Shown here: piece after piece, positions 1 to 64,000 of the stretch | Layout: each line of letters begins with the position of its first letter | How positions within the stretch are numbered: the first letter of the stretch is position 1 | Assembly: GCA_025765615.1 (NCBI GenBank) | Contig: JAIVFJ010000124.1 | Location: 124,001 to 188,000 of the forward strand | Direction of reading: 5' to 3' | Source of the DNA: Zopfochytrium polystomum | Taxonomy: Eukaryota; Chytridiomycota; Chytridiomycetes; Chytridiales; Chytridiaceae | Length of the DNA stretch: 64,000 bases | The notes under the pieces: generated by a model | Database searches by the model: none | Seen by the model: only the letters and a program-made list of their open reading frames with translations | What the model was told of the DNA's origin: nothing | Translations under genes and position numbers: made by a program

Positions 1-2
1 GC

Positions 3-590
3 GGTAAGCGGCGAAAGCTTGGTGCAGACGAAGAATTCGGTGGCAAGGGCCTCCAAAAGCGGAAGCAGTATCGTGGAGAGGCGTCAAAGGACGAGCACGG
101 CGGGTTCGACTTGGTCTTCGACCACGGCGGTGACTTGGATCGCGAGAAGAAGCGGGCAAAGAGAGGCGGGGATGACGAGAATAGGAGACTGCCCGTGGGT
201 CCGCCTACTGACGAGCGGGAAGGTGGCGGTGGTGGATCTTCACGGGGGCGCGACGAGGAACGCCGGGGCGCTATACGGACATCCCATCCCTCCGCACGGC
301 ATGAAGACAGCGTCTCGGAGAGAAAAGGGAGGGACCGGCGGGACGAAGCCGAGCAGCGGCTGCGGAGGGAAGACCGTGACGGCGGCGGGACCGGTCGGGA
401 GCGAGAGTCGACGCATGGCAGGGACAGAGACAGGCACAGGGATGTTGACAGGGACAAAGAGCGGGATCGTGACCGGGAACGCGAGCTCGACCGCCAGCGG
501 GACCGCAACCGGGAACGAGAGCGCGACCGCGACCGCGATACTACTCGGGACGCGCGCCGCGGGGGCGACCACCAAGAGAGGCGGAGGTAA
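3..590 (+). CDS. RD/RE-rich protein, C-terminal part (gene enters from the left edge)
   Basis: An open frame runs from the window edge to a stop at 588-590, so only the C-terminal ~195 residues are visible. The start is basic (KRRKL, then QKRKQYR). The rest becomes a low-complexity tail of alternating Arg with Asp or Glu (repeated RDRDRE-type stretches) plus a short Gly run. Such tails are common in splicing and RNA-processing proteins (PRP38/SR-like), where they mediate protein contacts in nuclear speckles. That role is inferred from composition only, since no folded domain is inside the window. Antisense and other-frame ORFs here are shadows of the repetitive codons. Confidence 0.55.
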   Translation, partial: GKRRKLGADEEFGGKGLQKRKQYRGEASKDEHGGFDLVFDHGGDLDREKKRAKRGGDDENRRLPVGPPTDEREGGGGGSSRGRDEERRGAIRTSHPSARHEDSVSERKGRDRRDEAEQRLRREDRDGGGTGRERESTHGRDRDRHRDVDRDKERDRDRERELDRQRDRNRERERDRDRDTTRDARRGGDHQERRR

Positions 591-805
591 TAGGGTCGCC
601 GGTTTTGGTGGTTGTGGTCATGTTGGTGAGTCCTTGACCTCAACCTCTTTCAACCATCCAGCCACGTAGATGGTTGGAAGCTGAATGAAGCAAACGACAA
701 GCAATTGAAATTCATTCTCTGAACTCAGACACGTTGCATAGAGAAGACAGAAGGTCAGGCCCACCAAAAAGCAAGGTAGAAGACAGACAGAGAGACAGAC
801 AGACC

Positions 806-845
<40 letters not shown>

Positions 846-1111
846 CAGAGACAGATAGACAGACAGCAGACCGACAGGCAGCGAGACAGACCTCCGTCGG
901 GCGGCTGAGTTGCCAAAAACAAAAAGACCAAAAGAGGGACGCTCCCAAATTCATCCCAGTCGCCGTCCGCCGTCGCACCACCACTGCCCTGCCGCACCCA
1001 CCACCCGCCCTGCCCTGCCCTGCGACCGTCGTCGATACTTACTGCAAGAACAGACGAATCGAACACGCCGCATCGATCGATCGACCGACATCGTCCCTCG
1101 ATCAATCAATC
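591..1111. other. Spacer / presumed promoter and 5' leader of the SH3 membrane-protein gene
   Basis: No convincing gene. It contains a CAGA-type tetranucleotide repeat at about 779-894 and a pyrimidine-rich stretch just before the ATG at 1112. An open frame through the repeat continues into the downstream gene from 734, but its repetitive Arg/Gln/Thr/Asp content argues that it is leader sequence rather than protein. Confidence 0.5.
779..894. repeat. (CAGA)n microsatellite
   Basis: Near-perfect tetranucleotide repeat of CAGA with occasional GAGA interruptions, about 220 bp upstream of the ATG of the SH3 membrane-protein gene. Its reverse complement type (TCTG)n recurs upstream of the multicopper oxidase gene. 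Confidence 0.9.
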
Positions 1112-3627
1112 ATGCCGTCTCCCCCCCCCGCCGCCGCCGCCGCGGTGGCTGGGACTGGGACTCACGCGGCCCCAACCTCTCTGCCCCTATTCTCAGAGTG
1201 TCTGCCCATCGCGTCGACCGTCTCGTGCACCCCTTACACGTCCCGCTTCTACATCAATTCTACTGCGCTCTCCTCCCGCTACGCCTCCATCCTCCCATTC
1301 TTTGCCCAATCTTCGCTAGCTGACTCAGGATCGGACACCGACACAAACTCAGCAGCTCCGCCGATCCTCACCGCTGCCGTGTGGGACCAGATCGTATCGG
1401 GTGTGACCAATCCCGCCGATCCAGTCGCTCGGTACTTTGCCATCGCATCCGCCACAGACGCAAGCGGATTCGGGCTGCTCAGCATCGATCCGTGCATGTC
1501 CGCATTCGCATCGTCCACTTTGGAGATGAGTCGGCGGTCACCCTCCTTCGGTGTCGCAAACCACCACATGGGCGATGGGACGAGCGACGGGTCCCCGGGT
1601 TACTGGGGCGCTGCAGCGCCAGCCGCGGGCGGCGAAAACGGCGGTGGAAGCGGAGATGGCCAGAGTGGCGGTGGACCAATGTTTCAGAGGAGCGTCGTGT
1701 GCGGGCACGACTTGTTTGTCGCCAGCGCAGGGTGCAACTCGGCCGATGCGAGACACGCACTGGAGGCCGCCGTGTCTGACCCGCCCACCAAGGCAGTCGG
1801 CGGAAAGGGAGCGGCGTCGTCCTCGCGGAAGAGCAAATCGGCCAAAACTCGGCGAAGCAGAGGCTCGGCAACCCCTGCTGCCGCCAACGGTCCTGTACTG
1901 CCGTTCTGTTCGTCCATGTGCACGATGGTGTCCAACTCGCTGGTCGAGGCCGCCAACGAGAGGGTCGCGGCAGATCCCTCGCTTGCTGAGAACTGTCTTC
2001 ATCGGCGAGACCATCCGGCTACCGGTATGTGCTCCAGTGTTGTCGACGGGATGCGCTCAGTGCTGGAAGGCCTTGGAGAGGACGTGAACTCTGGATACTG
2101 CTCGATGGGTGTCGACGATGATCGAACGTCTTGTGGTATGTTGATCCAAACAAACTTCCCACTATCGTCACTCGCCTAACAGATGAGATTTTTTCAGGGT
2201 ACGCAGCATCATCCGACGCTACGGCCTCCTTTTGCGCATCATCGTTGTCCGACGTGCCAACTGTCAATGACGCTTGCTGCTCCCACGTCACCCTCAGCGG
2301 CTTTCCAAAGCACTCGGATTCCAGCCGGGCAAAATTTCTGGCGAGCTCACCCATGCTCGCCTCCCTCCTCGGCGCGACCAAGGCTGTCAGTCTTCTGGCC
2401 TCGCCACCCACAGCGCATTCCTACGGAGCGGTACTAGTTTCTTATGAATGGGGCTCGGACGAGCCGACAGTGAACGACGACGGCATCGTGGACCTGTCGA
2501 GCACCCTCCTCTACGATGCAACCGACTACTACATGAAGTCAGAGGGCCACGGGCAGTCAAGAAAAGAGTCCAGCACCGCTATGGAGGAAAACGTAGCCGC
2601 AGCGCGAGAGGCACGAAACTCCATGTCGGGCTACCTGGTTTCGTCGTTCTTGCCGCTGTCGTGGCAAAAAGGGCTCGTCGCCCTCGTTGCGGAAAATGGC
2701 ATGGATGAAGCCGTGAATAACGGGGACAGCGACGTTGCCGAAGTCTTGGACGTGAGCGGCGACGACGACGATGGCGCTAAAAAAGCTGGAACGCCTGCAG
2801 GTGGCTCAAAAACTGCGCCAAAGCCGACGAGTGGCGCAGGTGGCGGAGACGATGACGGTGACGACGATGCTGCCAAGCCTTCTGGCGCAACGGGCGGCGG
2901 GGCGGCTGGCAGCAAAGACGACGGAGATGACGGAGACAAGGATGATGAGAAAAACCCGGCAGGGGGTGACTCGGACGGTGATGGCGATGATGACGCGGAG
3001 GGCAGCGGTCCCAAGAAGCCGGCGAAACCTCCAGTCTCAAAGCCAGCGAAACCGCCCGTCTCAAAGCCAGCGGCTGGCGCCCCTCCAAAGTCCGCGGTGA
3101 AGCTTGGGTCGTCTGCTGCAACGCCCAAGTCGAACCCTCCTCCCAGCAGTTCGCTCTCCCCCGGCGCCATTATCGCCATCATTGTCGCCGGCCTGATTGT
3201 CGTGGTTGCGGTTGTGGCTGGGATCGTCACCGCCGTGCGAAACCGCCGCAACAAAAACGGGTACGAGCAGCTTTCGGGGGGCGCCGCGCAGCGCGGAGGC
3301 ACCCACAAGAACGTCGGTCGCCAACCGAGCATCACCAGCCGCCTGAGCGTCAGGGGCCGCGCTCCAAGCGTAAGGGGCCCCCGCTCGCAGGGAACCAGTG
3401 CGCTCCAGGCCCCCTCTCGCAACGACAGCAGCGGCACGCGGGGCTCCAAGATTCGCGAGGTGCACTTTGAGTACGACCCCGTCCAGGACGACGAGCTTTC
3501 GTTGTGGCCGACCGATCTGGTGGAGGTGTCTTTTGAGTTTGGCGACGGATGGGCGACGGGCAAGAACATGCGGACCGGCAAGATTGGCGTGTTCCCGCTG
3601 ACGTGCTTGGACGGAGGTGAAGCCTAG
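1112..3627 (+). CDS. Single-pass membrane protein with C-terminal SH3 domain
   Basis: Two exons are predicted: 1112-2135 and 2198-3627. The intron starts GTATGT and ends TTTTTTCAG, and the joined frame gives ~817 aa. The N-terminal ~650 residues look extracellular. They are Ser/Ala-rich with scattered Cys pairs (PFCSSMC, SEC, CCSH) and then an acidic, Lys/Pro repeat stalk (two copies of AKPPVSKP). A hydrophobic helix follows (AIIAIIVAGLIVVVAVVAGI, near 3166-3228), then a basic stop-transfer RNRRNK. The last ~60 residues form an SH3 fold: VHFEYDPVQDDELSLWPTD, GDGWATGKN, TGKIGVFPLTC. The plan (ectodomain, one TM, cytoplasmic SH3) recalls fungal sensor/adaptor proteins such as Fus1 or Sho1, but it has one TM rather than four. 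No classical signal peptide is obvious. Ligand and pathway are unknown. Confidence 0.82.
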
Positions 3628-3734
3628 GTTTCAGAATTTTGAGCCGTCATCCAGTTGTTTCGTTTGGAGTGTGGCCTTTCTTTTTTGTGCTGGCTGTCAG
3701 TGTCTTGTCATGGCCCGTCTTTGAGACTATACTC

Positions 3735-3935
3735 ACTCTTTTGACCCTGGGACCCAGGCCCAAGAGTGAAGGAAAGCAAATAATAGGCCAAAACTAACTT
3801 TTTTGGGCAAATGTCTAGAAGGTGTTTCACCCCAACTGCTTATCCAGTCCACATAGTACCCCGAACTCATCTGTCTAACAGGGTTCTCCACACAAAGAAT
3901 AGAGGTTCAGAGGGGCAATCCTCCGAGAACCCTGG
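3735..3935 (+). repeat. Dispersed repeat family 1, uninterrupted copy
   Basis: About 200 bp closely matching the reverse complement of 44855-45355. Shared landmarks in order are a TTTGACCCTGGGA block, GAAAGCAAATAATAGGC, AAAACTAAC, a TGTTTCA block, CAGTCCAC/TAGTCCAC, ATCTGTCTAACAGGG and CACAAAGAAT. No protein is encoded. In the other copy an LTR sits in the middle, so this copy shows the empty site. Confidence 0.8.
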
Positions 3936-4149
3936 GGGGCTTTGCCTTGTAGAATCTATTCTCACACACAACCGGAGCGGTTAGTAGCACGGTGGGATGG
4001 ACAGGCCGCGGCCGGCGGTCCCTCACCGCACGGGCGCTGAGGAATCTCGGTCGTTGGCCGGCGACGGGGAACAGTCATCTAGTAGCCGGACGGTGGGACG
4101 AACCGGGAAAACACCCACGACCGCAACATACACACCCTCCGGGCGGCCG

Positions 4150-4290
4150 ACGGGGCCAGGGCGATCCTGGCCAGGTGGCGGGGCACGTGAACTGAGCACC
4201 CCGCACTTGCCGCGGGGGTTGAGGTGCTTTCTGGCCGGACACTTGAGTCCGGATGGACCCCGTGGGGGCCAAGCCTTCGTGACGCCGACC
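4150..4290. other. Cluster of GC-rich hairpins, possible structured RNA
   Basis: Perfect short inverted repeats follow one another: GGCCAGG(4154-4160)/CCTGGCC(4166-4172), CCCCGC(4199-4204)/GCGGGG(4212-4217) with an outer AGCA/TGCT pair (4195-4198, 4225-4228), and CCGGAC(4235-4240)/GTCCGG(4247-4252). The block is GC-rich against AT-rich surroundings. Whether it is transcribed is unknown; it could also be the head of an uncharacterised short interspersed repeat. Confidence 0.35.
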
Positions 4291-4631
4291 CACTTGTGGT
4301 GCAGAATTATCCGACCGGAGGATGAATGAAGTTAGTTTGCAACTCAACCACCATAACCGAGCCATTGCTAAGTTCACTTTTGAACCTGCTGTCCGTGCCG
4401 TCCTCGGCCCGGAGACATGGTCGCTGCATGAAAAGCGGGCTCGGCTTGCGGCGCCCCCCTTGATTTTGGACTGACGGCACTGTTGCCCCACGACGAACAT
4501 CTGGACTCATCCCGCAGGGTCTTGGCGAGCAGAGCTCGGGAAATTGGGGCAGGGGGCAGCGCAACTCATTTGGCCTTGTGGAGTTCTTCCGCTTGGGCAA
4601 ATGATACATCAATTCGTTACAGGATTATAAT

Positions 4632-4680
4632 ATTTATTTATTTTATTTTATTTTATTTTATTTTATTTTATTTTATTTTG
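4632..4680. repeat. (TTTTA)n pentanucleotide repeat
   Basis: About nine tandem TTTTA units with a slightly imperfect 5' end. Confidence 0.9.
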
Positions 4681-4802
4681 GTTCTCCTTCACAGCTGTGG
4701 AGTCCGGGGATGATCTTTTTTGGCTTGTTAAATCTTTCGGGTGCACTGCAAAATCATACTCCATCATTGGTCTCAGAAAACACATGTAAACCCTGTAAGA
4801 GC

Positions 4803-5245
4803 TCACATGCCTAAAGCCCCAGCCATTGAAGCCAAGAGCGGCGAGAAGGCCATCATCGTTTCTGTCTTCCTCAGTCGCATGGCCAGCAAGGATTCAAAGT
4901 CAATACCCCTGCAAGTGCGCACCAGGCCCAACTGGACAGTAGACTCCTCCAACACCGAGCGACTGGGGGACAACAACGATTGCAGGCGATCGAGAGGCAC
5001 TGGATTCCTGATACTGAAATAGTGCATCCTGCGACGCTTTTCAATGGATGCCGACAGTGGGGGCAAACAATCTGCTTATGATGGAACTTGAAAAAGGCGC
5101 GTTCAAGATCGTGGAATTCGACGTTAAAGTGGTGTTGGCGGTAAATTGCCGAGGGTTGTGGGGTGTTGTTGCAATCCATCCAATCTTTTCGCTTGCTGCA
5201 GAGGTGCCAAAGGCACCGAAGCTGCTCTTTCCTCAAGCTGACCAA
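4803..5245 (-). pseudogene. Degraded fragment of an unrecognised protein gene with a CPHC motif
   Basis: Two minus-strand frames look protein-like and join only across a frame change near 5040-5070. The first frame carries a basic/aromatic stretch with VEFHDLERAFFKFHHKQ and then VCPHCRHPLKS. The second continues with EKRRRMHYFSIRNP and ends LLASMAGALGM before a stop at the low-coordinate end. The CPHC pair suggests a small zinc-binding site. A possible acceptor (GGTCAG) lies just upstream of 5245. No family could be named. It could be a decayed gene, a gene with an unusual intron, or part of a mobile-element protein. Confidence 0.25.
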
Positions 5246-5436
5246 AGACAGAACAAGAACAAACCCCCCTCACCTGTGACGAGGGTGCCCTGCAAGGCCT
5301 GCTGTGTGAGATGGAAGTTTCACCAGTGGCGCTACCTTCGGACCTGTGGTTGGCGTTCATTTGTTTACACTTCAACAACAACAAACATGTCATTATCAAG
5401 ACATAAGTCAAGCTTGGAGCATTCTTTGTCGAAGAC

Positions 5437-5962
5437 ATGAGATCTTGTGAACCACCTGAGTTTAATGGGAGCAGTCTGACTGAATGGCTTGAGAAGATGG
5501 AGGAATTCCTAAATTGTGAAGGAGCCACTCTCTCCACTGAAAGAGGAAGGAAAATCCTTGGAAACCTCTCCTCCGCTGTTAGCCACGAGTGGAAAGCCTA
5601 TTGGAGAGCTAAGGGACGACAAGGAGGAAGATGAAGTGGATCCAGTTGAGGATTTGCTTCGTGACAAAGTTGAAAGCCTCATCAAAGAGCAGGACGGTGC
5701 AGTTGAGGATGACGTCGACAAGGAAGACCTTTGACGCATCAAGCACTACCTAGAGCGAATAAGAAACTCCAATCCCATTTGGAGAGGAAAAAGAAAGCCG
5801 AACCTTCAGCACAGGAGATTACTGAAGAAGAAGTTATCTCTTGGCGTCAAAATGAAAGCACTCTCAGGTGACTATGACTCCCTGCTGGATTTTGTTGCCG
5901 ACATTCAAAGGCAACTCGAACATATTCGAAACATCAAGCACAGTGCTCCAAAGCGTAAGGTT
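5437..5962 (+). pseudogene. Gag-like fragment, frameshifted
   Basis: The frame from 5437 reads PPEFNGSSLTEWLEKMEEFL followed by a TERGRKIL stretch and a tryptophan-containing segment. This resembles the N-terminal part of retrotransposon Gag proteins (a 'target, W, L..me.fl...' pattern). It breaks near 5600 and an acidic region continues in another frame to a stop near 5734. A further Lys/Arg-rich and amphipathic stretch lies at 5760-5962. No LTR, RT or integrase is adjacent. Assignment to Gag is tentative and rests on pattern only. Confidence 0.25.
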
Positions 5963-6146
5963 TGAGGCGTTGTTGTTCTCCCTCTTGTTGACGACCTTTG
6001 GTTGGATACCTTTTTGAACTTTTGGGGTAAAAAATTGGGCAACTTTTACAGTATTCTATTCAAGCCATCAACAGACTGTTCTAGCGAAAGAATTGAAAGT
6101 GTTCTTCACAGTTCATCTCTAGGTACTGACTCATTGTGCCAACCAT

Positions 6147-6981
6147 TCACTCTTCGGTCTGTGCTTCCTTGGTGTTTGGTAGACGTATCATATATCTCAG
6201 AACATAGTGGCCCCACTGCTTGTCTGGTGGTGGTGGAGGTGCCGGGGCATAAGCGTCGAGGTCGACATCGAGCTCTCGCACCACCTTGAAACCCATCTTC
6301 TTGTACACGGGGTATGCCATCTCCGAAGAGTGCACCCAGCAGAACACCCCCGCCTCGTCTGCAAGGTCCGTGCCCCACTTCATGAGGGCTGTCCCGGCTC
6401 CTCGCTGTTGCCAGGCCGGAGAAAACAACGAAGGAGACGACAAACAAGCACCGGGTGCCCTCCGGCATGATCTCCTTCATCCACGCGGAGAAGTCGTCGC
6501 CTGTCATTGCCTCCAGCCGCTTGATGCGGTCGTCGTCCTCTGGGGTGGTGGCTGGAGCAGCTTCGGCGGCGTTGCGGTCGTCCTTCTTTTCCGCCGCGCT
6601 GGCTCGGTCGCCTTGCCCGGCAGCCTCCTCCGCGTCGTCCCGCTGGTCACGCCACTTCACGTCCTCCGACTGGTCCTGGGCGACGTCGTCGCCGACGACG
6701 TCCGAGGGGGTAAGAGGAGGCTTCTCGAGCCCACGAAAGGCCCAGCAGCTCCAGCCCATGATCTCGCCGGACAGGTCGTCGACGGCCTTGAGCACCACGC
6801 ACGACTTTGCGGCCAGGTAGTGGTGGATGCCGTCCAGTGCCATTGCGTGCATGTCGTAGCCGTTCTTTCCCAGAGCCTTCATCTGCGTCTGGCGGTCTTG
6901 GAGGAATGCGTCGCCGCTGATGCGCGCAAGGATGGGCACGTCGGCGGGCGTCGCTCGGAGAACGGAGACGGTCATTCTCAT
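6147..6981 (-). CDS. GNAT-family N-acetyltransferase, apparent frameshift
   Basis: Start ATG is at 6981 and reads MRMTVSVLRATPADVPILAR, a typical GNAT opening, followed by a substrate-side region (DDLSGEIMGWSCW) and a long acidic/Ala insert. The acetyl-CoA loop, QQRGAGTALMKWG (Q/R-x-x-G-x-G/A), and the C-terminal strand region (VHSSEMAYPVYKKMGFKVVREL) lie in another frame, which ends at 6147. The two halves join near 6430-6445. No GT-AG intron there preserves both the beta-4 strand and the loop, so the simplest reading is a 1-base indel, either a sequencing error or a young pseudogene. If intact it would be ~275 aa and acetylate an unknown small-molecule or protein amine. Protein-level similarity is to generic fungal GNATs. 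Confidence 0.6.
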
Positions 6982-7292
6982 TCAATTGGAAGGAGCTGGA
7001 TGGTGTTGTGCTTTTTTGGAGTCTTTTATTTTTTTTTTTTATATTTACTCTTTTTTTTGTTTTTGTTTTTGTTTTTGTTTTTGGGTTGGGTTGAGGGGGA
7101 AGAGTCACCTAGCGCAGCCGAGGACGCAGCCTCCTCCTCGTCCGTCCGTCCGTCCGTCTGTCTCCCAAAGGAGACAAAGGAGAGAACCCAAACAAACAAC
7201 AACGGACCTGTGCCCGCCAAAGGTGCAACAGCGGCAAATGTATTACATAAGCTAACACCAGAAGGAAGATAGATACTTGATGGTGCGTCATA

Positions 7293-7382
<90 letters not shown>

Positions 7383-8479
7383 CACACACCTGTTCTTACT
7401 CGTTTTGCCGCGCGCGTCTCTGGGCCGGAGGGCGCGGCTGTGACTACGGCCGGCGTTGGGGGAGGGGGAGGAAGGGCGAGGGCGGGGGAGCTGGGACACA
7501 TGCAGTTGGATCTGAGCAGTCAGGCGGAGCGCGAGGGTCGACGGGGCTCGGTTGGACTTCGTGGCTCACCCATCAAAGCGTCTGCATCCGGCTGGCTGCG
7601 CTTGCGGGACCAAGAGACGGCCCGTCACCCTTGCTGTGAGTTGCGCGAGTCATGTCTGAGCTGCGTTGGTTCTCCGCAGTCATGTAGGGACGCGGGGGCA
7701 ACGCCGCGGAGTTTTGAATTCTCTTGTTCTGCAGCCAGAGGCGAGCGGGCTGTCCGCTTTTCCCCCTCCCCTTGCCCGAAGCAAAAAGACCGCCACCCAC
7801 AGGCCCCACTGATCCATTGGCCATCAGACTGGCCTACGGCGGACTCGGTCTAAACTTCATTTGAGCCAGTGTCCGGTTTTTGGAGGCCAGCGCGCAGGCT
7901 CGTGAGTTCCCTCGGACTTGTGTGGGGGTTGCACTCAGGCGCGTTAGGGGTAAAAACAACAACGGCCAGAAAAAAAAAAAAAAAAAAAAAAAAAAGAAGG
8001 AACGGACACGATTAAACAGACTCTAGAGTGACTGTTGCCCGGGCTGATATTTTAAAAAAAAGAGAGAGGCCCGGTAAACACGCTCCCAGCCGGCGGGGTT
8101 TGGAAAATGTGTGCAGTGCTGAATTGGATAGGTAGGTGGGAAGGCAAGGTGCGTGGGCGGCGGGCAGGTTTTGACTGTTGCCAGCACACGAAATCGGGTC
8201 GGTCACCAACAAAAGAAAAAAAAAACGGCGACTCAAGGGGGATGCAACAGAAAAAAACCAGTGAAGAAAAAAAGGATGTGAGGCTCCTAAAAACGCGCGA
8301 AAGGAAAGCACAAAAATACTCCAGTTTTTGTGGATGAGCAGAGAAGAATAAAAGAGAGAAAAAAAAGAGAGTCGTATGGACACTGCACGTTCACATGCGT
8401 GGCCCGCGTAAACGAAGAAGAAGTAAAAAAAAAAAAAAAAAAAAAAAAAGCCCTTCGTTTACGGATAAGAAAACTTTCG
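6982..8479. other. Spacer with (CT)n and homopolymer tracts
   Basis: No gene supported. It contains T-rich and TTTTTG repeats (about 7025-7085), a long (TC)n tract (7291-7380), an A25-type tract (7969-7995) and another A tract (8425-8449). ORFs made of Leu-Ser or Glu-Arg repeats come directly from the (TC)n tract. Confidence 0.6.
7291..7380. repeat. (TC)n microsatellite
   Basis: About 45 uninterrupted TC units, 310 bp upstream of the acetyltransferase start on the minus strand. Confidence 0.95.
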
Positions 8480-11224
8480 TCATGCGCTCCGCAACGCCCC
8501 GTCTTCGTCCGCAAGGCCGACAACCCCCAACTCCTCCTCCTCCGTTGCTGCCGCCGTCGGCGCCGGCGCGTACCCGGACCAAAGCTTCCCGCCAGCCGAT
8601 TTTTCCGTTTTCGCCGCCGTCGTCGTCGTCGTCGCGGCCGTTCCCGCGCGACTGAACCCGGCGCGCCGGCTTCGCATCAGCAGCACCGCCACGCCCGCCG
8701 CGAGCAGCCACAGCGCACCCAGCGTTGCGCGCCGTTGTTGAGACGCCGCCGCCGACGGCGGCGGCAGCAGCAGCGCGTCCGGCCGCTCTCCGGCTGGATT
8801 CGCTTCGGGCAAAGGCGGCGTCGCGTCCAACTGGCCGCCGTGCGCGCGGAGGTCCTTCCATGCGTTGTAGCGGTGGCAGAGGCGCACGTTGTCCATCGAG
8901 ACTCCCCGATCGATCACTTCCGACGCCGATTCGACAAAGACCATGACTAGACCGGCGGCGATGTGCCATTCGATGTGGCACTGAAAGGTGGGGAGAAAAA
9001 TAAAAAAAAAAAAGAATGGTCACGCGGTGCTGTCCCGATTTTTAACCTCGACCCGCTCCCTCTGGGAAAACTGGTCCCGACCGAAGAAAAAAAAAACAAA
9101 AACTTACGTGAAACAACCAGACGCCAGGATTGTCCGCCAGCACCCGCACGATGCTGTACCCAAACGAGACCTCCCCCGTTTCCGGGTCGACCTCGCACTG
9201 CTCGTCCGCCTCGGTGGGGCACGCGTCGACCGTCACGACGTCCCGCCGCAGCGGGTTCGCGCCCGCCCCGCTCACGCTCTCCTCGTCGACCGGCGGAATG
9301 TCCTCGACCCGCCGCGCGATGCCGCGCGCCACGACCCAGAACGCGTGCCCGTGCATGTGGAACGGGTGCTCGCCCGCGTCGCGGTTCACAATCGTCATCT
9401 GCATCACCTGTCCCGGCTCCAGCGACGCAATGTTGGCGGTCCTCGGCAGGGCCGCGAGCGGCGTCCGCGGCGGGTGCGCGAGGGACCTCAGGATCGACTG
9501 GCCGTCCGAGATTGCAAAGGACGAGCCGGCTGGGTCGATGTTTGGGAGCGCTGGGTGCGGCCCCAGACGCGCGGGGCTCGTGGCGTTGCCCACGCGCAGT
9601 GCGGCGTCTTCATCGCCGCGCACCGAGAGGTAAACGTACCCTTTCTGGTATTTGTCTGCAGGGCGCGTCTCAAAGTTGAATGCGAAAATAAGGTCCAGCG
9701 AGTCTGCCGTAAGCCGCGGAGCTGGACCCGCGGGGATCGGAGAGAGGTCGGTGTCGCGAAGGAAGACGCCGTTCGGATCGGGTTGACTGGTCGGCGGCGT
9801 TGTTGGCGACGGTGAGCCGGAATACTGGAAAACACCGAAAGCGGTGCTGATAAAACCGGGCGATGGATCCAACGTTGTCCACGGCGGCCCGTGGTACATC
9901 TCTGCACGAATCCAGTAGTTTCCAGACGTCCGATTGGTTGTTACAAGCACGCTGACAAAAGAGAGGCAAGTCGGATAGGCGCGATGTAAGGTGAAAGGCA
10001 ACAAAAGAGAAACGTTCAAAAACCTACGAGTAGCGCTGCCCAGTGTTCAGTTCGATGGTGTCAACGGTATACGGTTCGACGGTGACACCGTCCACCTCAA
10101 TGATTGTGAGCCGGTGATCGTCAATGCTGAAACGAAAGCCCGCAAAAGAAGCGCTGCTCAGCACTCGAATCCTGTGCGTTTTGCGCGATTCGAAAACAAA
10201 CACGGGCGGAGATTGCTGAGCGCACTCGCGACCTTCCAAAATGAGGCTGCAATTATAAACCCCACGCCCGTTGATCAAACCCGAGTCAAACATGGGCTCC
10301 TTCCCATCCGGGTTGACGGTTCCGTTCAAGTAAAATGTTCTGGTGAGCTCATCGGTTGGCGTGTGGTACCAGTCTGTCAGATCCATCACGCTGTCCGTAT
10401 CGTACGGGGGAAGAATTGCGGCGATCGCGGGGGGATCGCGGATGATGATGGGGCCGCGGAGACCGTCGGCGTACTGCGTACCATGGTGGGCATGCCACCA
10501 GAAAGTTCCGTACTGCCCCTCTGTCGAGAACCTGTGCGTGAAAGTGTCGCCAGGGGCGATGGGGCATTGGGTAGCGCCCGCTGGCGAACGAGGAAACGTG
10601 ATTGTCAGGTTTGCAGCGGTACTGGGGAAGTAGGGAGTCCATGAGGGACTCTTTCAAAACCAATCTGCACGCTACCTCCGCCGTCCATCTCGTTTGTTCC
10701 ATACTGGTGAAGACCTGGACCGTAAGGGAACGATCGATCGGCGCCATGTTAATCCAAAGGGTAGAGAGCGAGGATCGTGGAGGGTGAGAGGAGGAACGGT
10801 TTATTTTTTTTTCTACCCACCATGCCAGTGTAGGGAGGTGGGCACGGTCAGGTTGTTGGTGACGTGCACAACGATCGTGTCGCCCGAGTCCACAACTATT
10901 GACGTCTGATGACGGGCGAGAGGGTTGGTTATGGGAACGCAAAAGCAACAGCAGCATGGCGTCCCCAACCTCGTGTCCTGGCCGTCCGTTCAATCCGAGC
11001 GCTAGCCGAGGAACGCCGTCCAGGGCTTGCAGAGACTCCGTCACGGTCCAGTGGTACTCGGCAACTTTGGCGGCAGCAGGCGCTGCCGAAGCGGCAACCG
11101 CGAGGAAGAGGAGAGACGGGCCGACGGCCGCCGCCGCCGCCAGCCGTTGTATTCTGTCCCACGGGCGCGCGGCGGCGTGTCCGCGGCGGCTGCGGCCGGG
11201 TTGCGGTCTCGTTGCGGCGTACAT
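8480..11224 (-). CDS. Multicopper oxidase with C-terminal membrane anchor (Fet3-like ferroxidase type)
   Basis: Six exons are predicted: 10970-11224, 10821-10905, 10676-10714, 10028-10580, 9108-9951 and 8480-8980. All introns are GT-AG (64-127 bp) and the joined frame is 759 codons. An N-terminal hydrophobic stretch suggests secretion. All four copper-ligand motifs are present: HWHG (split by an intron before LHQYG), FWWHAHHG, HPFHMHGH and HCHIEWH (split by an intron after the first His). Together these build the type 1 site and the trinuclear cluster, which couple four one-electron oxidations to reduction of O2 to water. After the last motif comes a transmembrane helix (LGALWLLAAGVAVLLM) with a basic cytoplasmic RSRR. 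That topology is typical of Fet3 ferroxidases, which work with the Ftr1 permease at the plasma membrane. No Ftr1 gene is in the window, so a laccase-like substrate range is also possible. The start at 11224 is the first ATG before the signal-like region. Confidence 0.88.
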
Positions 11225-11518
11225 GTTGTTGTCTGTTTTCGATCGCGAGCGGGCGCGGAAAGGGTCGAGATGTTGTTGCGCGGGTGTTCTCGCGCGCGCG
11301 GGGCGCCTGACCGTGCTAGCAACGTGGAGTAGGGGGCCCCGCGGGTTCTTTAGGACAATAGAGTTTTCGACTGCGACAGGCTTGCTGAAGGAGAAGGGGT
11401 GAGCCGTTGCTACTACTACTTCTGCTATCATGGATGTTGGTTATCGGAAGGCGATTGATTGATTGATTGATTGATTGAGTGAGGGGGTGGTCGCTCTCGC
11501 AAATCGCAGTGTTATCGA

Positions 11519-11521
11519 GTC

Positions 11522-11585
<64 letters not shown>
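11519..11585. repeat. (TCTG)n microsatellite
   Basis: About 16 tandem units of GTCT/TCTG, about 300 bp upstream of the multicopper oxidase ATG. Same tetranucleotide class as 779-894 in inverse orientation. Confidence 0.95.
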
Positions 11586-11821
11586 CACAGACAAAAAAAC
11601 AAAAACGGAAAAATTTGTGACACAATTGGATCGCCAGATCGAAAAACTTGGCGCTTGCTCGCTCACTTGCTGTCAACTTGAGCCTGGTTCTGCCCTTTAT
11701 ATAGATTTCATTTTCGTGGGCTTGATTGAGCGGGACAGCGGAACTCCTTTTTTGACGCACATTAAAATTGGTGCTATCTCTCTCTCTCTCTCTTTCACTC
11801 TCGCTTTCTCTCTCGCTTTCT

Positions 11822-11944
<123 letters not shown>

Positions 11945-13246
11945 GCTCCCTCCCGCGGAGATCCGCCAACGTCCGCATTGTTTACTGACAAGCAGGGGCA
12001 ATTAACACAACGGGCCACGCCCACAATTGAGGTAAATTGCGGACCGGGTTTCTTAACTTGTGCTTTGTGCCTCTGTGTGTTTGCGTGTATGAATGTGTGT
12101 ATGAACATGTGTGTGTGTGTGTGCATGTCTGTTTCCGTTGATGGCCAAGAGGAGGAAGGAAAGAAACAGTGACGTGCCATCTCCGCTCCAACGAACGCCG
12201 CCCCTCGCCTCTCTCCTCCCAAACCTCCCAGGAACTCATCGTTCTGTGCAGCAGCTTCCACTTGGCGTTGAACGTTCGATGCCGTGCGTGTTGGTCTTTT
12301 CGACATACAAACAACCCCAGAGGGACGGACAGTTAGACGAGTCGCGCCACGGACCTTTCCGGTTGGGCCGGTGGTGGTGCAATCAGTTTCGGAAATCCAT
12401 AGGGACGGAATTTCACCAAGCGATATGCGTATGGCCATGGGTTCGTCTGCTGCCCACTACTGCAGTTTCTTCGCATGGTGTGCCTAGATACCCGTTTTTA
12501 TTGCACCCGCAGGGGAAATTTCCAAATCGACCCAAACACACTCTCAAGTCCGTTTCCTTCTTGCGATCTGTGAACAGTCTCCGCTTTATTGGCGTCGGCT
12601 TCCAACGGGCGGCGGCCGCGGCGACTCTGCTCGTTCTCGAAGAACTTTTCCGCCAGGCGCCCAGCTCAAAAATTGGTGGGCATCCCGCGGACCCTGCTCT
12701 CCGTCGTCTTGCCGGCGTCCAACACCACGCTCACACATCCATCTCATCCATCGCATTCAATGCATGCACGCACGCACGCGAGACACTACTACTGACCTAT
12801 TCAGCTGGCAAAAGTTTCGCAAGCCAACAAGCACACACCTTGACAGGATTAGTGCTGGCTGCCTCACGTCGCCAACTTCAGACTCCGGCGCACTTAACAC
12901 ATCTCCTGACTCCCCTTGTCACAACTGTGGTCGCGCTGTCGAATCCCGCCTGTCACTTCAATACTAACAGGTCATTCGCTCGCCACGCAGCTGATGTGGG
13001 AGGCGCTCTGCAGAATGAGCAAGGGTGAAGCACCTTGTGTTTTGTTTGGTGTAAGGTGCAAGACTGCGAAACCCCACGCCCTTTGTACCAACTGCGGCCA
13101 AAGATCTTCAAGGTTGGGCGAGTAGTTGCGAAAGGGGGCGATTGGGAAGCTGGACGAAGAAACCAAAAAAAAAAAAAAAAAAAAAAAAGGCCAGGAATAC
13201 CCGTCACAATCAACAAACCAAGCATGTAAATACCGCCGGAAAAGTT

Positions 13247-14533
13247 TCAGAGCAAGAAGTCGTACCGACGACGACCGCCGACGCCGCCGCCGCCATCGTC
13301 GTCGTCGTCAGAGGGGCCATCGTCGTCGTCGTATCGAATGTCGTCCGAGCCCCCTCCATCGTCCTCGTCGACGTCGCTGAGGAACTGAAAAGCCTCCGCC
13401 GGAACCGCGGCGACGGTCCAGCACTCGCTGTCGGGCGGCGTCGTGGACAGGGTCAGTAGGCCGCCGCGCTCCTTCTCCTCGACCTCCTGCTCCATCATTT
13501 CACGGACGCCGAGGCCCCACGTATTCTTCGCGTAGAAGCGGTACCGGACGCGGTCGTTCGCCTCCTTCTTTGTCGCAAACGACGAGTCAAACTCCTTGGG
13601 CGGTGGGCCGTCGTACGAGTGCCACCCGTCAGGCCGATACCCGCACGACGTCCACACCACAAACGCCAGTGGCGCTGCCTTGTCCCGGTGCCGCGCGTCC
13701 GGTTTGCGCACCGCCTCGGCCGTCCCGGCAACCGCCGTCTCTACCCGCCGCTCGTCCTCGTCGCGCTTCCGCCGCGCCCGCTTCGCCTCTTCCGCCGCCT
13801 CCTCGCGCAACCGCTTCCTCGCCCGCTCCTGCTGCGTCATCCACTCTCGCACCACCCGCTCCTCCTCCGCCACCACCCGCGCCCGCTCCTTGGCCCGCTC
13901 CCGCTCCGCGTCGTCGCGCGCCCGCCGCCGCGCCGCCTGCTCAGAAGCAGGCAGCCGCGCGAACGATGCGCACGCTTCGCACACGTCAAAGTCGCAGCCC
14001 TCGCACGTGCGGAACGCCGGCGCGCTGACGCAGCCCACCCCGCGCACGTTGCAGACCGCGGAGCCCGTGCGAGGCCGCCCGTGCAGCTGCAGCGCCGCCG
14101 TTGGCGCCAGCCGCGCGCAGCCGTGCAGGCCGGGCGGGACCGCGCCGCCGGCCTCGTCCGTGTGCAGGACCGCCTGCCGCGCGATCTCGTCCGCGCGTTG
14201 CGCGGCCGCCGTCTTTTCGGCGTCGGCGGCGGCCTTTTTGGCGGTGGCCGCGTCGCGGCGGGCGGCGGTCGCCAGCGTCTTCTTGGCGGCGGCGGCCGCG
14301 GCGCGGCCCGGGTTCGCCTCGGCGGCCATGGCGGCGCGGATTGCCGCCAGCCGCTTGTACTCGGCCGTGCTGCTCAGCGCAATGGTGCCGACGCCGAGTC
14401 GGTGCAGCAGCGCGTCCTTGGTCAGCGCGGCGGCGCCCTTGATGTCGCGCGCCTTGCACTCGGCCTTGAGCGCCGTCGCGCTCATCGCAGCTGACACGCG
14501 CGGCAGCTTCGCCACCTCGTCGGCCGCCAGCAT
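13247..14533 (-). CDS. SAP-domain protein with a C-rich zinc-binding module
   Basis: A single exon of 428 aa if translation begins at the ATG at 14533 (MLAADEVAKLPR). The open frame extends 56 codons further upstream, but that part is pyrimidine-rich and leader-like. Residues ~15-50 form a SAP helix-turn-helix (SATALKAECKARDIKG, then LTKDALLHRLG), a DNA/chromatin-binding motif. An Ala/Lys coiled segment follows. A Cys/His cluster then ends in RTCEGCDFDVCEAC, resembling DC1/ZZ-type zinc fingers. A long Arg/Glu coiled coil leads to a compact C-terminal domain rich in Trp/Tyr (FVVWTSCGYRPDGWHSY) and an acidic Asp tail. A nuclear chromatin- or RNA-associated role is inferred. The C-terminal domain was not recognised. 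Confidence 0.7.
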   Translation of the reverse strand: MLAADEVAKLPRVSAAMSATALKAECKARDIKGAAALTKDALLHRLGVGTIALSSTAEYKRLAAIRAAMAAEANPGRAAAAAAKKTLATAARRDAATAKKAAADAEKTAAAQRADEIARQAVLHTDEAGGAVPPGLHGCARLAPTAALQLHGRPRTGSAVCNVRGVGCVSAPAFRTCEGCDFDVCEACASFARLPASEQAARRRARDDAERERAKERARVVAEEERVVREWMTQQERARKRLREEAAEEAKRARRKRDEDERRVETAVAGTAEAVRKPDARHRDKAAPLAFVVWTSCGYRPDGWHSYDGPPPKEFDSSFATKKEANDRVRYRFYAKNTWGLGVREMMEQEVEEKERGGLLTLSTTPPDSECWTVAAVPAEAFQFLSDVDEDDGGGSDDIRYDDDDGPSDDDDDGGGGVGGRRRYDFLL

Positions 14534-14958
14534 TTTCGTGGGTTGGCTCCTTTGTGGCAGGTCGGCTGACAAGGAAGAATTTGATGGGGAAGGAAAAAAA
14601 ACAGGAGGCAACTTTCGAAACTTTTGGGAGGCTGCGCAACGTCTGTGTGTGGAGGAGACCTGGAGAAGCACGATGAATGAGTGCTTGCTTGGCTCATGCA
14701 AGAGCAGTCCTGAATCCTTCTCTATTTGGGGCTATTTCATGGGTTTGAAGAACCCAGGATGCTTTTCGTTCATTGACAGTTGGCTCAACTCAACCATGCA
14801 CATACATTTGGCATCAGAAAAGTGGATTAATAGTTCTTGATAAAGCCAGCACAAAGCCCAGACTGAAGCCAAATTGAGCAACGTGAAACTAACAGTGCAA
14901 AAGGATCGCCTGTCTGGAATTCCAGCGTTGAAAAATGTTAGGTGGAACTCACTGGTTA
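14534..14958. other. 5' flank of the SAP gene up to the solo LTR
   Basis: No gene seen. Purine/pyrimidine-rich leader near the SAP start, then unremarkable sequence to the 5-bp duplication GGTTA (14954-14958) that borders the solo LTR. Confidence 0.5.
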
Positions 14959-15266
14959 TGTTATGAATCACCCTCTGGAAACCTCTGGAACCTTCTAGAA
15001 CATTCCTTCATGGAACCTTGTGGAACCTTCTGGAACCTTCTTTGCTTTCCTGACTTGTCTTGTTGTCATTGGTATCATTGGTATCATTGTATTACTAATT
15101 GCTCTTTCTGGAACTTTCTTGGAGTCTTGACAAGGAACACTCTCAAAAGGTATAAAAGGGGGATGGGGGACCTGTCCCATCCCTCAAGTGAATTATTGTT
15201 TCCAATACAATCATCACTCCTCTCAGTTCCTTGTCTGCCTTGTCCTGTCCTGCCCTGTTCCTGACA
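14959..15266 (+). repeat. Solo LTR of the chromodomain gypsy family (short LTR subtype)
   Basis: 308 bp, starting TGTTATGAATCACC and ending CCTGTTCCTGACA, flanked by the 5-bp target duplication GGTTA (14954-14958 and 15267-15271). It is nearly identical to the LTRs of the element at 37682-42986 but lacks a 45-bp segment present there. It keeps the TATAAAA box and GAA/TTC arrays. No internal gag-pol remains, so it arose by LTR-LTR recombination. Confidence 0.95.
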
Positions 15267-15271
15267 GGTTA

Positions 15272-15984
15272 GCACCAAGAGGCACAAGATGGACCTGAAC
15301 CTACTGTGACTGTCAGTTGTCGTTCTCATGATGCCCATGGGAGAGCAAGCCACCACCAATGCAGACCTGGGCACTGGCTTGCGCTGTTGACAAATACTCT
15401 GAGTATTAAGTGGAATGGAAACCTGGTGTTAACAGTTTTCCTCCTCCTCTGCTCAAGCAGATAATATAGGAGAGGTTTTTACCCTGTGCTGGTCACGGTT
15501 GCCTAGCAACTATTACAGCATGCATATCATCATTATGTATCAATCATTCATAACAGAGTTTTTCTCTTTTTCTCCAAGTTGGGGAGAAGGACCACCCACA
15601 AACACACATCTCCACTTCATTCACTCCTTCCACTCACTCACTCAGAGTAGACTGTTTACAAAAAAAATCGGTTGCAAGTGCATGGAGCAAACATTCCCAC
15701 TTGTTGCTTCAATGTTTAGTCGGAAGTATGCCAAGGAGAATCAAGGCTGTTATCAAAAACAAAGGTGATTCAACCAAATGTCAACGAAGCTGTCCCCTTG
15801 TACACATTTCACTGATCTCTTTTTTTTTTGAATGTGTGAATAAAAGGGTTTGAACCAACGCCGTTTTTTTTTTGCTTTTTGTCGAGGTGAACAAAGACTT
15901 GCTTCCCCTGAGTGTACTCCAAACAGACGATAATAGAGTCTTTGCAAATCGTGCAAATTTGTTTGGATCACAAATTTTTCGGAT
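15272..15984. other. Spacer between solo LTR and copia element
   Basis: No gene supported. AT-rich, with short A/T runs and a trimmed ORF near 15781-16200 (minus) that overlaps the copia LTR. Confidence 0.5.
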
Positions 15985-15989
15985 GGTCA

Positions 15990-16118
15990 TGTTGGAAGAT
16001 GCAACCGCAAGAAGAAAAAAAAAAAAGAGAAGTTGATCACAGACTTGACTTGTCACACCCTCCCGTCCTCTCGCGACCACGATCACCATCACTCGTCTCA
16101 CCAACTCAGATTCCAACA
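15990..16118 (+). repeat. Copia 5' LTR
   Basis: 129 bp, TGTTGGAAGATG...GATTCCAACA. Unusually short for a copia LTR. Contains an A-rich run and a GATCACCATCACTCGTCTCA block shared with the 3' LTR. Confidence 0.93.
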
Positions 16119-16368
16119 CCTTACCAGGGAGAGCTCTCCAGAGCGGAGTCGAACTGAAGCCATCCAACACTTCAAGAAAGCAATCGTCTTCACCAGTCAA
16201 CTATACAGCCGCTGTTTTCAACCCCTCCTTGGCCGCCATCGATCACGTAATCTATTCTTTTATTCGAAGTGACAACCTATAAGTCAAGAATCCAATCGCT
16301 TAGTATCTCAATTCCATTTCAACCCCATCTGTCAGAACCCCCTTAACAAACCTTTTCCCTGACACAAT

Positions 16369-17700
16369 ATGAGCGTCAAACTAGTCCACCAGGCCCTCAA
16401 TAACCCCATCTACTTTGACACATGGTACGAAGACGTACTTGGCTATCTCGCTGGCAAGGATGCACTTGCTACTATTAGCCTTCGAGCAGCACGACGTGCC
16501 AGCACCGCCGTCGGCACAGCTGCCAGAGCTGGAGCTGGTGCTGGAGCTGCTGCTGGAGCTGCTGCTGGAGCTGCTGCTGGAGCCGGCCCTGCTGCTGCCG
16601 GTGCAGGATTCATCAACTGGACTGCTGCAGCACCCCCCGATGTGGAGTGATCAGTTGTCATGCGTATCCTCCCAGTACATGTACCCAATCATCCACAGTA
16701 TGTCGGCTACTGGACCTTCAGTGACGACGGAACTGTCTTTCCTGGAACCTATGCGCAAAACAAGCTGGCTATGATGCACATTCGGAATCATGTTGGCGAA
16801 AACCTCAAGCAAAAGATTAGTGGCATCTACTTTGTCTTCGAGGCCCTTGCCGAACTCAAGCGCAAAGTCAGCCGTGTCGACCCTCCACAGGTTATGAACC
16901 TTATTGACGAGTTCAAGAAACTCCACATTGGAGAGAAAGAAAGAATCGTGGACTTCCAGCAGAAATTTGAGACGCACTATGCATCCCTACAGCGTGCACG
17001 GGAACTCACTCCAATCGACATGCGCGACCAGATTGACATAACCCTAAGTTTTCGTTCTGCTGTCCATGTACTAAACCAAAGTTTCAAGAACAACAAATAC
17101 TGGTTTCCCCAAGTCAACCACTATATGAGCAAGATTGATGACGGCACCATCACAGACATCACTGGTCTGTTTGATTACCTGAAGATTATGGAGGCTCGCA
17201 ACCGCAACCCTGAAGACTTCGTGGAGCCACCTGCCGACCCAGTGAACGAGGCAGCCCTACTCAGTGGTCCCCAAGGTCGACGGAAGGATGGCCACTCCCG
17301 ACGGGCAGACAGGTCAGAGCGGCGTCATGCTTGCTTTGACTCTCGTGAGAACCAACGCAGCAACCGTCGGGAGAGGCCTCGTAAGGAACGACCTGACCGA
17401 GGTGGTCGCCAGAACCAGGAGCAGTCTGAGCGTCGCTGCAGCCAGAGAGAGAGGAACAGCAAGAACAACCCACCTGCAGCATCGGCAACTGTTGACCAAC
17501 AGCAACGAGATGCTTCAGTAGTTGACAGTGTTGTTGTCTGCCTCCAGTGTGGCCTCAAGAACCACTATGCCAGAGACTGCCTTGCAAAGAAAGCAGATGC
17601 TCCAGTTGCCCTTGTTGCAGCCCTGGACGCCTCGCAGTCTCTCAGCGAGTATGAGACTGAGTCTGACTGCAGTGATTCAGGGGAGTCAAATTTTCAGTAG
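16369..17700 (+). pseudogene. gag: Copia Gag with in-frame stop
   Basis: The frame begins MSVKLVHQALNN and continues through a TGA at 16651 to a TAG at 17698-17700. The N-terminal part includes a copia-like YFDTWYEDVLGYLAGKD segment and an Ala/Gly repeat. After the stop, the main Gag core (FEALAELKRKVSRVDPPQV and following helices) leads to a basic Arg-rich linker and a CX2CX4HX4C zinc knuckle (CLQCGLKNHYARDC). Gag would form the particle and bind the RNA. The TGA is one C-to-T change away from an Arg codon, in keeping with decay of this copy. Confidence 0.85.
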
Positions 17701-17722
17701 GCCCGAGGCCTCCACCTCGGGC
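17688..17722 (+). promoter_or_regulatory. Predicted -1 ribosomal frameshift signal at the copia gag-pol junction
   Basis: In the Gag frame the heptamer A-AAT-TTT occupies 17688-17694, one codon before the TAG stop. After a 6-nt spacer comes a perfect 8-bp stem GCCCGAGG (17701-17708) / CCTCGGGC (17715-17722) with a 6-nt loop. The protease frame (DTG at 17829-17837) is exactly -1 relative to Gag and is open across this site. Confidence 0.72.
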
Positions 17723-20700
17723 GCACCAAAAGAGAACCTCTAACTTCTGCTCTGCACCTCATGTTCCGAAATCTGTTGCCCTCCTCTCATCGCACTCAGC
17801 TGTCTTCAGAGAGTCCCCAATCGTTGTTGACACTGGCTGCCCAAGGACCATTCTCAAAGACCTCCACCTGTTCACCTCATACGAAGAGAAAGACTCTACT
17901 GTCGGCACCATAGATGAGGAGTCCCCACCACTCAAGACGAAGGGATCTGGCTCAGCGAGAATTCCTCTACCAAACGGTGTCGAAATTGTCATCAAGAAAG
18001 CATTCTATGCGCCAACTGCACTATACAGTCTCATCGCCACCAATGACATTGAGAGAGACAGGAAGTTCTTTGTCTCTATGGATGTGGATAAACCTGGCGC
18101 CATATTCAACAGAAGCGATAGAACTCCTGTTGGTCGTTGCACCAAACGTCTTGGGCTCCACTTCCTCGTCACCAAGAATTTGAGACTACACCGCCTCAGC
18201 CATGCCTCTGCTGCCATTATCGCCCTTGCCCACCGCGAACACTACCCAAGCCCAGACGGGCCACCACCTGTTGTGAGCAAGGCCGAAAGTCTCCGGATTG
18301 CAGAGGTTGAAAGACTTCATCGCGCCCTGGGACACGTCGGCTTCCAGCGCCTTGGCTACATGCTCCACCACCGGACGACAGCAGACCTACCACCCATCGA
18401 TGCTTCGTACCCCACAAAGTGCCAAACTTGCGTCGCTGCCAAGATGTGCCAAAAGCCATTCCCAGAGCGTGATGAGGAACAACTCCCGTTTGCCCACACC
18501 CTCAATGTTGATGTCAACTCTATCCCCATTACTTCCTTTGATGGCTACAACTATGCAATCACTGTCGTTTGCGAGAGCAGTTGTTTCTCTTGGGATATTC
18601 CTATTGCTTGCAAGAGCGATGCATTACCGTTTCTAATTCGCCTGATTCTCTTCCTTGAGAAAACGGAGGGACGCAAAGTGCAGGTCATCTGATTGGATCG
18701 TGGCAAGGAGAGCTTCAATCGGACCTTCAAGTCCTTCTGTGACTCCCATGGAATTCAGCTCAAGGCGTCTCCTTCACGCACAGCCCAGATGAACTCTGTC
18801 GCAGAACGCCACATCCAAACTGTCACAGACATGACCCGGTCACTTCTACTTGGCGCACCTAACGTTCCACTCACATTTTGGAGTTACGCTTACCGTCAAG
18901 CTTCGCAAATCAAGAACTGTCTACCAAACATCCAGCATGGCATCCTCTCTCCGTTCGAAAGCCGCCACCACATACCACCAATGGTTGGCCACTTTCGCAC
19001 CTTTGGCTCCAAGTGTTTCTACTGTGTTAGCCCCAAGCTTCGCAAGAAACTCAATCCCAAGGGCCGTCCTGCTGTTTACCTTGGCAGCCCCTCGCGCTCC
19101 ATTGCTGTCCTGTGGGAGCTCCAAGAGCAGCGGATCATCTACCAGCGTTATTGTGACATTGAGTTTTTTGAAGATTAATTCCCCCAGTTCTTGGGAGTTC
19201 ACGCTGTGAGGGGGGGATTTGGGGACATCAGCGTTAATCTCCCTTCACTTTCAGACTTGGATGACCCCGCATATGAGAAAGCAGTTCAATCAATTGTAGA
19301 TGCAGAACAGCACCTTCACCAGCTACTTCAGCAGAAAACCCAGCAGAAACAGCAGCGCCAAGGTAAGGGGGAGCACAGCAGCACACCAGCACCAGGACCA
19401 AAGAAGCGAGGTCGCCCATGCAAGCCATCATCACCAGTGAGGTTACCATCAGTGAGCATCTCAGCAGAGCCTCCACCACCAACAGCTGTGCCTGCACCAG
19501 ATGTCGAGCAGGAGCCACCCCCCAAACGGAAGCGCAGCACAACAAAGAAACCAGCAGCAGTTGGTGGGCAGGAGCCACCCCCTAAGAGGAAGCCAGGCTG
19601 ACCAAGGAAACACCCAATTCCACCTGACCCGGTGAGTCACTCCAAACTTCACTAAACTAATTCTTTCTTTTCTACACCATTCCCTTTTCAAATTTTCCCC
19701 TCACAACCAAAAACAATTCAAAACCATTAACGTCACCTCACGTCGCCCCACACTATCGCGCACAGGAAGCCTCAGCACCAGCCACTGCCGATGCCCCGGA
19801 GACCTTTCCGCCCAGCGACGCAAGGGGCAGTGGGCCCAGCGACCTGGAGAATTTGCCCAGGTCCAGCGCAGAGGCTCATCAGCAGGCGGGTCAGGATGGT
19901 GAGGGCCACGCTTGGGGGGGCCCTGCGTCGCCGGACGTCTCGAGTTCTCTATCCGCAAGGGGTATTGACAGGCCCAGTGGTGAAGTGGACCCCGCCGCAT
20001 CAGGCGAAGTGCTACCTGCTGACAGCGCTCCTGTTGTGCAAGATGTGCTGTTTGCGTGTGAGCCTGACGAGGACTTAGACGATAACGATATCCAGCCAGT
20101 CTACGAGTCTGACGCTGAAAATGAAGACAGACTCCTTTACGCCTTCAACGTCAACTCCAACTCAGTCAAAGTATCCCCAGACACATACAAGGATCCACTG
20201 ACGCACGAGGAGGCCATGGCATTGCCTCATGCAGAGCAGTGGAAGGAGGCTGAAGAGTACGAGCTGGATATGCTTCGCAAGATGGGAGTCTTTGTGGAGT
20301 CAGTAGCTCCGCCTGACACCAACATCGTCAGCTGCAAGTGGGTCTTCAAGCTCAAGTTCAAACCTGACGGCACCATTGAGCGGTTCCGTGCTCGACTTGT
20401 TGCTTGTGGATTCACCCAGCAGCCTGGCGTTGACTTCACCCTCACCTACTCGCCAGTTATTAGGGGCAACACACTTCGTTGGATGATTGCCCTCAGCACC
20501 CTGTACGGCTGGGACATGGAGATGATCGACATCTCCTCAGCCTACCTGTACGGGATCCTAGACATACCAATCTACATGGCACCACCACCTGGCGTATCGA
20601 TCTCCCCTGGACTAGTGTGGCTACTGCTGAAGGGTCTCTACGGGCTGAAGCAATCAGGACGGACTTGGTATCGGCGTCTAGCCCTCCACCTTCGGTCAAA

Positions 20701-22003
20701 AGGCTTTGCTCAGAGCTGGGCAGACCCCTGCCTCTTCTGGCGCCGGACCAAGTGCAGGCTCTGCTTCATTCTGGCGTACGTCAACGACCTTCCACTCTTT
20801 GGCCACACTGCTGCCATCAAGGAGGCTGTTGCAGACCTCAAGACGGAGTTCAAGCTTCGAGAGCTGGGAAAGCTCAGCTACATTCTCTCAATGGAAGTCA
20901 TTCGTGGTTCAAGCTTCACAATTCTCCATCAGACTAACTTCCTCCGGAACTTCCTCTCGCGCTTTGAGGCTAAGCACGGACCTGTAACGCCTCGCAACGC
21001 ACCACTCAAGGTAACAGCCAAGCTCACCCCTCGCGACTGGCACTCCACCGACCCAAGTGAGGAGAGCGTCAACAGCACTGAGTACCTCCATGTGATTGGC
21101 AGCCTTAACTACGCTGCAACGTCAACAAGACCAGACCTGGCACTCAGTGTCAGCTTGCTTGGTTCCTTTGCTCAAGACCCATGCATCCGGCACTGGCATG
21201 AGCTACTCGACGTTGTGGGGTATGTCAAGGCCACCTCCACAGTTGGACTTCGCTACAGCTCAGACAGGAACAACCAAGTTGTTGGCTATGCTGATGCATC
21301 GTACAACTCCCGCCACGACTCTCGCTCACAGATAGCATACCTGGTGCTATTAGCAGGGGGAGCCATAGCATGGAAATCAACAAGATCAGCAACTGTCCCA
21401 ACCTCATCCACAGCAGCAGAGTACATTGCACTCAGTGAGCTTGGTCGGGAACTTGAGGCCATCAACAACCTCCACCTATCAATCCAGCATCCCCTCAAGC
21501 TACCGATCATTGCCTACGAGGACAACACACCATCGATCCACATGACAGTTAACGACCTTCACACCGATCGCTCCAAGCACATCCGCCTTCGGTACCACTA
21601 CATTCGGTCACTTGTTGAGGAGGGACTTGTGCAAGTTGAGTATGTCTACTCGATGGACCAGCTTGCAGACCTCCTCACCAAGCCACATGGACGCGATATG
21701 GTCTACGAGGGCCGGACTCTACTTGGACTGGTTGACTCAACTGAGAAACCAAGACGATACATGCAACGTCACAAGAAAATCCTAGAGACAAGATCAAAAC
21801 GAGTGAGGAACATATTCGACAAAAGAGTATCAAGAAGAAGTAACAGAAGAACTTGGATCACGCTGTGGCGTGGAAGGTGCGGCTGGCTCGCCAAGGGAAA
21901 TCAGCAGGATAGGCCCAACAGGGAGGGGGAGGGCACTGGACAAACTTTCTTTACCTTTTGCCTTATTCGACTCTTCATGTATTTCCTATTCCTACCCTTT
22001 TGA
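17696..22003 (+). pseudogene. pol: Copia Pol (protease-integrase-RT-RNase H), broken
   Basis: Pol follows Gag in the -1 frame. Protease: SPIVVDTGCPRTI near 17814. Integrase: an HHCC-type zinc region (HRALGHVG...CQTC) near 18320-18430 and the catalytic core, interrupted by TGA at 18690-18692 exactly where copia integrases have a conserved SDNG/DRG strand. The frame closes at TAA 19179. A Pro/Lys/Gln-rich linker with an AT-hook-like KKRGRPCKP follows. RT and RNase H then continue in another frame to 22003, with CKWVFKLKFKPDG, FTLTYSPV, LYGLKQSGRTWYRR, GYADASYNSR and DLLTKP. The RT active site reads YVND (20777-20788) instead of YVDD. A 3' noncoding tail separates it from the LTR. Confidence 0.88.
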
Positions 22004-22185
22004 AGTTCACTCCTCAGCAGTATTTTCCCAGATATTTTCACTTCCTTTCCCTGCCACGGTTTTCCCAGATCGGCCAATTGATTTGGGTTTTTCATCCGAG
22101 CAGGGGCTTCAAGCACTCTTCCCCAGTTTCTTACCTCTGGAGGGTTTTGTTTGAAGTCTAGGAAGGGCGCGTGTGCAAGGGGGAG

Positions 22186-22313
22186 TGTTGGAATATGCCC
22201 CCACGAGAAGAAAAAAAAAAAAAGAAGTTGATCACAGGCTTGACTTGTCCCACCCTCCCGTCCTCTCACGACCACGATCACCATCACTCGTCTCACCAAC
22301 TCAGATTCCAACA
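22186..22313 (+). repeat. Copia 3' LTR
   Basis: 128 bp, TGTTGGAATATGCC...GATTCCAACA, about 93% identical by eye to the 5' LTR. Preceded by the polypurine tract at 22177-22185 and followed by GGTCA. Confidence 0.93.
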
Positions 22314-22747
22314 GGTCAGGATTACATTTTTCACATCAGTGGCATTGTTCGCAAACAGAAGAAATGTTTTTGATTGTGAGAAGGCGAAAACATGCTGGGT
22401 TCATGTCTTTTTTCCTTCCCGTGCTGTGGGGTTTGTGGTGAATTGACCTCACAGAGGGCTGTCACTCACTGTAAAATTTTACTCTCGTTTTTCACCATGG
22501 TCGATCACTGTATGTACAGAAAATTTAAAATTTCACAATATGCAAAAACTCCCTGATTTCCAATTTTTTGTTGAAATTTCATCCCAAAAGATCCACAATT
22601 AGTCCTGTTCTGATGCTGCTGTGAAAGAGGACAAAGTGAGGGCGTGTTCAGTGCTCAAATGAGGGGGGCTTACGATAGTGACCATTGCAATTAAGGCCCG
22701 GGGACTCGGAAACTGGGTTTCAAACTTGATGGACTCAACCCTATTAT

Positions 22748-22876
22748 TGTTATGAATCACCCTCTGGAAACCTCTGGAACCTTCTAGAACTTTCCTTCAT
22801 GGAACCTTGTGGAACCTTCTTTGCTTTCCTGACTTGTCTTGTTGTCATTGGTATCATTGGTATCATTGTATTACTA
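22748..22876 (+). repeat. Truncated gypsy LTR fragment
   Basis: Starts TGTTATGAATCACC and matches the gypsy-family LTR through GTATTACTA, then stops abruptly. The TATA and downstream half are missing. It carries fewer GAACC/TTCTG units than the other copies. Confidence 0.88.
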
Positions 22877-24297
22877 CCTTAGCTTCCTTACCGTATTTGC
22901 AAGTTGCGTGCATGTAGTCTTGTTTGTAATTGGACTCTTCTTGTGAAGCCCAGACCTTGTACAGGCAGCGGTATACATCGCGCAGGCTGGCTGGGCTCAA
23001 CAACAATCAGCTAGTAGGCGACAAACCGCACTTCGCAGCTTGATTCTTCCCTTGTCCACGTTCTAACCGAAATAAACGGGAGCTGAGATCCCACGAGAGT
23101 TTGCCCGTTGACGACATTACATTACTTCTATATTTATACTGTATATTTATTACTTTTCTTCCTTCTGAGAATCCTGTTAGCATGAAAAACTGGGCTTCAA
23201 TCGATGCGCCTTTTTGCAGGACTTCACTTGGAGAGAGAGAGAGCGCAGCTGCAGGGGGGTTTGTCATGGCGAGGTCGCCCAGTACACACACATATTCTCT
23301 CACTCACTCACTCTCACTCCCTCTCTCTCTCTCTCTCTCTCTCACTCTCTCTCTCTCTCTCACTCTCTCTCTCTCTCTCTCTCTCTCGCTCGCTCTCTCG
23401 GACTTTGATAATATGATGATGAATTGTGGGTTCCGCCTCTTTCCCAAAACGCGGAGAAGAATTTTCAAGAAACAAAAAATGAGGCAGAGCGAGACAGGGA
23501 AGGAGAGTGAGAGCGAGACAAGAGAGAGAGAGAGAGAGAGAGTGAGTGAGTGAGTGAGAATGAGGAGAAAGCGAGGAGCAAGAGAGCCAGAGCAAAACAG
23601 AACAAAATGCGACCCCAAAAGCAAGCAGCGAACCCCAATAAGAAAAAAAAAAACCAAAACAAAAAATCATTTGTCTGTGCGACATTCATGCGTAAAGACC
23701 CACCCACACTCACAAAGTCAGAGTCCGCGACTGCGTCATGCGCCCCCAATTACGAATGAAAATTTTAGGACTGGATATGTCCGTTTCCTGCACACGTACG
23801 GGGTGGGGGGAAACAAAAAGAAGCGAAAAACAAAACGGACGCGAAAACGAGAGCGGACAAGAGAAAAAGAAAGGAAAAAAAAAAAAAAAAAGAAAATAAG
23901 AAAAGGGTGGGTGGAACAGGGTGGGAAAAACAAAGAAAACGAAAGAAAAAAGCTCACGCAAACGCATGAAGTTAAAATTGTCCCCCTGACAAAGCACAGC
24001 AAAGCAAGCAACCAAGGCACTAACAAAGACAAACGGAAAATTCCCACAAACAACAAGATTGAAAGAGCGGGGTTTCAGAGATGCGTTCTCGTGCGAGGGT
24101 GTGTGTGGGTGTGTGTTTATGTGCATGTTGGGACGGGGTATGCGTGGTTGGCTTGGGGGGGGGGAAAGGGGGGGAAAGAGGGTAATCGAAACAAAGATTC
24201 ATGCTCTCTTCGAACTTCCTCATAGCTCTCATTCTCTCGGTCTCTTGTCGTCACTTTCCCTCTCTCTCTTGGTACTTCTATGCTTCTTCTCTACTCG
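22877..24297. other. Spacer with CT/GA dinucleotide tracts
   Basis: No gene supported. It contains (CT)n at about 23312-23398, (GA)n at about 23520-23543 and purine-rich A runs (23870-23900, 23940-23950). This lies 3' of the receptor-like gene, which ends at 24298 on the minus strand. Confidence 0.55.
23312..23398. repeat. (CT)n microsatellite
   Basis: Interrupted CT dinucleotide tract. A complementary (GA)n lies ~130 bp away at 23520-23543, so the two could pair as an imperfect inverted repeat. Confidence 0.9.
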
Positions 24298-26545
24298 CTA
24301 CTTTCCAGGATGGGAAATCCACCAGGGCTCCGGCACGCGGTTGGACCAGTTTGCCTCGCCCGACAGTTGCAACGTTTGCTGTTGTTGTTGCGCCGTCGCC
24401 GTGCCGCCGCCAGCCTCCATCCCGTACGTATTGCTCCTCCCGTAGGGTTGGTGCTGCTGCTGCTGCTGCTGCTGTTGCTGGTATTGCTGGTGGTATTGCT
24501 GCTGGTATTGCTGGCGGTAAGGCTGCTGTTGTTGCGGGTTACCTTGCACGGGAGGGTAGCTTGGCGGGTAAGACAGATTGCCGTGCTGCGCAGGCAGTTG
24601 CTGCTGCTGCTGCAGATGTTGCTGAGGGATGCGGTTGGTGGGGACTCCGACAAGAGTGCTCTGGCTGTGGCCACTGCTACCGGTGGGAGGTCCCGCACTG
24701 GTAAGCAGAGGATATGGCGACGTCGAAGGATAGACAGGAGATCCTGTCGGCGCCGGGTCGGCTGGTAGCTGCATCGTTCGTAGGTATCCCAAGCTCCAGC
24801 TCTGCTGGGGTTGTTGCTGCTGGTGCTGGTGCTGGTGCTGTTGGTAGTGTTGTGCAGTGGGTCCTCCCTGGTATCGCTTGGCGTCACCGAAACGGTCGTC
24901 CTCCCCGTCTGAAAAGGCCATATTGAGGGTATTGGCATCAATTCCTTGAGTGGATTCCCCTTGATACCCGATTCTGCCTCGGCCCATGGAGCCAAACTGA
25001 TTGTCGACAGATAGAGGCTGCTGGCTTGGTCGTCTGTCCACGTCGCGACGCCCTGCCCGGGAGGCCGTGGGTGAGGCCGCGTGGCGTGGTCCGCTAAAGC
25101 GGGATTTCATTTCATGGGGCATCCAAATGGACGAGCAAGCGAAAATGGCCAAGACGTTTACAAACACATCAATTGAGCCAGCCTGTGAAGACCGACGAGA
25201 AGCAGTTTAGTATCCTTTCCAATGACTTCATTACGGATAGGTAGGAATGAAAGACGAAGATTGCTCACAATGTCGACGACTGTCATGATGATTTGATCGG
25301 GATGGTTGATGTTTGCGATGTCCATTGAGGTCAAAGCAATCATCGTCACGTCCGAGAAAAGCAGGGCGCTTGTCGAGTAGAACAGGTTCCGCGAGGCAAT
25401 TGTTTTAGCGTGGCCAGCAATAGCCAAGATGTTCCTCTGCGCAGGAGCGGTGCCTCCGCTCATCCCGCCCTTAATTCGTCGCCATTCTCGAGCGTGGTAC
25501 TGAAGCACCGAGACGAATTTGTAGATGAGGAGCCCGCTCAGAGCTGTGTTTCCGATAAGAAGAGCAATGGACAGCGGAAGAGGATAGTGCGGCACGCAAA
25601 CTCCGGCACCCTGGTGGGGAACCACGAAGGCGTCTGAGATCCAACCGACAGCGAAGGAGAAGGGGACCATAAACATGATTAGGACAAATATGAACCGCAT
25701 CAAGGGGGAATTGCGTTCGCTGGCAATGCTTGCTCGGTGGTGAAGGAAGAGCATAACCGCCATGATCACCAAGCAATCTGCGAAAGGATTGTATAAGGGT
25801 CAGTAAGTGGCATAAGCTAAAGATGTTGGTTACAAAGGTGACAGAAGTGTTGTGTGTGTGTGTGTGTGCCTGCGAGTGTGGGGCGCCGTGTTGTGTGTGT
25901 GGGGGTGGGCGAGCGTGAGAAAGAATGACGAAATGACGACATACAGAAGAAGCCAACGGCCTTTGTCGCCCACAAACAGAGTCGTCGGTCCTCGTCGTCA
26001 TCCACGGCCCAGTTCCGAAAGTACCGCGCGGACTCGAGAAGCAGCATCACTGTCCCAATGTACGCCCCGATGACCTGCGCAACGAGACCGCCGGTCACGC
26101 TCGGCAGCTGGGGCTGGCTGCTCTGCTGCACGGCTATCTGCTGAATGTGCTGCTGGTGCTTGGCGCGGGCTTTGGCAGTCGACGCCTTTGCGTCCAGCGC
26201 TCCGTCCCCTTCGCCGCCCCCGCCGAGATGGGGGTTGGCGTCCGGCGCCCCTGCTGCTGCTGCTGCTGCATTGCCAGAAACGGCGTTGGCGGGGGCGGCA
26301 GCGGCGGCCGTGAAAGGCGGGCCGGGGATGTCAAACGAGGTGTTCGTGGAGGAGCCAAAGGATGCCGACGCGGCGGCGTCTGCTGCGTCTGCGGCGGCGC
26401 GGCGCTCGCGAGCGACGGCGACGAGCTTCCGGGCGAGGGTGAGGCTGGCAAGGACGCCGAGCGAGAAGGCGACGGTGGCGAAGGTTACAAAGATGCTCGC
26501 CAAGGAGAGGGCGTACGGCGACGAGGTCAGTGAAAACGCCCGCAT
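24298..26545 (-). CDS. Seven-transmembrane receptor-like protein with polyQ tail
   Basis: Three exons are predicted: 25945-26545, 25269-25777 and 24298-25182. The introns are 25778-25944 (GTATGT...TTTCGCAG) and 25183-25268 (GTGAGC, branch-like TACTAAAC, CACAG). The joined frame encodes 664 aa; an upstream in-frame ATG at 26620 would add 25. Hydrophobic segments in order: ALSLASIFVTFATVAFSLGV; VAQVIGAYIGTVMLLL; a helix split by intron 1 (KAVGFFY/CLVIMAVMLFL); FIFVLIMFMVPFSFAVGWI; LSIALLIGNTALSGLLIY; FYSTSALLFSDVTMIAL; and IIMTVVDI/AGSIDVFVNVLAIFA across intron 2. Seven helices with a cytoplasmic tail fit a GPCR-like plan. TM1 and TM2 are separated by an unusual ~110-residue Ala-rich loop. The tail is Gln-rich with several polyQ runs. 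Receptor family and ligand were not recognised. Confidence 0.7.
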
Positions 26546-26620
26546 CTCTCGGCTCCTCCAATAGCAGGTTGCTGATGGCTGCTGCTGCTGCTGCCTCCTC
26601 CAGTCCAGCTCCCACTTCAC

Positions 26621-27857
26621 AGTTTCGTTTTCTCACGGCCGGAGCCAGAGATTTTTTTGTGTTGACCTGATTTCTATAAATTTTTTTTTTCTTTTTTTCA
26701 TATTTTTCATAAAAATTTGTGCTTTTGTCTGCCAAAATTTTTTTCTTTTTTTAATTTTGCTGGCAAGCGGTTGCAGTATTTCCAGTCCTTTCTACTTCAT
26801 CATCATCCGAGGTGGAGACGGCCCGCGGGGCTTCACCACTGTTCTTTTTTTTTTTTGTTGTGCTTTGTCTGTCTCTATCACACTCATTTTTGTTTCTTTC
26901 CGCCTTGGTGGCCTCGCCCCGCTTCCGCTTCGCCGTCCTCTCTCTCTCTCTCGAGGAGTGTCAGTCTGTCGCCGTCGCGCTGCGCCTGCTTGTCTCTGTC
27001 TCATTTCTCTCTGTCTCTGTCTCTGTCTCCCTGTCTCTCTGTCTCTGTTCGCCGCCGTCCAACTGGCGACCAACTGCTCTCTTCTGATGAGGTCCGGCAA
27101 TTTCCATTCTGGATGTCCTTTCCTTCCATCGGGACCGCACCTTCCTCCTTTGGTTGTGATGTCTTCAACAGGAACAACGATTCGCAGACGCAAGGCCAAA
27201 ACGCGGAGTCGACGGAAGGCGGGTTTTTTTTTTTTTTGTCTTTTTCTTTCAACTTGGAATCCAAAAAAATAAACAAAAACCAAACAAAAAAGCCGCGTCG
27301 GACCACACAGCAACAAAAACCGTGACTCACGCCGAGACCTGACCAGCGAGCTTCTTCCAAAAGGAAGTTTCCCCACCTGAATTGTCTCCTCCTCAGCTCT
27401 TTCAGTAAATATCGCCCCCAACACTCCCCCTTCCCACAGCCGTTCACATCTTTCTCTTTTTCTTGCTTTTTTTGTGAAACTTCATGTTTCACGCTGTGAT
27501 CGGCCCTTGTATCGATCGGCGCTCCCACCGACCAGGACCTTCTTGTCTGCTCTTCAGGGAAGTAGAGTATTTTGCGTCCCTAGCCAAAACGGACGAGTCC
27601 ATTTTTGTGAGAACATCGCTGGTGCCGTCCAATTGCAGTGAAAAAAAAATTTTTTTTTGGCGCAATTCTTGTTCTTACCGAATTTGGAAATGATGTCCTC
27701 TCTTGTCTCTGTTCCAGTATGTATTTGTCACAGTCCCCTGACAGGAAGGAACGGCAATTTGTGCGGAAGACAAAGATCAATCATCCCCCCAAATGCAAGC
27801 GAAGGGAGGTTGAAAAAATCAGAAAAGCAATTTGAGAGGGAAAATTTCCGCACTCGC

Positions 27858-27912
<55 letters not shown>

Positions 27913-28063
27913 CCTCTCTCTCCTTCCCTCTCGCGCATCTGACTTGAACAAGAGCAAGAATATCGATCAAACCCGAAAGAAAAGAAAAAAAATAAAATCG
28001 TAAAGAAAAAACAACCTCTTCTTCTTCTTCTCGCCCGCACGCATCAATCGACACTCCCCTCAA
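26621..28063. other. Divergent intergenic region between receptor-like and hydroxylase genes
   Basis: No gene supported. The two flanking genes point away from each other, so this should contain both promoters. It is rich in T runs and CT/GTCTCT stretches (26940-27050) and has a (TC)n tract at 27859-27909, about 155 bp upstream of the hydroxylase ATG. Confidence 0.5.
27859..27909. repeat. (TC)n microsatellite
   Basis: About 25 TC units shortly upstream of the hydroxylase gene start. Confidence 0.93.
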
Positions 28064-29094
28064 ATGTCATCATCCACAATCATCGCGAATGCGACCGCCG
28101 CCGCCGCCGCCGTGGCAAAGACCCTGTCCTCGTCGCCGCCCACTGTCCTGGTCGTCGCAACCGCAGCCGCCGGAGCGTGCGCCCTCGCCGGCTTCGGCAT
28201 CGCCCACATGCTCTACCTCGAGCGCTACACCGACTGGCTGTACTACGACCTCAAGCTCATCAAGAGGAGACAGCCCCTCGGAAAGGTCGACAAGCAGGAA
28301 CGGAACCTGTGGGAGAACTTCAGTTGAGTCTCGTGCAAGGCATTCGCGTTCGTCCAATTTCTCCGCAAAAAGCACCTAACTCTTTCTCACACACACAACC
28401 ACCCCAACCCTTCTCGCTTACCACAGGCGATCTCGCTCTCCTCACCTTCCCTCCCCTGCTCATCCTGGCGCCCACCGCCGTCAAGGCGATCACTACGGGC
28501 ACCATCGACTTCTCCTTCAAGCCGCTCCACATCTTGGCGTCAAACCTCCTGATCTACATCGGTTTTGACTCCATCTACTACTTTGTCCACCGCTCGTACC
28601 ACGAGATCCCTTTCCTCTACCGCACGATCCACAAGCGCCACCACGAAACCCTTCCCGTCCACGTTTTCGTCACCGCCAAGGCGTACTACCTCGAAAACCT
28701 CCTCGCCGTTACCCCAGGCCTCATCTGCTGGGTCCTCGCAACCAACGCGCTCCTCACAAAGGGAACCTTCAACTTCTGGACCTACATCATCCCCGCGCTG
28801 ACGCTCATCATGGAGTTCAACACGGGCCACTCGGGCTACCTCGACCACTGGACGCTGTACGTGACGTCCCCGCTCCAGTACACCATCAAGATGCTGCCGT
28901 TCGCCCGCACCCTGTCCGCGGAGCACGAGATCCACCACATCTCGGTCAACAAGAACTACGCCCCCGTTTTCCGGCTGTTTGACATCCTCGGCGGGTCCCA
29001 CGAGAGCCCGGCCGCGGAGAAGTACGAGACCGCGGACGTTGTTGAACCAAGGTTCAAGCCCAGGGCCAGCGCGCCGAAGGAGAAGAGCAACTGA
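28064..29094 (+). CDS. Fatty acid hydroxylase / sterol desaturase superfamily membrane enzyme
   Basis: Two exons are predicted: 28064-28322 and 28427-29094. The intron starts GTTGAG and ends CCACAG. Joining them turns LWENFS into LWENFSDLALLTFPP and gives 308 aa. Several membrane helices are visible (VLVVATAAAGACALAGFGI; LLTFPPLLILAPTAV; ILASNLLIYIGFDSIYYFV; LLAVTPGLICWVLATNALL). The di-iron histidine boxes are present: HRSYH (near residue 140), HKRHH, an HSGYLDH-like box, and HEIHH near the C-terminus. This superfamily uses O2 and electrons from cytochrome b5 at the ER to hydroxylate or desaturate sterols and lipids (C-4 methyl oxidase, C-5 desaturase, sphingolipid or alkylglycerol oxidases). 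The exact substrate cannot be fixed from the sequence. Confidence 0.87.
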
Positions 29095-30000
29095 ACGGTG
29101 AAAAAACGTGGTTGTAAGGGATACCCCCGTTTGTGCCTCTTGCTCTTGTCTGCTTGTCTTTTCAGCCTCTGCCTCCTCTTGCCCACCTGCTCTGTGATCT
29201 CTAATCCGGTTGTCCCCCCTCCCAATTGTTTCGTTGTTTTGCAACGGGTGACACTGCAACCTCTACGCCTATTGGGCGGTGGTGAAGAGTCACTTCGCCC
29301 CGCTCATATCCACATCATTCTTTTGTTCTGTTTGCTCAGTAGTGGCTCACCACAGACACCCTTTCTTCTCGAGTACCCTTGTCCTCGGACGGTTTTTACT
29401 TTCCATCCTTGCAGTTAGTATGTTTTTTTTTTCTCGCTCATGTGCGGACGGGGGAGCCAGGCAAAACCGAAGTTCTCCTGTCCGCTTCTTCTTATTTGGT
29501 CTCATAGCTTATCGCACGGCCCACTCCTTGTGAAAAACTGCCTTGTCGTTCTCTCCTATTGTTGGCATGCTCGGTTGGAGGGTGACCACCTCCTTGCCGT
29601 TTGTTCAACGCCGCGTCCTTTTCCCGGCCGGACCCCTACTCTTCGAGAAGCTTTGCGACACATTTTTCTCCCCTCCAAATTTCCTCATCCCTTTTCTCCT
29701 CTTTCTAGATTTCCAGTTGTAATAAAAACGCTTGAATCTAGCAAGTTAGAAAGCGAGGACGGAAAGGGGACGGGTGAAGGAACGTCCTGCCCACGCGGAG
29801 TGACTCACCGCGCGTGAGTGCGAGAGCGAGAGCGACACGTCGGAGATCGGGTGGAGACGGGCACCGACAGAAACATTGTCGGGGATCGGCGGTTCGAGAT
29901 GGGACGTAATTTTCAGTCAAGAGGAAAACAACCCAACAAAAAAAGCAACCTCCCGGCGGCGCAAGCAGCCGCAAAGCAGCCCGGTGAGCCAACAACGACG
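29095..30000. other. Intergenic region, 3' of hydroxylase and 5' of MBL gene
   Basis: No gene supported. Pyrimidine-rich at first, then a purine-rich leader. An open frame from 29818 runs into the next gene, but its N-terminal part is repetitive GAGAGCGAGAG-type sequence and is read as leader. Confidence 0.5.
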
Positions 30001-31386
30001 ATGATGACAATGAACCGAACATTGGCCCGAGCGGCGACAGCGGCAGCCGCGGCGGCTCCAACAGGTCCCCTTGCTCGCGCGCTGCTCTCGTCGATCGCGC
30101 GTTCCCCACCGCCGCCGCAGCCGCCAAGAGTAAAAACAGGAGGAACGGCGGCCGCAAAAGGATGTTTCACGACCGCGCCGTCGTCGGCGGCACGAAGGTG
30201 GTCGTCGACAACGACGACGACGACGACGACGACGACGTGGCCACCGCTTCTCCGATGCGCGCCGCTCTCCACCGCCGCCACAATACCACCATCACCAGCA
30301 CCGCCGCCGCCTACCGCTACGCACGCGAACGGCGACGGCACAACCACGCACTGCTTCTTCCACGCCGCGACGGGCTCCTGGACCTTCCTCGTCGTCGACG
30401 ACGCGTCCGGCGCCGCCGCGCTCGTCGACCCCGTCCTCGACTACGACCTCGCCACCCACACCGCCTCGGCGGAGTTCCTCGACGGCGCCGTGCTGCCGTG
30501 GATCCGCGCGCAGAACGGTGCCGTCCAGGTGCAGCGGATCCTCGAGACCCACGCCCACGCGGACCACCTGTCGGGCGCGCAGCTGGTCAAGGCGAGACTG
30601 GCGGCGCCGGTGCCCGTGTGCATCGGAAAGGGCATTGCGCAAGTGCAGGAGACCGTCAAGCGGATCTACAGCTTGGACGACGAGTTTGACACGACCGGCG
30701 CGCTGTTTGGTATGTAACTTTGAAGGTTGCGGTGCGGGTCATCGTTTTAACGAACTACTTGAAACAAACACAAACACCCACTCCACCCCACAACAACCCA
30801 AGACGTTCTCCTCGCCGACGGCGACACGTTCCGCCTCGGCTCGACCCTCTGCACGGTCCTGCACACGCCGGGCCACACGCCGGACTCGAACACGTTCCGC
30901 ATCGGCCGCCACCTGTACGTCGGCGACACGCTCTTCCCCCCCGACGCCGGGTCCGCGCGCGTCGACTTCCCCGGCGGATCCGCGGCCGCCCTGCACGCGT
31001 CCATCGCGGCCATCCTCGCGCACCCGCCCGACACGCGGGTGTACTCTGGCCACGACTACCCGCCGCCAGCAGGACCAGCCAGCAATAGCGGCAGCGACGG
31101 CGGTCTCCGCCGCGCACCGATCCCGTTCGCGACGGTCGCGGCGCAGTGGCGCGACAACATCCACGTCCGCGGCGGCCTGCCGCTGGAGGCGTTTGCGCGG
31201 ATGCGGGGCGAGCGCGACCGGACGCTCGGAGCGCCGCGGCTGATGCACCCTGCGCTGCAGACCAACGCGGCGGCGGGGTGGGTGCCGCGGTTCGTCAAGA
31301 TGCCGGTGCGGCTGCGGCGGGCGGCGGCGGCGGCGGGTGGGGGGGATTTGCCGGTGGTGAGGATGGTGACGAGGAAGGGGAATTGA
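30001..31386 (+). CDS. Metallo-beta-lactamase-fold hydrolase, ETHE1/glyoxalase II-like, probably mitochondrial
   Basis: Two exons are predicted: 30001-30709 and 30803-31386. The intron runs GTATGT to CCAAG and the product is 430 aa. The chosen start gives MMTMNRTLARAATAAAAAAP, an Arg/Ala-rich mitochondrial presequence-like N-terminus. A Ser/Thr/Pro low-complexity linker follows with a run of about ten Thr. The metal-binding HxHxDH motif is THAHADHLSG (residue ~183). HTPGHTPDS supplies the next His, YVGDTLFPPDAG the bridging Asp, and YSGHDYPP the last His. The C-terminal WRDNIHV...MRGERDRTLGAPRLMHPALQ pattern matches a bacterial-type MBL subfamily related to persulfide dioxygenases and glyoxalase II. 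Sulfur oxidation (glutathione persulfide) or thioester hydrolysis is the likely chemistry, but which one is not decided by these motifs. Confidence 0.85.
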
Positions 31387-32058
31387 GGGCCAGGAGCGGT
31401 GGGATGTCGGTAAGCGAGAGAGAGGGAGAGAGAGAGAGACACAAGACAAGCACAGCACAATCAGAAAGATTAAAAATAAAAAAATAAAAAAAAAAAGGAA
31501 AGAGAAAATTCAACAAAAAAGAACGACTTTTCCAACCGGATCCCACGGCGCCACACAAACAACAAAGAAGACGCCCACACGCCGCCGCCGCCCGCCGACC
31601 CCCGCCGCCGCCGCCGCCGCCGCCACTTCACGCCTCGCATCGCCGACGCCGCCGACGCCGCCGTCGTGCAGCGACTGTGACTGTCGCCGGTCTTCGCCTC
31701 GCCTCCCTCACCCCCGTGGCCTCTTTCCTAAACTCCCCAACGCGGGGGAAGAGCACGCTCGACCCGGCATTAACTCCACCAAACCAACCTGCTTCATATT
31801 TAGCCTCGCCCATCTCCGCCACACAAATATTTCCTCTTTCGATCGGCGACGCCCCCCCACCAAGTGCTCGTTGTCGTCCCCGTTACCCATCGCCGTAGCG
31901 TGCGTCCACTCGCATCACCGTGCCTGGCGCAAAGATCCCCCCACCCAACCGCACCCAGCCGCTGACGCCCCTTCCCCACGTGCACCTTCTGCCGCCCCAC
32001 CACCAATCTCCCCCAAACAAGCCACAACCCAGCCAGCCATCCCCTCTTCCCCTCCTCC
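31387..32058. other. Intergenic region
   Basis: No gene supported. A (GA)-rich stretch at 31420-31440, an A-rich run at 31475-31497, CCG repeats at 31580-31625 and a C-rich leader before the next ATG. Confidence 0.5.
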
Positions 32059-35000
32059 ATGTCGCAGGCCCAAGCGCAAGCTCAGGCCCAAGCCCAGGCC
32101 GCTGCCGGCATGGGGATCCGCTTCCGCACGCCACGCGACGACGTTGATCGATCTCGCCAGAGACCCTCGCTCGCCCCTGATTCGCAGCAGCTGCAGCAAC
32201 AGCGGAAAGAGCGGCCGTCCCTCGGCCAGGACCCTTCCAAACGATCTGCGGCTGACAACAACACCGATTCCAACGTCCCCAGGCTGTCTCAGCAGCAGGA
32301 GGAGAGCGTCATCACTTTCATGTCCATCACGTCAACACAGTCGTCGGAAACCGCCCTCAACTTTCTTTTGGCAAAGGATTTCGATCTCGATGCTTCGCTC
32401 TCGCTGTACCACGAATGGAGGGTACGGTCCATCGCCTTGCGCCCCAGTCTTGGCCTCTTTGTCTGAAACCTGTTTTCTCTTCCCCCCCTTACACTTTGGC
32501 AGACTTCACTGTCTGACACAGCCACAGCGTTCGAGGACTCTCCCCCGTTTTACGAAATCTTGTCGGAACCTCTGTTCGTCCTCCCCGGGACCCGCGACAA
32601 GTCGGGATCCCTACTGCTAATCATAAACCTCCGCTATTGGAGGCCGGGCTGGTCGGATCACGTTCGCACCGGCGCCTTGGCTGTCACGACGCCGTCAGAG
32701 TCAGCACCATCTATCCCTCAACGCGGAAACTCGCACAGCCATCAGCAGGGCTCTGGTGGTCGAGGGCAATCATCATCAGCAGCAGCAGCAGCGGCGGCAA
32801 CAGACTTGGCTCGGCCAGTGCAACCCGTCGACACGCTCGCCGGAATCCACTGGTCGCTGTCTTACATTGTCGATCGAGCGCTCGAGTACCCGATGGCGCG
32901 GCAAACGGGGGTGGTTATCGTCAGCAACATTGATGGCGTCCGCGGCAAATTTTCCATTGCTAGTGCGCATTTCGTCTTGACCGAGATCTTGCTGTTCATG
33001 ATGCCGATTAAGGTCAAAAAGCTGTTTATTGTCAATGTGGCGTGGTACAATTATTTCTCGGTTGTTCCGTTGACGGAGCCACTGGGTGTCCCGGTACGCT
33101 TTTTTTTTTCTTTCATTTTTTTGTTCTTTGTTGGAATGTAGAGTTTTCTCTCATCTCCCTCGCGTTTTGTCGCCGCGCAGGTACAAATCGTGAGCGTTGA
33201 CGATTTGTCGTTACATTTCCCTGTGGAGTCTCTTCCTCGGGATCTCGGTGGCTCAATGGTTTACAAGCATAAAGAGTGGTTTGAGGACGAAAGGGTGAGC
33301 CTTCCTTTATTTTTTTTTTTTTTTTTTTTTGTGCGTGTTTCTGTCAATGTAGCTTTTCCTGCTGACTGAAACTCTTGTTCTTCACTTTTGCAGCGACGAT
33401 TCGAGAGGCGGCGAGCCGAAGCTGCCGCGAAGGCGCTCGCCTCTCCGCCTTCTCCAGTTCCCGCACCGGAGCCGATCTCCGCGGCTCCGCCTATGACCCT
33501 TTCTCTTCCCTCCCTTCCGCCTCCACCAATGTATGGTGTTGGGTCCTTCTCTGCATCCCCGCTCCCGTCTCCGGTGGAAATGTCCGACCCCGCCGCCTCG
33601 CCATTTTTTGAATCGCCCGCAAACTCTACTGATATGAAGCCTTCCCCTGCCGTTCCAAGTGTACCGGTGCTGATTGAGCCGGCAGGCTCCACCGCACCTC
33701 CTCCCCCAATGTCGCCCGAGCCCCAGTTGGACCCCTATGACGATTCTCCCGACATCCCCACTCGCCGACACAGCCTGTCCCGCCGAAAGGGTGGCGCTCC
33801 TCCGTCATCGTCGTTCACACCTTCGACGCTGACCCCTCAACGAACTCCGCAATCCCAACCGCAAGTCCCCCAACTGCAACAACAACAACAACAACAACAA
33901 CAACAGAATACGGTGACGCTAAAGTACGTCAGCGGCGGTACCCTGACCCAGAGCAATGACGGTAAATCCCGCCACGACTCGGACCGCCTGTCCATGCAGG
34001 AGTTCGACTCCATTCCTTTGTTTGACGATGTTCCCGAGCGAGCGCCGTCCACGGTTCCCGGCGAAGATTCGGAGTATCGCCCAGCCCTGGCGACAAGGTT
34101 GGAAATCAAGGACCGAAGCGTGGCGCCGAGGCCGCAGCACAGCGAAGCGGCTCGCCCGGCCGTCGTGCTCACCGAGGCTGGCTCGCCGACCACGGCCGTG
34201 ACCACTACGACTACTACTACAAGTCGAACGAGTGTTGTCGTGGAACAACGGAGACAAAGCGGTGCTGGAGCTGAATCGCACACTGCCAAGGCCGCCGAGA
34301 AACCCCAATCTTCCTTGCTTACCCATGAGCAGCAACCCAATTCCGCAAGGAACTCTGTACTAGACTTGAGCAATGTCGAAAAGCAACTCTTGCAGTTTAT
34401 GGAGCCGGACGACGAAAGCGACGAAGGGACGCTGCTCTCGTCATCGACGGAGAAGGAATCTCAATCGTTGATTGAAGACCAACCGCCGGCAGATCGCGTC
34501 AAAGACGAGCCGCAGACCTTCAGCAGCCAGCAGAGCGAGGCTCCCCACGCGAGTGGTGTTCAAATGCAAAGTGTGGAAGACGAGGACGAGGAGCCATTGA
34601 TGCCGTTGGCCCAAACGACTGCACCGCTCGTTGCACCTGTCCGTCGAGAGTCGTCCAAGCGAGTCCCGAAACCATTTGCCTCGTCATTACCGGTGGAAAC
34701 CACTGTGATCAATGAGACCAAAACGTCGTCGTCTTTTTCAGGAGATACTGAGCCCTCATCAACGGGGCTGTCCCCGACTGCGCCAAAGCGGACCGTCTCT
34801 GTAAAGCGGAGCTCTTTCACACCGATCGCAACTACGGGGGACCAAGACCAAGCCAATATCAGCAACTATACGTCAGCTTCTCCGTCACAGCCACCTCCGC
34901 CGCCGCCACCCCCACCGCCCCCACCTCCTCCCGCCCAGTCCACACATTTTACGTCTGTCCGTAACAACCGATCTTCATCAGATGACGACACAGACGACAC

Positions 35001-36489
35001 TACCTCCGCCGAGCTCGAACCGGCCTCCCCGACTTCTCGCGCGCCCCGCAGAATTCGAACCAAGAAGATGTCACCCATGGGGAAAACGCTGGCCACCTAT
35101 TCCCAAGAAGGCGAGCCTAACGACCCAGAACATGTCCCCGACGAGGACGAAGACTATGAGAGCCCGATGGAGTTTGATGCGTCGGGCACCGCCCGCGGCG
35201 TCCTTGCACTTCAAAAGTCGGACTCGGAAGATTCCGACATCGACCCCCACCATCGGCGCCTCGTCGGCGACTCCCCTGCATCCCCCGCCGGCGCCGTTTC
35301 AAGCAGCGCCACGTCCCCGACCCGACGACGCGTGGTCCGGTTCAAAGACCGCGCGTCGGTCTTCCGGTACGAAGTTCCGCCGCGCGAAGAATGGGCCAAG
35401 GACTATTGGGGCGACGCGCCGGACGAGGACGGGGTGCTGTCGTCGGAAGACGACGACGACGACGACAGCGACCGCGCGGACGACCTCAAGTCGGACTCTG
35501 ACGACGACGAGGCGAAGCGCAAGAAGCGCGACGCGTTCTGGAGAATATTCGGCGGCGGCGGCGGCGGCGGCGACGGCAGCGACGAAGCCGAGTTGGACGG
35601 GACGGGGGCGAGCGAGCGGCTGCCGGCGGATGCGAACGGGCATCCGGGGGTCGCTTCGGACGTCGAAGAGGACGTGCCGCTCGAAGACGCGGTCGCGAGG
35701 CTCCGCGCTCTGGCGGCTGAGGCAAAAGTCATGCTGCCGGCCGAGCTCGGCGGCTTTGACGACACCGAGATCGACGCTGCCGGCGGCGGCGGCGACGGCG
35801 GCGACGGCGGCGCTTCGCCGGCGGCCCTGAGCAGCCCCCACGAGGAAAACGGCGCAGATGCCGCTGCCACCGCCCCCAGCGGCAACCGCCTTTACAGCTT
35901 CCTCAACGGCCGAACTTCGCCGCGGTACTCGCTGTCGGAGGCCGACGGCGCCGCCCCTGCCAACCCGTTCCGATCGAAAGACGTCTACGGCGAAAACGAG
36001 CGGCCCACGTCGACGGGATTTTCCACTCCGTCCCCGGCCGAGCCGCGGAACGGCGCGTACGCGAACGGCTTTGCGAACCACTACGCAGCGCCCGTCGCGG
36101 CGGCGGCAATCAACGGCGACGCTGATGCACCAGCGGCGGCGGCGCTGCCCAACGGCTCGTACGCCGTCGCCAACGGGGGCGCGCACGCCTTTGCGGCTGC
36201 TGCACCCGCACCACCGCCGCCGCCGTCGTCGTTTACTTTGCCGTCGTCGACGTCGTCGCCGCCTCTGCCGCCTCGCCCGATGGAGGCTGCGGCGGACTAC
36301 TACGCGAAATCGCCGGCGCTGCAGCCACGCCCGGTGGAGCAGGAGGACGCAGGAGCTCTGCCACCGCCGCCGCTGGCGGGATCTGCGTCGCCGCCGCTGC
36401 CGCCCCGGCCGACGGCGGAGGGCGAGGAGGACGACGAGCCGATGGTAGTGGTTGTAAAGAGGAAGCCTGGACGCGGCGTGCGCCGATGA
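32059..36489 (+). CDS. CRAL-TRIO (Sec14-like) domain protein with very long disordered tail
   Basis: Four exons are predicted: 32059-32421, 32503-33093, 33181-33294 and 33394-36489. All introns are GT-AG (81-99 bp) and the joined frame encodes 1387 aa. The N-terminus is Gln/Ala-rich. Residues ~76-121 (ALNFLLAKDFDLDASLSLYHEWR across the first junction) match the CRAL_TRIO_N helical module. Residues ~122-345 carry the lipid-pocket domain, with LLIINLRYW, TGVVIVSNIDGV and KKLFIVNVAWYNYF, where Sec14 relatives have a helix/strand bearing the gate. This fold binds phosphatidylinositol, phosphatidylcholine or other hydrophobic ligands and moves or presents them at membranes. The remaining ~1,000 residues are disordered: polyQ, a polyproline run near 34895-34935, Asp/Glu runs and Pro-rich PPLPPRP motifs at the end that could bind SH3 domains. 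PTPN9-like organisation was considered but no phosphatase domain is present. Confidence 0.85.
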
Positions 36490-37676
36490 GGGATGAGGGC
36501 TGATGTGAAACCTGCCCCTTCCTGCCGCTTCCTGCCGGGGGTACCCTTTTCTTTCCTTGTTCTTCGATTCTATTTTTTTTTTCCTGTCTTCTTCTTCTTG
36601 GTTTGAGGAAGGAAGGGAGGGGCGATTTGTTCTTCCACTTTTTTTTCCCCGGCAAAGCGCCGAACGAGGGGCCGTGGTGGGGGTGTGGAAAGTGGGCGTT
36701 AATATTGGTGGGTTTTTTGTTTTAGCTGCGCTGAGAGCTCCCTTTCTTTTTTTTTTTCGTTTGCTTTTTGCCTTCTCTTTTTCAAGCTCTGTATTGAAAA
36801 TGGCCGCCGCCTGTTGCCCCCCCATCTTTTTTTTTCTTCTTTTTTTTTTTCTCCTCACAGCTTTCTGTTCTATCTGTTCCTTTTTTGTTTTCGTTTGTCG
36901 CTTTGCAAACTGGAGAGACTTTGGACCCTGGAGTTTAACTGGTTCCCTGCCCCTTTTGGCGGCAATCGTGTTTTTTTTTTTCGATCCGCTCCTCCACCTC
37001 CACGGTCTCTCTCTCACTTCTTTTTTTTTTTTTTTTTTTTTTTTCTTTTTTTTCTTTTTTTTTCAGTGTCCTCTGTTTCCTCCAAAGCTCATCGGTTTTC
37101 ATTGGTCATCGGTCTAACAAAGTATTTTCTGGTGTCTTTCTCGCTGTCCTGTCGGTCCACTTGTTCGGTTTCACCTCGGATGGGGCTCTTCTAGCCAATT
37201 TTTTCCCTCCCTCTTCCCGCAGTACACACCCCTTCAGCACCACCTAAGACATCTTAAGGCAGAGCCTTGTGACTCGCCCGCATGTACAACAATAATCCAG
37301 CATAAAATGCTGCATTAAACAAAATATCTCACTTGCCAAAAATGGAGCAAATGGCGTTATTCCTGCCAAAAACTGCAGGCATTTTTCCCATGTGATTGAG
37401 CTGCGCTGGAGATACCGAAAAATATTTTTATCCCTTGCTCTTGCCTTCACTCACTGTCAATACTTTCTACATCACTGCCACCTGATAGCGGTAGCAAAGC
37501 TGAAGCTACATTTGCAGCCTTCAGCTGCAATCTACTATTCAACTTCAACACCATAATTGTTTTATTAGCTAATTCTCTGTTTACCATCACTGCTGCCAGA
37601 TGTAGTGGCAGCCATTTTCAACACCTTTGTGGCACCAGGCCCTCCAGAGGGCCACAGGAGCCAACACACAGGGAGA
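36490..37676. other. Intergenic region with T-rich tracts
   Basis: No gene supported. Long T runs at 36820-36850 and 37020-37064, otherwise AT-rich sequence up to the gypsy insertion. The large antisense ORF reaching 37017 is a shadow of the CRAL-TRIO tail codons. Confidence 0.55.
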
Positions 37677-37710
37677 AGGGGTGTTATGAATCACCCTCTG
37701 GAAACCTCTG

Positions 37711-37808
37711 GAACCTTCTAGAACATTCCTTCATGGAACCTTCTGGAACCTTCTGGAACCTTCTAGAACATTCCTTCATGGAACCTTGTGGAACCTTCTG
37801 GAACCTTC
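37711..37808 (+). promoter_or_regulatory. Heat-shock-element arrays in the LTR
   Basis: On an exact 5-bp grid the sequence alternates GAA and TTC: four units at 37711-37728, eight perfect units at 37736-37773, and six units (one mismatch, TTG) at 37781-37808. Heat shock factor binds inverted nGAAn repeats and three units normally suffice. The arrays lie 110-210 bp upstream of the TATA box. Confidence 0.75.
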
Positions 37809-37873
37809 TTTGCTTTCCTGACTTGTCTTGTTGTCATTGGTATCATTGGTATCATTGTATTACTAATTGCTCT

Positions 37874-37886
37874 TTCTGGAACTTTC
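37874..37886 (+). promoter_or_regulatory. Proximal three-unit heat-shock element
   Basis: TTC (37874-37876), GAA (37879-37881) and TTC (37884-37886) with 2-bp spacing, about 33 bp upstream of the TATA box. Conserved in the two solo LTRs. Confidence 0.6.
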
Positions 37887-37918
37887 TTGGAGTCTTGACA
37901 AGGAACACTCTCAAAAGG

Positions 37919-37925
37919 TATAAAA
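37919..37925 (+). promoter_or_regulatory. TATA box of the gypsy LTR
   Basis: TATAAAA followed by GGGGGATGGGGG. Predicted transcription start about 30-35 bp downstream, at or near 37954, which is where the self-primer sequence begins. Confidence 0.75.
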
Positions 37926-37953
37926 GGGGGATGGGGGACCTGTCCCATCCCTC

Positions 37954-38047
37954 AAGTGAATTATTGTTTCCAATACAATCATCACTCCTCTCAGTTCCTT
38001 GTCTGCCTTGCCCTGTCCTGCCCTGTTCCTGACATCATAATTCACTT
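37954..38047 (+). promoter_or_regulatory. Self-priming pair: RNA 5' end and primer binding site
   Basis: AAGTGAATTAT at 37954-37964 is the perfect reverse complement of ATAATTCACTT at 38037-38047, which begins 2 nt after the 5' LTR. Pairing stops exactly at 11 nt on both sides. No tRNA-type primer binding site is seen. This matches the Tf1/sushi self-priming mechanism, in which the first ~11 nt of the transcript prime reverse transcription. Confidence 0.78.
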
Positions 38048-38074
38048 CACCCTCTCCCACTACTCTCTGCCATC

Positions 38075-38998
38075 ATGTCTGACCCAAACAACACCTTCCC
38101 TGATGCAACTGCCTTCCAAGCCTTGATGGACCAATTACAAGCCCTTTCAAGACAGACACACCAACTTCAAGAACAAGTCCTTCACCAGCAGCACCAGCTT
38201 CAACAACAACTTCACCAACAAGAACATCAAGCTCTTCCCCTGCCTCAAGCCAACCAAGCAAGAGAGCCCAAGGTTCCCAGCCCTGACAAGTTCACTGGGC
38301 TGGCCAAAGACCTTAGGAACTTCATGGCCACTGTGGAGAATGTCATCCTTCTCCAACCTTCAAGATTTCCCAGTGAGCAAGTCAAGGTTCTTTTCACAAG
38401 CACCCTCCTGTCTGGTCAAGCTCAATCATGGTACAGATCTCTCCCAAGCACACCCACCACCCTGCAAGAGCTCTGGGAGGGGCTGGAAGCTACCTTTGGT
38501 GACCCCTACGCATCTTGGACAGCAAGATCCAAGCTCAAGCATATCAAGCAAGGAAAGCAATCTTGTGTGGCCTACACCAACCAATTCAAGCAACTAGCCA
38601 GAGACTCTGGATACAATGATGCAGCTCTGATGGAGCTGTACCATGATGGTCTCCATGAGTCTATCCAAGACATGCTCTCCCAGTCTCTGCACATCCCTGA
38701 GACCTTGGAAGAGTACATTCTCCTTGCCATCAAGATTGACAACAGACTCTACTCCAAGAGGCTGAAGCAAAGACAAGTAGGAACTACATCAAGACCTACC
38801 CCAGTTCCTCAAGCTCTTACAGTTCCTGAACCCATGCAAGTGGATGCAGTTGAGACACTTCCTAAGGGTCCTCTGAGCCAAGAGGAGAAAACAAGGAGGG
38901 CCCAGCAGGGACTGTGTTTTTACTGTGGCTCCAAGGAGCATGCTGTCAAGGACTGCCCAAGGAAGAAGCACCCAAACTCCCAGGTCCAGGCTCACTGA
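38075..38998 (+). CDS. gag: Gypsy Gag (capsid/nucleocapsid)
   Basis: 307 aa. The N-terminus is a Gln-rich coiled coil (LQEQVLHQQHQLQQQLHQQE). The capsid region matches retrotransposon Gag: PDKFTGLAKDLRNFMATVE, then LLSGQAQSWYRSL and LWEGLEATFGDPY. The C-terminus carries a CX2CX4HX4C knuckle (CFYCGSKEHAVKDC) followed by PRKKH. The start at 38075 is the first ATG after the primer site. The stop TGA is at 38996-38998, just after the frameshift heptamer. Confidence 0.95.
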   Translation: MSDPNNTFPDATAFQALMDQLQALSRQTHQLQEQVLHQQHQLQQQLHQQEHQALPLPQANQAREPKVPSPDKFTGLAKDLRNFMATVENVILLQPSRFPSEQVKVLFTSTLLSGQAQSWYRSLPSTPTTLQELWEGLEATFGDPYASWTARSKLKHIKQGKQSCVAYTNQFKQLARDSGYNDAALMELYHDGLHESIQDMLSQSLHIPETLEEYILLAIKIDNRLYSKRLKQRQVGTTSRPTPVPQALTVPEPMQVDAVETLPKGPLSQEEKTRRAQQGLCFYCGSKEHAVKDCPRKKHPNSQVQAH

Positions 38999-39034
38999 GG
39001 GGCAATTCCCTGGACCCTCCTCCAAGCTGCCCCT
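38971..39034 (+). promoter_or_regulatory. Predicted -1 frameshift site with H-type pseudoknot at gag-pol
   Basis: The heptamer C-CCA-AAC (38971-38977) is in register with Gag. After 5 nt, stem 1 is GGTCCAGG (38983-38990) with CCTGGACC (39009-39016). Its loop contains AGGGGCA (38998-39004), which is complementary to TGCCCCT (39028-39034) downstream, forming stem 2. Slipping back one base enters the pol frame (reading LPGPGSLRGN), and the Gag stop lies inside the structure. Confidence 0.85.
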
Positions 39035-42000
39035 GTTTCATCACCACCACCAGCACCACAAACACCTCAGATTCCAAGCCCCACCAACTCACCATGGATG
39101 TCAAGATTCAACTCTCACCCAAGTCAACCATCACAACCAAGGCCCTTATAGACGCTGGATCATCCTGCAACATCATTGATGCCACCCTTGCCAAGTCTTG
39201 TGCCATTCCCACCACCAAGAAATCCACACCCCTCAAGGTCCACTTTGCCAATCATGCTCTGTTCAAGGAAATCAGCCATGAAACCAAGCTAAACCTCCAC
39301 ATCCAAGACTTTCCACCATCCATGGTCAATCTGGAAGTATTGGATCTTGGCTCACCCACATTCTCTGTCATCCTGGGATTACCATGGCTGCAAGCCCAGA
39401 ACCCTGCCATTGATTGGGTCACTGGTCAAGTCCAACCTCCACCAATCGGAACAGTCACCCAAAACTCAAGTCAAGCCCCCAAGTCTCATGCTCTCAAGCC
39501 CTTGATTCAAGATTCACAGCCAGCCAAGACTCCAGTTCCACAGTTCACAGTTCACAGTCAAGATTCAAGTAGAGCTCATAGAGCTCACAGTCATGGCCAT
39601 GACTCTTGTTCACAGAACCCACAGTCAAAGATTCAAGTACCACAGTTCACAGTCCACATTCAAGATTCAAGTTCCACAGCTCACAGTCTTTGCCAAGAAC
39701 AGAACTCTCAGTCAAAGATTCAAGAATCACAGTTCCCAGTCAAGAATTCAAGCCCCACTGCTGAGGAGCACGACAACCTGGACCCATCAGACCTTTTGCT
39801 GGCATCCAAGCTACCAAAAGAATATCTCCCTTATGCTGATGTGTTTTCCAAGACCAAGGCAGACCTGCTACCAGCTCAGAGGCCTTATGACTGTGAAATC
39901 CCACTCAAGGATGAAACTTGCAGCCCACCTTTCAAGCCACTGTACCACCTCTCTCCACCAGAAGCCAAGGCCCTCCAAGAATACATTGAAGAAATGCTGA
40001 ACAAGGGATTCATCCAACCTTCCAAGTCACCAGCTGGAGCTCCCATCTTTTTTGTCAAGAAGAAGGATGGGGGACTGAGACCCTGTGTGGACTACAGAGA
40101 TCTCAATGAGATGACAGTCAAGAACCGCTATCCACTGCCTCTCATCTCTGAATTACTGGACAAACTGAGCCATGCAAGGATATTTTCCAAGATTGACCTC
40201 AGAGGTGCCTACAATTTGGTCAGAATTAAGCCCCAGGATCAATGGAAGACTGCCTTCAGATGCAAATACGGTCACTTTGAGTACTTGGTCATGCCCTTTG
40301 GACTTACCAATGCTCCAGCTATTTTCCAAGGCATGATGAATGACATCTTCAGGGATATTCTGGACCTTTTTGTCATTGTCTACCTGGATGATATCCTGGT
40401 ATTTTCATCTGACACTGCAAGCCATATGGGACATGTCAAGACTGTCTTGGAGAGACTCAGACAGCATCACCTCTATGCAAAGCTGGAGAAGTGTGAATTC
40501 CACAAGACCTCCATTGAGTTTTTGGGGTTCATTGTGTCTGACAAAGGGATCTCCATGGCACCAGACAAGATCCAAACTATTCTTGAATGGAAGGCTCCAA
40601 ATTCCATCAAGGATGTTCAAAGCTTCCTTGGATTTTGCAACTTCTACAGAACCTTCATTGCCAACTATTCTGCCATAGCCAAGCCTCTCACTGATCTCAC
40701 CAAGAAGACCACCAAGTTTGAATGGACCCCAGCAGCAGAGCAAGCCTGGCTAGCTCTTAAGACAGCAACCACAAGTGCACCACTCCTTAAGCATGTGGAT
40801 CCCTTGCTTCCCTTCACCTTGGAAACTGATGCCTCAGACTATGCCCTTGGCGCTGTTCTGTCCCAGCCAAGCTCTCAGGACCCCTCTGCTCCTCTGCATC
40901 CAGTGGCATATTACTCCAGGAAGCTGAACAGTGCTGAGTGTAACTACACAGTCCATGACAAGGAGTTGCTTGCAATTGTGGATGCATTCAAATTCTGGAG
41001 ACACTACTTGGCTGGTTCTAAAGGCATCTCTGTCTATTCTGATCACAAGAACCTCACCTTCTTCAGGGCAAGGAGGTTGCTCAAGCAGAGGCATGCCAGG
41101 TGGGCTGAACTGCTCTCTGAGTATGACTTTAAGCTGTGCTATTCTCCTGGCCACCTTAACACTGTGGCTGATGCCCTGTCAAGAAGAACAGACCTTGCAC
41201 CTGAAGGGGGAGATGGTTTCACCCCACCATCCAAGACACACCTTTCATTGCTTCCTGACAGTGTGTGGGCCCATGCTATTTCCAAGGACCCCAAGCCTCA
41301 CAAGATTCAAATCAGCCAAGAAGAGGAAAAACTTGAGATACTCAAGACAAGGCATGATGCAGCAACAGCTGGACACCCAGGAGAGCACAAGACATATGAG
41401 CTTGTTTCCAGAGACTTCTACTGGCCAGGCATGAGGAAGTACATCAAGAACTATGTCAGCAGCTGTGAAACCTGTCAAAGAAACAAATCCAGCAGACACA
41501 AGCCCTATGGACTTCTGGAGCCCCTCCCAATTGCCATCAGCCCTTGGTCATCAATATCCATGGACTTCATTGTGAAACTGCCCCCATCCCATGGATTTGA
41601 CTCTATCCTTGTTGTCATCTGCAGAAGGACAAAGTTGGCCCATTTCATCCCCTGCACTGAGAATATAGATGCACAAGGAACAGCAGACCTGTTTTTGCAG
41701 CACATATTCAGGCTCCATGGGCTGCCTCAGTCAATCGTCAGTGACAGAGGACCACAGTTCAGATCTCAATTTTGGAAAGCACTCACAGCAGCCCTTGGAA
41801 TCAAGTCTCAACTGTCAACTGCTTATCACCCTCAGACTGATGGACAAACAGAAAGAACAAACCAGACTCTGGAGCAGTATTTGAGGTGCTATGTCAGCTA
41901 TCAACAGGATGATTGGCCCACCCTCCTTCCACTGGCAGAATTTGCTCTCAACAATTCTCTCCACTCAAGCACCCAGCTATCTCCTTTCTTTGCAACCTAT

Positions 42001-42633
42001 GGCTTCAATCCAAGAGGAGATCTTCTGGGACAAGAGACCCTATCCAATGTCCAAGCTCCTGCTGCGGCTTCACACTTACATAAGCTCAAGATCATCAACT
42101 CCTTCCTGGACTCCACCCTGAAGCAAGCCCAAGAAGATGCCTCAAGATTTGCCAACACTCACAGAATGGACCATGACCTTGCTGTGGGTCAGCAAGTTTG
42201 GCTTCTGAGGAAGAACTTGCAGACCAAAAGACCAAGTCCCAAGCTAGACAACCTCAAGTTGGGACCTTTCAAGATCTTGGAGCAAATCAATCCAGTCACC
42301 TTCAAGCTGGATCTCCCTGCATCCATGAAGATCCACCCAGTTTTCCATGTCAGCCTTTTAGAGAAGTTTGTGGCCAATTCCATTCCAGGCAGAGTTGTTC
42401 CTCCTCCTCCTCCAGTTGAGGTAGAAGGTGAAGAGGAATTTGAGGTTGAACAAATCTTGGATGCCAAGTGGTTTGGAAGAACACTCAAGTTCCTTGTTAA
42501 GTGGAAAGGTTACTCAGATGCTGACAACACCTGGGAGCCTGAGTCAAACCTCACTCACTGCCAAGACCTTCTGCTCGAGTTCAAGACCAGGTACCCCACC
42601 AAGTTGCAGAAGAGGCCTAAAAGGGGGAGATGA
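38977..42633 (+). CDS. pol: Gypsy Pol (protease, RT, RNase H, integrase, chromodomain)
   Basis: Pol is expressed as a Gag-Pol fusion of ~1,519 aa through the -1 shift. Protease: ALIDAGSSCNIIDATLA (DAG in place of the usual DS/TG). RT: PLYHLSPPEAKALQEYI, KKKDGGLRPCVDYRDLN, LRGAYNLVRI and FVIVYLDDILVFS (catalytic Asp pair near 40387). RNase H: LETDASDYALGAVLSQ. Integrase: zinc region HDAATAGHPGE...CETC (41354-41480) and catalytic core MDFIVKLP, SDRGPQF, QTDGQTERTN. A GPF/Y module (LGPFKILEQINPVTFKLDLP) follows, then a chromodomain (VEQILDAKWFGRTLKFLVKW, then GYSDADNTWEPESNL), which in chromoviruses steers integration to marked chromatin. The TGA stop at 42631-42633 abuts the 3' LTR. No internal stop is seen. 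Confidence 0.96.
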   Translation, partial: LPGPGSLRGNSLDPPPSCPCFITTTSTTNTSDSKPHQLTMDVKIQLSPKSTITTKALIDAGSSCNIIDATLAKSCAIPTTKKSTPLKVHFANHALFKEISHETKLNLHIQDFPPSMVNLEVLDLGSPTFSVILGLPWLQAQNPAIDWVTGQVQPPPIGTVTQNSSQAPKSHALKPLIQDSQPAKTPVPQFTVHSQDSSRAHRAHSHGHDSCSQNPQSKIQVPQFTVHIQDSSSTAHSLCQEQNSQSKIQESQFPVKNSSPTAEEHDNLDPSDLLLASKLPKEYLPYADVFSKTKADLLPAQRPYDCEIPLKDETCSPPFKPLYHLSPPEAKALQEYIEEMLNKGFIQPSKSPAGAPIFFVKKKDGGLRPCVDYRDLNEMTVKNRYPLPLISELLDKLSHARIFSKIDLRGAYNLVRIKPQDQWKTAFRCKYGHFEYLVMPFGLTNAPAIFQGMMNDIFRDILDLFVIVYLDDILVFSSDTASHMGHVKTVLERLRQHHLYAKLEKCEFHKTSIEFLGFIVSDKGISMAPDKIQTILEWKAPNSIKDVQSFLGFCNFYRTFIANYSAIAKPLTDLTKKTTKFEWTPAAEQAWLALKTATTSAPLLKHVDPLLPFTLETDASDYALGAVLSQPSSQDPSAPLHPVAYYSRKLNSAECNYTVHDKELLAIVDAFKFWRHYLAGSKGISVYSDHKNLTFFRARRLLKQRHARWAELLSEYDFKLCYSPGHLNTVADALSRRTDLAPEGGDGFTPPSKTHLSLLPDSVWAHAISKDPKPHKIQISQEEEKLEILKTRHDAATAGHPGEHKTYELVSRDFYWPGMRKYIKNYVSSCETCQRNKSSRHKPYGLLEPLPIAISPWSSISMDFIVKLPPSHGFDSILVVICRRTKLAHFIPCTENIDAQGTADLFLQHIFRLHGLPQSIVSDRGPQFRSQFWKALTAALGIKSQLSTAYHPQTDGQTERTNQTLEQYLRCYVSYQQDDWPTLLPLAEFALNNSLHSSTQLSPFFATYGFNPRGDLLGQETLSNVQAPAAASHLHKLKIINSFLDSTLKQAQEDASRFANTHRMDHDLAVGQQVWLLRKNLQTKRPSPKLDNLKLGPFKILEQINPVTFKLDLPASMKIHPVFHVSLLEKFVANSIPGRVVPPPPPVEVEGEEEFEVEQILDAKWFGRTLKFLVKWKGYSDADNTWEPESNLTHCQDLLLEFKTRYPTKLQKRPKRGR

Positions 42634-42986
42634 TGTTATGAATCACCCTCTGGAAACCTCTGGAACCTTCTAGAACATTCCTTCATGGAACCTTCTGGAA
42701 CCTTCTGGAACCTTCTAGAACATTCCTTCATGGAACCTTGTGGAACCTTCTGGAACCTTCTTTGCTTTCCTGACTTGTCTTGTTGTCATTGGTATCATTG
42801 GTATCATTGTATTACTAATTGCTCTTTCTGGAACTTTCTTGGAGTCTTGACAAGGAACACTCTCAAAAGGTATAAAAGGGGGATGGGGGACCTGTCCCAT
42901 CCCTCAAGTGAATTATTGTTTCCAATACAATCATCACTCCTCTCAGTTCCTTGTCTGCCTTGCCCTGTCCTGCCCTGTTCCTGACA
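42634..42986 (+). repeat. Gypsy 3' LTR
   Basis: 353 bp, apparently identical to 37682-38034, including the heat-shock-element arrays and TATA box. Transcription from it could run into 42987 onward. Confidence 0.96.
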
Positions 42987-42991
42987 AGGGG

Positions 42992-44854
42992 CACCTGAGA
43001 GACCATTCCTACAGCAATACCTGACCAGCCAACTCATTCATATAACCATGAGAAACCTGGATTTGACTAGATGTATTGACAGGAACCTAGAGGCACCACC
43101 ACAGATTTACCTGCCATCCTTCCATCACCAAGTGGCTCCTACCCAGTCCAACCCAAACAGTATGCAAATTGAACCAAACACACTGCCATGACGGCCAAGA
43201 GGACTCCAACCTCCCGTCACTCACAAGGGGCTTGTTAGCTCTGCCATCATCTTGTTAACTCTGTCCATCTGGACCTAGCACTTCTCCCTCAGAAGTGTTT
43301 CAGTAGTAAGTCATTTCCAAAATGGAGGGGTCATTAACCAGTCGTAGTAAGCATTTTTGCACAGTCTGTCAACCGGCATGTCTCAAACTTAGCACCTTCC
43401 CAATTGAAGGGGAGCGATCTAACCACTGAGCAAAGGAGTCTTGTGTCAGCCGTGAGAGCCAAGACTCAGTCTTTCTGTCTGCAACATCACCAATAATAAA
43501 TAATAAAAATAAATTAATAATATATAGAACTCAGAGGCAGACATATGGAGCCAGTTGGTGGCTGCTGTTTGGAAATCCAATAAATAATAAGAGAGCAGGA
43601 ATCCAAGCCTAGTCACGTTTTGCCAGCAAAATGCAGGTTGAGACAGGTTGGTAATCCTCACAATTCCAGGTTAAAAAATGGGTGTACACTTAATTTATTT
43701 GAGGTCATGGGCTCGACAGCCTGTCGTCCTCACAGAGATTACCGCCCGGTAAGCTGTTGAGGATGATGGGTGTGTACAACCCTGGGTCAAACCCTTTCCC
43801 AGGATGAGATGGGATGGAATGCTGCGGTGGCAGGCGGCGGCGATGGGAGACTTGTGAGACTACACTGAGGTCTCTGTGATAAAGTCTAGGGATTCTATTC
43901 ACAAAAACAAGCGTACCTGTCATAAAACTGCAAGGATCGGGACCCCTATTATTATTCCCAGTTCTTTAGTTTCCAAGGAGTTATCAAAGTGTATTTGCAG
44001 CTAACCCGTCTTTATTATTGGGCCTGCTTTTACTACTTTTGTCTTAACAGTTTCTGTTGCACCAGGGTTTTCTCAACATATTTTCTTTTTCGGTGACTAA
44101 TGGAGACTGCCTGACTGCCTAAGGAGGGGGTTGTCCCCCATGCCTGCCTAATTTATTATTATTTATTTTCAGCACTTGTACATACACGCAAAAGGTTGGG
44201 AGGGACTTAGAGCATTTGTGGTGGATGCTCCAAGTCAGGGTATGAGATCTCGTCTTCATCTTCAGGGGCTCATCTATAGTCTAGTGGCAAAAGGGACAAG
44301 ACAAGTCTTTAAGATGGGAAGCTCATGGTTATGAGCAGAGCCAGTACCCTGGATTCAGCTCAAACTCAACAAAAATGGAGGATGTGGTTCAATTCTGTCT
44401 TTATTCAAGGACAGCTAGACCAAGTGGAGTTGTTCAATGAAGAGTACTCCACAGGCCCCAGGTTCAAGCCCTGACTATCCAACAGGTCAGTGATTGTGCC
44501 AACGCAGCCTGGCGGGGTGCGTGTTCAATCCCAGGTGTTTCTGGGTGCGAGTTCCCTGCTGGCAAACTCTGACCCCTACATAGTCAACTCCCTTCTCTCT
44601 CTCCCCCCCGTCACTGGTGACAACAAGGGCTCCTGCAGCACTGTCTGCGATGAGGGGCACTAGGTCGCGCCCTGTCTGTCCCGTCACTATTACCTGCTCC
44701 TGTTGTATTTGAGATTAGGTTCTTGAGATAAAAACCCCTGTTTCCCTCTTCTCGCTCTTTATTCTGCAGTTGTGTTGCGCCCTTGGGAGTGCCCTTCCAT
44801 TTCCCCTCGCATCGGCACACAGCCACGCGAGTAATCAGTGCTCCAGCACCGATC
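42992..44854. other. Gene-poor region with tRNA-like modules
   Basis: No protein gene supported. Several stretches resemble RNA polymerase III A/B boxes: a minus-strand tRNA-like segment around 43378-43440 (GCTCAGTGGTTAGATCG), a plus-strand segment at 44401-44475 (TAGACCAAGTGG and AGGTTCAAGCCC), and GTGTTCAATCCC near 44520. None folds as a proper tRNA. They look like decayed tRNAs or heads of tRNA-derived SINEs. Confidence 0.4.
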
Positions 44855-45355
44855 CCTCAGAGTATTGTCCCTCTGAATGTTCATTCTTTGTGTTTGAGAT
44901 CCCTGTTAGACAGATCAGTAGGGATACTTCGTGGACTAGGCAAGTAGTAGGGTTGAAACACCCCCTATGTTATGAATCACCCTCTGGAACCTTCTGGAAC
45001 CTTCTAGAACATTCCTTCATGGAACCTTGTGGAACCTTCTGGAACCTTCTTTGCTTTCCTGACTTGTCTTGTTGTCATTGGTATCATTGTATTACTAATT
45101 GCTCTTTCTGGAACTTTCTTTGAGTCTTGACAAGGAACACTCTCAAAAGGTATAAAAGGGGGATGGGGGACCTGTCCCATCCATCCCTCAAGTGAATTAT
45201 TGTTTCCAATACAATCATCGCTCCTCTCAGTTCCTTGTCTGCCTTGTCCTGTCCTGCCCTGTTCCTGACACCCTAGACAACAGCCCAATAAAGTTAGTTT
45301 TAGCCTATTATTTGCTTTCCCTCACTCTAGAGCCCAGATCCCAGGGTCAAAGGAT
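44855..45355 (-). repeat. Dispersed repeat family 1, copy split by a solo LTR
   Basis: The reverse complement matches 3735-3935 in two blocks: 45271-45355 and 44855-44967. Between them lies the solo LTR 44968-45270. Removing the LTR and one copy of CCCTA restores a continuous match to the copy at 3735. Confidence 0.8.
44968..45270 (+). repeat. Solo LTR of the gypsy family, nested in repeat family 1
   Basis: 303 bp, TGTTATGAATCACC...CCTGTTCCTGACA, with 5-bp target duplication CCCTA (44963-44967 and 45271-45275). Its 5' array holds six perfect alternating GAA/TTC units. It has a TATAAAA box and a CCATCCATCC variant where other copies have CCATCC. Confidence 0.95.
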
Positions 45356-46582
45356 CACAGGCTGGGATGTCACTGACAATGCCGGCTTGTGTATTTAAAT
45401 TTCTCCCAATTTTTCTCACAACAGAAATGCGAAGAACAGTCGGGATTAACACAAATCAAATCGAAAGAAAAAGGTTCTGATTTTAGTTTTTCTGAATGTC
45501 CGCCGCTTCGGGGCAGTTTGGTCTAAAGATGCCTAATTTGGCCTATCATATGTACGACGTATTGCGAAATATTGTGATTTGAAAACTCGAATCAAATTGA
45601 GTCAAATTGCGAATCTAGCCCAACCCGTGTTAAACCCTAAAACATAGCCAATGTAAACTATGCGAAAAACAAAAGGGAAAAGGCAGGAGCAGGGGGCACG
45701 TTAAAAAGGGAAGAAAAGACGAAGCAAACTGTAAGCTGTACAATAGTGAAGCGCTCTGCGCTCCCACAAAGCTTTTTCGCAGCCACTTTGTTCCTCAAAA
45801 CACTTTCTGAAAGGATGTTCCAGGGTTGTGAATGGTGGAATGGTCAAATCCACAGTGGAGACTGTCTATGTGTCAGACAGATGTGATAACTAACTACGGT
45901 CGTGTTTTGCTGTTTTTTGGAGGCATTCTTGTTCCATGAAGATGTTAAGAAATGGATATTCCTAAAAACGTATATTCTTTGGTGTCTTGTGCAAACGCAT
46001 GTACAAAAACCAGGTATTTGCAATAAGTCGTCTCCCGAAATACTGATGCAAGTTCATCATGCAACCGTTTGCTCTCTGAGCTGTCTTCTCGTGTGTAGTT
46101 GCCCCACCCCGCCTGCTGGCTTTCGCGCGTGCTTCTGTCGAGCTATTGGCACTTGGATTTCTTCAAATGGCCCTGCCTCCAATGTGGGAGGGACAGGCCC
46201 TCCGCACCCGTCCCTCACAGTCTCTCACAACCTCGTTTCCCGCACAGAATCCCTTCATGGACACCAAATGGGCGAAAGAGACAGGGCTTTGCGACTGTTT
46301 CCTGCAGTCACACTTGCAGCCCCAAGGCCTGGAACCACCCTGACAGCTTTGTCGACTTTACATCCAAGTCATAGGTGGCGACAAATACATCACGTATGAA
46401 GTGTCGGCACGATGCACGGTTTCTCGCATCGCAAATTCGCAAATCGCTCCCCGCACGAACCCCTGTTTGTACACTCCGTAAAAGATTATAGCACTCTTTC
46501 TTACAGTGTGGACATTCTGGACAAAGTAGTACAAATCTAATTGACGGACATTGGCCAGTTTGTGATGACTTTGTCAGACCGT
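45356..46582. other. Gene-free region with dispersed repeat family 2
   Basis: No gene supported. Holds two blocks (about 45828-45895 and 46094-46166) that recur in the same order at 50883-50957 and 51030-51104. Confidence 0.5.
45828..46166 (+). repeat. Dispersed repeat family 2, copy A
   Basis: The first block has CAGGGTTGTGAATGGTGGAA and later CAGACAGATGTGATAA. The second has CTGCTGGCTTTCGCGCGTGC followed by TTCTGTCGA. The two blocks are ~200 bp apart here, against ~75 bp in copy B. Confidence 0.7.
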
Positions 46583-46654
46583 AGGCCGCACCCGGAATCG
46601 AACCGGGGTCCCCAGAATCAGAATCTGATGTGATAACCCCTACACTATGCAGCC
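46583..46654 (-). tRNA. tRNA-Gln (anticodon CUG)
   Basis: Read on the minus strand from 46654: acceptor GGCTGCA pairs with TGCGGCC (one G-U), D-arm GTG...CAC with AGGGGTT, anticodon stem TCAGA/TCTGG around loop TTCTGAT (anticodon CTG), variable GGAC, T-arm CCCGG-TTCGATT-CCGGG, and discriminator T as in fungal tRNA-Gln. No intron. A B box (GGTTCGATTCC) and an A-box-like TAGTGTAGGGG are present. Confidence 0.93.
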
Positions 46655-47309
46655 ACATGTGTGTCTTAAAATTTGGGCTGATTTGATCGTGTCAAAGGCG
46701 CCAACTTACTGAACGGAAATGGGGGGGAGGGGAAAGGGGGAGTGGAGTGCAGAACAAACAAAGAAGATGGTAAAGTACCCCGACACCGCTCTTCATTCAG
46801 CATGACTTGGCGCCTATCAACCCCATCACTCTCATGCCGCCTCCATTGACGTCTTCGTCTTCCGCTCCCCCCGCTTCGCCGTCATGAAAAGGGTGTGCTT
46901 CACCTGGCCCAAAATAATGGCCACTTTTGTTGTATGGCGGGTGACGCAGGCTTGACTCCGAGTCTGTAATGTGGGAAAGTGAGGAAGTTTAGCCATCATT
47001 TTTGAGACTATTGAGCGCGGGTCAAGGCATGTGTGAAAGTGTGTGAGAAGTGGAACATACAGTGTAGGCACCGAAGTAGTCGAAGAGCAATAAGCTGTAA
47101 AGGGAACTTCATTTATTTTACGTAAGGAGGACCACCACAATTCCTTGTACCCCGAGCAGACCGCACGCCGGATCCGTCCCATCCACCAACAGCCCTCTCG
47201 CGAAAAGTGGTGATGACCAACCCCGTGGGACTGCACAGGGTGATTAACCCTCGCCGATGCCCACGCTAAGCCCTAGAAAAGCAAACAATTAGAGTAAACG
47301 AGAAAAAAA

Positions 47310-48077
47310 TACGGGCGGGGGGTCCGCTCGCCCCTCCAAACGCCTGGACTTTGTGTTTTTTGGAGGGGGAGCACACACTCACACTAGAAAAACACAAAAA
47401 ACTACTCAAGTGAGGGCAGGCCGACCACTCAGGTGGGCAAAACACACACGCACACACGAAGACGAACCCGTGGTGCGCCAAGTGATTCTCTCCGCGCTAG
47501 TTGCCCTCCCAGTCCTGCACGCCTGGGCGGGTGAAACGCCCAAAAACCCCGTGCGGACCGCTCGGGGCAAACCACCCACATCACGCACGCAGTTGGCAAT
47601 TAGCTCACTCCAGCACAAACAAAGGTGCGTACCTCAATACACAGCTTGCGAAGTTACCCAAGTTACCCACTTACACAAAACAATAAACGTGCGTTTTAGA
47701 GCGAGTGGACAAAATCGACGACACTTACCAACACGCAGCTGAAGAGACTTTTCAGTAAAACACACAGGGTGAGTGTCCGCTCCCCAATTTGGAGAAAAAT
47801 AACACACGCAGGCAGAACGCTCAACAAAGAAAAAACACGCACAATGTGAGCTCCACCTGCAACTTCTGGAAAAACATACACACACAGTGAGCAGGCCGCT
47901 CGGCAAGGAAAACACTTTACACAGGCATAACGCCCCGGGCAGCCTGCTGTGACGAACCGCCAGTTGAGTGGACCTAGGCACTTCGACAGCTCTATTGCCC
48001 AAGGAAGCTGGAAATGCAAACAATCAGAAAAGCGCAAGAACCCACACAACGAAGGGGAGAGAACGCTTTGGTGAACG

Positions 48078-48120
<43 letters not shown>
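47310..48120. repeat. Loosely repeated CA-rich units
   Basis: A motif of the form CCGCTC or GAACGCTC, 5-12 bp, GGNNAA, then AAACACACAC recurs at least six times with variable spacing (for example near 47320, 47420, 47780, 47815, 47900 and 48060). Degenerate and not a clean tandem array. Confidence 0.4.
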
Positions 48121-48121
<1 letters not shown>

Positions 48122-50882
48122 CTGCAGCGCGCCAAGTGGTCCGCTCTGCGCTGGACGCCCTAAGTCGCAAAGAGACTCTCCCCGCGACCACAGGAGTGAA
48201 GTCGATCGATCATGCGCAGCACGTGCTCCACGAAGCACGCCCACTGCGCCGCAGACTTGCAGCGGATCAGAGCGGAGTGTGCCGTTCGGCCCTCAGCGCA
48301 CCAGTCCCAATCCCACCGGCTTTCAAATTCGCAGCACGACCACGGTTAATGCGGTGAGCTGTCGCCGCCGCAAGAGCATGGGGTGAAGCAGGTACCTCAG
48401 GCAAGGGTGGAAGGAGAGGAGGCGGTGATCATCGCTCGTTGTCATTGTCATCGTCGACGTAAAATTCGCCGTGGGTGCCGTAACCCACTCACTTCCCGCA
48501 AATAGTGTGCCCAAAGAGCGCCAAGCGCCATCCCCGCCGCTACCATTTACCTGCCTAATGTTGACTGTGCAGTCGCAGCTCCCGCATTGTCCGAACAAAT
48601 CGCACTTCAGGCCGCTCCGGCGCCCACTTGCAGCCCTGCGTTTGCCAGTATCCGCAGCGACTGCAAACTGCTGCTCGATGCAAATCCTGGTGCGGGGGGA
48701 CGGCAGCTTCAGACCTGCGAGGTGCTCACCGCCGCTCGTGAAGTGCTTGCTTGCTATGGTCACTTTCAGCCCCCAAGGGCTGGCATGCTGGTCCTTCCTC
48801 TCTCTCGCTCGTCTATCTGTCTATCTGTGTCTATCTCCTCTCTCCCTCTCTCCGGCCTTAAAATTTTTCGTTAACAGCTTTTCCAAATGCGTCCCTCCTC
48901 CCAAAATGCTTCATCCCCTTGCCAACAACACCTTGAGCTCCCCTCTGCAAGGCGCTGAAGAGCTCAAGCCACTGGCAGCAACGAGGATTTGGCAGAGGTT
49001 GATGGACTCGTCTGGGACGTGCGGGATACCACAAAGGCAACTTCCTTCCCCGCTACCTTGGGCGAGATTATGTGAGTGCAGGAGGCAACATCCTTTGCGT
49101 CTTGCCGATCTTACCACAACGCCCCTGGCGACCATGTGCCGGCTTGCTAGCGGGGACTGCTTTCACGCCGTCTGCGCAAGCCCATCCCACCCATACCCCG
49201 CTCCGACCAGACCCCGACTGCAGCCGCTGCACCCCGGCGCTCGTTGTCGACTTCTGCCAGCGCAGAACCTCCCCATAGGCCTGCAGTCCGCAGTTGCACG
49301 GTTGGCAGCAACGCTGGCAGAGCGGAGGGCAGGACCCGCGGACCAGGGAAGCTTCGCATTGTGGCGCTGCTGGACAACGTGTAGATAGATAGATGAAGCG
49401 GTGGGTGAAAGCCAACCTCACAAATGCGGCTTACGCGGCGACGGCGCGCATCAGCGAAGCATGTCGCTGCGAGGGCGAGGGCTGCAGAGCGAGTGAGGGC
49501 TGCAGTGGAGGCCACGGATGTGGAACTGAGGAAGGGTCGCGGACGAGGGAGACGCACCCAGCGTGCGGCGCTGCAGCGGCTGCGCCCTTTCCGGGAGGGT
49601 GACGGTGTGGAGACCCATGAGCCACAGCTGCCCGCCCGCTCCGCGAGGAGCCGTCGGTCCGCATTCACCTTCACCTGTCCAGACTGCTCAGCAGTCGGTC
49701 CGTATGCACCTTCCCAGACTGCTCGTCGACCGGCCTGTCAGCTGTCGCCACAATCACGTCGACAGCGGCAGCGGCAGCGTGCACTGTGCTGCAGGTCGTC
49801 GACCTAAGTTTAGACGCGGGGCAGGGGCGATCTGCGGCGCCTGTGGTTGGGCCGGCACCGCCTGTGGGTTCACAAGTGGATGGAGCTAGTCTTGGCCGCG
49901 GGAACGGGGGGGAGGGGGGGGAGGGGGGGAAGCGGGTTGGCTTTGACGTGTTTTTACGAAATCGGCTGGGATAAACGCTTTCACATAACGTTGGGAACCT
50001 TCTTTTCTTTCGTAGCTTGCAAGGTAAAGCCAAGGAAAACGAATATTGTGAGCAGTAACGCACCCGATCGGGTGGATTGTAGCCAGTTGTTGCCTTTCTG
50101 TGGTCTTGGCCTCCGGCACGGGTCGCAGCTGTACGTGTTTGATGCAGACCACGCTGGTCTCCATACGATGTCGTTGGTGTTGGATAAGTTGCCGCTGAAG
50201 TTGTTTTATGGTGGCGGTCGCGACTGATGCTTCTTGTATTCTGGCCTTGTGTTGGCATAAGGTGGGAAAGCGGTGGTTGGAGCTCTGCACCAGTGGCAGC
50301 AGTAAGCCCAACTGACCAATTTTTCAGACATCAGTACTGGTAGTGGAGGCAGAACTACCACACTGGGCAGATCACCCAGGTCTGTTGGTTGGGGTGTCGG
50401 GGTTTTATTGCAAAAAACAAAAAAATATTTTCATTTTGTCCTTTCGCTGTAGCCACAATTGTGTATTTTGCCCACACTTCCTAAAGTGTGGGTGAAACAC
50501 CCGCCTTGTTGGCCCACAGTGGTTCAGTTGCCGGAATCACTGTACAAGTAGCAGGTTTCTGGGAATTTGAGGGCCAAAGCAAACGGCAGGAATGAGTTGC
50601 TCTGCTTTGGGCCAAACACACTGTTGATAGCTCTGCCACACCGGAATACTCTTGTTTACTTTCACACAAGCATACTTCAACCTCGCTCTGAAAGGAATAC
50701 TGCCATAAAACTTTCAGCCGCTTCATTGAGCAAAGTTACCTCTACCTGTGCAGAGTGTGGGATTAGCTTCTCTATTCTCCTCCGTCACCGTACCACACGG
50801 AGATTACTGCCCAATAAGTTTTTTTTTTTTTCAGGCGGCCAGTTTGTCACTCAAACCGCTTACTGATAAGTCGTTTGGACTC

Positions 50883-51104
50883 GTTCAGGGTTGTGAATGG
50901 TGGAATGGTCACATCAGACGAGAGACCGTCAGTGTGTTAGACAGACGTGATAATTAAGACGTCTGGGAAAAGCTGGGAAAATCAGCAGTATATTCTGACC
51001 ATTTTGCTCTCTGGCCGCAACAGTGTGGGATAGCTGCCTCCTCCCCCGCTTGCTGGCTTGCGTGCGTGCTTCTGTCGAATCATTGCGACTTGTTTTTCTT
51101 CACC
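50883..51104 (+). repeat. Dispersed repeat family 2, copy B
   Basis: Matches 45828-45895 (GTTGTGAATGGTGGAATGGTC, then TTAGACAGACGTGATAA) and 46094-46166 (GCTTGCTGGCTTGCGTGCG, then TGCTTCTGTCGAA). Confidence 0.7.
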
Positions 51105-51344
51105 TTTCCTTTTTTCAAAAAAAGCGTTATTGCGGTATTTGTGTGGGGGGGTTTTTTTTTTGGGTGTTAATTGCTCTTGCTTTTTCAAAAAAAAAAAAAT
51201 AACAGATTATGAATAAAGCAACCTGCCTTCTTTTTTGGTTTCGGTGCTGGTTTCTGCGGGTGGTTTTTCATTTTTATATTTTAGTTCTTTCGACGATGGG
51301 TGCGGGTCTTGGAGCGCGAGATTCTGAGGGCGGGAGACGAGGAG

Positions 51345-51540
51345 AGGCGGAGAGAGAGAGAGAGACGGAGACAGAGGGAGAGAGTGAGTGAGTGAGTGAG
51401 TGAGAGAGTGAGTGAGAGAGTGAGAGAGTGAGCGAGGGAGAGAGTGCGAGAGAGAGTCAGAGAGAGAGAAACAGAGACAGAGAGAACGAGAGAGAGATAG
51501 AGATAGAGATAGAGAGAGAGGGATAGAGAGAGAGAGATCT
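51345..51540. repeat. (GA)n-rich tract with GAGT interruptions
   Basis: About 195 bp of GAGAGA with GAGTGAGT and AGATAGAG interruptions, 0.25-0.45 kb upstream of the ankyrin-RasGEF start. A short GTGTGT stretch follows. Confidence 0.93.
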
Positions 51541-51786
51541 GTTTCCTCGCCGTTTTGTGTGTGTGTGGGTGTGTGTCTGTGTGTGTGAGCGACCAGGTAC
51601 GACGCTCCTTTATTTTAGAGTGGCCTTTCGGTCATTCTGACAATCTCTTTCTTTTTTCCCCCTCCTCTCAATCTCGCGCTGCGAATACCGCGTTAACGTC
51701 ATCCCACCTGTCGTAAGAGCCAACTTCTCGCCCTCTTCAACCGCCAACACCAACCGAAATCTCGCGATCTTGCCCCCTCCAGCCAG

Positions 51787-54700
51787 ATGGCGGCCATCCT
51801 AAACATCGGCGCCTTACTGAAGCGCCAGACGTCGGCAAAGGCCGCATTCCTGTTTGGTGGCGGCGGCGGCGGCGGCGGCGTGCGGGAGAGGGCGAAGACG
51901 GACAGGTGAGAGAAGGGGAGCGGTCTGTCGATGCCGGGTAGGGTGGAGGGTGCGGGGCCAATGACGCTTGCGGAGACATTATTTTACTCTCACCATTCTT
52001 TCATTCGTCCATCTGGGACCCAGTCCGCAGGATGCCAAAGCCACCACCTCGCGCGACACTGGAGCGAACCGAAGCAGCTGCAGAGCACTGGATGTGTGCC
52101 AGGTTCGCGCTGTCGCGATTTGGAAAGGTTGGCGTTTCACACCGTGCTCAACCTTCACTGTGTTGCTTCTTACCCAGACCGACGGAGCAAATCTACGGGC
52201 GTGGATGAATCAAGCCTTCGTGTCGGACGCCGTGCTCTGCTCCATCAACACGCCGATCGACGCGTACGGAAACACCCCGCTTCACCTGGCGGTCGCGCAC
52301 CGCGATCACACGCTCGCCCTTCTTCTCCTCGTCAAGGGAGGAGCACTGCCGGACGTCCCCAACCGCGCCGGCATCACGCCCGTCATTCTGGCTCGCCGAC
52401 TCGGGTTCCGAAACATCGTGCGCTTGCTGGTTACCTTCGGGGCAGTCCTACCCGCCGCTGAGGACAAGGACGGGACGGGCCAGTTCGCAAAGCTAGCTCG
52501 GAAGAGGGTGGCGAGGGCCGGCGTCGCCAAAGGCGCGACGGGCGCCACTGCGCTGATCATGCAAAAGAGGCGCGAGCGCGTTCTGCACAGGTCGGACAGG
52601 CGGCGCGCCGAAAGCGTTCCGGTGGACAGGATCACCAACGCCGACGATATGTCTCCGCGACCTCCCGCGGGGCATGGTCCAGCTTCCATTTCTGCTCTGC
52701 AGCGGGAAGCGCTCGCGGAGCTGGGCCAACAAACCTCGAGCGACTCGGTGGACCGCCCGATGCCCGACGCGGCGTCTGACGCTTGGACGGCGGTCGTTCG
52801 CCAGCTCCCACTCGCCATCCCCTCGTCTCGCACGCTGACTGCAACCCAGGCGGCCTGGATCGGCTCGGCCGCGACCACCGCCTCCTCCGCGGCGTTCCCG
52901 CCGACCGGCGTCTCGCTCCCCCGCGACCGGACGTTCCCGTTTCCGCCGTCCTCCGGGAACGCCCGCGACGCCGCCGGCTGCACGGCGCTCATGAAAGCCG
53001 CACGCCGCGGCCATACCGCCGTCGTCTCTCACTTTCTCGCCTCTCGCGACACCGCCGTTGACGCCCGCGATCCCGCCGGCCTCACTGCCCTCACCTGGGC
53101 CTGCCTCGGCGGCCACACCGACGTCGCAAAGGCCCTCGTCCTCACCGCCGACGCCTGCGTCGACGGCGCCGTCCCCGTCGACCCGCTGTGCCCCTGGCGC
53201 GCCCCCCCGCCACCGCTCCTGACCCCGCTCGTCGCCGCCGCCTTCGCCGGCGCCGCCGAGGCCGTCGACTTTCTCATCCGCCGCGGCTGTGACGTCGACC
53301 GCCGCGCCGGCCCGTACCCCGGAAAGTCTGCGCTAATGGTCGCAGCCTGCATGCGTCGCCTGCCGGTCGTCCGACTGCTGCTCGCCGCCGGCGCCACCGT
53401 CGACGACTCCCCTCTCGATTGGCTCCGCGATGGCGTCGTCAAGCTCAAGCGATTTGCCCTCGACGGCAGGCTCTGGCCCGGCGACGGCAGGGCCGACAGC
53501 GGCGGGTCCAGGCTCGAGCTACTCGCAAGGGGGTTCGGGTGGAAGGAGATGCTCGAGACGTTCAGCCCGCACGACTTGAATGTAATTTCTTCCCTGCATC
53601 AGTGCCTCGCGAGCAAGCCAGCGAACCAACCGCGGGTGGCTGCGGCTGGCGGAGCTCAGCCGTCGAAGGGTAGTGGAAGGAGTGGGCAAGAGCATCGGGT
53701 GGTGAAAGGGGCGAGGCGGAAGCAGGCTCAGTGCAGAGAGGGTCTATTCTCTGAGGCAAGTTTAGGTTGACTTTCCTCCCCCCCACCAACTCTTCTGTTG
53801 ACCGTCTGTTTTTTGCAGCAAAGCTTATCCAAAGGGAATTTGGAGTACTCCATTGACCTGAACATTGACTTTCCCGAACGTGGAACCGAGTTGGACCAAC
53901 TGTCGCTACAGCTTTTCACCTGCGTGTTGCAGCTGGTCCTCGCGGCCGACAAGCAGATCAAACATCACTACGTCCTCATCGCCGCGCGCGCCATCCACCG
54001 CTCGGAGGAGCTCATACAATCGATTCAGTCTATTTTCAGACCCATCGGCGACTCGGACGACGGAGACGCCGCCCACGACGTCGGCGGCAGCCCCGACAAC
54101 TGGCCGCCGCACCCCGTCTCGCCCCACTACAGCTGCCCGGCGAGCAACCGACTCGGCGATACCTCCTTCTTCGCCCGCTCCGAGCTGCTCCGAAGAATCA
54201 AGGCCCGCGTCCGCGTGCTCACGATCGATCTACAGGAGGACCTCGCATTCGCTACAAAGATCGCTTGCGGCGTGTGGCCGCCGGCAAACGCTGTCACTGA
54301 CATGATCAGAGCGGGCGCCGCTTTGGCAAAGGCTGGCCGCGAGCTGGTTCTGCTCGTCAACGCGCTGGGCGTGTATCCGACCCTGGACAAGCCGCTGGAA
54401 CTCCAAGTAAAACGCAGCTTTGAATTCTTTTTTATCCTCAAAGGCCTTACGCATACTAAAAGCAAAGTTTCCCAATCGATAATAACTTTTTTCGGATACG
54501 GGGGCGCTGGGGGTTTGCAGCTTCAGCCGTACGAAGAAACCCTGTACGAACCTGATCCTTCGCTCTCCGACTCGGACGACGAAACCGAGCCGGTGCTCCC
54601 TCGACCCAACTTGCTCACCTTTGAACAGTACAAGCGATACGACGACATTCGCAGCATCGAGCAGCTCTCCAAGTCGTACGAGTCCCCACCGAGATGCCCG

Positions 54701-57700
54701 GATTCAGACCCGGCGGACGCGTCGCTGGACCTCGAGCTGTTTAGGCAGCTGGAGCCTCGCTTGCGTTCATTTGTCGCCGCGGTCGCCGACCTGAAAAGGG
54801 CGAACCCGACGGCGACGGCTGCGACGCCGCCTGCCGGAACGGGCGCCACCGCTGCCTCCCCGGCCTTTAATATCGAAAGTGCAACGGCGGCGATCCAGGA
54901 CCGCGCCGAAAGCATCCTGTCGCTGATCCAAAACTCGGAGCTCGTCTGCGAGTTTGCCGAGATAACCGAGGCGCTGGTGGCCGCCTCGGAAACGGGCGGC
55001 GGCTTCGGCGGCGGCCAGGAGCAGGAGCATCAGGATCAGCAGCAGCAGGAGCGGCCGCCGACGGCTGCGGCGGCGGCCGCCGCACTCTTCGACCACCTCG
55101 CAATGACAGAGGACGACGCCCGCGCTCTCGAGGCGACCGGCGCCGCTCTGCTCCGCCTCGACGGCCAGGCGTTCCCGGCGCTGCTCGTCCCGCTGCTTGC
55201 GTCCGTCGCGGACGGCGTTCGCGCATCGGCGGCGCGGGTCGCGGAGCTCGGCAGGCTGGCGGCGGCGGCGGCAGCAGTAGCAGCGGTAGGACCGGGCACG
55301 TCATCGCCCTCGCACGCCGACGCGGCGGCCGTCGCGCAGAGAGCCGTCCTGGAGGCGTGTCCGCCGTGCGTGGTGGCCGTCAAGAGCGTGTACCTACTGG
55401 CGCGGCACATGTCGTGCAAAGCGAGGCTGCTGCTGCTGGCGGAGGACGCGGTGGCAAAGGGCGAGTGGCGAAGGCGACACGCGCAGAACGCAAAAGTCAA
55501 GGCGATTTTCCAGGTCTGGCAGCGGCAGGAGGAGGATCATGGTGATGCCGAGAGGGACGAGCAGCTGGTTTGTATAGATGAGGACGAACTGTCTGCACGC
55601 ACACACACACACTCTCTCTCTCTTCTTTTCGTTGCATGGCTTTCTGCTTACCACTCTCAAAAAAAAAAAACAATTAGTTGGCCGACGGCAGCGAAGTGTT
55701 GACCGCAGAAGAGCTGCTCGCTATCCAGTTTGATGAGAGCGCAGACGGGCTCGTGATGGACGAAACGAACCAGCTCCTCAAAGGAGGTAGGCTGACAAAG
55801 ATTCTGGAACTGATGACTTCGCATCGGAAGCTAGGTGAGGTTCTCTTGATCCTGCCAGCTCGTCCACTCGTTTGTACTAATCCCAACACACACACTCGCT
55901 CTCGCTCGCACTCTCTTATTCTCTTTCCTCTGCATTTTATTTTCGCGCGGTTCTGGACCATCGGCTCAAACGCCCTACCTTCCAACACAAAAAACAAAAA
56001 AACTCGATCCAGATCATCAGCTAATGGCAGGAATTCTCATGACCCACCACTCGTTCACCACGTCGCTCGATCTGCTGAAGCGCCTGATACGCCGCTACGA
56101 GAGAATCCAGCCGCCGGCGAATTTGTCCGAGAGACTGCTTCTGGCGTGGCTGCGAATGAAAGCCAGACCGATTCAGTTAAAGTACGGACATAACATAACG
56201 GGATGAGCGAGGGGTTTGTTGAAGCGCTGACTAGTGCAAAAAAAAAAAAAAAAAAAAAAAAAACCATCACTCCGCAGCGTCCTCACGGTGCTGCTACACT
56301 GGGTGAACACGCAGTTCGAGGACGACTTTGAGCGCAACGACGAGCTTCTGGACAACCTCCGCTCGTTTGTCCGTCGCATCGTCGTCCTGGACTTTCCGAG
56401 CGTGGGGAAAGAACTGCTCGCCTGCATCGAGAGGAAGGTCCGACCTTTTGCGCTGGCACACTCGCTGTACTTGCAGCCTCCAATGACCAATGACGTCGCG
56501 TGTTAAAATTCTCATCCCTACCCCCACCCCGGCAGATGCACGGCTTCGCCGAAACAACAGCCGCCGTCCCTGCCGTCGAGCAGCCGAAGTCCTCGACGAG
56601 CCAAGCCAAGCACCACAACTCCCTCAACCCGCTGACCCACTTCCCCACCTTCTCCCTCCCGTCTCCGTCGTCGCTACCACATCTCCTCACCGGCGCCGGC
56701 CCCACCTCAACGTCCTCCGCCTCCGCGTCGACCCCATCCTCCCCGCGTCCCGCGGCCCCGCGCCCCTTTGCAACGCCTTTCTCCCCCTCCGCCGCCGTCG
56801 CAGACCTCGCCGCCCACCTCCTCGCCCACCCGCACAGTATCTTTGACCTGCACGCCACCGAGCTCGCCCGCCAGCTGGCCCTGCTCGACTTTGAAATGTT
56901 TGGCCGCGTGCGCCCCGCAGAGTGCCTCGAGCAGATTTGGGGCGCTAAGCTCGCGAGGGAGCGCGGTCGCAGGACAGGCGCCGGCGGGGCGGCGGCTGTG
57001 GCGGTGGGGAGGCGTGGTGACGCGGAGGATGGAGAGGCAGCCGCTGCGCGAAGCACCGGAATTTCGAGAATGATCCATCAGACGAATAGCGTAAAATTAC
57101 CGTGTTTTACTTGCCTGCTCAGCCGCTGTCCTCACTTTCTGTCATTGCTCTACCTTACATGTCCATGTACGCCTCAACCTGAAACACTAGCTAACCATGT
57201 GGATCGCGTCGTGCATTATCACCTGCGAGACACCGAAAGCGAGGGCCCTGGCCGTAAAGTTCTTTGTTCAATGTGCCGTGGTAAGGATATACACCTGTTC
57301 CTTCATGAGTCCTCCCCTCCGCAAATTACTCTCCAGAAATCTCTCAACTCCGGGCTTCTTTTCTTTCTTACCCAACAGAAATGCCGCGACATGAGGAACT
57401 ACAACGCTGTGACGGGAATTGTCGCCAGCCTTTCCATGGCGCCAATCTCTCGACTTCGCAAAACGTGGCAGGTAACAAAAGTAGAGAGAGTGAGAGCGTT
57501 TGCTTATGGCTGTGTTGGCTGAAAACTGACGAGGAACCTACGCGCGGGGCTTTTGAAGATGCTCAAGACAAAGTGGCCGGCGGTGCACGACTCGTTTGAA
57601 CGGCTGTCGGCACTCGTCAGCCCGAAAGGACAGTATGCAAACTACAGGAGAGAGATCAAGGACCTCAAGCCCCCAGTTGTTCCGTTTCTTGGTAATTATG

Positions 57701-58412
57701 CGACTGGCTTGATTCGCGCCATCGATCGTGTCTGCTGACATATTCCTACCCACCCCCAACACACTCCAATTGGTGCAATAACCCAGGCGTCTACCTCACC
57801 GACCTCACCTTCATCGAGCTCGGGAACCCTGACTTTCTCCCGCCACCCCACCATCACACGCTCGCCGCCTCCTCGCGCGGCCATTCGTCCTCGTGCAGCA
57901 CCGCTCCCACCGCGCCGGCGGACGCAAACGCGCTATTGCCGCCGCCGCCGCCGCCGGTTCTCCCACCGACCGCCGCCACCACCCATGCCGCCGCGCCGCA
58001 CCTCAACTACGACAAGCGCCGCAAAGTCTACCACGTCGTGCGCGAGATCCAGCGATTCCAGCAGGCGGGCGGGTACCACTACGCGCCGGTCGAGCCCATC
58101 CGCAGCTTCCTCCTCGCAGTCGGTGACGCTGGGGCGGCAGCGGCAGGGGTGGCGGGGGCGGCGGGGATGGCGCGGGCACGCGTGCTGAGCGAGGACGAGA
58201 TGTACGAGAGGAGCCTCGCGGTCGAGCCGCGCGAGGTCGAGGACGACGGCGACGACACGGTCGAAGAAGAGGAGGAGGCGGACGGCGCGGAGGATGCCGA
58301 GGCGACGCTGGCGCCGCTGCCGCCGCCGGCGACGAGAAAGGAGCTGGACGCCGGCGGCGGCGGAGAGTTGGGTCCCGTCGTAGAGGAATCGAAAGCGACG
58401 ATCGGCGAGTGA
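51787..58412 (+). CDS. Ankyrin-repeat Ras guanine-nucleotide exchange factor (Cdc25-type)
   Basis: Thirteen exons are predicted: 51787-51905, 52031-52127, 52178-~53698, 53819-54406, 54521-55567, 55678-55834, 56013-56181, 56278-56437, 56536-57090, 57191-57280, 57379-57471, 57559-57691 and 57787-58412, giving ~1,784 aa. Only the 3' end of exon 3 is uncertain (donors at 53582, 53699 or 53702 all keep frame). Ankyrin repeats lie at residues ~95-165 (YGNTPLHLAVAHRDH) and ~337-485 (GCTALMKAARRGHTAVV, GLTALTWACLGGHTDVA, KSALMVAACMRRLPVV). The RasGEF N-terminal (REM) module starts near residue 1125 (FDESADGLVMDETNQLL, HSFTTSLDLLKRLIRRYER, LLHWVNTQFEDDF). The catalytic domain follows a ~90-residue Ser/Pro insert: DLHATELARQLALLDFEMF, CIITCETPKARALAVKFF, RDMRNYNAVTGIVASL, PVVPFLGVYLTDLTFIE. 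It would load Ras with GTP at membranes. The C-terminus is acidic. Confidence 0.88.
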
Positions 58413-58872
58413 AAAAAAAAAAAAGAGTAGGATTAATCAGTCTTGGAATCGGAGGATGCGAGTCGTGGGAGAGTCGACTGCTCGTGCTCAACATGTGAGG
58501 GAATGGGGCCCAAACGGCTAACAGTGCGACGTCGCGCGGTCTACGCTGATAGTCGCCATATTTTAGTTCGTAACCAACCCCCGCTTGCTTTTTCTTTGTG
58601 TGTGCCCTTTCCCTCTGTGTATGCATCCCCGTCGTTATTCTGTCCCGTTTGAAGCAGCGAGCTGAGAACAGAAGCAGAAAATGTCGTAGTGGCAGTTCGC
58701 CGTGCCATTGCGATGGGCGTTAAATACTATTGATATTGGCCCGATTGCATTCCATTCCCTCCGTTCCCTTGTGTTGCATTCATGCCTCTCTGTCTGCCCG
58801 TCTGCCTGTCACATTTTTCCATCTGACCCAATATAAAATAACAACTCGATCCGCCAGCCACCCCGCACAAAG
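58413..58872. other. Intergenic region between RasGEF and SDR genes
   Basis: No gene seen. Short A run after the RasGEF stop, then mixed sequence. Presumed RasGEF 3' UTR and SDR promoter. Confidence 0.5.
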
Positions 58873-59703
58873 ATGAGCGCGCCAGACGCTTCGCCCGCGC
58901 CCACCCAGAAGACGATCGTCCTCATCACCGGCGGCAACAGCGGCATTGGCTTCGACACCGCCGCACGCCTCGCCACCGCATCCCACTCCTCCGACTCCTC
59001 CTCGCCGCGTTACCACGTCGTGCTGGCCTCGCGCTCTTTGGAAAAGGGCCGCGCGGCTGTCGACGCTATCATCCAGTCCAGGAAGGGAGCGAACGTCGGC
59101 CCGATCACCCTCCTCCAGCTGAACGTGACAGACCCCTCCTCCATCGCCGCCGCCGCCGAAACCGTCGCCGCCGCCCCCGACCTCGGCCGCGTTGACGTCC
59201 TCGTCAACAACGCCGGCATCTACCCGGACCCCGACCGGCCACCATCCAGCGACATCGACGCCTTCGCCCGCGTCGCCTCCGAAACCTTCGCGACAAACTC
59301 GATCGGCCCGGCCCTCGTCACCGCCGCCTTCCTCCCGCTGCTGCGGAAATCCGCCAACCCGCGCGTCGTCTACGTTTCCAGCAGCATGGGCTCCGTCTCC
59401 CTCTGCGCCGCCGAGCGCGGGGAGGCCCCCACCGCCCTCGCCTACAGGATGAGCAAGGCCGCGCTGAATATGCTCGCCGCGTACCACCACAGGGAGTTTG
59501 CGCCGTGGCGGTGCAAGGTCTGGAGCTTTGACCCCGGCTTCGTCGTGACAAACATCCTCGGCCCGGAAAACCGCGAGCGCGCTGCTGCCGAGGGCGCTAG
59601 CAGCTCGGAGACGAGCGCCGAGGCCATCGAGGCCATTGTGGTCGGACAAAGGGATGCCGACGTCGGCAAACTCATCCACAGGGCCGGTGTTCACGAATGG
59701 TGA
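58873..59703 (+). CDS. Short-chain dehydrogenase/reductase
   Basis: Single exon, 276 aa, normal SDR length. A Rossmann nucleotide-binding motif TGGNSGIG (residues 19-26) follows strand KTIVLI, and ASRS after the next strand favours NADP(H). LNVTDPSS is the usual Asp after beta-3, then VDVLVNNAGIY (NNAG). VVYVSSSMGSVS supplies the catalytic Ser, and YRMSKAALNMLAAYHHRE gives the YxxxK pair. DPGFVVTNI closes the cofactor site (PG motif). It catalyses NAD(P)H-dependent oxidation or reduction of an alcohol/carbonyl whose identity is not evident. The ATG at 58873 is preceded by an A-rich CACAAAG context. Resembles fungal carbonyl-reductase-like SDRs. Confidence 0.92.
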   Translation: MSAPDASPAPTQKTIVLITGGNSGIGFDTAARLATASHSSDSSSPRYHVVLASRSLEKGRAAVDAIIQSRKGANVGPITLLQLNVTDPSSIAAAAETVAAAPDLGRVDVLVNNAGIYPDPDRPPSSDIDAFARVASETFATNSIGPALVTAAFLPLLRKSANPRVVYVSSSMGSVSLCAAERGEAPTALAYRMSKAALNMLAAYHHREFAPWRCKVWSFDPGFVVTNILGPENRERAAAEGASSSETSAEAIEAIVVGQRDADVGKLIHRAGVHEW

Positions 59704-61003
59704 TTGGTTGGGGTGAAGTATGGATCGGGTTGGGCTGTATCTTGGCATTCACAAGGGGAACATATTACAGTGGAGCACAATATTGTGCCAATGTTTTTTT
59801 CGTTTGACTGTCCAAGCCCTCCCAAGCGTACCACAAAAGGTTTCATCCTGAAATCTGAAATTCAGTGTGCTTGCTGGGTAATAGTGTGAAAAGGTGTTAC
59901 TAAATTGGGGAAGTGCCACGCCTTCAGCAGAACCAGTACCCTGGAAAGCTTAGCCTCTGGACTAAAATAAAAAAATATAAAAAAAAAAGTAACAAGCAGA
60001 TTCCACTTTAGGGTTATTAGCCCTAAGGATCGGCGGATTTTTGACTCCCCTTTTGACCAAAAGTAGAACATTTGGTTATCGGTTATTACCGTTCTCAACT
60101 AGGAAAGTGCCAGTTTGCGATGAAGGTGTCATGCCGCTGCCCGGTTTGGGATAGGGGCAGAGCCGTGGCGGTTTGCTTTGGGTTAAGAGGCCCTGGGCTC
60201 GCCTTGAGATACGGTTAAGCGTTCCTTATCCTAACTTTTCCTATCTGCTGATCCTTGTTCCACTTGCCGGTGCAGTTGGAACAACCCTCCTAGGGGGAGA
60301 GGCCGGGGCATTGGCATTTGGTTTGGTGCTGTCCTGAGGAAATTTCGACCATTTTTTCACTTTGGCGAGCCTTACTTTGAGTGATTCCTCTTACTCAACT
60401 TCCTACTTATTTGAGTTTCATAAGCCCACACCCATACTTCTACGCATCATGGGCAGTCTTCCGTGCTTTGACGAACCTGAGGCTCCCGAGTTAGTGAAGT
60501 TTGGCTCTGTTGAAATCCTTGTCAGGTCGGAGACTCATAATACAACCGAGCACCTGTGCACCAAGCTCTACAGTGGCGTCGCATTACAAAGACGATAGGC
60601 GGCCCGGCCGCTTGGTGGGAAATGCGACCTGCTCTGCCGCGATAGGCAGGGGCCATTATGCCTTATCAACCTTGCCATGGCGCCGCAGATATCTCACAAT
60701 CAAAGCTTAAAGTGGAAATTTTGGTAATTCAAACGCACCCCGCAATCCCCAACTTCCTCATCCTGCAGCACCCAGAGACGCTTTGACACAGGTCCTTTCA
60801 TTTTCGCTGCCGCGATCGCAAGTCGCGCTTTGGCCAAAACGCTCTCTCGCCCTCACTCCAGCGGGCGAATATCGCCCTACCCCCATCACAAAGACACCTT
60901 AAAGTCGAAAAATCAACACTCTGACAAACAACCAAACATCAAAGGAAAACTAAAAAAAAAAAAAAAAAAAGAACGCACAGAAAAAAGTTTCCCATCTTCC
61001 TCC
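59704..61003. other. Intergenic region, convergent gene ends
   Basis: No gene supported. It contains the 3' ends of the SDR and (minus strand) the amidohydrolase. A short segment near 59926-59945 (AGAACCAGTACCCTGGA) resembles 44338-44355. A-rich runs occur at 59970-59990 and 60950-60970. Confidence 0.5.
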
Positions 61004-64000
61004 TCAGTCCTGCGTCGGCAGCGTCACGACGCGGGCGCCGTCCGCAACGATCTGAACGCGGGCCGCCATCGCTGACAGCACGCCCTCCGCGCGCGCGTTC
61101 ACGGCCACAAAGTTGGCGCGCGTCCCGACCTTGACGCGTCCGACGCCGTCGGCGGCGGGATCCAGTGGCCCGCTGGCACCAAAAAAGGCGTCCGCGACGG
61201 CCCAGGTCACGGCTCCGACGGCCGCCTCGACCGAGACGACGTCGGCGGGCGCCGTCACGGAGTCGGCGACGAGGAAGCCGGCCTCGTGGCGGAGCGCACG
61301 GACCTTGTTGGGCCACTCGACGGAGAGCCCCAGGGTCACCGGCGCTTCCGCGTCGGCCAAATAAGACGAAGCAGAAGACGAAGCGGGTGAGAGGAGCACC
61401 TCGGCGGTCGTCGGCCGCGCAAACGGCTCGGCGCACTCGCGCTGCTCCCAAGTCGCCGGCACGCACCGCGCCGGCTGCAGCAGCACCGAAACGGATCCAC
61501 CGGTTGCCGCGGTAACCGCGGCCCGCCGCCGCAGCGCGCCCGCGGCCTTGCGCGCCCCCGCGCCGCCGGCAATCACGACACGGGCTTTGCTGTCGCTGAC
61601 GATCGCGAGCACCTTTTCAATGTCGCTGGCGTCGTCGACCGAGACCACCAGGGCGTGCGTGCCGTTCGCAACGGTGGCGAACGGCGAGTGCGGATGCGTC
61701 GCGCCGGCAGCGAGGAGACTGCGCAGCCGGCCAAGTTGAGCGGTGACCGAGTCTGCGGACGGCTCTGTGAGTGTGAGTGAGATTGTGGGTGCGATTTGTG
61801 AGAGAGCGCAGAAAAGGGAGACGTGAGAGGTAGTACCCAAAAAAAAAAAAAAAAAAAAGAGGAGACATGACGAAAAACTCGAAAAAACCTCTGGCAGCCG
61901 ATCCGATGCGGATGTGCATCGCAACATCGCGCTGGATGATGGCGTCTTTGTAGCCTGCGAGTTTGTGTGAGTGCCGCATTAGATTTGCACAAGACAAAGC
62001 AGAAGGAGAAAAGTTCTCACCCTTTGCACCTGTCCGAAACGCCGTGCTGAACCCGGCCACCATACCGGTCGCGCGCGGCGGCGTAATCGCCGTCAGCACA
62101 CCGCTGCGAAACGCGTATTGCAGCAGCTTGTCCTGCATGGCCGCGACGCCGTGGCCCTGCCCGTACGCGCCGCCGCCGACGCGTATGCCGTCAGCCGCGT
62201 GCGCAAGCCCGCCCAGCGCTGTCGCACTGTCAACGAGCCCGTCCGCCGTGATCTCCTCCATGTCGATCCCTGCGAGCCCGATCGGTATGTTGGCAACAAT
62301 CAGGCCCTGTGTGTTGTTGGTGGTCGGGGGGTTAGTTTGTCGCGTTACTAGGGGGTTTGGAAGTAAGAGCCTCCGCCAATTACGCACCGGAATGACGGAG
62401 CCGCCGTTCAAGTTAAACTCAATACCAGCCGGCTTGCACCCTCCGCCCACGCACGTCACAACGCCGTCCTCGACGACAATCGACCCCGCCTGCAGCGCGC
62501 CCGGCCCCGCGTAAATCGCACTAACGTTCGTCACCGTGTACGCCTTTGCGTCCACAGGTTCGTCGAGCGCCGGCTGCACCTGCGGGGTGACCGCGTTCGC
62601 CTCGGGGGCGACCGTCGCCGGCACCCGCGGCCCCGCCTCCTTCTCCAACCCGAGAAACCCGTCCACGTACACCCGCAGCGGCTGGGCGCCCAGCTGCATC
62701 GGCTCGCGGTCCCAGACCACCACGTCCGCGTCGTAACCCTCCGCCAGCCGCCCTAGGCGCCACCCGGCGCCGAGCCGCTCCGCCGGCACGCTCGTCACCG
62801 CCGCAAATGCAACGTCCCGGTCCACCCCGTAGTGGTGCGCCTTGGCCGCTTCCTGCATGAGCATTTGCGCGTGCACCGCGCTCCAGTGGTCCGACTTGTA
62901 CGCAACCTTCACCCCCGCTTCGTGCAGGATCTGCCCCGCGCGCACAGAGTGCGTGAATGCCTCCTTCTTGTACAGCGAGAACTCCGAAAAGATGGCCGCA
63001 GAGATGTTTTCGCGCGCGAGCAGCGGCGCTACGAGGTGCGCGCCAGTTGCATGATGGAAAGTAGCAATCTCAAAGTTGAACTCGTGCTTGTTGCGGACCA
63101 TCATCTGGGTGATGTGTGACATTGAGTAAGTGGTTCAGCTTCCAAAGGTCAAGAGGATAATATTCTGTACCTCAATGTCGTGCGGTTCGTAGCAGTGCAC
63201 GTTCAGGCGCACGTCGCCGCGCAACAGTGCCACCAGCGACTCGTTGACGAGATCGTCCGGATACCGCGCCGCGACGGCGCGGTGCGCGTTCCTGCCAAAC
63301 CTCCTCTCAGCGGCGCCGGCGGCCTCACACCAGTCATCCTGGCGCCTCAGCAGCGCGCGCGCCTCCTCGAACCGCTCGCGGAACAGCCACCCGTTCCCCA
63401 TACGCGAGAAAGGCATGCTTGCGGCGAACTCGGCGCTGACCCGCTTCGGGTTCTCCCCGCACGCCATCTTGAGCCACCGCCACGTCTTTCCGTCGGTGCC
63501 GCCGGGCACCGCGCCCAGGTTCAGCAAGAGGTCCTCTGGCTCGTTCGTCCCCGTCCGCAGCATCTTGACCGCGACGGCCTCGCCGCCCATCAGCAGCGCG
63601 GAGCCCGGGAGGATCAGCGACGTGGTGACGCCGCCCGACAGGATTGCGTCGAAACCGGGGTCCTGGGCGTCGATTGCGTCCAGTGCGCGCACCTGCGGGA
63701 GTGTGGCGGGGTACAACTCGTTCCCGTCCGCGTTGCCGTCCAGGTTCGGCAGCGCGCCGACTCCGACGTGCGAGTGCTGGTCGACCAAACCTGGCGTCAC
63801 GTACCGCCCCGTCGCGTCTACCGACTGCACGTCCGCCAGCGTGAACCGCGGGATGGTGGCGGTGTCAGCGTGGTCGTCGGCCTCGGCAGACGCGGCGTCG
63901 GCAGCTCGAGCCGAGCGCTCCGCGGCGGATGCCAGCGCGCCGGCAACGTCCTCGGGCGACAGCGCGCGGCCGATCTTGACAATCAGCCCGTGCGAGAGCA
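61004..64000 (-). CDS. Amidohydrolase superfamily protein, large two-part form, 5' end outside the window
   Basis: Five exons are predicted in view: 63171-64000 (continues past the edge), 62388-63104, 62021-62306, 61889-61954 and 61004-61764. All introns are GT-AG (66-124 bp) and the joined frame gives 885 visible residues. The amidohydrolase signature is YVTPGLVDQHSHVGVGALP, with the HxH metal ligands. Later ligands fit: NVHCYEPHDIE (His), FHHATGAH (His) and YKSDHW (Asp). RLGRLAEGYDADVVVWD is the typical closing composite domain. A second, degenerate amidohydrolase-like half then begins (SIVVEDGVVTCVGGG, SVIP/GLIVANIPIGLAGIDMEE). This tandem plan occurs in fungal imidazolonepropionase-like or 'CE9-like' proteins. 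Hydrolysis of a C-N bond is expected; the substrate is unknown. Confidence 0.85.

Follow-up and report, generated by a model that had tools for sequence, protein, structure and literature searches.

Phased heat shock element arrays in the LTRs of a Ty3/gypsy chromovirus family of Zopfochytrium polystomum suggest a heat-shock-type promoter

The U3 region of an LTR retrotransposon of the chytrid Zopfochytrium polystomum was found to carry a long array of heat shock elements (HSEs) in a single register upstream of its TATA box, and this array recurs in most of the sampled copies of the family, among which it has grown by whole modules. We consider it quite probable, from the layout of the sequence, that U3 is a heat-shock-type promoter through which heat shock factor (HSF) would drive the element under heat or proteotoxic stress, and that duplication of a module adds further HSEs to it. 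The evidence comes from a stretch of 64,000 nucleotides (the window), to which all coordinates without a contig name refer, and from a survey of the host genome (80.16 Mb, 761 contigs), which encodes HSF genes and bears the same grid upstream of many sampled heat-shock genes.

A Ty3/gypsy chromovirus with identical LTRs

The element occupies positions 37682-42986 and is bounded by the TSD AGGGG (37677-37681, with the 3' copy at 42987-42991). Its two LTRs of 353 bp (TG...CA; 37682-38034 and 42634-42986, plus strand) carry the same array and are identical over 353/353 bp, so the insertion is probably recent. Between them lie a gag ORF (38075-38998, plus strand; ATG at 38075, frame open from 38033), which matched PF03732 with an E value of 2e-12 (query 38078-38998), and a pol ORF without internal stops (38866-42633, plus strand). 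When searched in three pieces, pol matched PF13650, PF00078, PF17917, PF17921, PF00665, PF24626 and PF00385. Because these matches comprise a protease, RVT_1, RNase H, integrase, a Tf2-1-type SH3 and a C-terminal chromodomain, the element is, judged by its PR-RT-RH-IN order and terminal chromodomain, a Ty3/gypsy chromovirus. Membership in the ONSEN/COPIA78 family was rejected, given the presence of RVT_1, the position of integrase after RNase H and the chromodomain, which differ from the Ty1/copia order with RVT_2. Gag and pol overlap at 38866-38998, with pol in the -1 frame relative to gag, and pol is likely to be expressed by a -1 frameshift within this overlap.

A tRNA-primed element is expected to have a TGG next to its LTR, and no TGG adjoining the LTR was found in element 37682-42986. 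The 11 nucleotides ATAATTCACTT at 38037-38047 (plus strand) are perfectly complementary to AAGTGAATTAT at 37954-37964 (plus strand), an extent of complementarity that was reached once when the 20 nt following the LTR were shuffled 5000 times. We take the former as the probable primer-binding site of an element that would prime itself Tf1-style, by pairing of this site with the 5' end of its own mRNA. The self-priming complement in turn predicts a transcript start at 37954, which is the start named in the earlier note on this DNA and lies 35 bp after the first T of the TATA box. At the other end of the element, a putative polypurine tract, AAAAGGGGGAG (42619-42629, plus strand), precedes the 3' LTR.

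The window also contains a Ty1/copia element (RVT_2; 16016-22313) with terminal repeats near 16016-16118 and 22211-22313, and a tRNA-Gln (CTG) at 46583-46654 on the minus strand. The copia element, taken as a single control from another LTR element, held no 4-unit HSE match with up to one mismatch.

A phased HSE array upstream of the TATA box

The distal array (37711-37808, plus strand) is composed of GAA/TTC units set in a single 5-bp register and forming runs of 4, 8 and 6 units that start at 37711, 37736 and 37781, respectively. Seventeen of these 18 units are perfect, the sole exception being the TTG at 37786. A further 3-unit element, TTCTGGAACTTTC (37874-37886, plus strand), sits off the distal register and 32 bases 5' of TATAAAA (37919-37925, plus strand). 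Rereading of the letters and a register scan both returned the runs and the 3-unit element that the earlier note had described. Its array start of 37711 holds for the runs, but the register itself already begins with a perfect unit at 37701 and an imperfect one at 37706, so that the whole distal array spans 37701-37808. Two putative CCAAT boxes (minus strand, ATTGG on the plus strand; 37836-37840 and 37845-37849) are set in a 9-bp repeat, TCATTGGTA. All these HSEs are thus placed in U3 and upstream of the TATA box, and array plus proximal HSE account for 121 of the 272 bp of U3 as defined by the predicted start at 37954. With an HSE defined as at least three inverted nGAAn units in 5-bp steps, the runs of 4, 8, 6 (one unit imperfect) and 3 all qualify, and the motif is the canonical HSE, as had been claimed.

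Such a grid is far from random expectation. The motif GAANNTTCNNGAANNTTC with up to one mismatch occurs at 25 sites in the 64-kb window, whereas 100 shuffles averaged 0.32 sites and never exceeded 2. When the 353-bp LTR was dinucleotide-shuffled 5000 times, the longest run obtained was 4 units (in 3 shuffles), against the 8 observed. These shuffles of the LTR alone rule out the grid as a chance outcome of a GAA/TTC-rich composition. Across the 22 register slots the three core positions carry the consensus letter in 21, 21 and 20 cases, and the flanking positions are variable.

TRF reports the array as a 10-bp and 45-bp tandem repeat, and since the array is also a 10-bp repeat the unit counts given above are not independent of each other. 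This repeat structure, together with the different lengths of the array in different copies, is what would be expected of a minisatellite grown by slippage in the LTR and devoid of any regulatory role. We regard this explanation as very unlikely, because the cores are conserved but the flanks vary, and because a separate 3-unit HSE is found just before the TATA box, outside the repeat; two further observations that disagree with it are described below.

Genome-wide occurrence of the array

The earlier note had stated that the arrays are also present in both solo LTRs of the window. Arrays are indeed there, but the further LTR copies are three, not two, and their arrays are shorter and lack an 8-unit run. 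A solo LTR of 303 bp (44968-45270, plus strand; TSD CCCTA) contains runs of 6, 1 and 4 perfect units, a second one of 308 bp (14959-15266, plus strand; TSD GGTTA) has a short array with runs of 1, 4, 1 and 4 perfect units, and a truncated LTR (22748-22876, plus strand) retains a 4-unit run in an array 10 bp shorter. Every run of at least 4 units in the window falls inside an LTR copy.

In the whole genome, exact GAANNTTCNNGAANNTTC was found at 7339 sites, against 10 for a reversed-pattern control; this motif is its own complement, so both strands yield one and the same number. A seven-unit pattern gave 994 + 993 matches on the two strands, and 0 in the control. As an 8-unit run produces one seven-unit match per strand and longer runs produce more, these matches correspond to somewhat fewer than 1000 runs. 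The TATA core, with up to 2 mismatches, was matched 1082 + 1111 times (2193 LTR promoter cores; control 1 + 0), the LTR/primer-site junction (up to 1 mismatch) 325 + 342 times and the polypurine/3' LTR junction (up to 2 mismatches) 311 + 341 times. Exact matches to the end-of-array motif and to the extra HSE module numbered 850 + 907 and 502 + 491, respectively. Subtracting both junction classes from the 2193 LTR cores leaves about 870, a rough estimate given the unequal mismatch limits, which indicates that many copies are solo or truncated.

The earlier note had named absence of the grid from most other family copies as grounds for giving up its reading. Among 100 LTRs with an exact TATA core listed on contigs C1-C8, a sample picked by that core and not by HSEs, the exact array motif lay upstream in 82 and was absent in 18, so that most copies in this sample retain the grid. 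It was present in 29/29 of the listed LTRs paired at full-length spacing (4.7-5.2 kb), some of these pairs coming from a tandem array on contig C6; this regular presence also argues against the minisatellite explanation. The genome-wide site counts and the other LTR copies rule out that the grid is peculiar to the copy at 37682.

On contig C1, all 19 of the listed 4-unit clusters corresponded to LTR copies (11 identified by sequence, 8 by an LTR-specific motif), and one LTR copy, at C1:309794, was without a listed 4-unit site. Judged from C1 and the window, where their share was counted, LTR copies seem to account for nearly all of the genome's perfect 4-unit HSEs. This overwhelming concentration in one family (7339 sites against 10 in the control, the 19 clusters on C1 and all window runs of at least 4 units) would also suit arrays that serve chiefly as a sink or decoy for HSF, damping the heat-shock response of the host, and not as a promoter. 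We find this hardly credible as their main role, as the arrays are in promoter position beside CCAAT and TATA boxes, in an element whose two LTRs are identical; a decoy effect would be a by-product and leaves unexplained why the element carries the arrays.

At C6:360003-372705, five LTR cores recur at an exact period of 3171 bp, and primer-site and polypurine junctions repeat with that period too, a pattern resembling shortened elements arrayed in tandem with common LTRs. Similar periods were seen at C6:235305-240498 (1725 bp), near C11:43193-50966 (4016 bp) and at C18:210468-218809 (4160 bp). In addition, an integrase-chromodomain fragment on a 1473-base JGI contig (P0001) is 77% identical to that of the element, and a second one (P0002) 66%.

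Modular growth of the array

To follow the variation of the array, 23 LTR copies were compared, comprising the 5 of the window, the 7 best matches to the LTR at 37682 and 11 from C1 retrieved via the 4-unit pattern, a sampling that favours intact arrays. Array lengths in all 23 copies were 58, 68, 113, 123 or 158 bp. All of these are 3 mod 5, so every insertion or deletion preserves the register, a regularity toward which a 10-bp tandem repeat tends by itself, through 5- or 10-bp gains and losses (slippage or recombination). A 45-bp module is present in zero, one or two extra copies per LTR, and one LTR (L072) has a distinct 55-bp duplication. The longest perfect run of a copy comprised 4, 6 or 8 units, two 8-unit runs, 10 units or 12 units, the two longest single runs being those of 10 (C6:486911-486958) and 12 units (C5:43355-43412).

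The 8 distinct arrays comprise 149 register slots, of which 120 are perfect, and they have their imperfect slots in common; no new core loss in the distal array was found in any of the 23 copies. Variation is confined to spacer letters, except in the solo LTR at 44968, where a slot otherwise imperfect has the sequence of a perfect unit. Of 18 distinct LTRs, 14 have an intact proximal HSE; it is damaged in three (L075, L076 and L077) and missing in the truncated copy at 22748. Gain of modules may have been favoured by selection; in the listed sample, LTRs with an extra module were not shown to be commoner among the full-length-spaced pairs (13/29 vs 23/71, Fisher P 0.26).

HSF and heat-shock genes of the host

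The host genome yielded 14 matches to the HSF_DNA-bind family. The best-scoring frame (L009, contig C19) aligned to the solved DNA-binding domains of HSF2 and HSF1, with the best E value (2e-25) for HSF2, and retains the fVRQLNMYGF stretch; over 62% of the query, it shares 99% identity with DFJ73DRAFT_616553 of Z. polystomum. The host therefore encodes an HSF whose DNA-binding domain is conserved. Three partial HSF DNA-binding domains (C7:485101, C459:28671 and C655:3016) have near-equal scores and coincide in their domain positions; each contains one in-frame TAG, as if they had been multiplied by a repeat.

We then looked at the regions upstream of heat-shock genes, for which 20 of 33 HSP20 matches, 15 of 58 HSP70 matches and two HSP90 genes were sampled, taking up to 1.5 kb per locus (455 bp for L058) from 37 domain starts, 54,455 bp in total. 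In these sequences, runs with three or more perfect units (between which units with a single mismatch were tolerated) numbered 20, whereas 20 shuffles gave a mean of 0.9 and a maximum of 2, and a single such run was present in the 62,530 bp of the window outside LTRs. Many of the HSP20 loci and two HSP70 loci are near-copies, and hence the 20 runs are not independent cases. The grid was found upstream of 16/20 HSP20, 4/15 HSP70 and 0/2 HSP90 loci fetched. Within the 1.5 kb or less searched at each, both HSP90 domain starts, 11/15 HSP70 loci and 4/20 HSP20 loci lacked an upstream HSE run, and where HSP genes are split the true promoter may fall outside the stretch considered. That many host heat-shock genes share the grid agrees with its reading as an HSE and is hard to reconcile with a minisatellite.

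Typical sites of these genes, such as GGAATTGTCCAGAAACTTCC and CGAACGGTCTGGAACATTCT, consist of four units, one of them imperfect. Four consecutive perfect units were not found at any of the HSE sites upstream of the sampled HSP loci, which indicates that the LTR HSEs are stronger than those of the sampled heat-shock genes. The possibility that the HSEs upstream of HSP genes are themselves LTR insertions was discarded, as blastn of the LTR matched none of loci L034-L071. A large set of HSP20 genes (L037-L049 and L055) has an identical domain start (AETDAGYVVHADLPG), which suggests that small heat-shock proteins have expanded recently in an HSE-flooded genome.

The presence of several HSF-type domains, as seen in the 14 matches, would also allow an HSF-family protein to bind the array but to activate chiefly in a constitutive manner or under other stresses (as Hsf1 with basal occupancy, or a Skn7/Sfl1-type protein), heat not being the main trigger. 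The Hsf1 of one yeast is reported on its targets under basal conditions (PMC6047955), and the CCAAT and TATA boxes could support basal transcription. We nevertheless judge this unlikely, since the perfect contiguous runs of 4-12 units exceed the 4P class that is tied to the largest heat responses of Brassicaceae COPIA elements (PMC5059998).

Discussion

A heat-driven promoter would work as follows. From the predicted start, U3 reads as a distal array at -243 to -146, two CCAAT boxes, the proximal HSE at -80 to -68 and the TATA box. Under heat or proteotoxic stress, trimers of the host HSF would bind cooperatively to the distal array, whose 18 units offer room for up to six trimers, and also to the proximal HSE. 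Bound HSF would then increase transcription from 37954, as HSFA2 does at ONSEN, and because this transcript also serves as the genome that is reverse-transcribed, heat would raise transposition as well. Tandem duplication of a 45- or 55-bp module would provide extra HSEs with the register unbroken. On the strength of this promoter anatomy, heat probably activates the element. Its copies may have scattered heat switches over the genome, and solo LTRs could possibly act as heat promoters for neighbouring genes.

A much broader scenario can be put forward tentatively and with some doubt. One retrotransposon family would supply nearly all perfect HSEs of its host, from a promoter grown by duplication of an HSE module, and would be the largest set of HSF targets on heat. 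Its bursts would have contributed to one of the largest chytrid genomes, and its solo LTRs would recruit neighbouring genes to the heat response or draw HSF away from heat-shock genes. The genome is very large for the phylum (80.16 Mb here). Cladochytrium polystomum, which we take to be the same species because the references of PMC9926174 include the Zopfochytrium genus paper, is listed in that work with 81.2 Mb, the largest chytrid genome in the set, and 12.3% TEs.

HSF control of transposons has been shown in plants and animals, and the present, probably fungal family is a candidate for the same kind of control. The copies form a natural dose series of HSEs, making it testable whether HSE number sets the heat response of a transposon. 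A second testable question is whether a genome-wide flood of HSEs alters the host's own heat-shock response.

Comparison with known systems

The principle is known from ONSEN in plants and from HSE-bearing Helitrons in nematodes; what is new is the combination, the length of the array, the amplification of modules and the apparent genome-wide dominance. A literature search, with most subscription journals outside its coverage, found no published report of HSEs in a chytrid retrotransposon. The DIRS-1 element of Dictyostelium has a heat-shock promoter. DIRS-1 is a tyrosine-recombinase element (PMC3266345), and MAGGY of Magnaporthe is a retroelement reported as heat- or stress-responsive (PMC3978060, in whose main text the phrase 'heat shock element' does not occur). 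The present family resembles both in being a retroelement, responsive to heat or stress in those cases and predicted to be so in this one.

Among fungal LTR elements, the Cryptococcus elements TCN12 (one putative HSE in the LTR) and TCN3 (two) are mobilised at 37 C, according to a 2026 paper which considers heat-shock-induced TE activation via host machinery undescribed in fungi (PMC12810828). The chytrid element is likewise a fungal LTR element with putative HSEs, but here nearly half of U3 is HSE array. In Tf1 and Tj1 of Schizosaccharomyces, the mRNA of the element is complementary at its 5' end to the primer-binding site, as first shown for Tf1 (PMC4600332). The chytrid element has a Tf2-1-type SH3 by Pfam and, if its transcript starts as predicted, would share this self-complementary arrangement; no HSE array is mentioned for Tf1/Tj1 in the available part of that paper.

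In C. elegans, Helitrons supply 61.4% of the HSEs (11,527 of 18,766), and Caenorhabditis Helitron HSEs go with up-regulation of nearby genes (PMC6927752). The likeness lies in a mobile family supplying most HSEs of a genome, as the chytrid family appears to do; Helitrons, however, are DNA transposons, whereas the HSEs described here would be the element's own promoter.

The ONSEN group offers a parallel in the LTR itself. The ONSEN LTR is bound by HSFA2 and heat-activated (PMC3907296), and the LTRs of ONSEN/ATCOPIA78, COPIA37, TERESTRA and ROMANIAT5 have nTTCnnGAAn heat-responsive elements (PMC5059998, PMC3907296). These plant COPIA elements carry clusters of about 3 to 6 nGAAn motifs, and COPIA78, for example, has 55 copies in A. 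lyrata (PMC5059998). The element described here is, like these, an LTR retrotransposon with heat-responsive elements in its LTR, here predicted from sequence; unlike these plant COPIA elements, it is a chytrid Ty3 chromovirus with perfect runs of 4-12 units, amplified modules and 2193 LTR cores.
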